DNA of 64,000 nucleotides, from assembly GCA_964035015.1 (NCBI GenBank), contig OZ035997.1, forward strand, positions 66,368,904-66,432,903, given 5' to 3'. Shown one piece after another: positions 1 to 64,000 of this stretch. The position numbers were made by a program, and so were the translations under genes. Position 1 is the stretch's first letter; each line of letters starts with the position of its first letter. This DNA is from Corallium rubrum (Eukaryota; Cnidaria; Anthozoa; Scleralcyonacea; Coralliidae). The notes beneath the pieces were generated by a model. The model worked only from the letters and a program-made list of their open reading frames with translations, was not told the origin of the DNA and ran no database searches.

Positions 1-23
1 GGACATAAAAGCATCATTTCGTA

Positions 24-88
24 GAGTCGTTTCGGCTGATATCAAGCCTCATCAGAACACCTAACTAAATAGTGGGTGTTTACGACTC
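24..88 (-). ncRNA. Complete type III hammerhead ribozyme
   Basis: On the minus strand every part of a hammerhead is present in order. Stem III strand GAGUCGU (88-82) is followed by A81 as the cleavage-site H17 (triplet GUA), then stem I AACACC (80-75), a 13-nt loop, and stem I partner GGUGUU (61-56). Next come the core CUGAUGA (55-49), stem II GGCU (48-45) with a 7-nt loop and AGCC (37-34), the core GAAA (33-30), and CGACUC (29-24) closing stem III. Stems are 6, 4 and 7 bp without mismatch, and all conserved core bases are canonical. Known hammerheads of this kind self-cleave in retroelement or satellite transcripts. It lies downstream of two minus-strand ORFs, so it could act at a transcript 3' end, or it may belong to a Penelope-like element or retrozyme cut by the window edge. 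Confidence 0.9.
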
Positions 89-149
89 CACGAAAGTCAC
101 GAACGCGCTTCCTCTCGTGGAGAAGGACCGTCTCAGATTACAGTCAAAA

Positions 150-392
150 CTATAGTCCCAATTCTGTCCGAACATGGGGAGCCATCTCCTTCATGTTCAT
201 TCTTATCTGATTGAGGTTGGCCTCCAGACAGCGTTCCTTTCTCTCCAAAACAGCCTTCTTCTCCCTCACATCACTAAGCTGTCTCAACACCTTTGCCTCC
301 TCATCCTTCTTCTTTTGGTATAGTCTCAGAATGTCCGGGCCAAGGTTTTGGCGGATGGTAGTTGTAGTTGGTTGTTTGTCGACTTCCATCAA
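150..392 (-). CDS. Short coiled-coil protein or exon, unrecognised
   Basis: An 80-residue open frame begins at ATG 392-390 and ends near 150. Residues about 20-65 are very rich in K, E, R, L and Q in a heptad-like pattern typical of a coiled coil. I do not recognise a family. It lies on the same strand as the 278-aa ORF at 1176-2012, with the minisatellite between them, and the hammerhead ribozyme follows about 60 bp downstream. It could be the last exon of that gene, with the minisatellite in the intron, or a separate small gene. No clear splice acceptor was fixed at its start. Confidence 0.4.
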   Translation of the reverse strand: MMEVDKQPTTTTIRQNLGPDILRLYQKKKDEEAKVLRQLSDVREKKAVLERKERCLEANLNQIRMNMKEMAPHVRTELGL

Positions 393-432
393 ACGATAAG
401 AAAGCGTGTCGCGTTAAAACCTTAATATACTC

Positions 433-1138
433 ACCATCGGAAACCGATTGTACCCATCGGAAACCGATTGTACCCATCGGAAACCGATTGTACCCATCGG
501 GAACCGATTGTAGCAGTCGGAAACCGATTGTAGCAGTCGGGAACCGACTGTAGCAGTCGGGAACCGACTGTAGCAGTCGGAAACCGATTGTACCCATCGG
601 GAACCGACTGTAGCAGTCGGAAACCGATTGTAGCAGTCGGGAACCGATTGTAGCAGTCGGGAACCGATTGTACCCATCGGGAACCGATTGTAGCAGTCGG
701 AAACCGATTGTAGCAGTCGGGAACCGATTGTAGCAGTCGGGAACCGATTGTAGCAGTCGGGAACCGATTGTACCCATCGGGAACCGATTGTAGCAGTCGG
801 AAACAGATTGTAGCAGTCGGGAACCGATTGTAGCAGTCGGGAACCGATTGTAGCCGGCAAAAGCCGATTGCAGTCAACAAAAACCGATCGTAGCCGGCAA
901 AAGCCGATTGCAGTCAACAAAAACCGATCGTAGCCGGCAAAAGCCGATCGTAGCCAACAGAAACCGATTACAGCTGGCAAAAGCGATTGTATAGTCAACA
1001 GAAACCGATCACAGCTGGCAAAAGCTGATTGTATAGTCAACAGAAACCGATTACAGCTGGCAAAAGCTGATTGTAGCTGACAAAAGCTGATCGTAGTCAA
1101 CAGAAACCGATTACAACTAACAAAAGCCAACTGTAGCC
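433..1138. repeat. 20-bp minisatellite grading into longer units
   Basis: About 21 tandem 20-bp units run from 441 to 860. They alternate between two variants ending TACCCATCGG and TAGCAGTCGG, with an A/G change after the CGG. From about 861 to 1138 the pattern degrades into longer units built from GCCGGCAAAAGCCGATTG and CAGTCAACAAAAACCGAT. Because 20 is not a multiple of 3 and the minus strand of the unit has no stop, all three minus frames stay open and read the same 20-residue repeat. The open frames here are therefore by-products. Confidence 0.95.
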
Positions 1139-1175
1139 GGTAAGGTATATATTTTCACCCACTTATGTTTGTAGA

Positions 1176-2012
1176 TTACTCTCTCTTAGTGTAACGATAG
1201 GAAAATAATCCAGCCGCCATGATAAACACTATTAAATACTCTCCAGTGAAAACAATTACCTTACCACCAGCTGTTTGTATTTCTGTCCATGGTATCGTGT
1301 CTCTTCTCTCCGATGGATGTAACTTCTCCCATTTCTTAGCCTGATGAACTATATCAGATCCCTTCCTGGTTAGACCTACAGACAGACCAGTTACTAAAGC
1401 AATCGCTCCCAAACCAATAGCAGTCACAACTCCAGCCTTCCTCAGTTTCTTACTTAGGTTAGCCTTAGTCCACTCATCATAATGTGTTCTGATACCATCC
1501 CTTAGCAAATCATCATCCTCCCCAGTTAAAGCCCGTCCAATTGTCTGAAAATCATCTCCCAAATGTTTCACAGAATAGTCGATAACTAAACCAGACTCAC
1601 TAAACTCCCTAAATATACTTAGTATGTTATTATCAATCAGATAGTCAATAAACAGTGGATCTGCACATTGTGGTTCCAGCTCTAGTATATTTACGAAAAA
1701 ATCCTCACAGTCTCTATATGCAGCCCTTCCTCTTATCCTCTCAGTTCTGTCTTCTGACATATTATTTACAGTGGGGCCATCAATAACATGACCAGATTCA
1801 ACACTATTACTACGCTCTGAAAAGTCCTCCAAAGCATCAACACCCCCAAAATCTGTTTCCTCCTGACCATTCTCAGGATCTGGGCCCTGGTCACGATTTG
1901 GGTCTAATGGTTTAAATTCAATTTCCTCCATATTAAAACTGTCATGATTACAAAAAGACAAACTGTTAAAGAGTGACGTTGGTAAGGTTGTGGCCATGAT
2001 CACGCCGTACAT
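1176..2012 (-). CDS. Unrecognised 278-aa protein with two predicted membrane helices
   Basis: A single open frame of 278 codons. The N-terminal third is acidic and low in structure (rich in D, E, N, P). The middle carries a helical region with a Cys-Glu-Asp-Phe-Phe start and several Leu/Ile/Asp-rich segments. A hydrophobic stretch at about residues 193-213 (VVTAIGLGAIALVTGLSVGL) and another near residues 250-270 look like membrane spans, and the protein ends shortly after the second in a basic tail (YTKRE). ATG at 2012 is the longest start; an internal Met (about residue 28, before EEIEFKPL) is an alternative. I do not recognise the family. The CCAAAA repeat lies just upstream and the minisatellite just downstream. 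Confidence 0.55.
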   Translation of the reverse strand: MYGVIMATTLPTSLFNSLSFCNHDSFNMEEIEFKPLDPNRDQGPDPENGQEETDFGGVDALEDFSERSNSVESGHVIDGPTVNNMSEDRTERIRGRAAYRDCEDFFVNILELEPQCADPLFIDYLIDNNILSIFREFSESGLVIDYSVKHLGDDFQTIGRALTGEDDDLLRDGIRTHYDEWTKANLSKKLRKAGVVTAIGLGAIALVTGLSVGLTRKGSDIVHQAKKWEKLHPSERRDTIPWTEIQTAGGKVIVFTGEYLIVFIMAAGLFSYRYTKRE

Positions 2013-2094
2013 ACCATGTCTCGGACTGCTATCTGGTGGTATAACTGTGGGGAAACATGTGTATCAACACAAAACAAAAGTATCTGAACAGAAA

Positions 2095-2150
2095 CCGGAA
2101 ACCAAACGAAACCAAAACCAAAACCAAAACCAAAACCAAAACTAAAACCA
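2095..2150. repeat. (CCAAAA)n microsatellite
   Basis: About nine imperfect hexamer copies of CCAAAA lie upstream of the minus-strand 278-aa ORF. Confidence 0.85.
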
Positions 2151-3650
2151 AAACTTTAATTTATGGGTTAAAAGATGATTGGTCGTCCCCTGTCACCTGA
2201 CATACGGAATTTACATACGGCCCGCTTGTGATTAACCCCCGGCCACTCGTATGAGATCTGTTGTGTTTCATTATATCAAATCCAACAAAAGCGTCTGGAA
2301 AAGGGAAACTAACATTTGGGAGACCTTTTATGAGGAACAAAAAAAAACTGAAACGAGGATATAAAATCGTGAAAACAGCCCAAATGGTCCACTTTTAAAA
2401 AAAAACCTTTCAAACATCCTTTCTTGATGAATTCCAGAATTTTTTTTTTTGGTTTGGGTCCCTTTTCGTCCCTTTTTCTTATACTTAAAAAATTTTTTAA
2501 AAAAGCTCACCGTCTCAAACAACCCTCCTTGCTAAATCTGATCATCTGGGGGTTGTTTTTGGTGTGAAAAAAAAAAGTGCGCCGGTAGCCTCAAGTTCTA
2601 TACTACTATAATCTTTCTATACCATATAGCCGGCGTGCTCTTAACAATTACAATTCTATAATATTTCTAAAATATAGTAAATTTCCATACTATTTCCAAT
2701 ATTTAACCTCGTAATCGAAATAATTCCAAAATATTTCCATAATATATACATATTATGGAAAACAATTTCCAAACTATGGAATTGTGCAAATCTCTGGAAA
2801 TCTGATTTCCAACTGAATTCTGTAAAATTTCCCGAATATTTCCATGGTATGGAAGACGTCAATTTTTCCAGTGAAGGGGGGGGGGGGTTATTGGATGTAG
2901 TGTTACCTAATATAGGCTATGTATATTCATATATTGGTATGTACAAAAACAGAATGACAACTGCTATTGTCACATTGCTCTCTACTGTACTATATGCCCC
3001 TGACATTTAACTCTTTCACACCTGATCGAGTGACTATTATATATATTTTTTTAAACTTTGGGGGGAGGGGTTGACTGTTACAACTATTATTGTCCAAGAT
3101 TGTAGTCAAATGATAGCTATTGAAGGTAAGCGCATTACCAGTTTATTAAATATATAACTTACTGTAAACACATGTGGTGACAGCTGTCATATATCACATA
3201 CAGTAATATAAAAGATAATTACTTTTTGTACAGCATACTGTAACTAATTTATGCAGTGGTGTGTGAACTGACTCAAATTCTAAGGCAAGCACTACCAGCA
3301 AGAGCCTCGTTTGGAAATTAGGTATAGTATACATCAAGTCCAACACATTCTCGGCTATTCATGAAAAGACTTTTCCAGATAATTAAATTGCCAGGCAAGG
3401 ATCATAATAGTTAGTTAATTATTTTGTTGCCATGCTGCATCACGATAAGTATAATGTCTTTTTCGTGACAATTTAAATGGAGATTGTTCAGGACAACCTG
3501 CAAGCTCTTGAAAATTTCTATTAGATTATTATAGGCAAGCATGCAGCACTTCCATTATATTATGTGACCATACACCACTGCATTTTATAGACATAATGGT
3601 CATCACTAAATGTACTTCATCAAGCATAAACATAATATACTGTTACTGTA
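2151..3650. other. Gene-free interval
   Basis: AT-rich sequence with homopolymer runs (poly-A near 2570, poly-G near 2880). Apart from the palindromic array listed separately I see no coding region. Confidence 0.5.
2645..2865. repeat. Array of short palindromic TTCCATA/TATGGAA words
   Basis: About 220 bp built from degenerate copies in both orientations of a near-palindrome of the form ATATTTCCAT / ATGGAAATAT, with no fixed period. It resembles in style the arrays at 4.93-5.09 kb and 43.3-43.9 kb. Confidence 0.7.
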
Positions 3651-3651
3651 C

Positions 3652-3917
3652 TTAACTGTAATATTGCTTTGGCAGGTGAACAATGTAATTCCATTTTGGT
3701 GTTGTTGCCTCAGGTCGACACAGCTCAACAAATAACATGTGATGTTGCTGGATCAAAGTTGCCAAATTTATAACATCATGCCTAGATACTTCCAAAGCTA
3801 GACAGAAGTTGGTAATTGTAAGCATCAGACACAAGCAATTCCATCTTCTGTCATCTTGTGGGATAATGCTGCCAATAATGATTGGGAGGATGTTGCAAAA
3901 TGTTATCATCTGTGCAG
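3652..3917 (-). pseudogene. Transposase-like orphan family, C-terminal exon
   Basis: The minus strand reads, after a TTTTAG acceptor at 3920-3918, a segment of the form AQM..F..LPIIIG..IP...RRWN......I......, then LIQQHHMLFVELC, and ends K.NYIVHLPKQ. I recognise this order (LP.IIG, W-N/Q, LI..HH..F..L, H.P) from a widespread uncharacterised invertebrate and fish gene family that looks transposase-derived. The family name is not known to me. It belongs with the exons at 4.4-4.6, 5.17-5.33 and 7.7-8.2 kb. It ends at a stop a few codons after the H.P motif, where family members normally continue, and no clear donor is present, so the copy is probably broken. Confidence 0.5.
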
Positions 3918-4424
3918 CTAAAATGTATATCAAATAATTGAAAGGAACAATGTTATAATGATTCAGTTCTTATATTATCATGGATATATTATTGTGGTTA
4001 CAATTATCTTGGTGGGTTACATGTAAGCCAGCTGGCACGAGCATGTAGAAGAGGGGCATGCAAGGCTTTGATTAATGCATCCATGCCAATAATAAATATA
4101 CAATCATTATGGTAGCTGAGTTAGTTGGGGTTTTTTTAAAAACTTAACAGTACTCTTGTTACAATTGGTTCAAATAATGTGTAACTTGCACGTCATTTTT
4201 GTCACAAAATGGAAACTGTACACTATAAATTACTTTTGCAAATGATGTGCAAAAGACAAATACGGTAGATGCATGGCCAAGTCTCATCATTTAGGAAAAA
4301 CAAATTGCACATTTTTCACACAAATTAATTCAAACCCTGAAGCGTTAGGCAACTTTCTAAACTTGACATGCAAATTTGAAATTTGACTTATTATACATAT
4401 TATATTTATCACCAAACATTACTG

Positions 4425-4640
4425 ACAACTCTGGTTGAGTTTGTGGCCACTAGAGTTTAATGCTTCTTTGTCAAAGGCTGATGGTCTATCTTTAGATTCT
4501 ATTCCAGTCATTTCCATCCCTGCTATCTCCTGATTAATCCAGTTGATAGTGAATAGATTTAACTCATCAATAGCATGTCGTAAAAAGAGATTATATAATT
4601 TCTTGTGGAACAACTCCTTCCAAAAGGATATGCATAATAT
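4425..4640 (-). pseudogene. Transposase-like orphan family, middle exon
   Basis: A minus-strand reading frame gives ELFHKKLYNLFLRHAIDEL followed by LFTINWINQEI, then ..RPSAFDKEALNSSG. This matches the part of the same family that precedes the LP.IIG segment (helical LEG-K-L region, a short loop, then an L..SA.Q motif). A plausible acceptor (TTGGAAG) sits near 4640. No strong GT donor is visible at the 3' side, and the frame stops soon after. It is an exon of the gene described at 3652-3917. Confidence 0.45.
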
Positions 4641-4924
4641 CATGAGGCAGGCATTTGCACACATCAAAATATCTTGCTTCATGCAGTTTACTTAGCCGTG
4701 TGACACCCTAATACATTGACCAGTAGGTGCGAAGCACATTCGTTAAATCATCACGGCTGATGGCATGTACATGTTACAAATGTTGCTCGAGAGTTCGATA
4801 TTGGCAACTGCTGTCCGTGAACTAAAATGATACGGACAGAAACAATAGCGAATATTAAATTATTAAAATAAATTATATTTATAACATACATATTTTGTGA
4901 TATTCCCTCAAGCTTACAAAAAAC

Positions 4925-5095
4925 TCTATAGGCTGGTCTATAGGCTAACCTACACTGTAGGATCCTATAGGAAACCTACAAAAATGTTTCCTTTATAGGT
5001 GACTTACAGAGAATCCTATCAGCCTGTAGACACCTACTGTATAGGCTTCTGTAGGCAATTGGAGCATTGCCTATAGGCGTCTATAGACTTTTTTC
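4925..5095. repeat. Array of CCTATAGG-type palindromic words
   Basis: About 170 bp with many copies, in both orientations, of CTATAGG, CCTATAGG and CCTACAG-like words with irregular spacing. It sits in an intron-like gap of the transposase-like gene. Confidence 0.75.
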
Positions 5096-5169
5096 ATAAA
5101 GTGAGGAAAGATGGTCGGGTGCTTTTGGAATGAATGTGTCAGTGTCATTTGGATAAATTAATTACTCAC

Positions 5170-5327
5170 GCTAGCAAGTGTATTTACATAATTTACAAAT
5201 GGTTGTAAGATGTTGTCCACTCCATACTCTTTAATTGATCGTGATTTGGTAACAGCAAAGAGTTGTATGGCCCTCATTGTGGAACGATATTTCGGGTCTA
5301 TATTACCAAGTGTCCAGTAAAAACATC
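5170..5327 (-). CDS. Transposase-like orphan family, exon with LGN..PKYRS motif
   Basis: A 158-bp minus-strand exon with a good acceptor (TTATAG, 5333-5328) and a GTGAGT donor at 5169-5164. It encodes FYWTLGNIDPKYRSTM followed by AIQLFAV.KS..IKEYG.D.IL.PFV.. . This is the hallmark segment (F-Y-x-L-G-N, PKYRS, IQL, YG) of the same family as the exons at 3.7 and 4.5 kb. The exon itself has no stop or frameshift. Confidence 0.6.
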
Positions 5328-5379
5328 CTATAATTACATAATAAAGAGAAAAAAATGCATCTAACATTAAAACCAATAT

Positions 5380-7232
5380 ACCTTTTTGTCATGGGGAGCT
5401 CCCATCATCTCTCTAATACCATTAAGCACCATATTTATACAGGGCGATGTTGGCAACCTCTGATAAATTGATTTGGCTCAAGTAAAAAGTGGCACAAATA
5501 GATAAATTGTTAGATGTCTTCAGCAATGAAGAACAGAAAATTCTATAATCTTTACAATTAAATATCGAGTTTTTTCAGCTTAAAGCTGTTTAAACTTGCC
5601 GGTAATTACTATCAGAAGTCAGAAATTCCATTCGAAAGACCCAGTATATACAGTATTCTGTGTGTGCTGGCAATTGTGAATACACCAAGTCTACAAGGAG
5701 TTGGGTCCCCCACTAATGTTTCTTTGCTACAGCCCCTGGATTACCACCTGGACGTGCTTTAGTGAGTGTGGAAGAACCTCTGGCACCCAGGGTACCGTAC
5801 AACAATCCTAAAACTCCTTTCAATCCTTGAAAAATTTGGATAATTCCTTTACAGTACAAATGAAAATTGTAAATATATCAAAATTTCAAAGTTATATCTT
5901 AATTAATAAAATTTGAGAAAGAAAAACCTGGACGTGCAACCTTCTATCTCAAGAAAATCTTAGAACCTAGCCAAAAAATATGTACGCCTTTCTGTGGAGT
6001 GAATTCCCCCACAATTACTATACTATACTGTACTGTACTGTACTGTATATGTAGTTGTATAATTTAAAAACAGTTAGAAATCATTATGTAACATGTTATA
6101 CCTATCTTATGTTTATATGCTTTGGAACTAAGTGCATTGGCAACCTCGATTTCATCAAAATATGCAATAATTTGAAGACCACCTATATGCCACTAATATG
6201 CCATTTATGATTATAGAGTGGCCAGTAAGACATACGCATGATAACCTAGCCTACAGTAGTTCCTAAGAGTCAATTGGGAGCTTACAGTAGCTTGCATGTG
6301 GTCACATTGATAATCCTGTACATTAATGAGAGTTGGAGTGAAGCAATTGTATGTCCATACAGTGTACTCACCAAGTTTTGAATCAGTGGAACATAATAAA
6401 ACGTCGAAACTGATTTCACTAAGCGTCTCACTTTTTTCTTGCCTCTTCCTGTTTTAACCATTTTCCAGATCCATTTGCTTCCAAGCTGTTCAGCTCTAGG
6501 TTGCTACAAGTTATTAGGAAAGTATAATTATCTTATGAACTTAGTTATTCTTAGTATAATTATCCATAATTCAACCTCATGTAATATGTCTGATAGAGAT
6601 ACTCTGATGGAGAGGTATACGTACACGAACAGGTGCTCAAATGGAGTCCCTCCCCCTAACAGTCCAATGCCCTTGGTTTGAATTTCAGCACAATTTTGTT
6701 ATGAGACTTTGAGTATAATCCACTTGTCATTGAGAAACTCCTCCCTTGGAAAAATGGGGCCTATATTATGTGGGGATGGTTGGAGATTGGCTTACCACAT
6801 TTCCTTATCGGTTTGGGAATTCAGGCAGTTTAGCCAGTTTGCATGTATAGATTATTCTGTCAGGGAATCACAATGGGAACCTTGGGCCGGGTGACTGGGA
6901 CCTAATTTAGCTGCAATATTGGGCATAGTGTCCAATTACATATAACGAAGAATGACTGGGAACTACATACAAAGACTATTATATACAGAGAGATAATAGA
7001 TTAAACTAGAAGGAAAGTTGGGTAACCCACCATATTACTTTCATTGTTTCATGGTCACAGGTAGCAGAGCTTCCCCCCACACCCCCTAACACTATCAGCA
7101 GAGGGGGTGAGTTCCCTAAAATTTGACATCAGTAAAATGCAGTGCAAATGTGTAGTGCAGAATACACCAGAATGAAGTATTTGTGTGCTAAAGTTGATTT
7201 ATCTTTCTCGAGTTGTCTAGATGTCAAACTAT
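5380..7232. other. Gene-free interval
   Basis: No convincing gene. A small (ACTGT)n tract lies at about 6022-6048. Open frames here are short and lack codon structure or recognisable motifs. Confidence 0.45.
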
Positions 7233-7550
7233 GAGTAATGAGTAATGATTTATTTAACATCGTAAACACAGGATGTGGTCGCCCAATCATCCCAGCCACA
7301 GGCTCATGTTAAAAGCGCACGACATAAACTAAGACCTAAGTGATGATTTTACGGAGGGAGGAAAACCGCAGAACCCTGCGAAAAACCCTCGAAGCACAGG
7401 AGAGACCAACTAAACTCTACTCACATGAAATTCAAGTTCGAGAACGGAGCTATTCCCAGACGGTCACCCATCCAAGTACTAACCCCGTCCAACTGGGCTT
7501 AACTACAGCGGTGAGAGGCAGCACCCTAGCAGCACATGCCACCCGTGCTT
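7233..7550 (-). mobile_element. SINE with a 5S rRNA-derived head
   Basis: Read on the minus strand, 7502-7451 is close to the internal promoter half of 5S rRNA: GTTAAGC, then GGGGTTAGTACTTGGATGG, then GTGACCGTCTGGGAATA. These correspond to the A-box, IE and C-box regions used by TFIIIA and Pol III. The upstream 5S portion (7550-7503) is more diverged. After the 5S part come about 200 bp of unrelated body and a tail near 7250-7233 of AAATAAATCATTACTCATTA type, as expected for a LINE-mobilised 3' end with short tandem repeats. The structure (5S head, body, repeat tail) fits a SINE3-type element rather than a functional 5S gene. Confidence 0.75.
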
Positions 7551-7707
7551 CCCTATTATTATATGATTACTTTTTAATATATTATTAGAAGAGATCAGTC
7601 CAGGTTGAGGGGTTGGAAAATTTGAAACCCAATATTTTTCGATAGTTTGACACCTAGTCAACTAAAAAAATAAACTTTAGCATGGAAATCCTACATACTA
7701 AACTTAC

Positions 7708-8237
7708 CAGAAAATCAAAGTTGTCTTTAAAATATTGCTTACGCTGAGTTGGTGTTGTAAGTCCGGAAAACATTTCGGCAGTGTCGAACGCATCTTTGAT
7801 GTCAATTTCCAGCTCAACGCCGCTTTCTCGACATTTCGCTTTAATCTTGTTTTCCAAGGTAGTTACAATATCCGAAACGAAGTCTTGTGTTGTTTCTATT
7901 ATGTCTTCGATTGCCGACTCAGTGATGTTATGTTTTGCTTTTAATGATAAAACATATTTTGCAGACTGTTTCTTCATATTCGGCTTGATTTTCGAGTTGC
8001 TCTTCAGCCTCTTCGTCAATTTCTTCACCAACATTTACATCTCGCTGGTCTTGTCGAATACATGCTATTGTTTTCGCCGTATATACCTCGCAAATGAATT
8101 GGCTTTCGAGTAACTCTTATTGCAAAGTGCACAAACAACTTTAAAATTTGCTCCGGACTGGTGGAATTTAACCATGTGTTGCAGTAGTCCCGATCACTAC
8201 GGGTTTCATAGCTGCAGATGGAACATATACGCACCAT
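7708..8237 (-). pseudogene. Transposase-like orphan family, 5' exon with zinc finger and coiled coil
   Basis: The minus strand encodes in one frame VRICSICSYETRSD, then in another VCALCNKSYSKANSFARY (C2H2-like, second His lost), then an acidic segment. Back in another frame it reads KQSAKYVLSLKAKHNITESA, ..IIE.., DAFD and QRKQYFKDNFDF. A GTAAGT donor follows at 7707-7702. The combination of C2H2 fingers, then SA.FLL.LK..H.LT..AI, then DAF and YFK..F.F is the N-terminal order of the same orphan family whose later exons lie at 3.65-5.33 kb. At least two frame changes within the exon argue for a decayed copy. Confidence 0.5.
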
Positions 8238-8239
8238 AT

Positions 8240-11070
8240 CTGTGCGATCTCACTCCAAAAAGATGTGGTCGTTTTTAAAAAAGTGGCCCTGGCATGGTAA
8301 CTCCGAAACATGTACAATACAACCCCCAATATAATTTTTTTGTTTTAGTTTCAAAGTTAGAAGTTAGAAAATTATATTTACTTAGATGTGAATTGAGAAT
8401 ACTTGTATATATTTGACCCTTGTACTTCTGCAAGCTAAAAAATTGAAGTCAAATTTTATAAAATAAGGTATTGGTGAATGTTACGTAAGTCCCAATACCA
8501 GTAAACACCGCGGTCTTGGTTTTTTTTTTGCAATCCCTTTTTGCCGTTTTGGCGCTGAGTGAAGAAGGCGAATTTCTCTTCGGACCATCTTGAATTTCAA
8601 TCCATTTGAATCATGTCTATGTTGACGAATTCATCGGAAGTCCACATCAAAGCAATATGGAAGATATTGCACAAATTTTAATAGGCAAGTTGATAGGCAT
8701 ACTGTGTTTTCAGATTTTTTTATGGTTTGTTTTGAGACCCACATTTTGGCATTTGATGCACGGTTTTGCTGTTGTTTTCTTTAGATCACTTAAACTAGTT
8801 ACCCAGAATAAACCTATTTAAAGCTAAAAACAAATGTGTTTTGTTCGTTCATTTCGTTCAATAGATACGAGTACTCGAATTAACTTAACTTGTTAGATAT
8901 ATTTGAAGTACTTTTTGTCTTTTGATATTCATTTGGTGATTTGGGGGGAAAAACTGCAGACTGAAAGATAACCGATCAGCAGGTTAAACAAAACATTTAT
9001 TAGTTCAATTGCGTATGTTTTTGAAAGACGAAAATGATCTTTTTGCTTTTACTGTTCTTTTTCTTCGAATCCATGGTATTTGTTTCAAGAATCCTGTTCA
9101 AGATTAGACCGTAGTTTTTTCACTTTGTCTCCACTGCTAGTTGCAGTAGCACTAAAACCCGGAATGCAATGACCCCGGAACAGAAAAACCCTGAACGCAA
9201 TAATCCCGGAACAGAAGCCCCAGAACTGTATGTACGAAATTTCAAATAGTTTTTAATGGAAAAAAATAAAGTATTGTAATATGCAATACAGAAAAAAACA
9301 CGCTAACTTAACAAGAACCTACATTTTAGGAAGTGGAAGGTTCTTGTTAGCGGGTTTTTACTGCATGTATTTTCCGTTTTACCTTAGTAGAAACAATACA
9401 GTAGTAGAAAACAATACAATAATAGAAAACAAACCAATGGTTTGTAGAAAACAAACCAAACAAGCTCAATCTTATTAATACTATGCTTCAGATTAAGGGA
9501 TCGGAAATGAAACAATTGGCCTTCTGACCGAAGACATGCTTGACAAAATGGGGATCAGGTTAGACCTTTAAACAATTTTATAAAATATGGTAACATTTAT
9601 GCCATACTGCGGGGCATAGCACATTGCATGTTTACTCCAATGATAATTCAATTAATGCAAACAAGTTAAAAAAATAAAAAGGGTTTCGTTTAATTATACT
9701 CTCACTGGTGTGTAGATAACAGCAAAGGAAAATCAAATTAGATCAAACAAAGTGTGAAAAAAATTCTATATTTTATGGACCCTGAACATTGTAAAAAAAT
9801 TGATTGAGTTTTTTTATGTCAGCTGAATACAGCAAATGGGTTATTCCAGAAAATATCCATACTGTCCCAATGGGGGAAATAGCAAATGGGCTCTGCCGTC
9901 TTTTTCAGACATCCTACAATAATTTAAGTAAATCTGTAGTTTTTAATTTCCCCCCTCCCCTTCAGACGGCACAAATTTCCTCCATGGGTTTCCTCCGTTG
10001 AGGGAGCAAGGATATTTTCTGGGATGACCCTTTTTTGTAAATTGTGATGATATTTTGGCTTAATACATTTAACTATAATGTACACCTGCCACTTGCCGAA
10101 AAAGAAATAAATAGTGCAAAAGGATGTTGATGGTACCAGTGGTATTCGGATTCAAGGCACATAGTGGAACATGTGGTTATATACAGGCTGGATCGTGATT
10201 TTATTGGACCGACATACAATCCCTTTGAAAAAAAAAATGTAATTAAATTTATTAGTCTTTTTTATTTAATACCAGGCCTCTTGGAAAACGACTTAAGGTC
10301 ATGAAAATTCTTACAGATGTAAAAACAGGCAATTATAATCTTCATACAAAGTAATTTAGACAATGTTAGGGCAACCAAAGTCCATTATTTATGAACTGTG
10401 GGGTCATTTTAACATACTGTGCCGTTTGTGGGCCTCCCCCCACCCCATAACAACACTTTCCGTTTCTTATTGTTGATTTAAAAATTTTGAAAATATAGCC
10501 AAAATCTTAGTTCTTGTTCAACATTTGTTGTCTAAAATACACTCGGCTGGCACAAAATTTCATCTAATCTTCATAGGGAAGCCCATCTATTTTAATCAGT
10601 ATACGAGTACCAACTCGAGTCAGGGCCGTAAGTCTATATAGGGCTGTGATACAGGCCACACATGCATCTATGCATCTAATCAAATCAGTGAGTGTGTTCA
10701 CATCTTCTAGCATCATCTTCCTTAACTGCCCATGTTTCGCTACCTGCATACCTGTATTTATATCATTACACATATACACCAGCTACTGAGTAACACATGC
10801 ATACAACTTTCAGTTTTAATGATTTATATTCCTCTGGAGGTCAACATTGCAATTTGCAAGCAACTCTCTAAACTGAATCTTCCAAGCACATCTAACTCTA
10901 TAAATCGAGCTGTTCTCTGCACCATCGCATCCAATTAGCGTTAGTTGCCAAGATAGCAAAACTGTTAATTCTATACTTGTAATTTTTAATAATTTTGCTA
11001 ATTCTTAATTTCGATAATGATATGGCAGTTAATGATTATACATTGAATAGTGTGTTTTTATATCACCTCA
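8240..11070. other. Gene-poor interval
   Basis: I see no supported gene. There is a short imperfect duplication of CCCGGAACAGAAA-type sequence at about 9145-9225. The open frames at 8.6, 9.3, 9.8 and 10.7 kb are short, AT-rich and have no recognisable family. Confidence 0.4.
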
Positions 11071-11072
11071 AG

Positions 11073-11459
11073 GAAAACATGTTAACGGTGCGCATTAATG
11101 CATTCAAGTATGCAAAACAATCATCACCAAGTATTTACGCACCCAGTTCATCTTCATCTCCTGCAGAGACCATAGTTGTCCAATCAGAGGTATTAAACCA
11201 ACCAACTGATTTGCCATCGACTTCAGCCACACTACCCCATCCTCGCCCATATCCAACTTACTCGAGGATGGCCACTGAAGCAGAAAATACTGGCAACATT
11301 CTTCTGTTCAGGACACAGGTCATTAGAGAGTCAGCCCGATTCTATCTGAGTCTAAAGCATGATCTGTCAAATGATTATAATGAAATCTGTCAGCATCTAA
11401 TAGAGCGGTTTTCAGAGCTACAGGATGCCATCATGCTACCAGGCTCAAGCTGCAGCTAT
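11073..11459 (+). CDS. Exon of SAM-family-like orphan gene (upstream copy)
   Basis: A 387-bp exon with acceptor CTCAAG (to 11072) and donor GTAAGT from 11460. It opens with a Ser/Pro-rich linker, then reads FRTQVIRESARFYLSLK and YNEICQHLIERFSELQDA. The motif R..+I...A.FY....... Y..I...LI..F..L.D is shared with the uncharacterised SAM-domain-associated family of which a second copy lies at 30.1-43.1 kb. It continues in phase into the exon at 12132. The true 5' start of the gene is not identified. Confidence 0.5.
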
Positions 11460-12131
11460 GTAAGTATAAAATGAGCATTGATGTACTTTATTATACAACT
11501 GCATTAAAAACTGTCCAAATAATGCTTAAAATGAGGGAAAATATACAGCGATATTTGGATAATTAGTTATTTGCACTGGTGGTTTGGATTGTTAGCCAAT
11601 CAAATTTATCGCACAGGAGACTACTTCATGTATGCTTATTATTTTGTCCTGGTGCAAGTCCCGCTACTTCTCTGGCCCTTTTAGAGTTTTCTAAAAAAAA
11701 TTTTAAAAATTTTTTGATCAGAGCAGTTGTATAATAAATCTCTTATAAGATGTTTTGGTGACTAGTATCGCTGTATGTTTTTACTCATTGTTTGTATTTT
11801 GACTCACCCGCGACTTGTAAAAATATACAGCGATACTACACACCAAAACATCTAATTATATATATATATATATATACCCATCTCAATAATTGCCCATGCA
11901 GGGTGCAAAACAATATATACCCACTATGACAGTCTGAAGTGAAGATCAAAACTAGAGATGTATTAATATGATGTAGAAAGAGCAGTCTCGGATTTGAAAT
12001 CAGAATTAAGCACTCTAGCTATTATATATGCAGGCTCAGTCCTGCATGCTCCCATATAGTATCTACTTGTACACTTATTAGAACTTAAATCTAAATTCTG
12101 CAATACTGCATTAATTACTGTACTTGTTTAG

Positions 12132-12356
12132 ACAAAGTTAAAGGATATTGCACAAAGTGTGAGAAACCATAAAAGGCTGGCATTGAAAAAAACAAAAGCC
12201 CCAACAATTACTGACAATATAAAGGGTGTTGTTATAGAACCATCTTCAGACAAAGTGGAAACTAGTACAACAAACCTTATTGATAGTAAACTGCTAGACC
12301 GGACTCTTTCAGAAGTAAAGAAGGAGTATAAGAAGACCAAACCATCAAAGGCACAT
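12132..12356 (+). CDS. Next exon of the SAM-family-like gene
   Basis: Acceptor TTGTTTAG ends at 12131 and the exon starts in phase 0, matching the previous donor. It reads TKLKDIAQSVRNHKRLALKK, followed by a polar linker and LLDRTLSEVKKEYKKTKPSK, as in the family (basic N.RR/KR segment, then an amphipathic helix). The 3' limit is uncertain. Either a GC-type donor after AAAG at 12350 or a GTACTG donor near 12371 would keep phase 0 into the exon at 13606. Confidence 0.5.
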
Positions 12357-12444
12357 TGGTGCAATACCTCAGTACTGTACTGTATTATAAATGTTGGATG
12401 ACAAGTTGTGGTATACTGTGTACAAGCATGCAGGAGGTGCATAT

Positions 12445-13405
12445 GAGGTGTGAATGCGGACAAAAAGGCGATTCGATCGTACAACAATTAATTTAATTCA
12501 GGCTTAATACATTGGGAGAACGCAATCAGACCTCATATTAAATCGGACATCAAGCAATTGAATCGGGTGTCAAATAATTAAATCGGGCATCAAGCAATCC
12601 AATTAGGGCATCAAACAATTGAATCGGACATCAAGCAATTGAAACGGACATCAAACAATTGAATCAGGCATCAAACAATTGAATTGGGCATCAAGCAATC
12701 CAATTAGCCAGGGCATCGATCAAACAATTGAATCGGGTTTCAAGCAATTCAATCGGGCATAAAACAATTGAATCAGGCATTAAGCAATCCAATTAGGGCA
12801 TCAAGCATCAAGTAATATCAAATCTGGCTTAGGCCGAGGAAAAATAGGTTGCTTATTTTGAAACATAAACATAAACCTGGAAATGCATTCCTGCAAATAT
12901 GTAAATTACACTGCTTAATTTGCAAGTCGTTTAACCTTCATTAAGTTCTAATAATAGTTCTACAGTTACAGCAAAATAAGCTTATTTATAGAAGTATGAA
13001 GGTTAAATGACTTGCAAATTAAGCAGTGTAATTTACATATTTGCATGAATGCATTTCCATGTTTATGCTTGAGGCGAAATTGGTGGCCTATTTTCCTCGG
13101 GCTATTAAGCGATCTATTTTTAATCGGCCTCCATGGCCAGATTTGATTACTTGATTACCCTAATAAATTGGATTGCTTGCGCCCGATCCAATTGTTTTAT
13201 GCGCGATTGGATTGCTTGAAATCCGATTCAAGTGTTTGATGCCGATTCAATTGTTTGATGCCCTAATTGGATTACTTGATGTCCGATTCAATTGTTTGAT
13301 GCCCTAATTGGATTGCTTGACGCCTGATTGCTTGATGTCTATAATTACTCCCGTATTAATGCCTGTTGTACGATCCAATTCCATTTTTGTCGGCATTCAC
13401 ACCTC
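12445..13405. mobile_element. Foldback element with tandem-repeat inverted arms
   Basis: The outer ends are inverted copies (GAGGTGTGAATGCGGACAAA on the left, matching the complement of the right end at 13405). Inside each end is an array of roughly 20-30-bp units of the form ATTGAATCGGGCATCAAGCA (12515-12830), with its inverted counterpart at 13140-13330. An inner stem (about 12850-12975 and 12975-13100) closes the hairpin. The octamer AGGTGCAT flanks it directly at 12435-12442 and 13406-13413, like an 8-bp target duplication of hAT type. No ORF is inside. The architecture resembles Drosophila FB-type foldback elements. Confidence 0.75.
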
Positions 13406-13605
13406 AGGTGCATTCTGCTCAGCTGCCACCTCAGAAATGTCAGTCAACTTTTATTTAGTTTCCTCATCAGAAATACGGAGGGAGGGGGTTTAACTCCCTC
13501 AAAGAAATATGGTGGGCCCTTGTCAAAAATATGGGAGTATTACTATTATGTGGTTGCTCTTGCCCATATGAACAGAGCAGTAAAGTCAGTCTTTTATGCT
13601 TTTAG

Positions 13606-13722
13606 GCACATATTAAACAACTCCTTAAGACAGTAATAGGAAACTTCAAGGCTTGGATAAATACAGCCCGAGCATTGACAGCAATTCTTGAGAATTACCC
13701 AGTACTAACAAATCCATTTTGG
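13606..13722 (+). CDS. Third exon of the SAM-family-like gene
   Basis: Acceptor TGCTTTTAG ends at 13605 and donor GTATGT starts at 13723. The 39 codons read HIKQLLKTVIGNFKAWI followed by ..ALTAILENYPVL.N, which fits the family motif (+.L...T...R..WI......+LE.YP.L). A further segment after a CTCTATAG acceptor near 14134 gives a few codons before a stop, so the gene either ends there or decays. Confidence 0.5.
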
Positions 13723-13939
13723 GTATGTACTATAAATTAATGTTCTAGTTCTTTACAACTTATCCACAATATATAAACTAAATCACAGTAGTCTATGTTT
13801 GCCTTCTTACTCCCACGCTTGGCACTGACACGTGTCCTTTTCCCGCCATCTGGTTACTAAATTTAACTCAACATTACATGTACTGTTATCAAAACATTAT
13901 TATCCATGAAGAGTGCTGTGTTGGTAGTGGTTTGAAAGT

Positions 13940-14103
13940 GCAACAAATCGAAAAGGTGGTAAACTGCTGATAATTTAATAAACGAAATACTGATGTTTCG
14001 AGCGGAGTCCTAGCTATATCAGAACACAAGAAGGGTTCTGCTCGAAACATCAGTATTTTGTTTATTAAATTCTTGGCAATTTACCACCTTTTCGATTTGT
14101 TGC
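13940..14103. repeat. Hairpin element with decayed hammerhead-like cores
   Basis: An inverted repeat: GCAACAAATCGAAAAGGTGG at the left pairs with the complement ending at 14103. Each arm has a segment GCTCGAAACATCAGTATTT (minus on the left, plus on the right). The left one is preceded on its strand by CTGATAT where a hammerhead would have CTGATGA. I read it as a miniature hairpin element carrying two inverted, mutated hammerhead-like motifs. Confidence 0.55.
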
Positions 14104-14539
14104 ATATTATTATTCGATTTCTTTTTCTCTATAGGATAGACTGCTTGATAGACTGCTTATTAAAGTCACCTGCAAATAACTGCATGCACATAACATTCTG
14201 CCCATGCGCCATTGTTTTGCGCAAATAATATTCTGCTCATATGCATTTTTGCGAGCTGGCCAGCAGTTTGAGCAAAACAAACATGGCCACCGGGTCCTTT
14301 AGGAGTGAATTAATCGGCCGGATTTGGCAAGTTTTGACACCAAACCAAAAAGAAAAACCAAGCGAGCTACACATACAACTGTTAGAGTTTAAAGCAGTAT
14401 TTGAAAGAGAAAATTGTATTTGAAAAAGAAAAAAGTAAGCGAACCTCAAACTGAAGACGGTATGATATGATTCACTATTTTATCTTACTTTCAACTTTCT
14501 ATAAAGTCCTTAAAGGCTTCTACATTTATAATTGTATAA

Positions 14540-14703
14540 TAAAGCAATTATTGAATTCGGTTGTTGCATGATAGCTTGTGTTATCAAGCCTCGGTTTGTA
14601 TTATCCGCCTCAGGCTTCAGCTTCTGCAGATAACACTTACCTCAGTGTTGATAACACAAGCTATCATGTTCAACCTCATCCAATAATTGTATATTATTGC
14701 TTG
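14540..14703. repeat. Hairpin (MITE-like) inverted repeat
   Basis: Arms containing GATAGCTTGTGTTATCAA and TTGATAACACAAGCTATC lie about 60 bp apart, with continued symmetry outward into AATAATTGTATA-like sequence. No coding content. Confidence 0.7.
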
Positions 14704-15242
14704 GATCCATATGCCTGATAAATTACTGTATCATCAATTCTTATTCATTCTGACAGTTATGGGCACACTTTATCTGCCTACAAAATAATTATAATAAACA
14801 AAAAAATGCAAATAGATTTTAATTATATACAGCAGAAAGAGTACACTCAGCATAAATCCCCGAGCCCGGGTGGAGGGCCGAAGGCCCGGAGCCCGGTGAG
14901 GGTGCTAATCTCGGCATACGTGGACACCACGCAAATTACATGCGAGATGAAAACCTGAAAGTAATTCTGAAACCTGTTTATATATATATATATATATATA
15001 TGTTATCAAATCCACAACTTGCGCAGCTCGCATAGCAGGGTACTGGTAACAAGAGATCAACTGTAATTATGTCAGACTTAAATATTTGAAATGATGTAAG
15101 CAAATATATAAACAGTTGGATTGCAAAAGCATTTTGACAATGACTTTTCGTCGGGTTTTGTTTTTTTTTACGAAAGAAAAAATAAAAAGAAAGAGAACCT
15201 TTGCAGATAAATATACAAAATATACATTTATCTGTACATACA

Positions 15243-17492
15243 ATGGAAAATGAAGTCAGAGAGAAACGGCAACAGCGGAGCCGACTTGAAACCGCTGAAA
15301 AACGAGCAGAAAGACAACGAAAAGACAGAGAGCGAAAGCGAGAAAAATGGCTGAAGGAAACCGCAGAGGAGGGAGAAATTCCTTTGGCAAAGGCAAGAGA
15401 AGCTTACAAACAACGATCAGAAAAAGATAGAGGTAAGCAAAATGAACATGTAAGAAATTATATCAGGGAAAGGAGACAGCGAGAAAATAGAGAAGAGAGA
15501 GAGTAAATTAAAGGACTTAAGACGAGCGTCTACTCAATGAAGAGAACTAGAGATGCCTGAACAACGAGCAACACGACTAGAGATTCTTAGGCAAAATGAA
15601 GCGGTTAGAATAGAGATGGAGACCCCTGAACAACGGCTGGAAGTTGACAGGCAAAGTGTAGCGGCAAGAATCGTCTTAGAGACCCCTGAACAACGAGTAC
15701 GGCGATTGCTCATCCTTAGACAAAATACAGCTGCTCAAATTGATTCAGAAACGCCTGAAGAACGAGCAGGGCGACTACAGATTCTCAGACAAAATACAGC
15801 TGCTCGCATTGATTCAGAAACGCCTGAAGAATGAGCAGGGCGATTGCTCATCCTTAGACAAAATACAGCTGCTCGCATTGATTCAGAAACGCCTGAAGAA
15901 CGAGCAGGGCGATTGCTCATCCTTAGATATGAAGCAAAGACATCAACTATTGTCACAAGCAAATATTTACTTGCGACAACATCCAGCTAATGCCAACTTG
16001 ACCATGGAAGAGCTAAAAGAGATGGTTAATTTAATGAGTGGTAAGCAAATGGTGAATCGATTGCAGCAGTATGTGTCCAAGGTGCAAGGTACAAATCAAT
16101 ACTGGTATCAACGCTTGCAAGCATTGCTAGCACTAATAGAGCAGAAAGGTTGTCCAACTTTCATTTTTACATTTAGTGCTGCTGATAGTTACTGGCCAGA
16201 TCTGCAAAGACTACTGCAGACAGGGGAAAATGCTACAAGGTCACAACGAGCATAAGCTGTGATTGACAAGCCCCATTTGACTGACTGGTATTTCAAGCAG
16301 CGTCTGGATGACTTTATCAGACATTGGTTGAATGGTGTTTTGGATGCAGAGTGGCATTGGTTCCGCTACGAATATCAGGCCAGGGGAAGTATTCATGCCC
16401 ATGGGTGTGCCCGGTTAAACAATGCCCCTGATATTCCATTGTTACGAGCTCAAGCTGCCCAGGGGTGGGGTTTCAGCCAAGCTGATACCACAATGTCAAT
16501 GGAAGATTTTGATTTCTTTTACCAGGAAGATATTGACCGCGGAAAAGAAGCCGAGAGGCAGTTAGTGAAGTGAGTAACATATATTTAATATTTACAATAA
16601 TTGTATTGTTTAAATTGGCTTAATTTGGACAATTCTTGTGACTTAAGAGCTAACAGATTGACAACAGACATTTTCTTTTTTTTTTTTAAATTATAGTATT
16701 TAATTTATTTTACTTCAATTATTATTATCTTGAAGATATGTTGACTGGCTAGTGACAACCGTCAACGAGGAATTACCAGGTAAACAATGGAAAATTCCTC
16801 AGCTGTTAAACTGAGTGTGGTTCACAACAGAGATGATGACTACCACAGATTAGTGAATACTGTGGAGAGGCACACGAGATGCAGCCCAGCCTACTGCTTG
16901 AAGCAGAAAGGTCATGATGTTCCTGCAGAATGCAGATTTGGTTTCCCAAAGGCATTGGCCTATCTCAGTTGAATTTGATGCAGTATGTGTCACAGTACAC
17001 AAGAATCAGATCTGAAATAAGAAAGCGACCATTACCATATATTGTAAGGACCTTTCCAAAGGTCTCAGCAAACACCCATGGGCCTGATTTTGGCAGATAT
17101 TGCAAATTTCAGTTGATCAAGTTCAAACCCTGAGAGGGTGAGCCATCAAATACATGGGACAATAAGGAAGAAAATGATGAAATGTTCATCAACACCTATT
17201 ACATGTTTCTTGAAACTGATTTTGCTTCAGAGAATGTTTTAGGTCATGAGGAGGAGCGGGACAGAGTTTTCAAACACATGTCAGGTGAAGGAAATGAAGA
17301 GGATAGTAATGATGATAACACAGGCAACAATAATGATGACGAATATAATAATGATCCAGAAAATCAACTCGATGACTGGATGCTGTTATGCAGATTGAAC
17401 CAACGGTATGAGGAGTTGGGTGATCAGCTGTTGGGGACTGGAAATGACTGGTATGCAGCTGCACGAACAGTTGCAGTGGAGGTGCTCAGATA
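15243..17492 (+). pseudogene. Helitron Rep (HUH nuclease) portion, broken
   Basis: ATG 15243 opens a highly charged segment (EKRAERQRKDRERKREKW), closed by a stop at 15506. Then follow five to six copies of ETPE(Q/E)RA.RL.ILRQN (15560-15925) with an in-frame TGA at 15832. After a frame change come YVSKVQGT..YW..RL, TFIFTFSAADSYWPDLQ, an in-frame TAA at 16253, and [15 protein letters not shown], whose H-x-H is the metal-binding HUH-like motif. A possible intron (GTGAGT near 16569, acceptor TTGAAG at about 16735) leads to YVDWLVTT, ..CSPAYCLKQ and CRFGFPK, then YCKFQLIKFKP. The segment expected to carry the catalytic tyrosines (KYxxK-type) between FGFPK and CK.QL is not readable, so this Rep is inactive. 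Confidence 0.75.
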
Positions 17493-18971
17493 ATGCCCTG
17501 GTGGATCTACCAGCAGAGAAAATATGCAGAAGAACGAGGGCAACAACACAATGTACAAGTGAGCAATGAAGTTCCCATTGATCCATCAACCCTGAATGAG
17601 AAGCAACGACTTGCATATGATATTCTTATATCTCATACGCAAAATAGTGAGAAACCTGACCCAGTCAACATGATTGTATGTGGTACTGCAGGAACAGGTA
17701 AGACGTACCTAATCACTGCTTTAAAACAGGTTTTGGGTGACAGTTGTATAATAACTGCAACAACAGGTATTGCAGCATTTAGTATTAATGGCCAGACATT
17801 ACACTCTGCTGCACAACTTCCTATACGTGAGTATAAAGACGTACAGGGTGAGTCGTTGCAACGCTTACAGTTAAAACTGGAAGGTAAGGCTAACCTCATT
17901 GTCGATGAAATGTCAATGATTGGTTACAAAATGTTGTCGTGGTGAGACAATAGATTGCGTGCTGGCACAGGGAATGAAGATAAGCCATTTGGTGGTATTT
18001 CAGTGATCCTCCTTAGTGACTGTGGTCAGTTGCCACCAGTGGGTGACCGTCCATTGTATATTGCAGGAAATGGAACCACTACAAGTGATCATGGTCATTC
18101 ATTATATCTTTTGTTTGATTCTATAGTTATTTTGAATGAGATTATGCGACAGGCTGGTGAGAATGCCGAGGCACAAGCATTCAGAGCCTTGCTGATGAGC
18201 TTGAGAGATGGACAGGTAACAGAACAAGACTGGCATCTCCTACTGCAACATTCCACACCTAATATTGCAATGGATCAGTTTAATGATGCTATTCGGTTAT
18301 ACTTTGAGAAGAAGAGTGTAGCAGAGTACAACTATGAGAAGTTGAGAGGCAACGGACAGGCAGTGGCAAAGATTCAGGCAAAGAACTCCGGGCATGGAGC
18401 ATCAGCAGCAACATCTGATGAAGCTGCTGGCGTAAAAGCAGTGCTCTTCCTGTCTAAGAAAGCAGAGGTCATGCTGACATCCAACCTGTGGGCTGAAGTT
18501 GGCCTTTGTAATGGTTCATTTGGAGTGGTTGAGGAGATTTGGTTTGCAGAAAATCTTGGACCACCAAATCTACCTGTCGCTGTGTTGGTACATTTCCCCG
18601 CCTACACTGGCCCGGGATTTATTGATACATGTCCCAAGTGCATACCAGTGCCACCAACGGTATTTGAATGGATGGCTGATGGGAAGTACATGTCACGACA
18701 ACAGGTCCCATTGAGATTAAGGTATGCAATGACTATTCACAAGTCACAGGGACAGACTTTACCAAAGGCTGTCGTTGACTTGGGTAAAAGTGAGAAAGTA
18801 GCTGGATGTACATTTGTTGCTACATCTAGGGTGAGATCCATTAATGATATTGTGTTTGAGCCAATGACATTTGATCGTTTAAAAGCCATTGGTAGAAACA
18901 AAAATTTGAGCAAAGGTTGCAGTTGCTTGCACAAGAAACTGCAGGAAGATATAGTAGTCATTAGAGGTTAA
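17493..18971 (+). pseudogene. Helitron PIF1-like helicase domain with one nonsense codon
   Basis: Superfamily 1B helicase motifs run in order: Q-like LNEKQRLAYD; Walker A CGTAGTGKTYLI (about 17680-17715); TATTGIAAF; Walker B NLIVDEMSMI (about 17890-17925); SDCGQLPPVGD (motif III); MRQAG; MLTSNLWAEVGLCNGSFG; and the C-terminal MTIHKSQGQTL with FVATSRVRS. The frame is open across about 490 codons except for one TGA at 17943-17945 after KMLSW. The helicase would unwind DNA during rolling-circle transposition. Preservation is much better than in the Rep half. Confidence 0.85.
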
Positions 18972-20600
18972 TAGATGGCCTGGTGAGCTTGGTTCACATG
19001 TTGGAAATTACTGGGCACATGTCAAGACATGTGCTTTCGACTAATACATATAATCTCGCCTGTTACCTAGACATAATATGCAGAGGCAGATCCAGGTTTA
19101 GAAATTTATGAAAAGCATGAATCAGATTGATACCAAAAGCACTATAACTTTTAGAAATTCTTTGGTTTCAGAAAATGAATAAACTGTTCCAACATTTTGG
19201 GCTTTTAATTGAGATTTTAGAAAAATACAAAGTCATTAATATTGGTGTGTATACAGTGTACATGTGTGTGCAAAATGGGGGCCCACACTAACCTTGGACC
19301 TGGACCTCATATATGTTTTTGAGGCTGGTGCACTGGGTGCAGTCATCAAAAATTTTGTATGATTGCACTTTCGAGTGAGAGATTTGCCTGGAGCTTACTA
19401 ACACTATATGTGTTTTTGAGGTTGGCAACCGGGGCACAGAAAATTTGATTGTGCTTTTGAGGTAACAAGAAATGCCTGCAGACACAGTGATGTGTAATTT
19501 TGGCATAACTTGTTTCTGCCTTAGTCTGTCAAAAACAACACTCCATGATTTTACCCTGTCTAACACCAGATTATGTTGTTCATCAAAATAGTGACCTTAC
19601 ACAGCATAGGCAGCAATGGTAAATGTGCTTTCGAGCGTAGACTATAATGTGAACAGGCCAAATATTATGTTAGTTACATAAAAATAATTACATTTATCTT
19701 TTGTTCTATTCCTTTGTAAAGTAACACTGTATGCTTAATTTATGTGAAGATTCTGATGGCTACCGATCATTTCGGCTATAAACAGAAGTCTATATACAAT
19801 AAATTAAAGTAGAGTTATTCTCTAAAATGTCTTATTGACCCATTTCTTACCCAAATTTCAAATTACAAAAGGTTTAATCATCTAGACAGGCCTGTACACT
19901 CAATAACTTCGGTTTATATTATTTCTGAATCCACAGTCTACAACAATGTAAACAATACAGCGGTAAAGACCATGGGAACCCCTAGCAACAGTGCTGAGTG
20001 CTTTTATAATGGCGGACAAGAACCCAAAGTTATCAAGCAAAATTTGGATTGTTTACGCTAATTTTGGTAATCATCTTGGTATTTGATGGATTAAATTGCA
20101 GCTCTAAAACTGTACATTTTAAGCCATTTGGGAACCTGTTCTTAGATGTAGAAATGTGTTTAAAAGTTTGGCAAAACAAAGTATCGTTCTCAATCAATGT
20201 ATTCAGACGTGCACATGGGAGACATATCTAGGCAAAATCGTTGCTGAGAAAAGCGTACTTCAACAAATTGTAAGCGATTTAACAGACGCCAATACACGGG
20301 GGCAGGAGATAAATATAAGCGTCTAGAGAACTTGTTTAGGCTAGACGAGTTGTTACTTGAAAATGTATATTGTCAATTTTTCCCTATCAAATCTATTACA
20401 ATCCACCATCTTAAATTTAGTTTTTGTGAACCTTACCGTCCTCGATTTCTCGCCATGATGGTTTATGATATTACTGTTAGGATTACAGTTACAAGGTTAT
20501 GCATATATATTTTATTAATAAGACCAATATTATGTTTGCCACAACATGCTATGACTGCGATGCGCGGGCGAGGGGGTTGCGTTCACGTATTTCCAGTTAC
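18972..20600. other. Gene-poor interval
   Basis: No supported gene. Short dispersed GTGCTTTCGAG/GTTTTTGAGG words recur at 19040-19640. A short ATG frame at about 20009 (MADKNPKLSSKIWIVY) could be a first exon but has no recognised continuation. Confidence 0.35.
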
Positions 20601-20604
20601 GATA

Positions 20605-20765
20605 GTGTACACTCTAAAAACATTCTGGTGAAATAATCCTGGTTGTTTATTAATTAACTCCATTTGAGTAAAAAATTTTGCAATCAACCAATCATCCTGG
20701 TTAATTTCCTTACGGAAACAGTTTTATATTGCATAACCATGTTCCTGGTTAAATCTTCGCCCTTC
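20605..20765 (+). repeat. Dispersed repeat beginning ACACTCTAAAAA
   Basis: This segment starts ACACTCTAAAAACATTCTGG and contains several ATCCTGGTTAA words. The same start in reverse (TTTTTTAGAGTGT, preceded by CCAGGATG) ends a segment at about 42176, so it is a family with at least two copies in the window. Confidence 0.6.
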
Positions 20766-20858
20766 CAAATAAACAAAATGGCGGCGCATTTTGGCAGAGA
20801 ATGAAGTTTTAAATTGATATTTACGATGTATACATGTTTAACAAAGGAAAGGAAAGGA

Positions 20859-21195
20859 CAACGCAACGCAACGCAACGCAACGCAACGCAACGCAACGCA
20901 ACGCAACGCAACGCAACGCAACGCAACGCAACGCAACGCAACGCAACGCAACGCAACGCAACGCAACGCAACGCAACGCAACGCAACGCAACGCAACGCA
21001 ACGCAACGCAACGCAACGCAACGCAACGCAACGCAACGCAACGCAACGCAACGCAACGCAACGCAACGCAACGCAACGCAACGCAACGCAACGCAACGCA
21101 ACGCAACGCAACGCAACACAACACAACACAACACAACACAACACAACACAACACAACACAACACAACACAACACAACACAACACAACACAACACA
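20859..21195. repeat. (AACGC)n then (AACAC)n pentanucleotide array
   Basis: About 51 perfect AACGC copies (to about 21115) are followed without a break by about 16 AACAC copies. The two blocks differ by a single G-to-A step, CpG to CpA, in every unit. Frames stay open on both strands because of the repeat; none is a gene. Confidence 0.97.
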
Positions 21196-23506
21196 AGAAA
21201 GATTGAAGGGTAACGCGAAAACTCATTCTTGTAGAAAGGATCGTAACAATTCGAGAGAGTGAGAATTTACCTCGTATTTTATGTGCAAGGAGTGGAGAAA
21301 GGGCCGAGCAAGACAACGCAGGAACGACAAGTTTAATATTCACATTCAATGGATACTTAAATAAAATAAAATGGAATCTATCAGCCCTAAGGTGAGAATT
21401 TTGTTTGTAGATACATTAACTGTATGTTCGGGTGGCTACAGGTAAATTGACGAACACCTTTAACCATAACTCGTTGATAAATTGTTGATGTTGACCTCGA
21501 CGTTTTATACAAGTTCACAATGACATTATCTCTGTAGATGTTTCGGGTACATATGGGACGGAATAAGCTTTCAAAATTGAATAAATATGCTGGTGTCGAC
21601 AATTTACAAAAAGATATCTTGACGGTTTATAAATATGATTTTTTTTGGCTGAAATTAAATGTTTGAAAACTAGTATATTAAAATTATATCCTTGTATTAT
21701 TAAAAAATTCTTGCACAGCTTTTATACAGTTTATATTTATAGCATGACTGGAAAATGAAAATCCTTTTGGCTTTAATACACAAAAGACGCCTAAGAGCAA
21801 TGTACATGTAAATCTTTAAATTGTAGTCTTGCTTGTTCACAATATAGGAATAGGATGAATACCTTTTGCACAGTTCCAAAGTGATTCTACATGTAAGTAC
21901 ATTCTAACTACTCAAAGTTCAGTTTATGGAATTCTTCATTCATACTGAAAATGTTCAGATACTCTGACACTTAATATTAAATATAATCAAGGTTGCTTTA
22001 TGAATTACTGTAAAATTTAGAAAATGCCACAACTGATCTGCTGACATGAAACAGCTATGCCTGGAAAATCAGGCAACAAATTAACCCATTAATTGGCCAA
22101 AACCCTCGTTGCCCCTTAATTGTTAAGCATGGTAAGTAGTAATTAAATGTGTGTTCATAGTTTGCATGATCAGACCTGCCGAGAGATGACCTGGAACCAG
22201 GGACAAAATGGCTGAGTAGTCAGGCCCCTCGACCAGCTGTTGGGCAATGATGCCTAATGTTGAAATAAGCAACCAAACTTATTTTTTGCTAATATTATGG
22301 GCCTTTTCAAGGATACGAAAGATCTCTTGGAAAATTGAAAAACAATTATTCTTCTGTAGGTCCTCAATCGTACATATTGAGGTCAAGGCATCCAGGATCT
22401 AGCTGGGGCAAATTGCCTCCCTGAATCCCCCCTCTCTTGGCAATTAACCCTAGTTTTGGTATATATTTGTACTTTATGGTAACATGCAATTTATCCATTT
22501 AGTCTCTATGGCATTACAATTAAATTAGCTCTGGAATTAATATATTTTTGAATTACCACCCAATCTGTCTAGCAGGCTTGTTGCATACTGCTAAACCCAA
22601 TTAAACTAAACCCATCATAATTATAACTATTATGAAAGGTTTTATTGTAGAAATGAAAATAAAGTGAGGAGGCTTTATGGGGTTGTTACCATGACTTTTA
22701 ATGTAGTACTGTGAATATGTTATGAACACTCAGAAAATAAGTTTGAGATGCCCTTCATTCTTGTTTCAAGCAGGACATTCTTTATCATTTACTGTAATAT
22801 TTAACCAAGGAAAATCAACAGATTGTCCCAAAATATTCTGTGACAATCAGGCTGCTTAATATTTAAAGCATAATTATACAGGATACATTCTTGCTGTCTT
22901 GCTCAAGATCATTCTTTAAATTGTAAAGTGTATGATTTTGATTTACCTAATTAAAAGTGGGTATAATGTGCATGAGCATTAAGAATGTCCAACAATTTGG
23001 TTCATCAGACTTGTCTTTAATATATATCTGGGCTCCCAATTGGGACAATTACCAAGGACTGGCCTCTAAGTCTAAATAATGAGTAAATTATAAGTAATAT
23101 TAACTTTAATTAGACGCTAACATTATACTGTACAACTGCAGCAATTTATGAATACCAAAACAATTGCTGCAGCTGTTTTGATACAACATTTGCGCGATAA
23201 TCTTATAGAATTGACCTTTGCCCATTGATTTAGAATTTTACTAGGGTGTCTGATTTCAATGTATGAATGTTTTCAGGGCTAGAATAGTGCACAACATTTT
23301 AATCTTTATTTACTAATTGTAGATTGGTGCAACATGCCCAAAATGTGAGCAGGTGAAAAACCAGCAGTTGTGCTTTTTCTCATTGGAGACCCAAAAACCA
23401 TAACCAGCCGACAACTTCAAAAAGTATAAGACAAAACATATTCCAAAAAAGAATGTCTAAACTAGGCTAAATAGCTGCTTTAAAATATTCTATAATGATA
23501 TGGTCT
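21196..23506. other. Gene-poor interval
   Basis: AT-rich sequence with no supported gene. The 5' target duplication of the LINE begins at 23507. Confidence 0.4.
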
Positions 23507-23696
23507 ATATGATAGAGTATTGAGCAACTATGTCACATGTCTCCGCAGAAATCGATATTCTTTGAGTTAATCTACGGTGGAGATTAATCTGAAAACATCA
23601 AATCATATAGTTAAGATATTAAAGAAAATTTTCCAAACATTTGTGTCTTCGAAAGCAAAGTTGAAACGAAATATTAAAGAAATATATATTCGAAGA

Positions 23697-25640
23697 ATGG
23701 CCGGAGACGAAGCTACAACAAACATGTCACCGGATACAACATTTGAACGCTATAAAATGGACAATTTCGAGGCGACGAATGCCAAACGAGTACCCTACGA
23801 GGAACTAGATTACAATATCTACAAGCCAAGCTCAAACCTTGTGGCTTTTCAAACGACGGAACAACGATTACCCCTATGGATCGAAGCTTTTTATCATCGT
23901 TACTTCGCAAACAACAACAACAACGATGAAATCGAAACCCTATGGAAAGAACAACAACACCAAAGCTTTCCTTCAAAATGCGAGACGATCGCCTTAGATA
24001 TGAGCCACTCGAAAGGAAATATGCTAACGATCACCATTTTTGTATCCAAAGGAAGAATACAAGTACAAGGAAGACTTGTAAAAGATTGGGGCTGCGACGA
24101 ATTCAAACACGTGCTCGACATGGTTAATTCCGACGGCCCGATGAAAGTCGATTATACGGATACGTTTATCAATAAAATCATTGGTAAAGAAAAACAAAAC
24201 CCGCAACCAATTCACACCCATAAAGATAAAGATGAGAAAGCAACAGATTCACCGCGAGATAAATCATTCTCAATGATAAAACATCACTTGGCAAACCTTG
24301 AAGCAAACTTTGTCACAACGAATGAAAATAACACCAACACAATAACAGAGCTGCGGCAATCAATGTTGCAAAAGGACGATGAAATCTCCCTTCTTAAAGA
24401 AGAAATATCGTCACTGAAATCGACAAATACATCACAACAGCAAGCAATCAGCGATCTAAATATTAAACAAATGGAACTTGAAGAAGAGATGAAAGCAATG
24501 AGCAGAGACCAAAAGAAATACCAAGATAAGAACACTGCCTTGGTTAAATCCATTCAAAAAAAGAAAAATGATCTAGAAGCCAATATCCAACCCTAAACCT
24601 CTGAAACCGAAGCAGAAATTCCTACCTGGGCTTCAATGTCTTCTGAAGCTACAACATATCCTATCTCGACATCCAACAGTTTTGATATCCTTTCTAACAT
24701 GAACAACGAAGAAGAAGCAATCGAGAAACCTGTTGAGAAACCTGCTGTGAAACCTGATGAATCCAGTCCTACTCCTACGTCATCTAAACATGACTCCAAA
24801 TCAGCAAAGAAACCCAATAACAAACAAAACGAAACTGATGCAGAAACGATCATCTTGTGCGACAGCAATGGTCGGTTCATAAAACCCAACCTCCTATGCC
24901 CAGACTCGTCGACCCACTACCTCAGATGTCCAACCCTCACCCACGCTGAGAAGATTATTGAAGACTACAACTTTAAGAACGCTAAATCTATCATTATACA
25001 CTGTGGTACAAATGACCTAGAACAAGCTGAATCTGAGCTAAGTGTTATAACACAGATGGAGAAAGTCATAGATCTCTTGCAATCCAAATACAAAGACTGT
25101 AGAATAATAATCTCTGGCTTACTACCTCGCACAGATAAATTTAATGAAAAGGTAACACCCTTAAATAATGCCATAGAGAAAATGGTGTTGGAAAAAAATC
25201 TCTCATTTGTCACCCATAATAACATTAAAGCTGAAGACCTGAAAGATAAGAAGCATCTAAACCAAAGAGGAGTGAAGATCTTTGCGAAGAACATCAAGGC
25301 TACATATTTCAAGACCACTCCCAAGAAAGGCAGAAAGATGAGACAAATTCCAAAACCAATCTATGACCAACAACCAAAATACCCCTTTCAATCAAATCCA
25401 CTTACACCCAACCCGTACTATCATATGCACCAATTACCATATGACACGAGAAACCACCCACTACAAAGCTATTCCAATCCTGCAACAAGACAACTGCAAC
25501 CTCCCATGTCTTTCATTCCGAGTCCAAGGCCCTTGATACCATCAACTAAACAACAACAACAAACTATTATGAAGCCTGAAAAAATTCCCACCCAGCTAAC
25601 AGATCTAATCAGGCAACTCTATGGATGGATCAACTGTTAA
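23697..25640 (+). pseudogene. LINE ORF1 with coiled coil and SGNH-esterase-like domain, one stop
   Basis: ATG 23697 starts a frame that runs to TAA at 25638-25640, interrupted by one in-frame TAA at 24594-24596. Order of parts: an N-terminal globular segment containing LTITIFVSKGRIQVQG (residues about 110-125); a long Glu/Lys/Gln coiled coil (about residues 190-295); a Ser/Pro/Lys linker after the stop; then an SGNH/GDSL-type hydrolase fold with block I ILCDSNGRF, block III HCGTNDLEQ and a C-terminal block DKKHLNQRG (catalytic D..H). The tail is Pro/Gln/Tyr-rich. Such esterase domains are known in ORF1 of CR1-group LINEs. ORF1p would bind element RNA in the RNP. Because both halves share the frame, a single nonsense change explains the break; read-through is possible but unproven. 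Confidence 0.8.
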
Positions 25641-25818
25641 AGACATCATTCTGTAAGTGTTTACTTATATATACTGTCATAGATTTAATTTTTTCCTCTT
25701 AATAACCTTCTAAAACCCTTAAAAAATGATACAATCTATATGATTTGAATTTTTCTGAAATCTCTACCTTTTAACTCAAAAAACAACAAACATATAAAGT
25801 ATAAGAAAAGACTAAATC

Positions 25819-28800
25819 ATGTACCCCAAAATTTCATTCAGTACATGGAATATAAATGGCTTATTCAACAAAATCCTTGGAGATAAAACAAAAAACAAGG
25901 ATTTTGTTGAGGCTATTGCAAATGTGGATTTCATGTTTCTCACCGAAACATGGTCCAACCAAAATATTGATATACCCGGATTTGAGGCTATTAACTCTAA
26001 CTTAGCTAAACCCCTTTCAAAAACTGCCTGTAGAGCATCAGGTGGAATAAGCCTACTTTTCAAAAATAGTTACAAAAAATACATAACTGTAACAAAGAAC
26101 ACAGAAAATTTCCTTTGGAGCAAAATTTCCAAGGAAATGCTAGATTCTGACAAAGATCTATATATCTGTGGTACATATATACCACCTGAAAAATCAAAAT
26201 ATTATGACAATAAAATATTTGAAGAACTTGAAAACGACTTAGTTAACTTCTCATCGAGAGGAAATGTTCTAGTACTTGGTGACCTTAATGCTAGGACAGG
26301 TAAACTTGAGGATTTTGTTTCAAATGAAGGGAGTGATCACATTAATGACACTAGTGATAGCTCTTTTCAACCCCCAGAGAGACAAAACTTTGACATAACA
26401 ACCAATAATCATGGAAAACAATTGATAAATATTTGCAAAAGTACCGACATGAGGATACTAAATGGTCGGACCAATGGTGACTCCTTGGGAAGACCTACTT
26501 TTCATGGTAAAAATGGAACCAGTGCAGTTGATTATATCATCTGTAACCAAAACTTAATGCCAAAAGTTAAAAATCTAGTTGTTAAATCCCCCTGCTATCT
26601 ATCTGACCATAGCCAAGTTATAACTTGGATCAATCTACACAAAACCACTAAGTCTCATAATATTATATCCTCACAACCCCCATTAACAAAACTGCCACTA
26701 AAATATATTTGGACTGATGAATCGAGTGACACTTTTAGAAAAGAACTGAAATCAGCCGAATTACAAAGAAAATTAAACACATTCCTTGATGATGACTTCT
26801 CTTCTGACAGAGAAAACATTAACAAATGTGTCGATGAATTTCAAAATACTATCAATGTAGCATCCAAAAAATCTCTAAAAATCAAAAAGAAAAAATATCG
26901 ACGTAAGATTAATAACATTGCAAATAAAAAATGGTTCGATAAAGATTGTAGATTTAAAAGACACCAGTTACGAAAACTAGCTAACCAGAAACATAGAGAT
27001 CCAAATAATACTGAAATCAGAATTGCATACCATACCGCTCTAAAAGATTATAAAAACACTTTAGAAACGAAAAAGAACAATTTTCATTTTAATAAAATCC
27101 AAGAACTTGAAAATGCTAGCAATGATCCTTTACTTTTCTGGAAAACACTTAGAAACAGCAGTGATGACCTTGATTTTAATGATACTAAAAAAATACCACA
27201 ACCAAGCGAATGGCTCAACCATTTTGAAACACTACATTCGGAACATCAATTAAATAAGGAACAAGACGCAATTATTAAATGTCTAAAAGACTACGAGAAA
27301 ATGAAAGACAATTTTAATGAACTTGATGACATCATCACAGAAGATGAACTACTAAAAGCAGCGAAAAAACTAAAATCAAAAAAAGCTGTATATAATGACA
27401 GAATTAGTAATGAAATGATTAAATGTAGTATTGAAATTCTCTCCAAAGGTTTTTTAAAAGTTTTTAACAATATTTTAACATCGGGGAAGTTTCCTGAATT
27501 ATGGACTGAAGGCCTTATAACCCCGATCCATAAATCGGGAAACTCCCTCGATCCCAACAACTATCGAGGTATTTGTGTCTCAAGCTGCATGGGCAAATTA
27601 TTTTGCTCAATTATGAACAATAGATTAATGAATTCTGCAAATAAAAAGAAACTAATTCACCCTACTCAAATCGGATTTATGCCAGGAAACAGAACGGCAG
27701 ACCATGTTCTCGCACTGAAAACTCTACATGATAAATACGTTAAACAGAGTAAGAATGAGAAAATCTATACATGTTTTGTCGACTTTAGAAAAGCTTTTGA
27801 TTCCGTTTGGCATCAAGGCTTATTCTACCAATTACTCAAAAATAACATAGGAGGACATTTCTATGATTTAATTCAAGACCTCTATTCAAGCACCAAATGT
27901 GCAATAAAACTTTCCGATAACAGAACTCCGTTTTTCCCCTACAAAAAGGGAGTTCGTCAAGGATGCATTTTGAGCCCTTTACTATTTAATATTTATATAA
28001 ATGAACTCCCAAAACTATTCGAACAAACACAATCAGATCCATTTGTATTACCAAACGGGACTGCTATAAACAGTCTCCTATATGCAGATGATCTCATTAT
28101 ACTTTCACGCTCAAAATCAGGTTTACAAAACTGTCTAAACCAACTGCACGAATGGTGTAGTAAGTGGCCAATGGAAGTAAACATCAAGAAAACTAAAATT
28201 ATGATTCTACAAAAACATAACTCAAAATTACCAGACCTTAATTTCCACATTGGAGATAAAAAGATAGATATAGTCAAAGAGTATACCTATCTTGGTCTCA
28301 AACTTGTACCCAACGGCAAATTTAAGCTTGCTCAACAACAGCTATGCGAAAAAGCTCTGCATGCCCTTCATAAAATTCGTAAAAAACTTGATTTTCATAA
28401 ACTCTCTCCGAAAACAGCTACCAAAATTTTTGACACAGTTATCTCCCCCATTCTACTATACAACTCAGAAATCTGGGGAGCATATGAAAAAAATGATCTT
28501 AACAAATGGGACAATTCTGAAACAGAAAAAGTCCACCTAAGATTTTGCAAATTATGTTTAGGTGTGAACAGAAAAGCAAGCAATATAGCTTGCAGAAGTG
28601 AACTTGGGAAGTATCCACTTCTGATTTCAATTAAAAAGAATATAATCAACTATTTTAAACATATTCTCAAACTAGATGACAACTCAATTGTTAAACAATC
28701 ATTCCTAATGTCTAAACATTTATATGATAATGGTAAAGAATCTTATTATACCAAGGCGATAGCTATGTTAAAACCATTCTATGATAAAACAAACTTGGAA

Positions 28801-29328
28801 AATGATATTATCAACTACTGTACAAAAACTGTCGTAAATAAAATGAAAGTGAAATATGAAGAATTCTGGCGTCATAAAATGACTAACTCCTCCAAACTAT
28901 CTTTCTTTTGTAAATTCAAAAACCAATACAAAATGGAAGAATACTTATCTCTAATTAAAAATCCAACAATAAGGAGAACATTCTCCCAATATCGTATAAG
29001 CAACCATAAGTTGCAAATTGAACGAGGAAGATACGAAAATGTTCCTCGTGAAGAGCGTATTTGTAAACTATGTGACTCTGGCAATGTGGAAAACGAATTC
29101 CACTTCGCCTTCACATGCCAAAAATACCAACATTTACGAGACAACTCAAACAACATTCTCAAAAATCTGTTTGATCTCAACACAACAACAGAAACTAAAC
29201 AGAAATTACTTGAACACACGATGTCTTCGGACGATCCTGTTCTGATAAATCTATTTTCCAAGTTTGTATTTCTCTGCACAAAGGAACGAGAAGATAGCCT
29301 CAAATCCCTGGAAACCCAAAATAATTGA
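25819..29328 (+). CDS. LINE ORF2: APE endonuclease and reverse transcriptase, intact
   Basis: An uninterrupted 1169-codon frame. Residues 1-240 form an AP-endonuclease-like domain: FSTWNINGLF, FLTETWS (catalytic E), VLGDLNARTG, and near its end SAVDYIICN and LSDHSQVI. The reverse transcriptase follows: ITPIHKSG, YRGICVSS, motif A CFVDFRKAFDSVWH, motif B GVRQGCILSPLLFNIYINEL, motif C LLYADDLII with the catalytic YADD, and motif D. The C-terminal region ends with a zinc-knuckle-like RICKLCDSGNVENEFHFAFT followed by C (C-x2-C..H..C). The enzyme nicks target DNA and primes reverse transcription. All recognisable catalytic residues are present, so this copy could be competent for its ORF2 functions. 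Confidence 0.93.
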   Translation: MYPKISFSTWNINGLFNKILGDKTKNKDFVEAIANVDFMFLTETWSNQNIDIPGFEAINSNLAKPLSKTACRASGGISLLFKNSYKKYITVTKNTENFLWSKISKEMLDSDKDLYICGTYIPPEKSKYYDNKIFEELENDLVNFSSRGNVLVLGDLNARTGKLEDFVSNEGSDHINDTSDSSFQPPERQNFDITTNNHGKQLINICKSTDMRILNGRTNGDSLGRPTFHGKNGTSAVDYIICNQNLMPKVKNLVVKSPCYLSDHSQVITWINLHKTTKSHNIISSQPPLTKLPLKYIWTDESSDTFRKELKSAELQRKLNTFLDDDFSSDRENINKCVDEFQNTINVASKKSLKIKKKKYRRKINNIANKKWFDKDCRFKRHQLRKLANQKHRDPNNTEIRIAYHTALKDYKNTLETKKNNFHFNKIQELENASNDPLLFWKTLRNSSDDLDFNDTKKIPQPSEWLNHFETLHSEHQLNKEQDAIIKCLKDYEKMKDNFNELDDIITEDELLKAAKKLKSKKAVYNDRISNEMIKCSIEILSKGFLKVFNNILTSGKFPELWTEGLITPIHKSGNSLDPNNYRGICVSSCMGKLFCSIMNNRLMNSANKKKLIHPTQIGFMPGNRTADHVLALKTLHDKYVKQSKNEKIYTCFVDFRKAFDSVWHQGLFYQLLKNNIGGHFYDLIQDLYSSTKCAIKLSDNRTPFFPYKKGVRQGCILSPLLFNIYINELPKLFEQTQSDPFVLPNGTAINSLLYADDLIILSRSKSGLQNCLNQLHEWCSKWPMEVNIKKTKIMILQKHNSKLPDLNFHIGDKKIDIVKEYTYLGLKLVPNGKFKLAQQQLCEKALHALHKIRKKLDFHKLSPKTATKIFDTVISPILLYNSEIWGAYEKNDLNKWDNSETEKVHLRFCKLCLGVNRKASNIACRSELGKYPLLISIKKNIINYFKHILKLDDNSIVKQSFLMSKHLYDNGKESYYTKAIAMLKPFYDKTNLENDIINYCTKTVVNKMKVKYEEFWRHKMTNSSKLSFFCKFKNQYKMEEYLSLIKNPTIRRTFSQYRISNHKLQIERGRYENVPREERICKLCDSGNVENEFHFAFTCQKYQHLRDNSNNILKNLFDLNTTTETKQKLLEHTMSSDDPVLINLFSKFVFLCTKEREDSLKSLETQNN

Positions 29329-30131
29329 AAAAATCCCCCCCCCCAAAAAAAAAAAACCCCAACAAACACCCAAATACTTCTCTCTATACATACTATACTT
29401 CCAATATAGTATTGGGATATAACCATACATATTATATACAATAGTTATTATATATATATATATATATATATACATAAGTTTTTATATTAATATATGTTGT
29501 ATTAATATAAAAACTTATATTATACTTAAAAAGAAAACTTTTAAATGAACTACATCAGAACACAGTAGTCATAACATTGTTTGGACACTGGGGTGGTTTA
29601 TAGATTATCTTATATATATACATATTGTTGTTCAGTGCTCTTACAGCACTTATATACTTTAGCAATGCCTGTAATTAGGTCATGCCAATAAAGTTTATTT
29701 TAAAAAAAAAATATGATAGCATCAACAGGAAAAGTTCTCCTGTACAATATTGATTGCTGCAATTATGTGGTGCACGTAGCTGTTTTTACTGTATTATTAA
29801 TAAAATGTAAAATGTTTAAAATAAATTGCCTGGAGGTTTTACTCAGTGATAAAAACATTTTCAATGTGAACATGATCCTGGTCAAATATGCCTAGCTACA
29901 TTAATAGTTTATATAGACACATGCATATACCAACTTTATAAATTATCGGATAAAGTGACATGTTGGAAGGTTAGTGTTTAGTTTGTATGAATATCCAGTT
30001 CACATTCGCGACCTTTGAGCGAAAAATTATGACGAAATGCTGAGAGATTTTTTTTTGACGTTCTTGAAAAGTTGTTTTTTCCAGGGCCAAATTACCCACT
30101 AAAACTTAAGAAATATTTTCCTTTTTGATAG

Positions 30132-30244
30132 AGAACATGATCGATGAAGAAGCATTTATGTTGCTTGATGAAGACACATTAAAAGAGATGGTTAATGCAG
30201 TTAGGCCACGGATAAAGCTTCTCAAAAAAGTGCACGAACTTAAG
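30132..30244 (+). CDS. SAM-domain exon of orphan gene (downstream copy)
   Basis: Acceptor TTGATAG precedes it and donor GTACTT follows at 30245. It reads MIDEEAFMLLDEDTLKEMV then RPRIKLLKKVHELK, the last helices of a SAM domain (protein-protein interaction fold). It ends in phase 0, as does the start of the exon at 31317. This exon opens the readable part of a plus-strand gene that continues to 43062; upstream exons were not found. Confidence 0.6.
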
Positions 30245-30301
30245 GTACTTTTGTAAATATATAAGATAAAGTGCAGTATATTTACCATTACTTATCTACA
30301 G

Positions 30302-30404
30302 CATACAATTTATACGAACATGCCAGGATACATATGTTCAAAATGCGACCAAGTTGTCTCTGTGAATGCTAGTGGATTGATTTGGCACTTGAAAAATAGA
30401 CATG
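30302..30404 (+). pseudogene. C2H2 zinc-finger exon fragment of the transposase-like family
   Basis: After acceptor ATCTACAG it reads MPGYICSKCDQVVSV then ASGLIWHLKNRH, a C-x2-C..H-x4-H finger. It is cut at 30405 by the deleted LINE copy. The fragment at 31005 appears to continue the same gene family (DVKKSAAVFLALK). As both lie in a phase-0 intron of the SAM gene, they look like a gene piece inserted or left there. Confidence 0.5.
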
Positions 30405-31004
30405 CCCTTTCAATCAAATCCACTTACACCCAACCCGTACTATCATATGCACCAATTACCATATGACACGAGAAACCACCCACTACAAAGCTATTCCAAT
30501 CCTGCAACAAGACAACTGCAACCTCCCATGTCTTTCATTCCGAGTCCAAGGCCCTTGATACCATCAACTAAACAACAACAACAAACTATTATGAAGCCTG
30601 AAAAAATTCCCACCCAACTAACAGATCTAATCAGACAACTCTATGGATGGATCAACTGTTAAAGACATCATTCTGTAAGTGTTTACTTATATATACTGTC
30701 ATAGATTTAATTTTTTCCTCTTAATAACCTTCTAAAACCCTTAAAAAATGATACAATCTATATGATTTGAATTTTTCTGAAATCTCTATCCCAACTCAAA
30801 CAACATTCTCAAAAATCTGTTTGATCTCAACACAACAACAGAAACTAAACAGAAATTACTTGAACACACGATGTCTTCGGACGATCCTGTTCTGATAAAT
30901 CTATTTTCCAAGTTTGTATTTCTCTGCACAAAGGAACGAGAAGATAGCCTCAAATCCCTGGAAACCCAAAATAATTGAAAAAATCCCCCCCCCCCAAAAA
31001 AAAA
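30405..31004 (+). mobile_element. Internally deleted, 5'-truncated copy of the 23.5-29.7 kb LINE
   Basis: 30405-30792 matches 25383-25772 (end of ORF1 and the ORF1/ORF2 spacer), and 30793-31004 matches 29143 to about 29354 (end of ORF2 plus the C-run/A-run). The join lies in the octamer AACTCAAA, present at both source positions (25773-25780 and 29143-29150), so 3370 bp were lost at a microhomology. The copy ends at the C/A run rather than at the true 3' end. Sequence identity is very high by eye. Confidence 0.9.
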
Positions 31005-31129
31005 GTATTAATCTTGGTCATGACTTAATACCTGACCCTGAAGTTCAAGTTGAACATTCAGATCTTGGAAAAGAAGATGTTAAGAAGTCAGCTGCAGTCT
31101 TTCTGGCCCTCAAGAACACGCTTTTCTAA
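31005..31129 (+). pseudogene. Continuation of the C2H2/transposase-like fragment
   Basis: An open frame right after the LINE copy reads INLGHDLIPDPEV and KEDVKKSAAVFLALKNTL before a stop. The SA.FLALK motif matches that of the exon at 7.7-8.2 kb (SAKYVLSLK). The frame is fused to LINE sequence on its left. Confidence 0.4.
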
Positions 31130-31316
31130 ATTGGTGTGGCATATAGGTCGAATTGTTATAGGGCTATAGTGTACATGGAGATGTGAACATTTGTAGGTCT
31201 GTAGGCTATAGTCTGTGGCAGACTAAGTTGGAGGGGGGCACTAAGCATGTTACCTGACACTGTTTGCTAAGAAGCAACTAATGCTGTATATTCTTTTTGT
31301 CTTTCCCTAATTTCAG

Positions 31317-31499
31317 GCATCTGCAGTCAGTGCAATGGTGACAAATACTGATCATGAGCTTCCTAGCTTCCCGTCTACCTCCAAAACTCCACCTAACCCA
31401 AAAACTCCTGCCACCAAAAGACCCCTCTCTTCAACTAGTTACCAAGAATGTAGTTACACAGACAGCACTAGTATTGAATGGAAGTCCAAGTACGACTTT
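31317..31499 (+). CDS. SAM-gene linker exon
   Basis: Acceptor CTAATTTCAG ends at 31316 and donor GTATGT starts at 31500. The 61 codons in phase 0 form a Ser/Thr/Pro-rich linker (LPSFPSTSKTPPNPKTP) ending STSIEWKSKYDF. This type of low-complexity linker follows the SAM domain in the family. Confidence 0.5.
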
Positions 31500-32296
31500 G
31501 TATGTCTCAGTCAGTTTGTTAATTATAAATAGTGGTTATGGACAGCAAGGAAGGAAATTGTATTGTACAGTATTTACTTGAAAATATGGGGGGATTGGGC
31601 TACAGGTTACCCTCAAAAGCCCCCCTAACCATTAGCTACAGCCTGAGTGCAGTTTTTGTCCAGCCCACGGAATGGGCACTCTCAGCAGTTCATGAATTGC
31701 ACAGCTATTAATCCTTTCCCTACTATGCCACCCCAAAACGGACCCTTTATTATTTTACTTTGTTTAAATGCCAGATAATTTTACTCATCAAAGGGAAGCC
31801 TTCAGAAGGGAAAGGGTTAATGTGTTAACCATGTGGCAATAATTATACAATATATAGGCTTGTTCCTATAATTAAATATACTCTACTGTTTTTATTCCAT
31901 AAAGAGTGTCAGATAAATTCTTGAGGAAAATACTGAAGGTGTGCACATAGTGGAAGAACTGGAAACCGGTGTCCTCAGCAGGAAAAAAAGGATTAAAATG
32001 GTTCAAATACTTCTTTCTTACTTCATCGAGCATTTTGGGGACAGGTTCAATTGTTTTGATCAATTTTAATTTTTTTCTGGTTGGCTAAATACCCTGGTTC
32101 TAGAAGTTTTCTTGTGTATGGTACTGTATTACAGGTAACTTGAGTCAATAGAGTCAGAGTACAGACACAAAAGAAAACCCACAGAGCAAGGATTGTTGGC
32201 TAATGACAGGAGGATAATGATTTTTAAAAAGTGTCACAAATTCAAAGGAACAAAAATAATTTATTTAGTATAAAGATTATTCATTTTTATATTAAG

Positions 32297-32381
32297 ACCA
32301 CTAGCAGATGTAAAAAGCAGGATGGCAAGAGCAGTAGTAGAAGAATTCCCTATTTTGAAGGATGAGGAAGGTCATGGATTT
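32297..32381 (+). CDS. SAM-gene exon with RMARAVVEEFPILKD motif
   Basis: Acceptor ATTAAG precedes it and donor GTAAGT follows at 32382. It reads LADVKSRMARAVVEEFPILK then DEEGHGF. The pattern (R.+A.A+V..FP.LKD) matches the RESARFY..LIERFSELQD segment of the upstream copy at 11.4 kb. The phase relative to 31499 is off, so a small exon may lie between or the copy is decayed. Confidence 0.5.
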
Positions 32382-32896
32382 GTAAGTATTCCATTAAATT
32401 ATAGTCGAATTGTATATATAATAATTGGCTAGCTAGGGCAGCTAAAGGTACACGGGAGAACTCTGAATTGCCCATCAATTCTGGGATAAATGAATACCCA
32501 AGGCTATTCGATACACCTGGTATGGTAAGTACAGTACACTGTAAACACATTATTTTGCAGTGGAGGAATATATGACAGTGGAAATGGCGATGGAAGACTT
32601 CTGCTTGCTGCACAGTGAAACAGGCATTTAATTTTAGCTTAACCCTTTAGAACCCAGGAGGCAATTCGTCTGGGATTTAATTAGCCAGAGTAAAAATACT
32701 ACTAAAGGCACTCTTGGGGGTTATAAGTAATTTAAGTGGATACATAACAGCTCAATTATGGATGTCCTTGTATTTTAAACATTAGGAAATTTTTATAGTG
32801 TTATAACAGGAATAGAGTACACATGTATGTTATGAATAGCATTTTACATAAATACAGTACCTATTATTATTCAAATTATATTTTCCCTCACTCAAG

Positions 32897-33053
32897 GTTG
32901 AAATGGACTTTAGAACTTTATATCCTGATGTGACAGATAAACTTTTTCTTCGACTGACACCGTCATTTGTGGAAAAGGTTTTTAAATATGCTGATTTGCA
33001 AGGAACTAAGTGGACATCATATCTCAATATCAGGCCAGATAATCTGAATGCTG
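32897..33053 (+). CDS. SAM-gene exon
   Basis: Acceptor CACTCAAG ends at 32896 and donor GTTAGT starts at 33054. It reads VEMDFRTLYPDVTDKLFLRL then SFVEKVFKYADLQGTKW without a stop. It ends in phase 1, which does not match the next recognised exon at 37745, so one or more exons are missing or unrecognised between 33.1 and 37.7 kb. Confidence 0.5.
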
Positions 33054-33099
33054 GTTAGTATATAGTAACACTGCAACTAATTATTATATTGATATCATT

Positions 33100-33495
33100 T
33101 AAAGGGAACCTTTGCTGTTCAAGCCACATAAATCTAATATGTCAAAATTTAGACCAATCTTATTAAATAATAATTGTCATATATCTTTAACTTTTAATTC
33201 ACATTCATGGAAGTTGAGTCTCTGAATCTGCTGAGGCTAGCATTTGTGATGATGTCACATATGGTTGTCCAACAATTTCGTGCACTGTTTTCTTCTGTTA
33301 ATTATCTCAGTTTTAGCATTGAGGTTTTCAGTGTCAATATTGACAACATTATGACCTTACATTACTGATTACAAACAATGATTTGACCATTAGCAACTAC
33401 TGTAGTTGAGCAACCATGTGATGTCATCACAAATCAAGATGGTGGCCTCCATACTAAGGCTCAGAGATCCAACTTCTAAAACAAATTAAAGAACA
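33100..33495. repeat. Long imperfect inverted repeat
   Basis: Arms such as GGAAGTTGAGTCTCTGAAT and its partner CAGAGATCCAACTTCT, and TGTGATGATGTCACATATGG paired with CCATGTGATGTCATCACAA, form a hairpin about 400 bp long in an intron. No coding content. Confidence 0.65.
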
Positions 33496-33500
33496 TTATT

Positions 33501-33742
33501 TTAAAGGGGCACTGTCGTGAGTTGCAGAACTTGAAAAGTTCAGACTGTACTTTTCAAGTTTGTTCATTTTGCAAAATCAAAATGGTGTTGACAAGTGGAA
33601 GTAGCGGTTTGCATGGTAAAATAGATCATTTCGGGTGTAAAAAACTATACAGTTCAAAAAACGTGTTGCAAAGCGAGAGTGGGGAAAATGTCTTAAACAA
33701 GCTAAAATCGGACATACGCAACTCATGACAGTGCCCCTTTAA
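33501..33742. mobile_element. TTAA-flanked MITE
   Basis: TTAA at 33501-33504 and 33739-33742 flank inverted termini AGGGGCACTGTCGTGAGTTGC and its near-perfect complement, about 21 bp each. The size is about 240 bp. A TTAA target duplication points to a piggyBac- or Kolobok-mobilised non-autonomous element. Confidence 0.75.
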
Positions 33743-34304
33743 GAACATTTTTATTAAAATCGGTGTTTATTTTGATATAATTAGATTTATTTTACGATAT
33801 TTGTCCGAACATCGAAGAGTGCATGATACCTAAAATGGTGGAACGCACAGTAACTCAAGTACATGTATTTAACTTGTTGTTACTCTACGTTTTTCTTAAT
33901 TTCTATTCAATGTGATCTTCAGGCAAGTGTAACAAATTATTTTTATGAAAGAGAGTTAATTAAGAGCTAATAAGTCGATTCACACACAAATTCGAGATGT
34001 CTGCTTGGACTATATATGGAGCTCAGTTAAAACACTTATTTAACTGTTTTGCTTGGGGTACAGTCCGTATTGATTGAACAAGATGGATTGAAACTAGGAA
34101 ATACATGATTACACTATATGTGATGTTTCTAGGACTATAGGGGCTAGCTGACTCCACTTCATTTAAATGGAGAACCAAATTAAAATAAAAATCCAAGTGT
34201 TACAAATAATCATATTTTGGAATTGTTTTAGATGAACAGAGGAGGAACATAGTCATTAGCCTACTGCCCTGCGACATTTTAACGCGATGTTCTGAACGCC
34301 ACAA

Positions 34305-34640
34305 AGGAATCAATAACAAGAGATATTTTTGGCACAACGGAAAGCAACCGGAAGTGAATTTGTTATTTTTGGCGGCTTTTCGACGACATGTCAATTCATC
34401 AAGTCCGAAGAGGTTTGCGGGAGTTTTGTCTTCTAGACCAAGATTGTGGTGCCCTGAAAGTTTTTCGGTGCCCTGAAAGTTAGCTGCGAGCAGACCGCTT
34501 TATATTCTGCCTGTGATTTTGTTCGTTCGTTCCTTCGTGAGGAATCAATAGAAACTGACATTTTTGGCGTCACGGAAAGCAATCGGCAACATGTCAATAT
34601 ACATGGTCAAGCCGAAGACTTTTGCTGGATTTGAGTGGGA
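34305..34640. repeat. Diverged direct duplication
   Basis: Two segments, about 34305-34430 and 34541-34640, share in order GGAATCAATA, ATTTTTGGC, ACGGAAAGCAA, ACATGTCAAT and CCGAAGA. They are an old direct duplication with a GTGCCCTGAAAGTTT doublet between. No gene was recognised. Confidence 0.5.
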
Positions 34641-35263
34641 GTAACATTTGCAAAAAGAAATATTATCGAGGTAAGTGAACTATGGTATCCTCATGAACAA
34701 AATATCTTAAATCATTTATGGACCCTATTATAAAGAGCAGGCTGCTTTTGCTTCGCTATGAAAACGCATACGTGTGAACACTGGACATGGCCCAATTCTT
34801 TCCCAGAGCTTTTCGGAAGTGGAATAATTTTCATTCTGAAGGAAAAACCATTTATAGTGAACTTGACTTATATATAAGTACTTACTTATCCAGACTAGAA
34901 GCTGATGATTTTTAAATATTTTTTGCTTATATATTAATTTTAGTTTCTATTAATTATTTATGTAATTATGCAAAATCATATTCCTGGTGAGGACATAGAA
35001 AATATGTCACTGTATATTTTCTACTAAAATACAGTACTTGCATCTATGTAATAATAATTTAATAGTACCATGTATATAAGGTAGCATTCCTGGTTGAAGT
35101 CAATTGGGACTATGCCCTGTTCAGTGATTAAAACAAAAACAAATTTTTGATATCTACTTTATTCATAATAATTTTGATTTCTCATCAAGAAAAAGTGAAA
35201 GTGAAGCCAAGAAGTTTGCATGCATTTCTCGAGCTGCAAAGATGAACATTCAAATCAAAAGAG

Positions 35264-36075
35264 AACTATGAAGATCATATTGATAGTCTTTGCAAACAGC
35301 TTTCAAAAAGACTTGGTCTACTAAAACATATCAGCCCTTATTTGAAAAGAAACCAACGAGAAATTTACTATAATGGTGTTATTAAGCCAAAGCTTATGTA
35401 TGGAAGTGCTGTATGGTCTGGTTGTAGTAAAGAAAACCTTAATAGGATACTGAAGCTACAAAAAAGAGCAGCAAGGATCATTTTAAGCGCGGAAAAGACA
35501 ACACACTCAAAAACTCTCTTCAACGGATTAAATTGGATACCTTTCACTGATGAGTCTTTCATCAGAAGAAGTGCCATCGTTTATAAACGTGTAAATGTCT
35601 CATATAATTGCCCTGGTTACATCGATTCCATGCTGATGAGGAACTCTGACATTCATAGCCGAGAGACACGTTTTTCGAAGTTTAATCTACTTTGCCCCCA
35701 ATACAACCGCATTACAGAAGGCAGAAGAACGTTTGCACTAAGGACTATTAAAGACTGGAACAGCATTGATATTAATATCAGGAAGGTTGTAAGTTTAAAT
35801 AGTTTTAAGAAAAAACTGCATAACACATTTTTGGATGCCCAGAAAATATCATCGCTTTGAGGTGTTCCAAAGATGAAATGAATATTTTATTTATTCTTAT
35901 TTATTTTTATTTTCTATTTTTTTCTAGTTTGTATATAATTACAATACATTTTAGTTGATAATATTAGGTATATTTTCAAAATTCTTGTAGTAGTTTGCCT
36001 AGAGGACCACGGAGTTATCAGTTATCTTACTGTCTAGTGTTATCCTCTTTAAATAAAGTCTAAACTAAACTAAAC
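35264..36075 (+). mobile_element. 5'-truncated LINE fragment (RT C-terminal region)
   Basis: The frame opens at 35264 (NYEDHIDSLCKQLSKRLG) and continues to the stop at 35860. It covers the post-catalytic part of a LINE reverse transcriptase: IYYNGVIKPKLMYGSAVW, LQKRAARIILSA and FALRTIKDWNSI. The 3' UTR ends in a (TAAAC)n tail at about 36057-36075. Only the last 600 coding bases are present, typical of 5' truncation during target-primed reverse transcription. It lies in an intron of the SAM gene and differs in sequence from both large LINEs here. Confidence 0.8.
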
Positions 36076-36079
36076 TAAA

Positions 36080-37740
36080 TTAATAACCAACTAGAAATAC
36101 AGTACATGAGAACACAAATGGTGAATCCATATTATTAAACGTTCTAATTTTAATATTGAAATTATGTTTCGCATAATAGAGTGAGAAACCATAATATAGG
36201 GAGCTTTATTTGATTTTCCAACTCAGAGAGAAGGTATTGGGGGGGGGGGACCATATTTTAAACTTGATCCTTGGTCTTCTGTCAGTATCATGCCTCCCTA
36301 CCTTGCATGCTTGTACCTTAGAACTATTTTGTCATACTGTGTAAACTTCCCATAATAAGCCCTTGTCTTATCTTTTATTATTTTTTACAGAATAGCCAAA
36401 CTTCATTGCAGTTATTGGTATAATCTTGTAGCTCGTGCCCATAGCCTGCAATCATTTTGGCCAAGAGGTACTCCACTCGGACACTAAATAGATATCTATT
36501 CTGACTCGGAGCATGGATCTGGGAGCAGAATGCATGGTTGAAGTACACACTGTACCAGTACTAACTTCATATATATAAATTATTTTCTCTAAAACGTGGG
36601 ACTTAATCCAAAAACGAACTTCCCTCCCCCGAACTGCAAAAGAATCTACTGACCAGTGAAAGACTTTTGTATTAAACTCTCAAAAGTTTAAAACATACCA
36701 TCTGATAACATAGATATAATTCTGTATATTATTAATAATTAACAAATTATTGTTCGATGAATACACTTCCTCGCCAGAATGCTAGCATTATTCTCATTGC
36801 TTTTCGCCTTTTCCATTGCCAAAATGCTCAAAAATGTGCAATTGTGCAATAGCCTAAGCTGCGTGGCGCAGCTACGTTTGACGTGACATTTTTGACGTTA
36901 TGTTATGAATGCTACAGGGCACCGCTTTTTAGCACTGTGTCTGGTTACTTTGGTTATTTAAATTACCATGTTCAAGAGGAAATTAAGTTTGTCTTTGGAA
37001 GAACTCTTGAAATAAGTATAGTTTATTTTTCACATGCCTCAGTTTCCTTTGCTCTTTTAATTTAATTTGGTGGAATACATTCAATAGCCCCTGGCAAAAC
37101 AATAGATTAATATTCCCCTCTAATATTCCCCTCTAAGGTTCTAATATTCCCCTCTACCATTCCTCGCTATAATATTCTCCTCTAATCTTCCCGTCTAATA
37201 TCCCCCGCACCAGTCCTTATGAAATCCTGTCAACCTCGCCACGTGAAAATTAAGTACGTTGTTATGAGGCCCCTCGGGGATATGTGTTTACTCACCTCGG
37301 ACTTCGCCCTCGGTGAATAAATCATATATCCCCTCGTGGCCTCAAAATAACAAAGAATATCAATTTAAACAGTTCTTTAATATTTTTCTTGACTTTATTT
37401 TCCTTTATTATATTCTACTGTAGTGCTACAATTAATCTTAGTATAATCACCATAGCTAGGTCATGTGCGAAGTTTCTAGTAATTTTGTTGAAAATCTCCA
37501 AGATATTGTCAAATATTCATTGACAAGTAGTTGAATGCGGTGTACTGCAACTTCCTACTTTGTGCATAAGTTACTGTACCTGATTTGAACATCACAGTTC
37601 CAATATCGCAAGAATTAAGAAAAACATAAAAGAACTCCAAATTGATAATTCTTCATTTTTTTAATACTTTTTCAAATAAATCAAACTTAGTGTAATTTAA
37701 TTTTGTATAACTTTTAACAGTAATTTATCTTTAATAATTT
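36080..37740. other. Intronic or gene-poor interval
   Basis: No gene recognised. A poly-G run is at about 36239. A hairpin at 37259-37353 has arms GAGGCCCCTCGGGGATATG and CATATATCCCCTCGTGGCCTC. Confidence 0.45.
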
Positions 37741-37744
37741 ATAG

Positions 37745-37990
37745 ATTGGTACAAATATGCCCAAGTACCTAGAAGAGGCAACTACATGTAGTCCATTTAT
37801 ACTTGTCATCGGAGCCCCAGATTTCCCCAATCAGGTTTTTGTCATCGTTGATGGGCAAGGTTTGGAGCAACCCAACCTTGTTAAAGCTGTTCATGTGTGT
37901 TTTAAACCTTTCTATATTCTGGAAGTCCATTATCCATGACAGTGTGCCATAACATGGGAATTCATGCCATGCGGGCTGCATTAAAGTAAC
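37745..37990 (+). pseudogene. SAM-gene exon with in-frame TGA
   Basis: After acceptor TTTATAG the frame reads MPKYLEEATTCSPFILVIG then FPNQVFVIVDGQGLEQPN and VCFKPFYILEVHYP. This is the C-terminal hallmark of the family (P.I...G......FV++D, then CFK.FY+L...Y). A TGA at 37937-37939 follows, after which the frame continues QCAITWEFMPCGLH. As family members go on with a W.F. segment, the TGA probably arose from CGA by CpG decay. Confidence 0.55.
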
Positions 37991-38041
37991 ATATTTGCTG
38001 GGTGTAATAAAATACTGTATGCCAGTGTTTTTATAGATGTA

Positions 38042-38043
<2 letters not shown>

Positions 38044-38075
<32 letters not shown>

Positions 38076-41000
38076 TGTTTAACAGTATATAAAACTGATG
38101 GAAACCCTGAACAGGAATATCTTCCCTTAATGAGGAGTTACCAAATAATGTATGCATACAAATATTACAATTATCAATCCAATATACAATATATACAATA
38201 AAATTATATTAGGAAAAGTTTGACCTAGTGTCAGTTGTAAGTAAATAAGATTCCAATCCTAACCTAAACTCTCTACTCGTGTCCGATTTTCTTAATAGCA
38301 GAGGTAGAGCATTCCAACTCTTTACTACTCTGAAAAAATATGAAAATTTTAGAGCATTTGTTCTTGCATATTTTATTTTAAAAGAACAATCTAAATATCT
38401 AAGATTGTAAGTTAAATTATCAGCTGGTTCCATATATTTGGTCAAGTCTAGGTCATAATGCCCTAATAAACAATTAAAGAGAAACATTAAATCTTTAAAA
38501 ATTCTCCTTGAAGACAAGGAAAGTAGTTTTAAATTCTGTAGTGTTTCATCATAACTCTTATTCTTTATGACAAGTTTTGTTGCTCTTCGCTGGACGCTTT
38601 CAATCATATCCTTCAAGTATGTTTGGTGTGGTGACCAGACTTCACTTGCATATTCAAGATGCGGTCTCACAAGATGAATATATAACTTCAGTATAACATT
38701 GGGATGGGTTTGTTTTCCACAAGTTCGTTTAATTAACCGTAGAACTTTATTTGCAGTGTTAACTTTATTTAACACATGATTGTGCCAAGATAGCTTATGG
38801 TTTACCAACAAGCCCAAATCTTTTTCTTCTTTGGTTATTGTAATATCTTCACCCCCGAGCTTGTAGACAGTTGTAATAGGATTTCTTTTCTTAGTTATAC
38901 AAAGAGATTTACATTTCTCCAAATTGAAATCCATGTCCCATACCTTACTCCATTGAGATATAGAGTTTATATTCTCTTGTAGTATACAACAGTCACCAGC
39001 ATTCTCAATAACTCTACTACGTTTAGCATCATCAGCATATAATGGTAATAGGGTATCAGGGGATAGACCAGAACCAATATCATTTATGTAAATAAGGAAC
39101 ATGATGGGGCCAATGATAGATCCTTGTGGAACTCCAGAGTGGACACTTTTCCAGTCTGAATAAGCACCGTCAATGACCACTCGATGCCTCCTATCTGTAA
39201 GATAATCCTTAAACCAATGTAGCAAAGGGTCACGGATGCCTATGAACTCTAACTTATATAATAGCTTCTGATGGGGTACCCCATCGAAAGCCTTTGCCAT
39301 ATCCAAATAGATGTTATCAATTTGTCCTCCAGAGTCCAGAGTTGTTGCCAGATTATGCACATGTTGTAAAAGTTGTGTAATGCAGGATCTATGTCTTCTA
39401 AATCCATGTTGGTCATTGTTTAGCAAAGGTTCAACATGGGTAAGAATCCTTGGGTGCACACATCTTTCAAACACTTTTGATAAAACCGATAAAAGAGCGA
39501 TACCTCTATAGTGCTTGACTATATCCTTTTGAGAGCACTTATGAACTGGGACAAAGTTTGAGTCTTTCCATTTTGAAGGAAAGATACCACAAGCCAATGA
39601 TTTATTAAAGATAACAGTTATAGAACTGGAAATTTCAGAAGCAACTTCTTTTAATGATCTTGACGTTACGCCATCAGGACCAGGACTTTTAGAGGGGTCA
39701 AGGTTTTTCAGTGCGGATTCAACTTCTGCCACAGAAAGGGTTATACTAGAAAGTTCACCAAGATCAGGAGTGATGGGATTAATTCCTGGTGGAGGTGGGT
39801 CAGGAACTGGTTCATTGAAAACAGTATTAAAATAGTCATTAAAAAGGTTCGCCTTATCTAGTACTTCAACTGCATATGAATCACTGTTTATATCTTTCTT
39901 TATAGCGTTAGGTAATTTTCTAGTCCTAGTTTTGATGCTATAAAAGCTCCAGAATTTCTTTGGGTTTTCTTTAATATCATTAGACAATTTGTTCAGATAT
40001 TCATTGTATTTAGTGCGAATTAGTTTCTTGGTACTCCGTCGTAGGGCTTTAAAATTATTAATGTCAGTTAATTCCTTTGATCTTAAAGCTTTCCTGCTGG
40101 CTTTGTCTTTTTTTCGGCACAGTTCTTTAACCTCCCTGTCGATCCAGGGGGGGGGGGTTATCTTATCGTTAATCTTTATTTGGGGAATATGATCACTGAC
40201 AGCAGTCCAAAAAAGTTCCTCCCAGTTGGCCAGGTTCATGTTAACATCCTCATCCAACATGGCAACATGCCATGGAATATTTGCCAAGGTATTTTTTAAT
40301 TCTTTAAAGTTAGCTTTTTTATAGTTTAGTACAAGCTTTGGCCTTTGGTGTATGTATTTTGGCTTGAGATCAATGAAGAAAGTTATGCTCCGGTGATCAG
40401 AGTCAATGAGTCCCTCGCTTACTGATAGATTACTGATTAAATCAGGTACAGATGTAAATATTAGATCCAAGATATTGGTATCCCTGGTAGGGTATGGATT
40501 GACTTGTGTAAGAAACAAGTCATTCAAGATTCATACGCCTTGATGTATAATCGATCAGTGGATATAGGTAACTGATTAATCCAGTCAAAATGTGGTAGAT
40601 TGAAATCACCAACAAGAATAACTTTATCCATATTTAAATTTTCGATTTTAAGGAAAGATTCTTCTAGGTTAGACATGTAATCCAAATCTGAATTGGGGGG
40701 ACGGTAATAAACCCCAAACAAGAATCTATTTCAGATGTTAATTCACACCATAACAGTTCACAGTTTACTTCAAGGTCGATTCTTCGTGTCACAATAAGGT
40801 TATTTTTGAAGGCTAATAGAACTCCACCTCCAATTCGATTTATACGGTCTCTTCTGTAAATAATGTAACCTGAAGGAATAATTTCATGATCTAAAACATT
40901 GGTATCTAGCCATGTCTCAGTGATTGCGATAATGTCAAAATTTTGAGTAAATATCATAGCATGAAAGTCTTGGAGTTTGTTCTTAAGAGATCGAGCATTT

Positions 41001-41665
41001 GCTAGAAGGCATTTAAGCCCTGATATTAATGACGTTACCTCAATTGAAGAGTCCAGCTGGCTGGTCTCATTCTGACCATCTGAGTTCAGTGTAGAATTAG
41101 CAAAAGGCAAAGCTGTTATGTGACAGACAGGACAAACCCAACCGAAGTTCTCCATTTTCTGGTATGTTTTATACTCCTTTGGTTTGACGTTACCACATTT
41201 TATGTGACACCAGTCACCACAATGATCACAGCTTAAGGCTCGATGGTTAACGGCTATCGTTTTAGCACAAACGGAGCATTTATCAGGACCAGGATGCAGG
41301 TTTATATCTCCACTAACGATGAGACGTATATGATTGAAACTGGAGATAGAGTTAGAGTCGTAATTCACTCTAGAAGAGAAGTATCCTTTTCCACGTGTAA
41401 TACAAACAAGATGGCGGACATGACTCCAAGGACAAAAGTATTGGTTCTTCGACGTAATCTTGTTAAAGTTAATGCCAGTTGTCAAATTGGGAGAAAATAC
41501 ATTTTCATAAAGATTTCCAAGAGTATTACCACTCAAATATAGCGAAGTAAATGCCAGGAAAATAAGAAATAGACGGGAGCTACGAAAATCGTAACCAACC
41601 GCCACCACGCGGTTTTTCGAGACGAAGAGTAAAGTTGTTTTTGCCTCTGTTTTGTTGTTTACCAT
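38044..41665 (-). mobile_element. CR1-like LINE encoding a PHD finger, nearly full length
   Basis: A minus-strand element of about 3.6 kb ending in an (AAT)n tail at 38044-38075. Coding runs from 41665 down to 38209 with two frameshifts. It is embedded in an intron of the SAM gene in antisense orientation. Its 5' limit beyond 41665 was not fixed. Confidence 0.85.
38209..41665 (-). pseudogene. LINE polyprotein: PHD finger, APE endonuclease, reverse transcriptase
   Basis: From 41665: a hydrophobic N-terminus, GDINLHPGPDKCSVCA, and a C4HC3 PHD finger (CSVC, CDHC, WCHIKC, WVCPVC). The endonuclease follows: LLANARSLKNKL, IIAITETWLD (catalytic E), IPSGYIIYRRDR, then after a frameshift near 40710 GVYYRPPNSD and VILVGDFNLPH. 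After a second frameshift near 40527 come LDLIFTS, DSDHRSI and the reverse transcriptase: SPGPDGV, YRGIALLS, motif A YLDMAKAFDGVPH, motif B SGVPQGSIIGPIMFLIYIND, and motif C LYADDAK. The C-terminal region is complete to 38209. Two single frame changes are the only lesions I see. PHD fingers are known in some CR1-clade LINEs. Confidence 0.85.
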
Positions 41666-41699
41666 TTAAATTAGTGCCATCAACTACCACCTGATCCGA

Positions 41700-42176
41700 T
41701 TTATACATTGTTAAGTTTAAACCTGGTGCATAGCCAGTACAAGTGTCAAATATTTCAATGTATAATTGGACCTGTATGTTCCACGATGCTTAGTTAAAGG
41801 CCTTATTAAAATTAACCTTTAAACAAAGGCTTTATCACTACTATAATTACATTCTTAAAAATATGACCAGATAATTTGTCAAGTTTGCAATCATATACCT
41901 CTTAGTTAAAGTTTACAGGATTCTGTATGGCATCAGGGTTTCAACAGTTGTCAAGTAAACCATGATTTAGGTTGCATACAGTATTGACCCAGAGTCTAGT
42001 GATTTTTGACCAGAACAATGTGTCAAATTCTGAACATAAATCCTGGTAAAATTAAACCAGGATTTATTGTAAGTCATCTTGAGCAGGATTACATCGATGG
42101 CATATTGATACAAAGCCTAGTTAAAATATTACCTCATCCTGGTGAAATTTAACCAGGATGTTTTTTAGAGTGTACT
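41700..42176 (-). repeat. Dispersed repeat ending ACACTCTAAAAA (minus)
   Basis: Read on the minus strand it starts ACACTCTAAAAAACATCCTGG and holds several copies of (A)TCCTGGTTAAA-type words. It belongs to the same family as 20605-20765 and abuts the 5' side of the PHD LINE. Confidence 0.55.
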
Positions 42177-42228
42177 TGATCCAAAGGAAAATGTAGAAAA
42201 TAAACATTTTCTTCTCTTATATACTTAG

Positions 42229-42311
42229 ATTATTTTCCAAGCAAGTCTGATGCTTGATGTTCCTGATTTGGATAGCTACATGGATGATCAATTTAAGCTT
42301 TTATTTGACAG
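42229..42311 (+). CDS. SAM-gene exon near the C-terminus
   Basis: Acceptor ATACTTAG ends at 42228 and donor GTAAAG starts at 42312. It reads IIFQASLMLDVPDLDSYMDD then QFKLLFD and ends in phase 2, which joins the next exon at 42948 exactly. Clean splice sites and phase suggest a real exon pair, although its relation to the SAM exons further upstream is by position only. Confidence 0.5.
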
Positions 42312-42638
42312 GTAAAGTTCAGTAAAATATTAATTCAAGAAATTACTTGACCAAATGTGAAGTGAGTGAAACATCGCACTGGGTCCACAGGTGTATATGT
42401 AGTTGACAGATTGGATTGATGCAGGGTCAAAATAGTAATAGTAATTACTCTGGGTGTCCAACTCCCAGGAAAACTTTTCCTATTTTTTATATGCATGCAC
42501 GAAATTGGCCATGTTCCTGGCAAATTTTCCTGCCAATTCTAGCACATCTCAACATTTGCTGGTAATTACAGTAGGGCCAAAGCAAGGCAACAAAAAGGTC
42601 AGGGTGCAATGCGCAATTTTATGTGAATCAGAAGACGA

Positions 42639-42750
42639 GTGTCCCAGTAAGTTTGTCCCTACCAAAATATATGTCCCCCTGAGGACATATTTCCTAGGAA
42701 ATTTGTCCCTGGGGGACATATTTGAGGGTGGACATTTTGACACTGGGACG
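42639..42750. repeat. Hairpin with GTGTCCCAG ends
   Basis: The ends GTGTCCCAG and CTGGGAC-type are inverted, with internal AATTTGTCCCTGGGGGACAT and AAATATATGTCCCC pairs. About 110 bp, lying in an intron. Confidence 0.65.
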
Positions 42751-42947
42751 TGCCAGGATACGCCAACTGATAATAATGATGGAGACAATCAAGGTACTGC
42801 AGTCAGACCTGTGGTTGATCACTTATTGTGACTAGGTATATGTACTGTAGTCCAGAAGGCCAGGGGTCATGCATGTTTTGTATGTTGTTTTCATCCAAGT
42901 TGCACAAAATCAACCTTTTCTTTTGACATTTTCTTTTTCTTTTCTAG

Positions 42948-43062
42948 CATTGAGAATCGTATGACACCAGAAGGTGATGGTGATGGTGAACTGGAAACTG
43001 AAGATCTAACTGAATTTCGACGACTAGAAATAATTTATTATATGGAAGATCATCTGAATTGA
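42948..43062 (+). CDS. Terminal exon of the plus-strand gene
   Basis: Acceptor TCTTTTCTAG ends at 42947. In phase with the exon at 42229 it reads IENRMTPEGDGDGELETED, then LTEFRRLEIIYYMEDHLN and stops at TGA 43060-43062. It is an acidic tail with no known domain. Confidence 0.5.
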
Positions 43063-43284
43063 AAGAATAACTGATCAATTTTTATGATGACTGAGGTATG
43101 GTATGCTAAGGCATTATTTTCCATTTTCTATAATTATAGTGAATATAAAAAATAATTGTGTGGAAACCACATCAGTATGCAATATTGTACATCAAGTAAC
43201 AACCAACACATTTTGAGAATAGGCACTGTATATAATAACAAGATGCCCGCTCAGGCATTCACTCGGGCCTTGGTCCATGTGAAA

Positions 43285-43965
43285 ATCTTACATAAGATCT
43301 TGCAAGATCTTACATAAGATCTTGTAAGATCATACATAATATCTTGTAAGATCTTATATAAGAATCTTGCAAGTACTTGCAAGTTTTCCTATGTATCTTG
43401 CAAGATCTTATGTAAGATCTTGCATGATCTTGTTACATCTTGCAAGATCTTGTTAAATCTTACAAGATCTTATAAGATTATACAAGATCATACAAGATCT
43501 TACATAAGATCTTGCAAGATACATAGGAAAACTTGCAAGTACTTGCAAGATTCTTATATAAGATCTTATGTAAGATCTTGCAAGATCACACAACATCTTA
43601 CAAGATCTAGATAAGATCTTACAAGATCATACAAGATCTTACAAGATCTAGACAAGATCTTACAAGATCATACAAGATCTTACAAGATCTTACAAGACCT
43701 CATACAAGATCATACAAGATCTTACAAGATCATACAAGATCATACAAGATCATACACGATCTTACGAGATCTAGACCAGATCTTACAAGATCAGACAAGA
43801 TCTTACAAGACCTCATACAAGTTCATACAAGATCTTGCAAGATCTTACAAGACCTCATACAAGATCATACAAGATCTTACAAGACCTCATACAAGATCTT
43901 ACAAGATCTTACAAGATCATACAAGATCTTGCAAGATCATGGAAGGTCATACAATATCGTACAGG
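43285..43965. repeat. Array of AAGATCTT/CTTGCAAG palindromic words
   Basis: Nearly 700 bp of irregular 10-16-bp units such as ACAAGATCTT, ACAAGATCATACAAG and TAAGATCTTGCAAG, most holding the palindromes AAGATCTT or CTTGCAAG. The first part is also a larger inverted repeat about an axis near 43460 (AAGAATCTTGCAAGTACTTG on the left, CAAGTACTTGCAAGATTCTT on the right). It lies just past the last exon of the plus-strand gene. Confidence 0.9.
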
Positions 43966-44074
43966 ATCAGAGGAATCTTAGTAATTGAAGAAATGACAAC
44001 TAAATGATTTACAAAAAATTTAATAGTATATTATATTGAATTACAGAACGTGATCGACTACGATGTATATATAT

Positions 44075-44274
44075 TACAGTGGAACCCCGCCAAACGACCA
44101 CCCCATTAATACGACCACCCTGTTAATACGACCATCTCGTTATCACAACCACTTTTTTTCTGGCCTGAATACACTCTAAGTAATGTAATACTCCCCCGTT
44201 CATGCGACTACCCCGTTATTACGACCCCATTTTTTTTTACCCAACGCTGGTCGTATTAACAAGGTTCCACTGTA
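44075..44274. mobile_element. TA-flanked MITE with CAGTGGAACC termini
   Basis: TA dinucleotides flank a 196-bp segment that begins CAGTGGAACC and ends GGTTCCACTG, with internal words of the form TTAATACGACCA repeated. A TA duplication with such ends is typical of pogo/Tc1-mariner-mobilised miniature elements; the exact family is an inference. Confidence 0.75.
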
Positions 44275-44279
44275 TGAGT

Positions 44280-45920
44280 ATTTTAGTTGCCTATAATGTT
44301 CAATCTTATACTGATTTGTATTATAAAAATCATGTTTCCCACCTAGTACATATTACACCCTAAAAATATGCATCAATAATGAAAAAAAAACTAATCAGTA
44401 TAACCATTAATCATACTAGAAATACACTAATGCAAACCCCTCGTGTTCATTGTTTATTATTATTAATAACCTCTGCCTTCAATCCCAGGGGTGTATTAAT
44501 ACCACTGAACCCTTAAATTATGTTGGTCACTCCAGACAAAGGAATTGCTTTTTTTTACCCTGTTTCACACAAAATGGCTAAAAATGGTATACAGTTCCAA
44601 ACTAGCCTAAACAACTGCCAGCATATAAGAACAGACCTTGCACCAGATCAAAAGTGTGATAATTATTACACCAGTACCCTGTTGCAAACTAAAAATGGCA
44701 AAAATGAAACCATTCCCTTTCCATTGACACATCCCTGTATAGTCAATATATGGGAGTCCCGAACCTCCCATTGTAGCATACCAGCACAAATTATATTGTC
44801 TTTTTGCACAAAATACAATATTTTGACAACCCATTTGTATTGCTGTTTAATTGGCTTATTATACCACAGCAAGTATGTGACTATTAAGGCAACCAGAATT
44901 TTTTCAGCTTTGGCAAATGCCCAACACAACAGCAATGCCCTAGGTAAACATTTTTAAACGTACTGTGGATAAATGCCCCACTCCCAGGCATAAAAAGTTT
45001 GCAAATGCCTGACACTGTTCCAAGGAGGAATAGCTAGGCATTACTCCAATTGATGAATTTATAATAAATACATAATACATGTGCAGTACAGTACAGTAAA
45101 TGCTTAAAAATGTCAAATACATAATTGTACAGTACATGTATGCCACCAACAATTCCTACACAGAGATATATTGTTATTACGTTTTGTTTTCTTATTAATA
45201 AATAAATATTTAAAAAAATATCTCTGTACCTTCGCATATTTTTCGGCCTCTATTCATTTCTCACATGTGTTATAAAATAAATTCACATAAATTCACCTCT
45301 CTTGGCTATTCTTTTTGCTGTGTTTTCTTGCATAATTTCTAGCCTTTCTCTTCGCTGTTCCTCTCCGCTGTTGTAGTTCTAGACACCGTGTTCAGCCTTG
45401 AAATTGCGAGTCGCTCTTTTCGTTTCTTCGACTATAAACTCGGATTGTGTTTTGTTTTCCTCATTGAAGTCGCTTTAATATATAATGTAGTTCTCCCTGT
45501 AATCGTCTGTCTCTTGCTCTATCCTGCTGCTGTTCCCTCCGTCCGTTCACTTGTTTCTTTATCTTGTCTTTCCCTTGAATACGTCTCAGCATTTCTAGCC
45601 TATAAACATGTTTTCTTCTCCGAACTTTTGTACTCAAACTCGAACGAAAGTGATGTTTTTGACGTAAAATAGCAAAACTACAGAGAAAACGTATACCCTT
45701 TTAACCACCATCAACCCCGCGGAACCCCGCGGATCCCCGACATGGTCTCCGTTGATCGCTACATACAAATAAATAACTAAATAAATAAATAAATATCTAT
45801 ATACACAAATGGATCCTCTAAAACGCTAACATGGGTACAATCCCCGTGTGGACGAACCGCCCACTCCGTCGAGATTAGTACCCTCGCGTCGCGAGGCCCG
45901 CTTCGCGAACTACACGAACA
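44280..45920. other. Gene-poor interval
   Basis: No supported gene. (AAAT)n is at about 45770-45795, and a short GC-rich stretch with GGAACCCCGCGG doublets is near 45715-45735. Confidence 0.4.
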
Positions 45921-45928
45921 CGAGGGGA

Positions 45929-46065
45929 CTATACCAAATCCTTAGTGCATTTAGATTCACTTGGTTCTTGCTTGCTTAATCTTCGCTTAGCATCCCGACA
46001 TTTTTGGTTGCAAGCCACAACAACTTGCTGGTGGCTTTTGTTAAAACGATCTCCATACTTTATGC
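45929..46065 (-). CDS. Probable last exon of BEN-domain-like gene
   Basis: The minus strand reads [20 protein letters not shown] then [16 protein letters not shown] and stops at TAG 45931-45929. The [10 protein letters not shown] motif suits the final helix of a BEN domain (DNA/protein interaction module). The splice acceptor at its start is not clear; AAAG near 46062 is one option, and its phase with the exon at 49288 is unresolved. Confidence 0.42.
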
Positions 46066-46104
46066 AGAGTACATCGGAGTACAATAATTATATATCTGTA
46101 ATAT

Positions 46105-46265
46105 ATATCTGTCTTATATATCTCATATCTATCTCATATCTACCTACCTACCTACCTACCTCCCTACCTCCCTCCCTCCCTACCTACCTCCCTACCTCCC
46201 TACCTCCCTACCTCCCTACCTCCCTACCTCCCTACCGCCCTCCCTCCCTATCTATCTATCTACCT
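46105..46265. repeat. (CTAC/CTCC)n tetranucleotide tract
   Basis: About 150 bp of CCTA and CCTC tetramers adjoining the (AT)n tract. Confidence 0.9.
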
Positions 46266-46266
46266 A

Positions 46267-46422
<156 letters not shown>

Positions 46423-46443
46423 CAACAAAGACAAATAGTTTTG

Positions 46444-46496
46444 CTGTCACTACTCTGAGTTTCACGCACTTCGGCGATCGTCAGGCAACTGACAGA
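46444..46496 (-). ncRNA. Hammerhead motif in left Penelope arm
   Basis: Mirror copy of the motif at 48570-48620: on the minus strand CTGACGA, a short stem II, GAAA, then ACU-CAG-AGU and A. Confidence 0.6.
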
Positions 46497-46536
46497 TTAT
46501 GTTTAATTATTCATGTATATACATTTACAAGGGGTT

Positions 46537-47022
46537 TTAAGTTACATGGCGGCATTTAGAAAATAGTTCCGAGCGTTTGTTTAGAATGTTCTTCTTCCGG
46601 CCTTTTAAGATCAGGAGTTTCTCTTCTAGGCATAAGCGACATCTTCTTGAGCTTGCTTGGGTTTGTTTAATGATTCCCCATTTGATGGTAAATTCTCTCT
46701 TGTTGTCTCTCAATCGCCAGACGTGTTTGGATAGCTCGGTTTCGTTTTGGTATCGTCGGTTGTTTAGTGATTTACAGTGGTTCCTGTACCGTGTTTTAAA
46801 GGCGTTTGCTGTTACTCCTATGTATGTTCTCGTCTCGTCGTTGTCTGTAGTTGTTACATCGGCTTTGTAAATAACGTTCGTTTGTAGGCATTTGCCTTGC
46901 ATAGGGCATCTTTCACTACGTCTGCAGTTGCAGTTTCGTGTGCAGTTCGTGTTTGTCGTTTCAGTTCTTTGATCGTGTCGTTTTAGTATTGTTTTGTTGT
47001 GCCTTGAGATGAAAGATTTCAT
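46537..47022 (-). pseudogene. Penelope GIY-YIG endonuclease, left arm
   Basis: A 161-codon frame from ATG 47022. It reads SFISRHNKTILKR, a Cys-rich CTRNCNCRRSERCPMQGKC zinc-like motif, VIYKADVT, RTYIGVTANAFKTRYRNH (GIY-YIG core with Y-I-G and R..H) and CRLCLEEKLLIL with the catalytic-type Glu. The linker upstream (RKPNDEPLYINSSSNHPP, NVLWYNPPYSKNV) is readable only across frame changes. GIY-YIG endonucleases make the nick used by Penelope retroelements. The frame is intact as far as it goes but lacks the RT. Confidence 0.85.
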
Positions 47023-47642
47023 GTTCTCGCTGCAGCTGTAGCTTACTCGTACAGTGTGTCTGTTAAATAATTTGTGCAGTTTGTTTGTAGTGGGGAAGTG
47101 TTTGTCGATTAGTTGTAGAAATGTGTGTGCAATGTTAGTCGTTACGTTCTTACTGTAAGGGGGGTTGTACCATAGTACGTTCCGTGTTCTGTTGCGTCGT
47201 GGGTCATCGTTGGTGTTCTGTGTTTGGTAGCTAAGTCGTGCGTTGAAGTTGCTTTTTTTAAGGCGTCGTTGTATTCCTGTGCTGCTATGTCAAACGTTTG
47301 TTTGTCGCAAGATAGCGTGTTGATTCGTTTGTTAATCGAGTGGGGGAGTTCCCGTAGGATAGGCGGTGGGTGGTTGGAGGAGCTGTTAATGTAAAGCGGT
47401 TCGTCATTTGGTTTTCTGTATGGTTTGTAAGTGCCGTTAGTGAGGTCGAGTGTTACGTCAAGGAAGTTAGTGCGTGTTTGGTTAGTTAGTGCAGTAATAC
47501 TTAGTCCGAGTTCGTTGAATGTGCGTGAGAGGTCTTTTCTTGCTTCAACGAACTCGGACTAAGTATTACTGCACTAACTAACCAAACACGCACTAACTTC
47601 CTTGACGTAACACTCGACCTCACTAACGGCACTTACAAACCA

Positions 47643-48527
47643 TACAGAAAACCAAATGACGAACCGCTTTACATTAACAGCTCCTCCAACCACCCACCGC
47701 CTATCCTACGGGAACTCCCCCACTCGATTAACAAACGAATCAACACGCTATCTTGCGACAAACAAACGTTTGACATAGCAGCACAGGAATACAACGACGC
47801 CTTAAAAAAAAGCAACTTCAACGCACGACTTAGCTACCAAACACAGAACACCAACGATGACCCACGACGCAACAGAACACGGAACGTACTATGGTACAAC
47901 CCCCCTTACAGTAAGAACGTAACGACTAACATTGCACACACATTTCTACAACTAATCGACAAACACTTCCCCACTACAAACAAACTGCACAAATTATTTA
48001 ACAGACACACTGTACGAGTAAGCTACAGCTGCAGCGAGAACATGAAATCTTTCATCTCAAGGCACAACAAAACAATACTAAAACGACACGATCAAAGAAC
48101 TGAAACGACAAACACGAACTGCACACGAAACTGCAACTGCAGACGTACTGAAAGATGCCCTATGCAAGGCAAATGCCTACAAACGAACGTTATTTACAAA
48201 GCCGATGTAACAACTACAGACAACGACGAGACGAGAACATACATAGGAGTAACAGCAAACGCCTTTAAAACACGGTACAGGAACCACTGTAAATCACTAA
48301 ACAACCGACGATACCAAAACGAAACCGAGCTATCCAAACACGTCTGGCGATTGAGAGACAACAAGAGAGAATTTACCATCAAATGGGGAATCATTAAACA
48401 AACCCAAGCAAGCTCAAGAAGATGTCGCTTATGCCTAGAAGAGAAACTCCTGATCTTAAAAGGCCGGAAGAAGAACATTCTAAACAAACGCTCGGAACTA
48501 TTTTCTAAATGCCGCCATGTAACTTAA
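47643..48527 (+). pseudogene. Penelope linker and GIY-YIG endonuclease, right arm
   Basis: In this arm one frame stays open from about 47643 to 48527, covering the linker (ILRELPHSINKRI, RTRNVLWYNPPYSKNV, IDKHFPTTNKLHKLFNRHT) and the endonuclease (ATG 48042; CPMQGKC, YIGVTANAFKTR, CRLCLEEK). A missing C near 47640 breaks the link to the preceding FLDVTLDLTNGTYK segment. Only a Thr replaces a Ser relative to the left arm in the last 161 codons. Confidence 0.85.
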
Positions 48528-48569
48528 AACCCCTTGTAAATGTATATACATGAATAATTAAACATAATC

Positions 48570-48620
48570 TGTCAGTTGCCTGACGATCGCCGAAGTGCGT
48601 GAAACTCAGAGTAGTGACAG
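48570..48620 (+). ncRNA. Hammerhead ribozyme motif of the Penelope element, right arm
   Basis: Core CTGACGA at 48580-48586 and GAAA at 48601-48604 enclose a stem II CGC/GCG with a U-U at its base. A minimal stem III follows, ACU (48604-48606), loop CAG, AGU (48610-48612), then A48613 as H17. Stem I pairs TGTCAGTTGC (48570-48579) with GTGACAG (48614-48620), with wobbles and one mismatch. Short stem III hammerheads of this form are known from Penelope-like elements. It sits about 45 bp after the endonuclease stop. Confidence 0.68.
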
Positions 48621-48721
48621 CAAAACTATTTGTCTTTGTTGATTTATTCTCGCTCTACTAGCAATAGTATCGAGCGCTCTTTTAGTTTTATGTCATCACC
48701 GTACCATCCGCGGTTATAATT

Positions 48722-48723
48722 AT

Positions 48724-48791
<68 letters not shown>

Positions 48792-48800
48792 TATATATAC
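48722..48800. repeat. (AT)n microsatellite
   Basis: About 75 bp of AT dinucleotides with one interruption. Confidence 0.95.
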
Positions 48801-48879
48801 TAAAGCAAGTTTGTAACATGGATGTTACAAAGCTGGCGGATGGTTCAAGAGTGCTCGATACCATGAAAGGTAGAGCGTA

Positions 48880-49265
<386 letters not shown>

Positions 49266-49287
49266 ATGCACACACATGCATACATAC

Positions 49288-49465
49288 CAAATAGCTTGTT
49301 CGTTTTCTCAAAATCCAAAAGGGTTCTCTTGGATTTTTTTGACAGCTCCAAAGTTCCTTCCGCCAGTTCTTCAGTGCTGAATAGCATTGGCAGTAGCTTC
49401 AGCGCACATTTCACTGGATCCTTCGGGGTTGTAGCAATATTTAATAGGTTTACACCATTGTACAT
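49288..49465 (-). CDS. BEN-domain exon
   Basis: A 178-bp minus-strand exon with acceptor GTTTTAG and donor GTATGT (49287-49282). It reads [20 protein letters not shown], then [18 protein letters not shown] and NKLF. This is the N-terminal half of a BEN domain (hydrophobic LL..LFS..EL, then a basic segment, then LD..K). It starts in phase 0, matching the exon at 50432. BEN domains occur in chromatin and transcription factors. Confidence 0.6.
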
Positions 49466-49877
49466 CTAAAACAAAGACAAAACTAATTGCTATTAATGTA
49501 AACAACAGGCAATTCCATGCATATTCTCGTAACTTCAACTGACAATTTAGTATAAACAAGATGCCTGGTCAGGCATTCACTCCGGCTACTGCACAATCGC
49601 AGTGAGTAGCTGGTGGTGTTTTGGATAAAAGGTACTGAAATTGTTATGAAAGTTGCAATCACACACATGGTGTAGTCAGGGGGCAAGGAGCAACCCCGGT
49701 CTCTATTGCAACTTGAAATCCATCATCCATGGAGAAACTTGTAGGGGGTACACTTGTTTTAAGGCAAAGTGAGTAGACTACATGTAGTAATGTTTTAATT
49801 TTCAGGAGGAGCATGCCCCCCCACCCCTTTAGGAACTCGAGGTTCTTGCCCCCACCCTGGCTGTCTGTTATTACAAG

Positions 49878-50028
49878 TAATAACATGACTTGAGGGAAAT
49901 TAGCGATTAAATTGCGCGCCGCCGAGGGAAGATTTGTGAAAGTCCAAGGGCGAAGCCCGAGGACTTTTACAAATCTTCCCGAGGTGAAGGGCAATTTAAT
50001 CGCTAATTTCCCGACAAGTTATGTTATC
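49878..50028. repeat. Hairpin MITE
   Basis: Arms ATTAGCGATTAAATTGC and GCAATTTAATCGCTAAT, with inner GAAGATTTGTGAAAGTCC / GGACTTTTACAAATCTTC, make a hairpin of about 150 bp in an intron of the BEN-like gene. Confidence 0.8.
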
Positions 50029-50152
50029 AGTTTGTAATATTATGATTGCCGAGGAAAACTTTGAGAATCTTACCGCCAGGAAATTTACATGGTTGAACAG
50101 AGAAGTTGCATCCAATTTTCTCGTGCATGTTGATGATGGAAAATATATGCAA

Positions 50153-50256
50153 GCGGGCAATTTACTAAATCGCCCACTCGACCGGGCGATTTAGTCTAAA
50201 TCACCCGCTCGACCAAATCGCCCGGTTGAGTGGGCGATTTAGTAAATTGCCCACGC
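50153..50256. repeat. Palindromic hairpin of CGCCC-GGGCG words
   Basis: GGGCAATTTACTAAATCGCC on the left is the complement of GGCGATTTAGTAAATTGCCC on the right, with nested AAATCGCCC/GGGCGATTT words between. Confidence 0.85.
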
Positions 50257-50431
50257 AGAGAGAATTTAGAGATTTTAATGCCCGCTCGGAACAATAGAAT
50301 CCGAGGTGATCATGGTATTACTCTATTAAAGTCTAAACGCATCGGTCACAGACAAAAATCAAAACACAATCTAATTCTCCGATAAAATAGAAAACGCAAT
50401 TCGCAAATTAAATGATTTAATATGTACTTAC

Positions 50432-50494
50432 AATTGTGGTAATAGTCTCTGGTGCATAGCTTGGCAAACTTTGTATTTGTCTTTCAGGTACAAC
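50432..50494 (-). CDS. Small exon of the BEN-like gene
   Basis: 63 bp (21 codons) with acceptor GTTAATTAG and donor GTAAGT (50431-50426), reading VVPERQIQSLPSYAPETITT. Phase 0 at both ends matches the following exon. It has no domain; it is the linker before the BEN domain. Confidence 0.5.
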
Positions 50495-51145
50495 CTAATT
50501 AACCAAAAGATTATATTATAAGCAGATCTCTGGAGCTAGACTATCACCTGTTGTTCCATAAAACCAGAATCTGTCCAGCAAAGTATTTTTGCTATTTCTT
50601 GCCAAGGTTCGAGGCTATTTAGGCGGTATTGTTGGGTTAAAATAAATTAATTCGGGGTAGAAGTGCATGCGCTATATCAAACAACTGTAAAAAAATAATC
50701 CAAACGTACTTCTCATCAGTTTACCTGTACTTGGACTAAACGGCTCATTCTTTACTCCAAATTACGGTAAGTTTCGAGTTTTTTGAATAGCGAGAGCTAT
50801 AGTATTAACTCACTGCGCAAAAGAAGACGCTTATATCAATTCTGCAGTGAAACTGGCAACAAAGCGGACACAGAATTTGGGCATGTAAAACGCAAAGCGC
50901 GTGCGCTACAGTAGAAATCAATTATAGTTCTGATTTTACCTAAATAGCGTTAATAATGCGGTATGTAGCTAAACTTTTAAGGCGAAAGACTTTGACGAAT
51001 GTATCCATTAGATCTACCAAGACTTTTCAAGACTTTTCTTCAAGACATTTCTAGGCAATCGCGGCACAAATGTCTAATGTCTCTAATAGCTCCAACTAGC
51101 ACGTATCAGGTGACCCCTAAATACTTTAAATTATTTGCTTTGTGG

Positions 51146-51308
51146 TAATACCATGTTTTCGAGTGCAATTTGGAAAAAAATGTGCACGAGTGAGTTTTTC
51201 AAAGACTATCAAAATTGCACGAGTCCGAAGGACAAGTGCTATTTGAGGTCTTTGAAAAACTCACAAGTGCGTGTTTTTTCAAATTGCACAAGAAATCATG
51301 CTATTACT
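51146..51308. repeat. Hairpin MITE
   Basis: GTAATACCATGTTTTCGAGTG on the left and an inverted partner ending CATGCTATTAC on the right, with inner GTGAGTTTTTCAAAGA / TCTTTGAAAAACTCAC. Confidence 0.8.
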
Positions 51309-51577
51309 TATTAATAATATGCATGAAAAAATTTAACATGAAGAGAATCTTTCCAATAAAATGCTTTGTGCAAATAACATACATAATTTAACAGGAAGAG
51401 CTTTTTTTTTAGTCAAAAATGATTTTTTGTACAAATTTTAAAAAATGAAAAAATTGCACTGTATTTCCTTTTTTCTGCACTGTATTTCCTCAAAACTGCA
51501 CTGCTCTCAGCCAATCAGAATTAAGAAATCTTTTCATGTATATTATTATACTCATAATTGTGGATTGAAGTTGACTA

Positions 51578-51830
51578 CAGTCAGTGACAAAGGTGTTGGG
51601 ACACTTCAACTTAAAAAGCAACATTTTCCAGTTTTTGTTCCCCCGGCCCCCCTGTTCAATGTTGGTGACTATTTGAGCGCTAACTTTCACGTTCACGGCG
51701 TCCCTTATTTCCAAGTCAACATTGTAAAGGGAGGGGGAGGGAGGGATAAACTCTATCACAAGAAAAAATGTAAAATGTATTAAGTTAACCTACAAACAAA
51801 AAGTGTCCCAAGGTATTTTGTCACTGATTG
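51578..51830. mobile_element. MITE with CAGTCAGTGACAAA termini, copy 1
   Basis: Ends CAGTCAGTGACAAA and the inverted TTTTGTCACTGATTG. It is followed 1.4 kb downstream by a second direct copy of close sequence (53203-53463). The terminal sequence resembles Tc1-type ends. Confidence 0.7.
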
Positions 51831-51839
51831 TCTAAAAAC

Positions 51840-53200
51840 CATTCTATGTTATATTGGTCGAACAATGCTGTTACGACTACTGAACACCGTCTTCTAAGGC
51901 GAAAATGGAAAGTAATCTTACAGTAGGCTTACAACGCTGCTTATGAGTAACATCGGCAAGGCAACATGAGATTTAGAGTCAAAATGGCCACATGTGGTGC
52001 GACTGATTTCCCAACGGTTCCCACAACGGTTCCCACTACGATTTCCACTAAAAAAACACGTTATACAACGACGATTGTTGACTAAAATGACATTTTCTAT
52101 ACCCCAGCTTTGTTGTATGATCGTTCTCAATATGGGAATGATGAAGTTTTACAATTGGCGCTTTTAAAATACGTTTTTCACAACGATTCCCGCTAAACAT
52201 CTACAAGTAACTTGCTTGATAATTATATCGGCTTTTATACTGCGGAAGTGGGGACCGTGTGTGCTTTACCTGTAAATACCTTCATTTTGTTAGTCTAATT
52301 CTAGTTAAGAGATTCAATAGAGAAGTATACAATGCAACTAGCACTTGCAATCAGCTGCACTGTCATTTTTTTGTAAAAGAAGCTTGAATTGACGAAATAA
52401 ATTCAACAGTGTTAAGTGGGAACCGTAGTGGAAACCGCTGGGAACCGTTGTGAGCACCGTGACATTTGTCATCACAAACGTTGTTTAAGGTTAAATTTTA
52501 TATAAGTTGCCACAAATCTTTCGCGTTTTATCTCAGTGTATATTGGTAGTACCGTACTTATTACGATTGGTAATAAAACCCGAAACAATTTTTAATAAGT
52601 TTGTCAATTACTTGTCTGCTATGAACGTCTATAAACGTTTAGAATTTCCTACTTTTTAACCGAATATCATTTCTTCAATATAGGTTTCTTGTGATTAAAT
52701 TAAGCATCGCGCATATTATACAGTACATGTTAGAAGAATAAAATACTTGCTACCTATAATAGCTTTATCGCTAACACGCGCAGAATGCCAGGAAAGTGTT
52801 CGCAGCTGATTAACATAAACATGCTTAAATTCCTACTTGACGCGACGCCGTTAATTGAAATAAATTATTGCACAAGTTTTACTCTACACATGCTAAAAGA
52901 AACGCGCAATTGTTTCGTTGTTAGTGTATGTAAACTTTGCTTGGGATAAATGGAGATTTTTCATTTGCATTGGTGATGGCGCACTTACTTAAATTAAAAT
53001 ATGTTTGGAAAAATACAAGAAAAGATGCCTTGACGAATATATTGACTTTTAAAGAACCAAAACCGATCATTTAATGGCTTGAAAGTTCTCTTAATAATTC
53101 TCTGAACAATTATTTGTAAACATTGCCGTCAAATTTTACTATTTTTAAAATAAAAGTCTACTAGATAACCGCTTTTCTATAAACTAAAACGGCTTCCGCA
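51840..53200. other. Interval between the two MITE copies
   Basis: Contains an imperfect inverted pair: AACGGTTCCCACTACGATTT (about 52024) and GGGAACCGTAGTGGAAACC (about 52420). No gene was recognised. It is intronic to the BEN-like gene on the minus strand. Confidence 0.4.
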
Positions 53201-53202
53201 GA

Positions 53203-53463
53203 CAATCAGTTACAAAAGTGTTGGGACACTTCGACTTAAAAAGCAACATTTTCCGTTTTATGTTCGCCAGCCCCCCCCCCCCCCCCTGTTCAATGTTGGT
53301 GACTATTTAAGCGCTAACTTTCACGTTCACGGCGTCCTTATTTCCAAGTCAACATTGTAAAGGGAGGGAGAGGGAGGGATAAACTCTATCACGAGAAAAA
53401 ATGTAAAATGTATTAAGTTAACCTACAAACACGATGTGTCCCAAGGTATTTTGTCACTGATTG
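53203..53463. mobile_element. MITE, copy 2
   Basis: Same family and orientation as 51578-51830 (shared TTGGGACACTTC, AACATTTTCC, GTTGGTGACTATTT and GGCGTCC words), with a longer poly-C. It ends about 20 bp from the exon at 53484. Confidence 0.75.
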
Positions 53464-53483
53464 TAGCCTGTACAATATCTCAC

Positions 53484-53785
53484 CATCGCCTGATGGAATT
53501 CTGGGACTACATGTACTTTCAATGCCTGATGGCATTCCGGGACTACATGTACTTTCGGGTGTTGAAGGAACACTTGGACTTGTTGAAAAGTGATATGTTT
53601 GACCTTGTGTTGTTTGAATAGATTGATGCAATTCTTTGACCATTTGCTTCAACTCCGCAACCTCTTTGGTTATATTATGTAGTATAGCCATTTCTTCAGA
53701 ATTGTTTCTTGTTGACTTCTCATTGGAGATTGCTATCAAACGAGTCGGTGTTAGCTGAGTCAACTCGTCTGGCGTAAATCGGCCC
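53484..53785 (-). CDS. BEN-like gene exon with coiled coil and Ser/Pro linker
   Basis: Acceptor TTTACTTAG precedes 53785 and a GTGAGA donor follows 53484. It reads FTPDELTQLTPTRLIAIS, then a short coiled coil (MAILHNITKEVAELKQMVKE) and a Ser/Pro/Thr linker (TSPSVPSTPESTCSPG). The coiled coil plus Pro-rich linker before a BEN domain is usual in this class. The phase with the exon at 53857 does not match simply, so a small exon or a lesion may lie between. Confidence 0.5.
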
Positions 53786-53856
53786 CTAAGTAAAGACTAA
53801 AGTTCACTGTCCTGTGCTCACATTATTAGATACCTGGAAAAATAGAAGTGACTTAC

Positions 53857-54024
53857 CTTGACTCACAAGTTTACCCGTGTATATCTTTTTTCCATGTCTT
53901 ACACACATAGGGCCGCCAGTTGTCAATTCTTTCAGATGTCCCTTTACAAAGTCTTGCGATACAATATTGTATCTATTTTCGGTTTCAAAAAATATAAAGA
54001 ACCACTCCTTTTCACCTTCTGCTT
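53857..54024 (-). CDS. BEN-like gene exon 2, chromo/Tudor-like N-terminal segment
   Basis: Acceptor TATATACAG precedes 54024 and donor GTAAGT follows at 53856. It reads AEGEKEWFFIFFETENRYNI, then a segment with GGPMCVRHGKKIYTGKLVSQ, a small beta-rich module common at the start of BEN-containing proteins (V-x-G/K-K-I-Y-x-G-K/T-V-x-x-G). It joins exon 1 in phase 1 exactly. Confidence 0.55.
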
Positions 54025-54256
54025 CTGTATATAAAAAATAAAACAACGTTTTAACCCTTTCGCGCCTATATCGTTTCTTTTGTAACGATGCAGCCTTTAG
54101 TAGTTTACTCGGCAAACACCAGACTATTTTACTTGTCAAGGGGAGAATATCTGGCGCAAGGGGTTAAAGAAATGTTATAGTAGTCTCTTACTCTTATTTC
54201 ACGTATTGGGTCTGAATCATATTTTAGTTATGAAAAATAGCAAAATACAAACTTAC

Positions 54257-54293
54257 CTATCCTTGTTTGCTTCTCGACTTGTCTTGCCGTCAT
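54257..54293 (-). CDS. BEN-like gene exon 1 with start codon
   Basis: ATG at 54293-54291, MTARQVEKQTRI, and donor GTAAGT at 54256. The split codon (G + AA) continues into exon 2 in frame. The start is chosen because no upstream ATG is in frame and the splice phase fits. Confidence 0.5.
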
Positions 54294-54640
54294 TTTTGGA
54301 TTGTATAGAATTTAGGAAGCAAAGTTTTTCGGGAAGCTACAAACACAGCGTATATATAGTGATTAGCGCTGAATGTAACTAGCCGTCGAACACCAAGGAT
54401 AAGAGCAACTCTCAAACGCTTCGAAAGCAATGAGCGCACCTTGCACATCGTTCCGGAAATATGGTGTGAATCACCACGAAAAAATGTGCCACGTTTCACA
54501 AGTTGAACACCACACAGTGTGACAAGAGTCTTGTCACAAGACTTCGCATGGCTAGCAAATTTTAAAGGTAGGGTTCTGGCATCAAGCAGCTGAGTAAAAT
54601 ACTAAGGAAGAATAGTGTTTAAAGGGTTAAGGACAAAATA

Positions 54641-54682
54641 CTGACGTTTTGGACGGAGCCCTTTATCTGAGTAAACGTCAAA
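54641..54682 (-). ncRNA. Decayed hammerhead-like remnant
   Basis: The minus strand reads GACGTTTACTCAGATAAAGG then GCTCCGTCCAAAACGTCAG. The layout (stem III GACGT/ACGTC, a stem II GGG..CC hairpin) is that of a hammerhead, but the core CTGATGA is CAGATAA and GAAA is AAAA, so it should be inactive. Confidence 0.4.
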
Positions 54683-54763
54683 CATTTTCTCTGCGGATAC
54701 GAGATAGATAGATAGATAAATTTTATTTAGACACGCTAACTTCATCAACTGTCAAGTTGGTTT

Positions 54764-54764
<1 letters not shown>

Positions 54765-54821
<57 letters not shown>
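54765..54821. repeat. (AT)n microsatellite
   Basis: About 55 bp of AT dinucleotides followed by CATACATACATA. Confidence 0.95.
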
Positions 54822-54824
<3 letters not shown>

Positions 54825-54978
54825 CATACATAATTATAGTAACAAACAAGATAAGAAAGTTAAGAATACATAACTAATATAGGACTTACATTCAAATATA
54901 TACACTATACTCTTTACTACAAAATTATTTAAAAAAATATGTGCAATTGATGAACCAGGCCGAAAATGTAGGCGTAAT

Positions 54979-55246
54979 GAGAAAATCAAAATCCAGCAAA
55001 ACACACGTCGTAAAGACATTTTCAATAATACTTTAATAAAAGATTTAATGTTTCGTTGCTACACGCAACATCATCAGAGAATGAATGATAAATAACATAA
55101 CTAGCGTAGCTTACTTGCCACTCTTGTGCTTATCATTCATTCTCTGATCATGTCGCATGCAGCAACGAAACGTTAAATCTTTTAATAAATTATTATTGAA
55201 AATGTCTTTACTTCGTGTTTTTTTGCTGGGTCTTGATTTTCTTATT
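54979..55246. mobile_element. Hairpin element with two inverted hammerhead-like cores
   Basis: Outer arms AAAATCAAAATCCAGCAAAA and the complement ending at 55246 form a 268-bp inverted repeat. The left arm on the minus strand has CTGATGA, a GTTGC/GCAAC stem and GAAAC. The right arm on the plus strand has CTGATCA in the same place, followed by GTCGC..GCAAC-GAAACG. So one core is intact in CTGATGA and GAAA and the other has one core change. Confidence 0.65.
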
Positions 55247-55249
55247 GCC

Positions 55250-55940
55250 CTAGTACACAATATAGAAACTTCAGCACAATCCAGCGTAAGAGTGTTCTCC
55301 GGTGTGTCAAAGCAGACCTAATTGTAATTTGTTAAGCGCTTGCGGTCATACCATACTGACAGGTAATTATCATTAGCCCATATAGCGGCCTGATATGTGG
55401 AAAATTGTGATATGCTTTGTTTTTTCACGATGACATATTAATAAATCCGGACTCGGACTCAATTTAATTCGTAAATCTTTAACAAGAAATAGTAAAATAT
55501 AAAATAATAAACTTTGAAAAGAAACGGTTTCTTGGCGTGAACATGTCAGAAGTCTTGTCTGTATATGCCGATTTATTTTGCTATTATGTGCTGCACATAT
55601 ATAAAGAAGCGCAAAACAGAAATAAATATTACTTTAATGTATCTTATTGCGCATTTCTCGAAAAATGGGGATATCCAAACTCCAACGCTAGTTTGGTCTT
55701 GTTGGCTTTTGGCCTTGCTGTGCCTGGAAGTGATTTAATCACATTATCTCTTGCCTTGGAAGGCTATATGGTAGTCTCACCGTCTCATATTATGCTCTCA
55801 TAACAAAAGGGTGTGCGCGATGTCTCGCTTGTAGAACCATATGCAGACTGCTACTAATCCTGTGCTGAAATGCGGTTCAGGGAAGTTTTGTCATTCGTAA
55901 TATGTCATATTTTATCCTGATTAAAGTTTGCGGCCGGTTA
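55250..55940. other. Gene-poor interval
   Basis: A short plus-strand frame at about 55543-55803 (MSEVLSVYADLFCYYVLHI) has no recognised family; I do not support it as a gene. Confidence 0.35.
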
Positions 55941-55941
55941 A

Positions 55942-56226
55942 CCTTCATGTCTCGAGTTCTAAAAACATAAGCGACAGAGTAGGCAACTAGCACATTCACA
56001 CAGCGTAGTTCTGGATCACACATATACTTCTTATAAGAATACATAAATTATACAAATATTATTACTTTGTCTCCCAATAGTCTTACTTTGGAGGGTGTGG
56101 TATGGTTGGAAAAGGGTTTTGCTGAGCGACGAGCTAGGTGGAGTAATTGCCTCGAAGGTGAGCTGATACAGACTAAGTCCTACAGGGAGCCAAGCAATTC
56201 TTTTTAGCCGAGAATCACCCTCTCCA
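55942..56226 (+). repeat. Direct repeat, left copy
   Basis: Starts TTAACCTTCATGTCTCGAGT and matches 62415-62643 in the same orientation. The left copy has about 58 extra bases (about 56122-56179) before CCTACAGGGAGCC. With the right copy it brackets the whole palindromic cassette. Confidence 0.88.
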
Positions 56227-56844
56227 AGACCGGGACTACAATCACACTGACAGGGTGGAGAAAATAACAAAATTCAAATGTACTTACCATAACGAGATGT
56301 ATACCAGCCTTACCCAAAATATAGACTAACCGGATGGACCAATCTGAATGAAAGCAAGTTCGCTAAGCAGCTAAACACCAAAGCTTAGAATGTTCGATAT
56401 CGGTGGCCTAAGAAAAAGAAAAGGAAAGCCCCTTCTCTGCGCAAGGGAGGTGTTAGCACCTGCTCTGCCACACACCTGCCGGAAGCAACAATTGGAACAA
56501 CAAGTAATTAGATAAAATCACCTGGCTGTTATCCAGGGAGCAGTTAAGATTATAAGCAACAGTAAAAACAAGGAAATTACTATTATTAACACCGAGAAAC
56601 ACCAAGCCCAGACAAATTAGCACACCACGAACAAACACCTAAGCTGCGGCGGCATTGCATAACAACACACAAAATAAATATATCACCTGTCAGTTATCCA
56701 GGGAGCGGTTAAAGGAATAAGCTAGGAATTAATGTACAATCCCGAATACATAAGACAGGTTAACACCTGACACACAGCGGACACAGCATGCAGCGGGCGT
56801 GATATGAAACACACCGGAGCGACAGCTGAGCGTAAGTGCGGACA

Positions 56845-57060
56845 GCTGATGCGACAGCTGAAATAACATGACACACAACAGGTGCGGCGGCTGAAATAAC
56901 AAGACACACAATAGGTGCGGCGCTGAAATAACATGACACACAATAGGTGCGGCGGCTGAAATAACAAGACACACAATAAGGTGCGGCGGCTGATATAACA
57001 TGACATACAGCAGGTGCGGTGACTGAAACAACACGACACCCAGCAGATGCGGCAGCAAGC
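56845..57060. repeat. About 33-bp minisatellite
   Basis: Imperfect copies of GGTGCGGCGGCTGAAATAAC followed by A(T/A)GACACACAATA lie between the left direct repeat and the palindrome. They keep minus frames open without being coding. Confidence 0.8.
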
Positions 57061-57296
57061 TAAGTGCGGCGACTGTATTAACCAGGAAAACAAACACAGC
57101 AAATGTGGCAGATGAAAGCAAGTGCGGTGGCTCAAAAAGGAACGTACGACAGTAGATAACCCCTCCCCCACAATCACCGTAACAAAGGGATGCCACCTCA
57201 TTAATATTCAGAGTGACTCACGCATCATGACTCACGCATGACTCACGCCTGTGACATGATTGGGCAAGATTGGTATAATTATAGTTTTCAAGAAGC

Positions 57297-57304
57297 TATA
57301 TAAG
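57297..57304 (+). promoter_or_regulatory. TATA box for left gene a
   Basis: TATATAAG lies 65 bp upstream of the ATG at 57362. The same box is kept in the right arm (61885-61892, minus). The spacing suits initiation near 57327. Confidence 0.55.
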
Positions 57305-57361
57305 CTCGGTGATTTCGTATAGTTGCTACTTTTCCTAAAATGTTTTACTTATCTATACGTA

Positions 57362-57873
57362 ATGTCGCTGTGTGATATAGTTGCCGTGATTGACATGGAT
57401 GGTTTTCACATAGGAAAGAAGTTCTTCTGTAAAGAACTAGGCGTTCTGAAGGTCGGAGAAACTGAAGGTTTATCGTTCTTCTTTGACATTGGCAAGAAAT
57501 GGGCTGACTTGTCAAGCAGAGAAAAGTATAATTGTAGATGGGTTGAAAAAAACATTCATCATTTACCATTCGGTGTCCCCCCATACACCAAGTACTATAA
57601 GATTGAGTGTTTGGGAGACATAATTTGGCAAATTTATGAAGAAGTTAAAATTGACGATAGGTCGAAGTTTGCATTCAAAGGTGGAAACTTAGAGCGTACA
57701 GTTTTAAAGGAGCGAGGAATTCCGTCAAAACTTTCGGCTGTCCAAAAGCAGAACATTTATTTCATGCCTTGACATGGCTGCAAACGTGTGGAAATCACGC
57801 AAAGATTAATGCATACCATCACTGTCCGAAAGTGGAAGTCGAAGCCTTTGGCAAATGGATAGCGCTCCAATAA
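57362..57873 (+). pseudogene. Gene a, left copy (frameshifted)
   Basis: ATG 57362 starts MSLCDIVAVIDMDGFHIGKK, and the frame follows the right-arm copy until about 57730. There a loss of about 13 bp shifts the frame, while downstream codons for CGNH and CPKVEVEAF remain in another frame. It has one extra Phe codon compared with the right copy. The stop TAA (57871-57873) lies inside the AATAAA at 57869-57874. See the intact copy at 61309 for the domain reading. Confidence 0.7.
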
Positions 57874-57985
57874 AATCTACTAAACACAAACGGTTCTTTT
57901 AAGAACCACCAAATCAGTAAAGAGTACAATGAAATACTCGTTATGTTGTCTTCCCCGTATAATAAATCTCATGAGGCGTTAATTG

Positions 57986-58270
57986 GGGCGATGACATTAA
58001 AATATCCGGCTAATAGCAATAAAAAGCAGTACACCTAAATATCCAAACAGAGTAAGTCATCCTAGAATTATTGCTAACTAAACCCTTCTTTATAAGCGAG
58101 GAAATCGTAGGAAGATAGAATGAGGAATCACTTTAAGAAGTCATGAAAAGAACGATTTTAGATGTTGAAATATAAAGGCAAAGCGATTTATTACTTTGAA
58201 AGCGTTGCTACGCTTTCTGTTGAAAGCGTTGCTACGCTTTCTGTTACTAAGTGTGATATTTGCATATTTA
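57986..58270. repeat. Left-arm-only segment with duplicated hairpin
   Basis: Absent from the right arm, where AATTG joins directly to TCCCCAGTGC. It contains GAAAGCGTTGCTACGCTTTC twice in tandem, each able to form an AAAGCG/CGCTTT stem, located between the convergent genes a and b. Confidence 0.75.
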
Positions 58271-58410
58271 TCCCCAGTGCACGTGCAGGAGACGAAAGAG
58301 AAACTCGTTAGGGGCAATTAAGAAGATTAGGCAAGTCTAGGCGAGAACGTCATTAACAACACGCGTACATGTAATACAGAATTTAAACTATTTTATTGAG
58401 AAATATATCT

Positions 58411-59090
58411 TTACACAAAAAACTCTTGATTATTTAGTGATCTATCGGTAACACTAGCATATGGGCATACAGTACATCTTATAATCCGAAGGCATGGATC
58501 ATGAGTCTTGAATTCTGTACCACAAACATTACACATCAGATTTCGAATAATGCATTTGTTAAAATATTTCAACAAACACTTAGGATACTCAATTACATGT
58601 GTAAAATTAACAGGATTCTGACAACGTTCACAATCAACAGGTTCGTCTATTATAGAATTTTCTGATTCTATTATGGTGTAATCCTTATCGTGTTCTGAAT
58701 CTTCTTCGGAGGAAGTTTCTTCGTTTTCGCTCTCTGATTCTGTTTCTTCTTCTGCCTGCACCAACATTGTCAGCACTCGAACATTTTCGATAAGGTTTTT
58801 GTCAATGTTAATGTCGGCGAGTCCTTTAATTTTACAAATACATTTAGACCAGCTGGTTCTGGAATTCCTGAGACGTAAGGTGATACGCAGTATTCTACCA
58901 ATTCGGCTATTTTTGTGTTTGGTATAGTTCTTCCTTGATACACAATTTCTCCTTTGGGATTCCATGTTAAGTTGACATAGGACGCGAGTAAACTATTCAG
59001 CAAAGAAGACTCTGTCGCTTCATCGACTCCGTAGTCAAAGTGTGAAAGTATTTCTTTAACACGAAAATCGTCATGTAATCTTTCTCCCAT
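58411..59090 (-). pseudogene. Gene b, left copy: helical N-part and four-CxxC zinc domain
   Basis: ATG 59090 opens MGERLHDDFRVKEILSHFDY, then NPKGEIVYQGRTIPNTKIAE and SGIPEPAGLNVF. After a frame change near 58830, which the right arm shares, it reads LADINIDKNLIENVRVL, a long Glu/Ser-rich acidic stretch, and a tail with CERCQNP, PKCLLKY, CNVCGTEF and CTVCPYA, and ends at 58411. Four CxxC-type pairs suggest two zinc ribbons. An AATAAA follows the stop by about 25 bp. I recognise the W/G-x-I/V..G..I....I..L + P-x-G motif from uncharacterised proteins of invertebrate mobile or viral elements, but no function is known to me. Confidence 0.6.
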
Positions 59091-59134
59091 CGTGTTCAGG
59101 GTTCGAATGAGGGTCTTTACAAAATATCGTTCTT

Positions 59135-59457
59135 TTATATTAGTTCTGCGAGTCCTTCTAAAACAGGACCAAGTAAGACATCAAGAAATCCTGCACCTTT
59201 TTGAACCAGTATCTCCTTTTTTCTCATAAAACTACTTCGGGGACTAGCCAAAGTTGATATGTTGTCGCTATAAGGCTTAACGTCTTCAAGCAAAGCAGGT
59301 GATAATTGTATTGATATTGCATTGACCAAAGGTTCAACATACAATCACAAATGCATCTAATTTGCCCGAGGTTTGCAGTCTCCAACAGAGCTCGCTGTTG
59401 AATAGGTTCACTTGTACATAAAAGTTCAAGAAACGGTTTGTGCTTTTTGATCAACAT
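59135..59457 (-). pseudogene. Gene c, left copy: small core-like protein (pX-like)
   Basis: ATG 59457 starts MLIKKHKPFLELLCT, then RALLETA..GQIRCICDCML. After a frame change it reads ISTLASPRSSF, KKEILVQKGAGFLDVLLG and PVLEGLAELI. The order (+KH...L, A+L..A....I..ICEC/CDC, then K..ILVQ.G.GFL..LL.P+L) matches a family of roughly 110-residue basic/hydrophobic-tailed proteins that I associate with Polinton/adintovirus-like elements, where they are compared with adenovirus core proteins. That link is from memory. The left copy is frameshifted. Confidence 0.5.
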
Positions 59458-59512
59458 CTCTATTTGACAGTCAGTGTCTAAATGAGGAAAACGCTACCAA
59501 AACGCACATTTT

Positions 59513-60034
59513 AAGAGGAGGAGGAGGAGGAGAAAGAGGGGGAGGAGGAGGAGGAGGAGAAAGAGGAGGAAGAGGAGAAAGAGGAGGAGGAGGAGAAAGA
59601 GGAGGAGGAGGAGGAGAAAGAGGAGGAGGAGAAAGAGGAGGAGGAGGAGGTGGAGGAGGAGGAGAAAGAGGAGGAGGAGGAGAAAGAGGAGGAAGAGGAG
59701 AAAGAGGAGGAGGAGGAGAAAGAGGAGGAGGAGGAGAAGGAGGAGGAGGAGGAAAAAGAGGAGGAGGAGAGAGGAGCAGGAGAAAGAGGAGGACGAGGAG
59801 AAAGAGGAGGAGGAGGAGGAGGAGGAGGAGAAAGAGGAGGAGAAGAAGGAGGAGAAAGAGGAGAAGGAGAATAAATATTTCTAGAGAATGTCTTATTATT
59901 TATTCTCCTCCTCCTCTTTCTCCTCCTCCTCCTCTTTCTACTCCTCCTCCTCCTCCTGTTTCTCCTCCTCCTCCTCCTCTTTCTCCTCCTCCTCCTTCTC
60001 TTTCTCCTCCTTCTCCTCCTCCTCCTCCTCCTCT
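59513..60034. repeat. (GGA)n polypurine / (TCC)n polypyrimidine axis
   Basis: About 360 bp of GAGGAGGAG and GGAGAAAGA words (59513-59872), then a 21-bp spacer within AATAAAT...ATTTATT, then about 134 bp of the complementary tract. The tracts can pair with each other or form triplex-type structures. Open frames of poly-Glu or poly-Gly here are not genes. Confidence 0.95.
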
Positions 60035-60090
60035 TAAAATGTGTGTTTTGGTAGCGTTTTCCTTATTTAGACACTGACTGTCAAATAGAG

Positions 60091-60380
60091 ATGTTGATCA
60101 AAAAGCACAAACCGTTTCTTGAACTTTTATGTACAAGTGAACCTATTCAACAGCGAACTCTGTTGGAGACTGCAAACCCCGAGCAAATTAGATGCATTTG
60201 TGATTGTATGTTGAACTTTTGATCAATGCAATATCAATTATCACCTGCTTTGCTTGAAGACGTTAAGCCTTATAGCGACGACATATCAATTTTGGCTAGT
60301 CCCCGAAGTAGTTTTGAGAAAAAAGGAGATACTGGTTCAAAAAGGTGCAGGATTTCTTGATGTCTTACTTGGTCCTGAAC
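60091..60380 (+). pseudogene. Gene c, right copy
   Basis: Starts at ATG 60091 with the same reading as the left copy, meets a TGA about 46 codons in (after CMLNF), and its 3' end is fused to gene b by a deletion of about 68 bp at a shared CCTG. Confidence 0.5.
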
Positions 60381-60383
60381 ATG

Positions 60384-61057
60384 ATGGGAGAAAGATTACA
60401 CGACGATTTTCGTGTTAAAGAAATACTGTCACACTTTGACTACGGAGTCGATGAAGCGACAGCGTCTTCTTTGCTGAATAGTTTACTTGCGTCCTATGTC
60501 AACTTAACATGGAATCCCAAAGGAGAAATTGTGTATCAAAGAAGAACTACACCAAACACAAAAATAGCCGAATTGGTAGAATACTGCGTATCACCTTACG
60601 TCTCAGGAATTCCAGAACCAGCTGGTCTAAATGTATTTGTAAAATTAAAGGACTCGCCGACATTAACATTGACAAAAACCTTATCGAAAATGTTCGAGTG
60701 CTGACAATGTTGGCGCAGGCAGAAGAAGAAACAGAATCAGAGAGCGAAAACGAAGAAACTTCCTCCGAAGATTCAGAACACGATAAGGATTACACCAAAA
60801 TAGAATCAGAAAATTCTATAATTGACGAACCTATTGATTGCGAACGTTGTCAGAATCCTGTTAATTTTACACGTGTGATTGGGTGTCCTAAGTGTTTGTT
60901 GAAATATTTAAAAAAATGCGTTCGAAATCTGATATGTAATGTTTGTGGTACAGAATTCAAGACTCATGATCCATGCCTTCGGATTATAAGATGTACTGTA
61001 TGCCCATATGCTAGTGTTACCGATAGATCACTGAATAATCAAGAGTTTTTTGTGTAA
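60384..61057 (+). pseudogene. Gene b, right copy
   Basis: MGERLHDDFRVKEILSHF from 60384, the same frame change in the VFVK.K region as the left copy, then LADINIDKNLIENVRVL, the acidic stretch, and the tail CERCQNP, GCPKCLLKYLKKC, CNVCGTEF, CTVCPYA with stop at 61055-61057. In this copy the second zinc pair reads GCPKC, more regular than the left copy's EYPKC. AATAAA follows at about 61072. Confidence 0.6.
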
Positions 61058-61308
61058 AGATATATTTCTCAATAAAATAGTTTAAATTCTGTATTACATG
61101 TACGCGTGTTGTTAATGACTTTCTCGCCTAGACTTGCCAAACCTCTTAATTGCCCCTAATGAGTTTCTCTTTTGTCTCCTGTACGTGCACTGGGGACAAT
61201 TAACGCCTCATGAGATTTATTATACGGGGAAGACAACATAACGAGTATTTCATTGTACTCTTTACTGATTTGGTGGTTCTTAAAAGAACCGTTTGTGTTT
61301 AGTAGATT

Positions 61309-61827
61309 TTATTGGAGCGCTATCCATTTGGCAAAGGCTTCGACTTCCACTTTCGGACAGAGATGGTATGCATTAATCTTTGTGTGATTTCCACACGTTT
61401 GCAGCCATGTCAAGGCATCAAATAAATGTTCTGCTTTTGCACAGCCGAAACTTTCTAGGTTGATGGACGGAATTGCTAGCTCCTTTAAAACTGTACGCTC
61501 TAAGTTTCCACCGTTGAATGCAAACTTCGACCTATCGTCAATTTTAACTTCTTCATAAATTTGCCAAATTATGTCTCCCAAACACTCAATCTTATAGTAC
61601 TTGGTGTATGGGGGGACACCGAATGGTAAATGATGAATGTTTTTTTCAACCCATCTACAATTATACTTTTCTCTGCTTGACAAGTCAGCCCATTTCTTGC
61701 CAATGTCAAAGAACGATAAACCTTCAGTTTCTCCGACCTTCAGAACGCCTAGTTCTTTACAGAAGAACTTCTTTCCTATGTGAAAACCATCCATGTCAAT
61801 CACGGCAACTATATCACACAGCGACAT
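61309..61827 (-). CDS. Gene a, right copy, intact 172-aa protein
   Basis: ATG 61827-61825, chosen because it lies about 60 bp downstream of a TATATAAG box; a longer upstream reading lacks an ATG. It reads MSLCDIVAVIDMDGFHIGKK, FFCKELGVL, then LPFGVPPY, ..GGNLERTVLKELAIPS, INLESFGCAKAEHLF, LQTCGNH and CPKVEVEAFAKWI. The N-terminal D-x-D-G-F followed by KEL, and the late C..H / C....V..F..W block, recall a family of small invertebrate transposon or virus-like proteins that may have a DEDDh-exonuclease-like fold; this is a guess. The stop TAA (61311-61309) overlaps AATAAA (61313-61308). It is the only uninterrupted gene of the cassette. Confidence 0.6.
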   Translation of the reverse strand: MSLCDIVAVIDMDGFHIGKKFFCKELGVLKVGETEGLSFFDIGKKWADLSSREKYNCRWVEKNIHHLPFGVPPYTKYYKIECLGDIIWQIYEEVKIDDRSKFAFNGGNLERTVLKELAIPSINLESFGCAKAEHLFDALTWLQTCGNHTKINAYHLCPKVEVEAFAKWIALQ

Positions 61828-61884
61828 TACGTATAGATAAGTAAAACACTTTAGGAAAAGTAGCAACTATACGAAATCACCGAG

Positions 61885-61892
61885 CTTATATA
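61885..61892 (-). promoter_or_regulatory. TATA box for right gene a
   Basis: TATATAAG on the minus strand, mirror of 57297-57304, 58 bp upstream of the ATG at 61827. Confidence 0.55.
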
Positions 61893-62414
61893 GCTTCATG
61901 TATACTATAATTATACCAATCTTGCCCAATCATGTCACAGGCGTGAGTCATGCGTGAGTCATGGTGCGCGAGTCACTCTGAATATTAATGAGGCGGCATC
62001 CCTTTGTTACGGTGGATGGGGGGGTTATCTACTTACGACACATCAGGTGCAGTGGCCGGGGATAGCCTGAAGAGACGTTTCAGCAGGCAGTTAACCAGGG
62101 AGCGGCGAAAATGTATAGGCATTACTGCGACACAGGATTGAAGAGACAGCAGAGACAAGCGAGACGGCACCCACGAATCAGACGCAAGAACGAAGAACAC
62201 GGGTGTGGATCGACTGAGGGCGAAGTGCAGTGCTAGCAAATGCGTGACGGGAACTTCAACAGATGTCACATCCGCTCTATGCTGATTGGATGATCAGGGC
62301 AACCGGAACGGCCCTGGGAACCAGGCACACCCCCACCCTAGAGCCCATACTCTAAAGACCAAACACACGAACGCCAGCCATGCGGTTAATTTTATTTATT
62401 GCATAAATTCATTT

Positions 62415-62643
62415 AACCTTCATGTCTCGAGTTCTAGAAACGTAAGCGACAGAGTAGGCAACTAGCACATTCACACAGCGTAGTTCTGGATCACACATAT
62501 ACTTCTTACAAGAATACATAAATTATACAAATATTATTACTTTTTCTTCCAATAGTCTTACTTTGGAGGGTGTAGTACGGTTGGAGAAGGGTTTTCCTAC
62601 AGGGAGCCAAGCAATTCTTTTTAGCCGAGGATCACCCTCTCCA
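62415..62643 (+). repeat. Direct repeat, right copy
   Basis: Same sequence and orientation as 55942-56226, with about 58 bp missing before CCTACAGGGAGCC. It lies between the palindrome and the tyrosine recombinase remnant, downstream of the recombinase on its strand. Confidence 0.88.
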
Positions 62644-62731
62644 AACGCCACCTCCAGCTAGCTGGAGAAAGGGATTCGAGGCACGAAACCATCTCCAAAG
62701 GCGTTTACTAGAAGAGGGACCACTGGTTACA

Positions 62732-63290
62732 CCAGATAGTGGGCGGTGGACTGCAGCATGTCCGGGGGAGTATGAATATATCGCAAATAGGCATCACTCG
62801 TCCAATGCCTGAGGGTCTTGATCAGGTAGCAGCACCAATCCTAAAACTGTGACTTGAGTAGCGGCCCAGCACACCAGCGGCGTTAAGAATGGAGTGCAGG
62901 CATGCGTTAACAATGGTCGGAAACAGTGGTGCACCAGACTGACAAACAAATAGTGGACCCGGTAAATTCCCTCTGATGCGGAGATACGCCAGGAGGGCAT
63001 AGACCGGGCAAATCGGCTTGCCCGAACAGCCCAGATAAACAAAACAACCCCGACGAAACGGATCTGTCTTGGAGGACTTAAGTAACAGGCGAATGCCCGA
63101 AACAGGCAGCAGAACAACATCAGCAAGTGCGAGGTCACGGGACGCATCGAAGGAAGAGGAACAAGTAAATTCACTGACTCGGAAGAATCCAAAATACGCG
63201 AGACAACAGGCTGTCCAAAACATGAAGTGGTCGAACGAGCCCGAGGTCGAAGACGCTTGGATGACGTTAGACTTGGCTCAAGTTTGTCTC
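62732..63290 (-). pseudogene. DIRS-type tyrosine recombinase, 5'-truncated and frameshifted
   Basis: The minus strand from about 63260 reads SFDHFMFWTACCLAYFGFFR (the R of FFRVSEFT is the first catalytic Arg), LLLKSSKTDPFRRG with the catalytic Lys, GKPICPVYALLAYL, GPLFVCQSGAPLF and YSSHSFRIGAAT (catalytic H-x-x-R). After one frame change near 62822 come IKTLRHWTSDAYLRYIHTP with the nucleophilic Tyr, and MLQSTAHYLV with a stop near 62732. All catalytic residues are readable. The N-terminal DNA-binding half is missing. Such recombinases integrate DIRS, PAT and Ngaro retroelements. Confidence 0.8.
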
Positions 63291-63619
63291 TCGAGGGGAC
63301 GTCGAGCGCGCCGCTTCACGACGCGCAAGGAGAATGGGGAGAGGGAGAGAGAGACACAGGCTTGGCTCACTTGCAGCGTTTCAAATCTAATTATCACACA
63401 TCAAATTTTGTCGCGAATATTTATGAAGTTGACACAGTGTTTCATTTCCCGGTTTTATCACCTTCGCCTGATGCCCGAAGTATAATCTTGCTTCATGTTT
63501 CAACGTTAACAGCGTTATGTCTGTTAACAATATAAAACATGACAAATAGAAACTCAGAGAATACTGCAACGAAGACTGTAACGCGTTTAGCATCTATGAC
63601 AGCACGCGAAACAATATGT

Positions 63620-64000
63620 ATTCTGTGGGGTAGTAAAGTCGTTAAAGCTGATTTCAGAAGATAGATTTTCTCACCCAGCTTGCCTCAAATATTTGAAACA
63701 TGATATTAGCAATGAGGTTTCCCGATCAACAAATATAATCTGTAGAAACTGCGCTGAAAAAAAATGCCAATTTGGTAAAGAAAGTAAGCGAAGTTCGAAG
63801 TAAGTTCAACGAGACCAAGGAGAAGATACTTGCGAGTCAAATAAATGCATGTAAGGACACTGGACCTAGTGAGAAAACAAAGACAAGACTGTCGCGGTAT
63901 GAAACTCCAGGTGTCGAGAACTTTTTCCAGACCAAACAGCAGAAGAAAGTACTGTTCCCCAGCACACATTGCATGACCATAATTTCATCGTATCTGAGTA
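63620..64000 (+). CDS. Unrecognised partial gene running off the window
   Basis: Plus-strand readable pieces are LKYLKHDISNEVSRSTNIIC then RNCAEK, and after a frame change or short intron LVKKVSEVRSKFNETKEKIL and KTKTRLSRYETPGVENFF. The CxxC plus helical K/E segment followed by a short basic tail resembles invertebrate orphan proteins with an N-terminal zinc finger. I cannot name it, and the start is not fixed. Confidence 0.35.

Follow-up and report, generated by a model that had tools for sequence, protein, structure and literature searches.

How does a compact set of genes come to stand twice, in mirror image, in the genome of a coral? The window analysed here, a stretch of 64,000 nucleotides from Corallium rubrum contig OZ035997.1 (assembly GCA_964035015.1), holds two inverted arms that had been predicted to form a 4.9-kb palindrome of three small genes per arm, either a dimer-like end of a Polinton/adintovirus-like genome or a foldback transposon built from one. 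This original prediction is partly supported, as detailed below.

Structure of the palindromic element

The inverted arms were detected by two methods and are identical in 1,937 of 1,993 ungapped aligned columns (97.2%), far above chance, the differences (2.8%) being scattered. The predicted palindrome is thus confirmed, with its true ends at the positions given in Table 1 and not at 57146 and 62037. A perfect 6-bp direct repeat, TACGAC, flanks it on both sides, and we conclude that the palindrome is real and acts as a mobile unit. As had also been proposed, a GGA-rich purine run and a TCC-rich pyrimidine run flank the axis. Around 285 bases of the left arm are missing from the right one, at a place where several other copies carry ~250–280 bases. 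The joined flanks of the element continue a neighbouring 33-bp minisatellite (score 46, against a maximum of 33 in 500 shuffles), but the score is 47 when the flanks are shifted by -3 bases and 44 at -6, and the insertion point is not pinned by this empty-site test.

Table 1. Features of the palindromic element, in positions of the window
Feature	Position	Strand	Remarks
Left target-site duplication	57145..57150		TACGAC
Whole palindromic element	57151..62033		4,883 bp; ends AGTAGATAACC...GGTTATCTACT
Left terminal repeat, ~200 bp	57151..57350	+	common to Polinton elements of the same genome; mirror copy used as probe
TATA-like box ahead of left gene a	57297..57304	+	TATATAAG; read in the sequence
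Gene a, left copy	57362..57870	+	frameshifted; open to 57772
Segment found in left arm only	57986..58270
c-b gene, left copy	58411..59192	-	split into two frames (c and b)
Stretch upstream of c, left arm	59132..59430	-	open frame 59224-59457 here; matches N-terminal core-like frame of L029
GGA-rich purine tract	59513..59871	+	359 bases
Palindrome axis	59872..59902		31 bases, A+T-rich, bordered by AATAAAT/ATTTATT
TCC-rich pyrimidine tract	59903..60035	+	133 bases
Mirror stretch upstream of c, right arm	60118..60324	+	weaker match, 23% over 69 aa, E 1.7e-5
c-b gene, right copy	60312..61057	+	split: c 60360-60704, b 60707-61057
Gene a, right copy	61309..61827	-	open, 172 aa; predicted DEDD-type 3'-5' exonuclease fold
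Right terminal repeat, ~200 bp	61836..62033	-	mirror copy of the left repeat
Mirror TATA-like box, right arm	61885-61892	-
Right target-site duplication	62034..62039		TACGAC

Genes carried by the arms

Of the three genes assigned to each arm, gene a stands, with an intact frame in the right arm only, and the TATA box postulated ahead of it was recognized as a TATA-like box ~58 bases upstream in both arms. Genes b and c, on the other hand, are not separate but make up a single gene, here called c-b, whose frame is broken in both window arms by an identical 5-base insertion; this insertion is missing from a relative (L027) and from both arms of another palindrome (L020). The c-b frame also contains stops elsewhere, one inside the L021 copy and two in each L020 arm. 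Homology searches gave no match at E up to 0.001, either for c alone (36 candidates) or for b alone (2 candidates), and no Pfam zinc domain reached the cut-off for b, which had been taken for a zinc-domain protein. The identity of c and b was settled through relatives in the same genome. The guess of a core-like product fared better, since the N-terminal core-like frame of L029, a full-length Polinton, has a counterpart in the stretch before c in the left arm (37.7% over 61 aa, E 2.5e-12).

Structure prediction, suggested as a check, gave an RNase H-like exonuclease fold for gene a, whose product is accordingly a predicted DEDD-type 3'-5' exonuclease. Five residues (Asp11, Asp13, Glu110, His156 and Glu161) are present in all 37 alignment rows or in at least 90% of them, and we read them as the putative DEDD catalytic set plus histidine. 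In Foldseek this model resembles an uncharacterised Drosophila-associated adintovirus 2 protein (E 3.3e-7, TM ~0.75), and the gene a product may perhaps take part in viral nucleic acid processing. By sequence, gene a matched nothing in the PDB, and no relative was confirmed among viral contigs. Its dN/dS is 0.58 (36 pairs of copies), against 0.11 for the protein-primed-type polymerase gene pPolB (3 pairs), indicating weak constraint on gene a among these copies. The tree of gene a left three of its nine elements unresolved, and a single branch reached the strong support mark.

Full-length Polintons in the same genome

We were able to identify, in the same genome, ordinary Polintons of ~13 kb that have the ends of the window element and carry pPolB (PF03175, E 9e-47), integrase, A32 ATPase and capsid-like frames. 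One of them is L029, located at C13, with ~13.2 kb between its own duplications (TATATC); its integrase frame (PF00665, E 1e-15) is accompanied by a chromodomain, while its capsid- and protease-like candidate frames, labelled by position and look, had no Pfam match. The terminal repeat of the window is 86% identical to that of L029 over 175 aligned columns, and is also present at the pPolB-side tips of five further loci. No relatives of the genome's pPolB were confirmed among viral contigs. Far-half genes were seen in four of five further single pPolB loci that were sampled: capsid-like, protease-like and core-like frames in L044, GRF and a 133-aa frame in L046 and L048, and GRF, the 133-aa frame and integrase in L050; L052 showed none within the stretch examined. 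Two of the sampled loci had both ends read, one with a perfect duplication (CTGGTC) and one without.

The window element therefore resembles Polintons/Mavericks in its AG...CT ends of the AGTAGAT type, its 6-bp target duplication, the terminal repeat that it has in common with full-length copies and its core-like gene related to theirs, and the tie to Polintons, in dimer-like or foldback form, is upheld. Passages of the literature give 15–20 kb as the Polinton size (PMC4028283), and (AGT)2//(ACT)2 or (AG)3//(CT)3 end motifs with perfect 6-bp duplications for vertebrate Mavericks (PMC8097293). The window element differs in measuring 4.88 kb and in its mirror-image layout. Within 57151-62033 we found no match to pPolB, to the L029 integrase or to the ATPases of three relatives (E up to 0.01 in each case), nor to the capsid-like and cysteine protease-like candidate frames of L029.

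The original prediction had proposed a search for full-length relatives with these genes next to a, b and c. Gene a was not found in L029, the sole full-length Polinton whose middle was read, and no full-length parent with gene a plus the c-b gene was found. The gene layout differs as well: in L029 the ATPase frame is in tandem with the core-like frame on a single strand, whereas c-b and ATPase point away from the tract in the relatives of the window.

Sister palindromes

Besides further palindromes built from the a/c end, the genome contains others built from the pPolB end. Judged by position alone, copies on both strands within 16 kb occur at 5 of 34 pPolB, 8 of 19 a-end and 8 of 105 ATPase loci. 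Both ends were read at 14 of the palindromic loci, and 12 of these are flanked by perfect 6-bp duplications, all different (TACGAC in the window, CACCAC, GAAGTA, GTCGGC, CAAGTT, CATGTG, AAGGCA, GGTGTT, GATGTT, GACCTC, CACAAG and GGTGTG), although L017 is a composite in which CAAGTT flanks the outer ends alone and the inner a-end does not match its right flank. The duplication of L021 matches at five of six bases, and the pPolB palindrome at C1:17.72 Mb has no matching one.

Where elements could be resolved, the two arms of one element resemble one another more than they resemble any other copy. The two arms of each of three pPolB palindromes differ at 23/3537, 1/3543 and 3/3541 positions (0.03-0.65%), against 117-145 differences (3.3-4.1%) between elements, and all 27 two-against-two sites in the window and L020 group the arms by element, none by side. 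The view that such sister arms by themselves establish separate origins was dropped: likeness can arise by later arm-to-arm copying, and near-identical arms are also found at four loci (L015, L017, L021 and L030) that have one common asymmetric junction. The main arm stretches of these four are 98-99.8% alike, and their cargo, present in both arms, differs (gene a in the first three, gene x in L030).

In all five simple palindromes that were read, the axis lies at or in simple or self-pairing repeats: at the purine-tract edge in the window, at the junction of ATPase codon ~88 with the tract in L020, at ATPase codon ~215 within self-complementary repeats in L013/L014, at the junction of ATPase codon ~167 with a repeat tract in L032/L033, and in a tandem-repeat tract in L034/L035. 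L020 retains ATPase codons ~9-88, and L017 the whole frame.

Origin of the palindrome

We favour, with a probability of roughly 0.6, an end-duplication palindrome produced by fold-back during Polinton replication and integrated in trans. A replicating Polinton-type strand, probably protein-primed, would fold back near the c-b gene and copy its own end, giving a palindrome with Polinton ends, and a Polinton integrase would then insert this single linear molecule in trans. What we observed is the palindrome with its AG...CT ends and 6-bp duplication, the common terminal repeat, the sister arms and the sister pPolB palindromes with other axes; the fold-back step, the protein priming and the action in trans are deduced. 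Several points weigh against this origin, namely that no parent with both a and c-b was found, that arms can also be made alike by later copying, and further the different gene layout of L029, the locus at C1:17.72 Mb, the L017 inner end and the weak gene-a tree; moreover, the purine tract is unable to pair with itself, and only the short A+T-rich core could have seeded the fold in the window.

Head-to-head end-joining of two truncated linear Polintons, with integration of the dimer through its two intact ends, is unlikely. Random joins would yield asymmetric centres such as those of L020 and L032/L033, and in L017 a pPolB end is joined directly to an a-end under a single outer duplication; however, random joins would not be expected to place five simple-palindrome axes at repeats, nor to give changes that are private to an element and common to both of its arms. 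More serious, if still doubtful, is an old and stable lineage: the palindrome would be passed on as such, as a small satellite dependent on Polintons, and arm-to-arm copying in each round would keep its arms alike. As fold-back would still be its origin, this explanation overlaps with the favoured one, and the two estimates are not exclusive. The asymmetric junction found at four loci in spite of two different cargo genes, and the likeness of their arms, speak for it, whereas the differing axes (the window against L020, and three pPolB palindromes) point to repeated formation.

Element clusters do exist (e.g. at C1:71.43 Mb), and two neighbouring opposite insertions could have lost the intervening DNA and turned mobile as a composite, but their arms should then be as different as random copies, contrary to the pPolB values above; this already disfavoured explanation is highly improbable. 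We give hardly any credit to a palindrome made in place, through fold-back inversion repair of a break in the chromosome next to an inserted Polinton. Hairpin-mediated fold-back inversions are known from yeast (PMC7467729), and L018 has inverted pPolB flanks outside its a-copies, although a larger pPolB palindrome also fits there; yet after inversion in place the flanks should be mirrored and the direct 6-bp repeat seen at 12 of 14 loci should be missing, and this origin is disfavoured for the loci with duplications. False hairpin joins in library or assembly, against which the original prediction had cautioned, have a negligible probability: these palindromes are known from assembled sequence, but the distinct outer flanks with direct repeats, the scattered arm differences and the copies on many contigs, with target duplications of their own, largely answer this worry.

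Fold-back in replication has possible analogues in defective adenovirus and yeast linear-plasmid genomes. Defective adenovirus genomes (duplicated inverted left ends, symmetric recombinants) are end-duplicated palindromes from a linear, protein-primed genome with terminal repeats, and are free, unintegrated molecules without integrase. In yeast, some derivatives of linear killer plasmids (pGKL1 F2 type) are palindromes in which one end of a protein-primed linear element stands head to head with its own copy; these plasmids are cytoplasmic and do not integrate. Foldback (FB) transposons also have long inverted arms with simple repeats; however, they belong to another transposase class and make longer target duplications, which the window element, with its 6-bp duplication and Polinton ends, does not have.

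Implications for Polinton biology

No report of palindromic Polinton derivatives was found among the titles and abstract starts searched, subscription journals lying mostly outside their scope, and palindromes are not mentioned in passages from a study of dinoflagellate PLVs (PMC12721341) and from a giant transposon review (PMC6431247).

The replication mode of Polintons is deduced from their gene content and, to our knowledge, a protein-primed Polinton cycle has never been watched in an animal. When strands fold back in such a cycle, end-duplication palindromes should result, and a genome rich in target-duplicated ones would therefore be a fossil record of replication intermediates. If true, this would explain in a simple way how small Polinton satellites arise, and likewise long terminal repeats with genes inside them. 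We suggest, tentatively, that Polintons shed palindromic satellites as a second life form, in which each displaced strand, being a hairpin in itself, would have its arms re-copied from one another in each round and so kept alike, new cargo (the putative exonuclease gene a or gene x) could occupy both arms simultaneously, and a helper Polinton would replicate and integrate the molecule. Such satellites would correspond, in integrated form, to the defective genomes of adenoviruses, and would document directly, at the genomic level, that Polintons replicate as linear protein-primed molecules.

Structure and surroundings of the window palindrome

When the two arms of the near-perfect window palindrome are aligned, the right one reverse-complemented, 1,937 of 1,993 ungapped columns are identical (97.2%), and a second method agrees on the palindrome. 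The original prediction of such a structure is thus upheld, while its ends, which had been placed at 57146 and 62037, are corrected by the arm alignment and a separate search to 57151 and 62033. The element starts with AGTAGATAACC and finishes with GGTTATCTACT, and both approaches find TACGAC bordering it on either side. Its axis consists of 31 A+T-rich bases, with a purine run of 359 on one side and a pyrimidine run of 133 on the other. Approximately 285 bases of the left arm are missing from the right arm and, since several other copies have ~250–280 bases at this site, the difference is read as bases lost from the right arm.

Insertion of the element seems to have taken place at the degenerate edge of a 33-bp minisatellite. 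The direct repeat on either side of the element apparently belongs to a further repeat family, which either received the insertion or lay next to it (see table).

Palindromes elsewhere in the genome

A right-end search of the 474-Mb assembly holding the window, in which the best 40 of 707 candidates were scored, returned 50 matches, many in inverted pairs, and 20 stretches were read (L-numbers denote stretches of the genome). L020 is a full palindrome (arms 94.7% identical with the tract and 96.7% without it), and L016 is another among the stretches read. In L015, L017 and L021, arms made of gene a (a predicted DEDD-type 3'-5' exonuclease gene) and a piece of the ATPase C-terminus enclose an asymmetric centre with the c-b gene and a C2H2-A32 ATPase; L030 has the same layout, but gene x replaces gene a in both arms. 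L013 and L014 are two halves of one palindrome built from the pPolB end rather than the a-end, ordered as terminal repeat, pPolB, repeats and truncated ATPase, and then mirrored. Both strands were found within 16 kb at 8 of at least 19 a-end loci, at 5 of at least 34 pPolB loci (at least 42 matches) and at 8 of at least 105 ATPase loci (at least 114 matches); these pair counts are by position, and all numbers are lower bounds, the best candidates having been scored.

The L043/L017/L042 locus, with one outer duplication, CAAGTT, is a composite of two ends, and L022 is a miniature derivative.

Coordinates of features in the window and in other stretches of the genome (G000; C-numbers are contigs)
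Feature	Location	Strand	Description
Direct repeat	window 56000-56130 and 62478-62600		either side of the palindrome; seen by eye
Minisatellite	window 56850-57053		33-bp unit
133-aa frame	window 62822-63223	-	tyrosine recombinase piece by look; no Pfam match
Gene x	L030 (G000:C15:438500-448400) 1225-1707 and 5487-5969	+ and -	161 aa; no Pfam match
L043, L017, L042	G000:C8 ~1419857-1427981		pPolB end (residues 1-350) directly abuts a-end terminal repeat
L022	G000:C20, 1076-1800		0.7 kb, barely more than two terminal repeats; perfect duplication GGTGTT
L018, L036, L037	G000:C18 ~15457018-15467200		large palindrome of rearranged pPolB pieces; gene a fragment in either arm; satellite centre; read without right tip
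L009-L012	G000:C1:71425500-71460000		a-type palindrome, ends ~30 kb apart, split by ~20 kb of other DNA; duplication CACCAC; pPolB end ~2 kb upstream
Inverted repeat	L028 1-680 and 2490-3168		98.8% over 680 bases; outside Polinton part

Full-length relatives

The single pPolB locus on C13 is non-palindromic in the part read, and both ends of this element carry the terminal repeat of the window palindrome, with the duplication TATATC. Its far half (L029) encodes a zinc protein of the GRF type (PF06839), an integrase that combines rve (PF00665, E 1e-15) and chromodomain (PF00385) matches, two paired core-like frames and an ATPase of the A32 type, together with frames that by look resemble minor capsid, major capsid and protease, with no Pfam match. 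Far-half genes are present at four of five further single pPolB loci sampled, with none in the stretch read of the fifth. We rate the window palindrome as a non-autonomous Polinton derivative; by gene content, it is not itself a Polinton. Palindromic end-duplications are known in adenoviruses and yeast linear plasmids. A literature search for palindromic, inverted-duplication, nonautonomous or foldback Polintons gave no report among the best matches listed.

Integration and origin of the palindromes

Of the palindromic loci, 14 were read at both ends, a set that leaves L018 and L030 outside. Perfect 6-bp duplications flank 12 of these, L022 and the composite L017 included; the L021 duplication matches at five of six bases and C1:17.72 Mb has none. 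In L017, the duplication lies between the outer tip of the pPolB end and the right a-end, the inner a-end being flanked by other letters. End motifs and perfect 6-bp duplications agree with those published for Mavericks (PMC8097293). Taken together, these data make arrival of the palindromes as units most likely.

We adopt the reading, at a rough probability of 0.62, that the palindromes arose by fold-back (snap-back) during linear Polinton replication, followed by insertion by a helper integrase. A strand begun at one end of the linear genome would turn back at a repeat or hairpin and copy itself to the end. The product would be a linear palindrome that has a proper end on each side and that the helper's integrase could insert. 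Protein priming of this replication is suggested by the pPolB family (PF03175) and by published accounts of polintons (PMC4028283, PMC11071308). The weakest point of the fold-back reading is that no actual parent with gene a turned up among the loci read in this genome, and that the arrangement of c-b and ATPase differs from that in L029. Its best rival, in which two truncated molecules were joined by their ends, appears unlikely to us.

Concerning the origin of the arms, the pPolB coding part differs between arms of the same element at 23 of 3,537, 1 of 3,543 and 3 of 3,541 bases, and between elements at 117–145 bases. All 27 informative sites in the comparison of the window with L020 group the arms by element. 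The gene-a tree, which has only one strongly supported branch, places the two arms of an element closest to each other in six cases (window, L020, L021, L009+L012, L019 and L018) and gives no arm pairing for L015, L016 and L017. The axes of the five simple palindromes with the axis read differ, each lying in or at repeats, which in L013 are self-complementary. L015, L017, L021 and L030, however, share one common junction; the arms within each are near-identical, and the cargo differs among the loci. This suggests that the arms were copied from one another once the palindrome had formed. Both the differing, repeat-associated axes and the copying between arms fit a genome with self-folding single strands.
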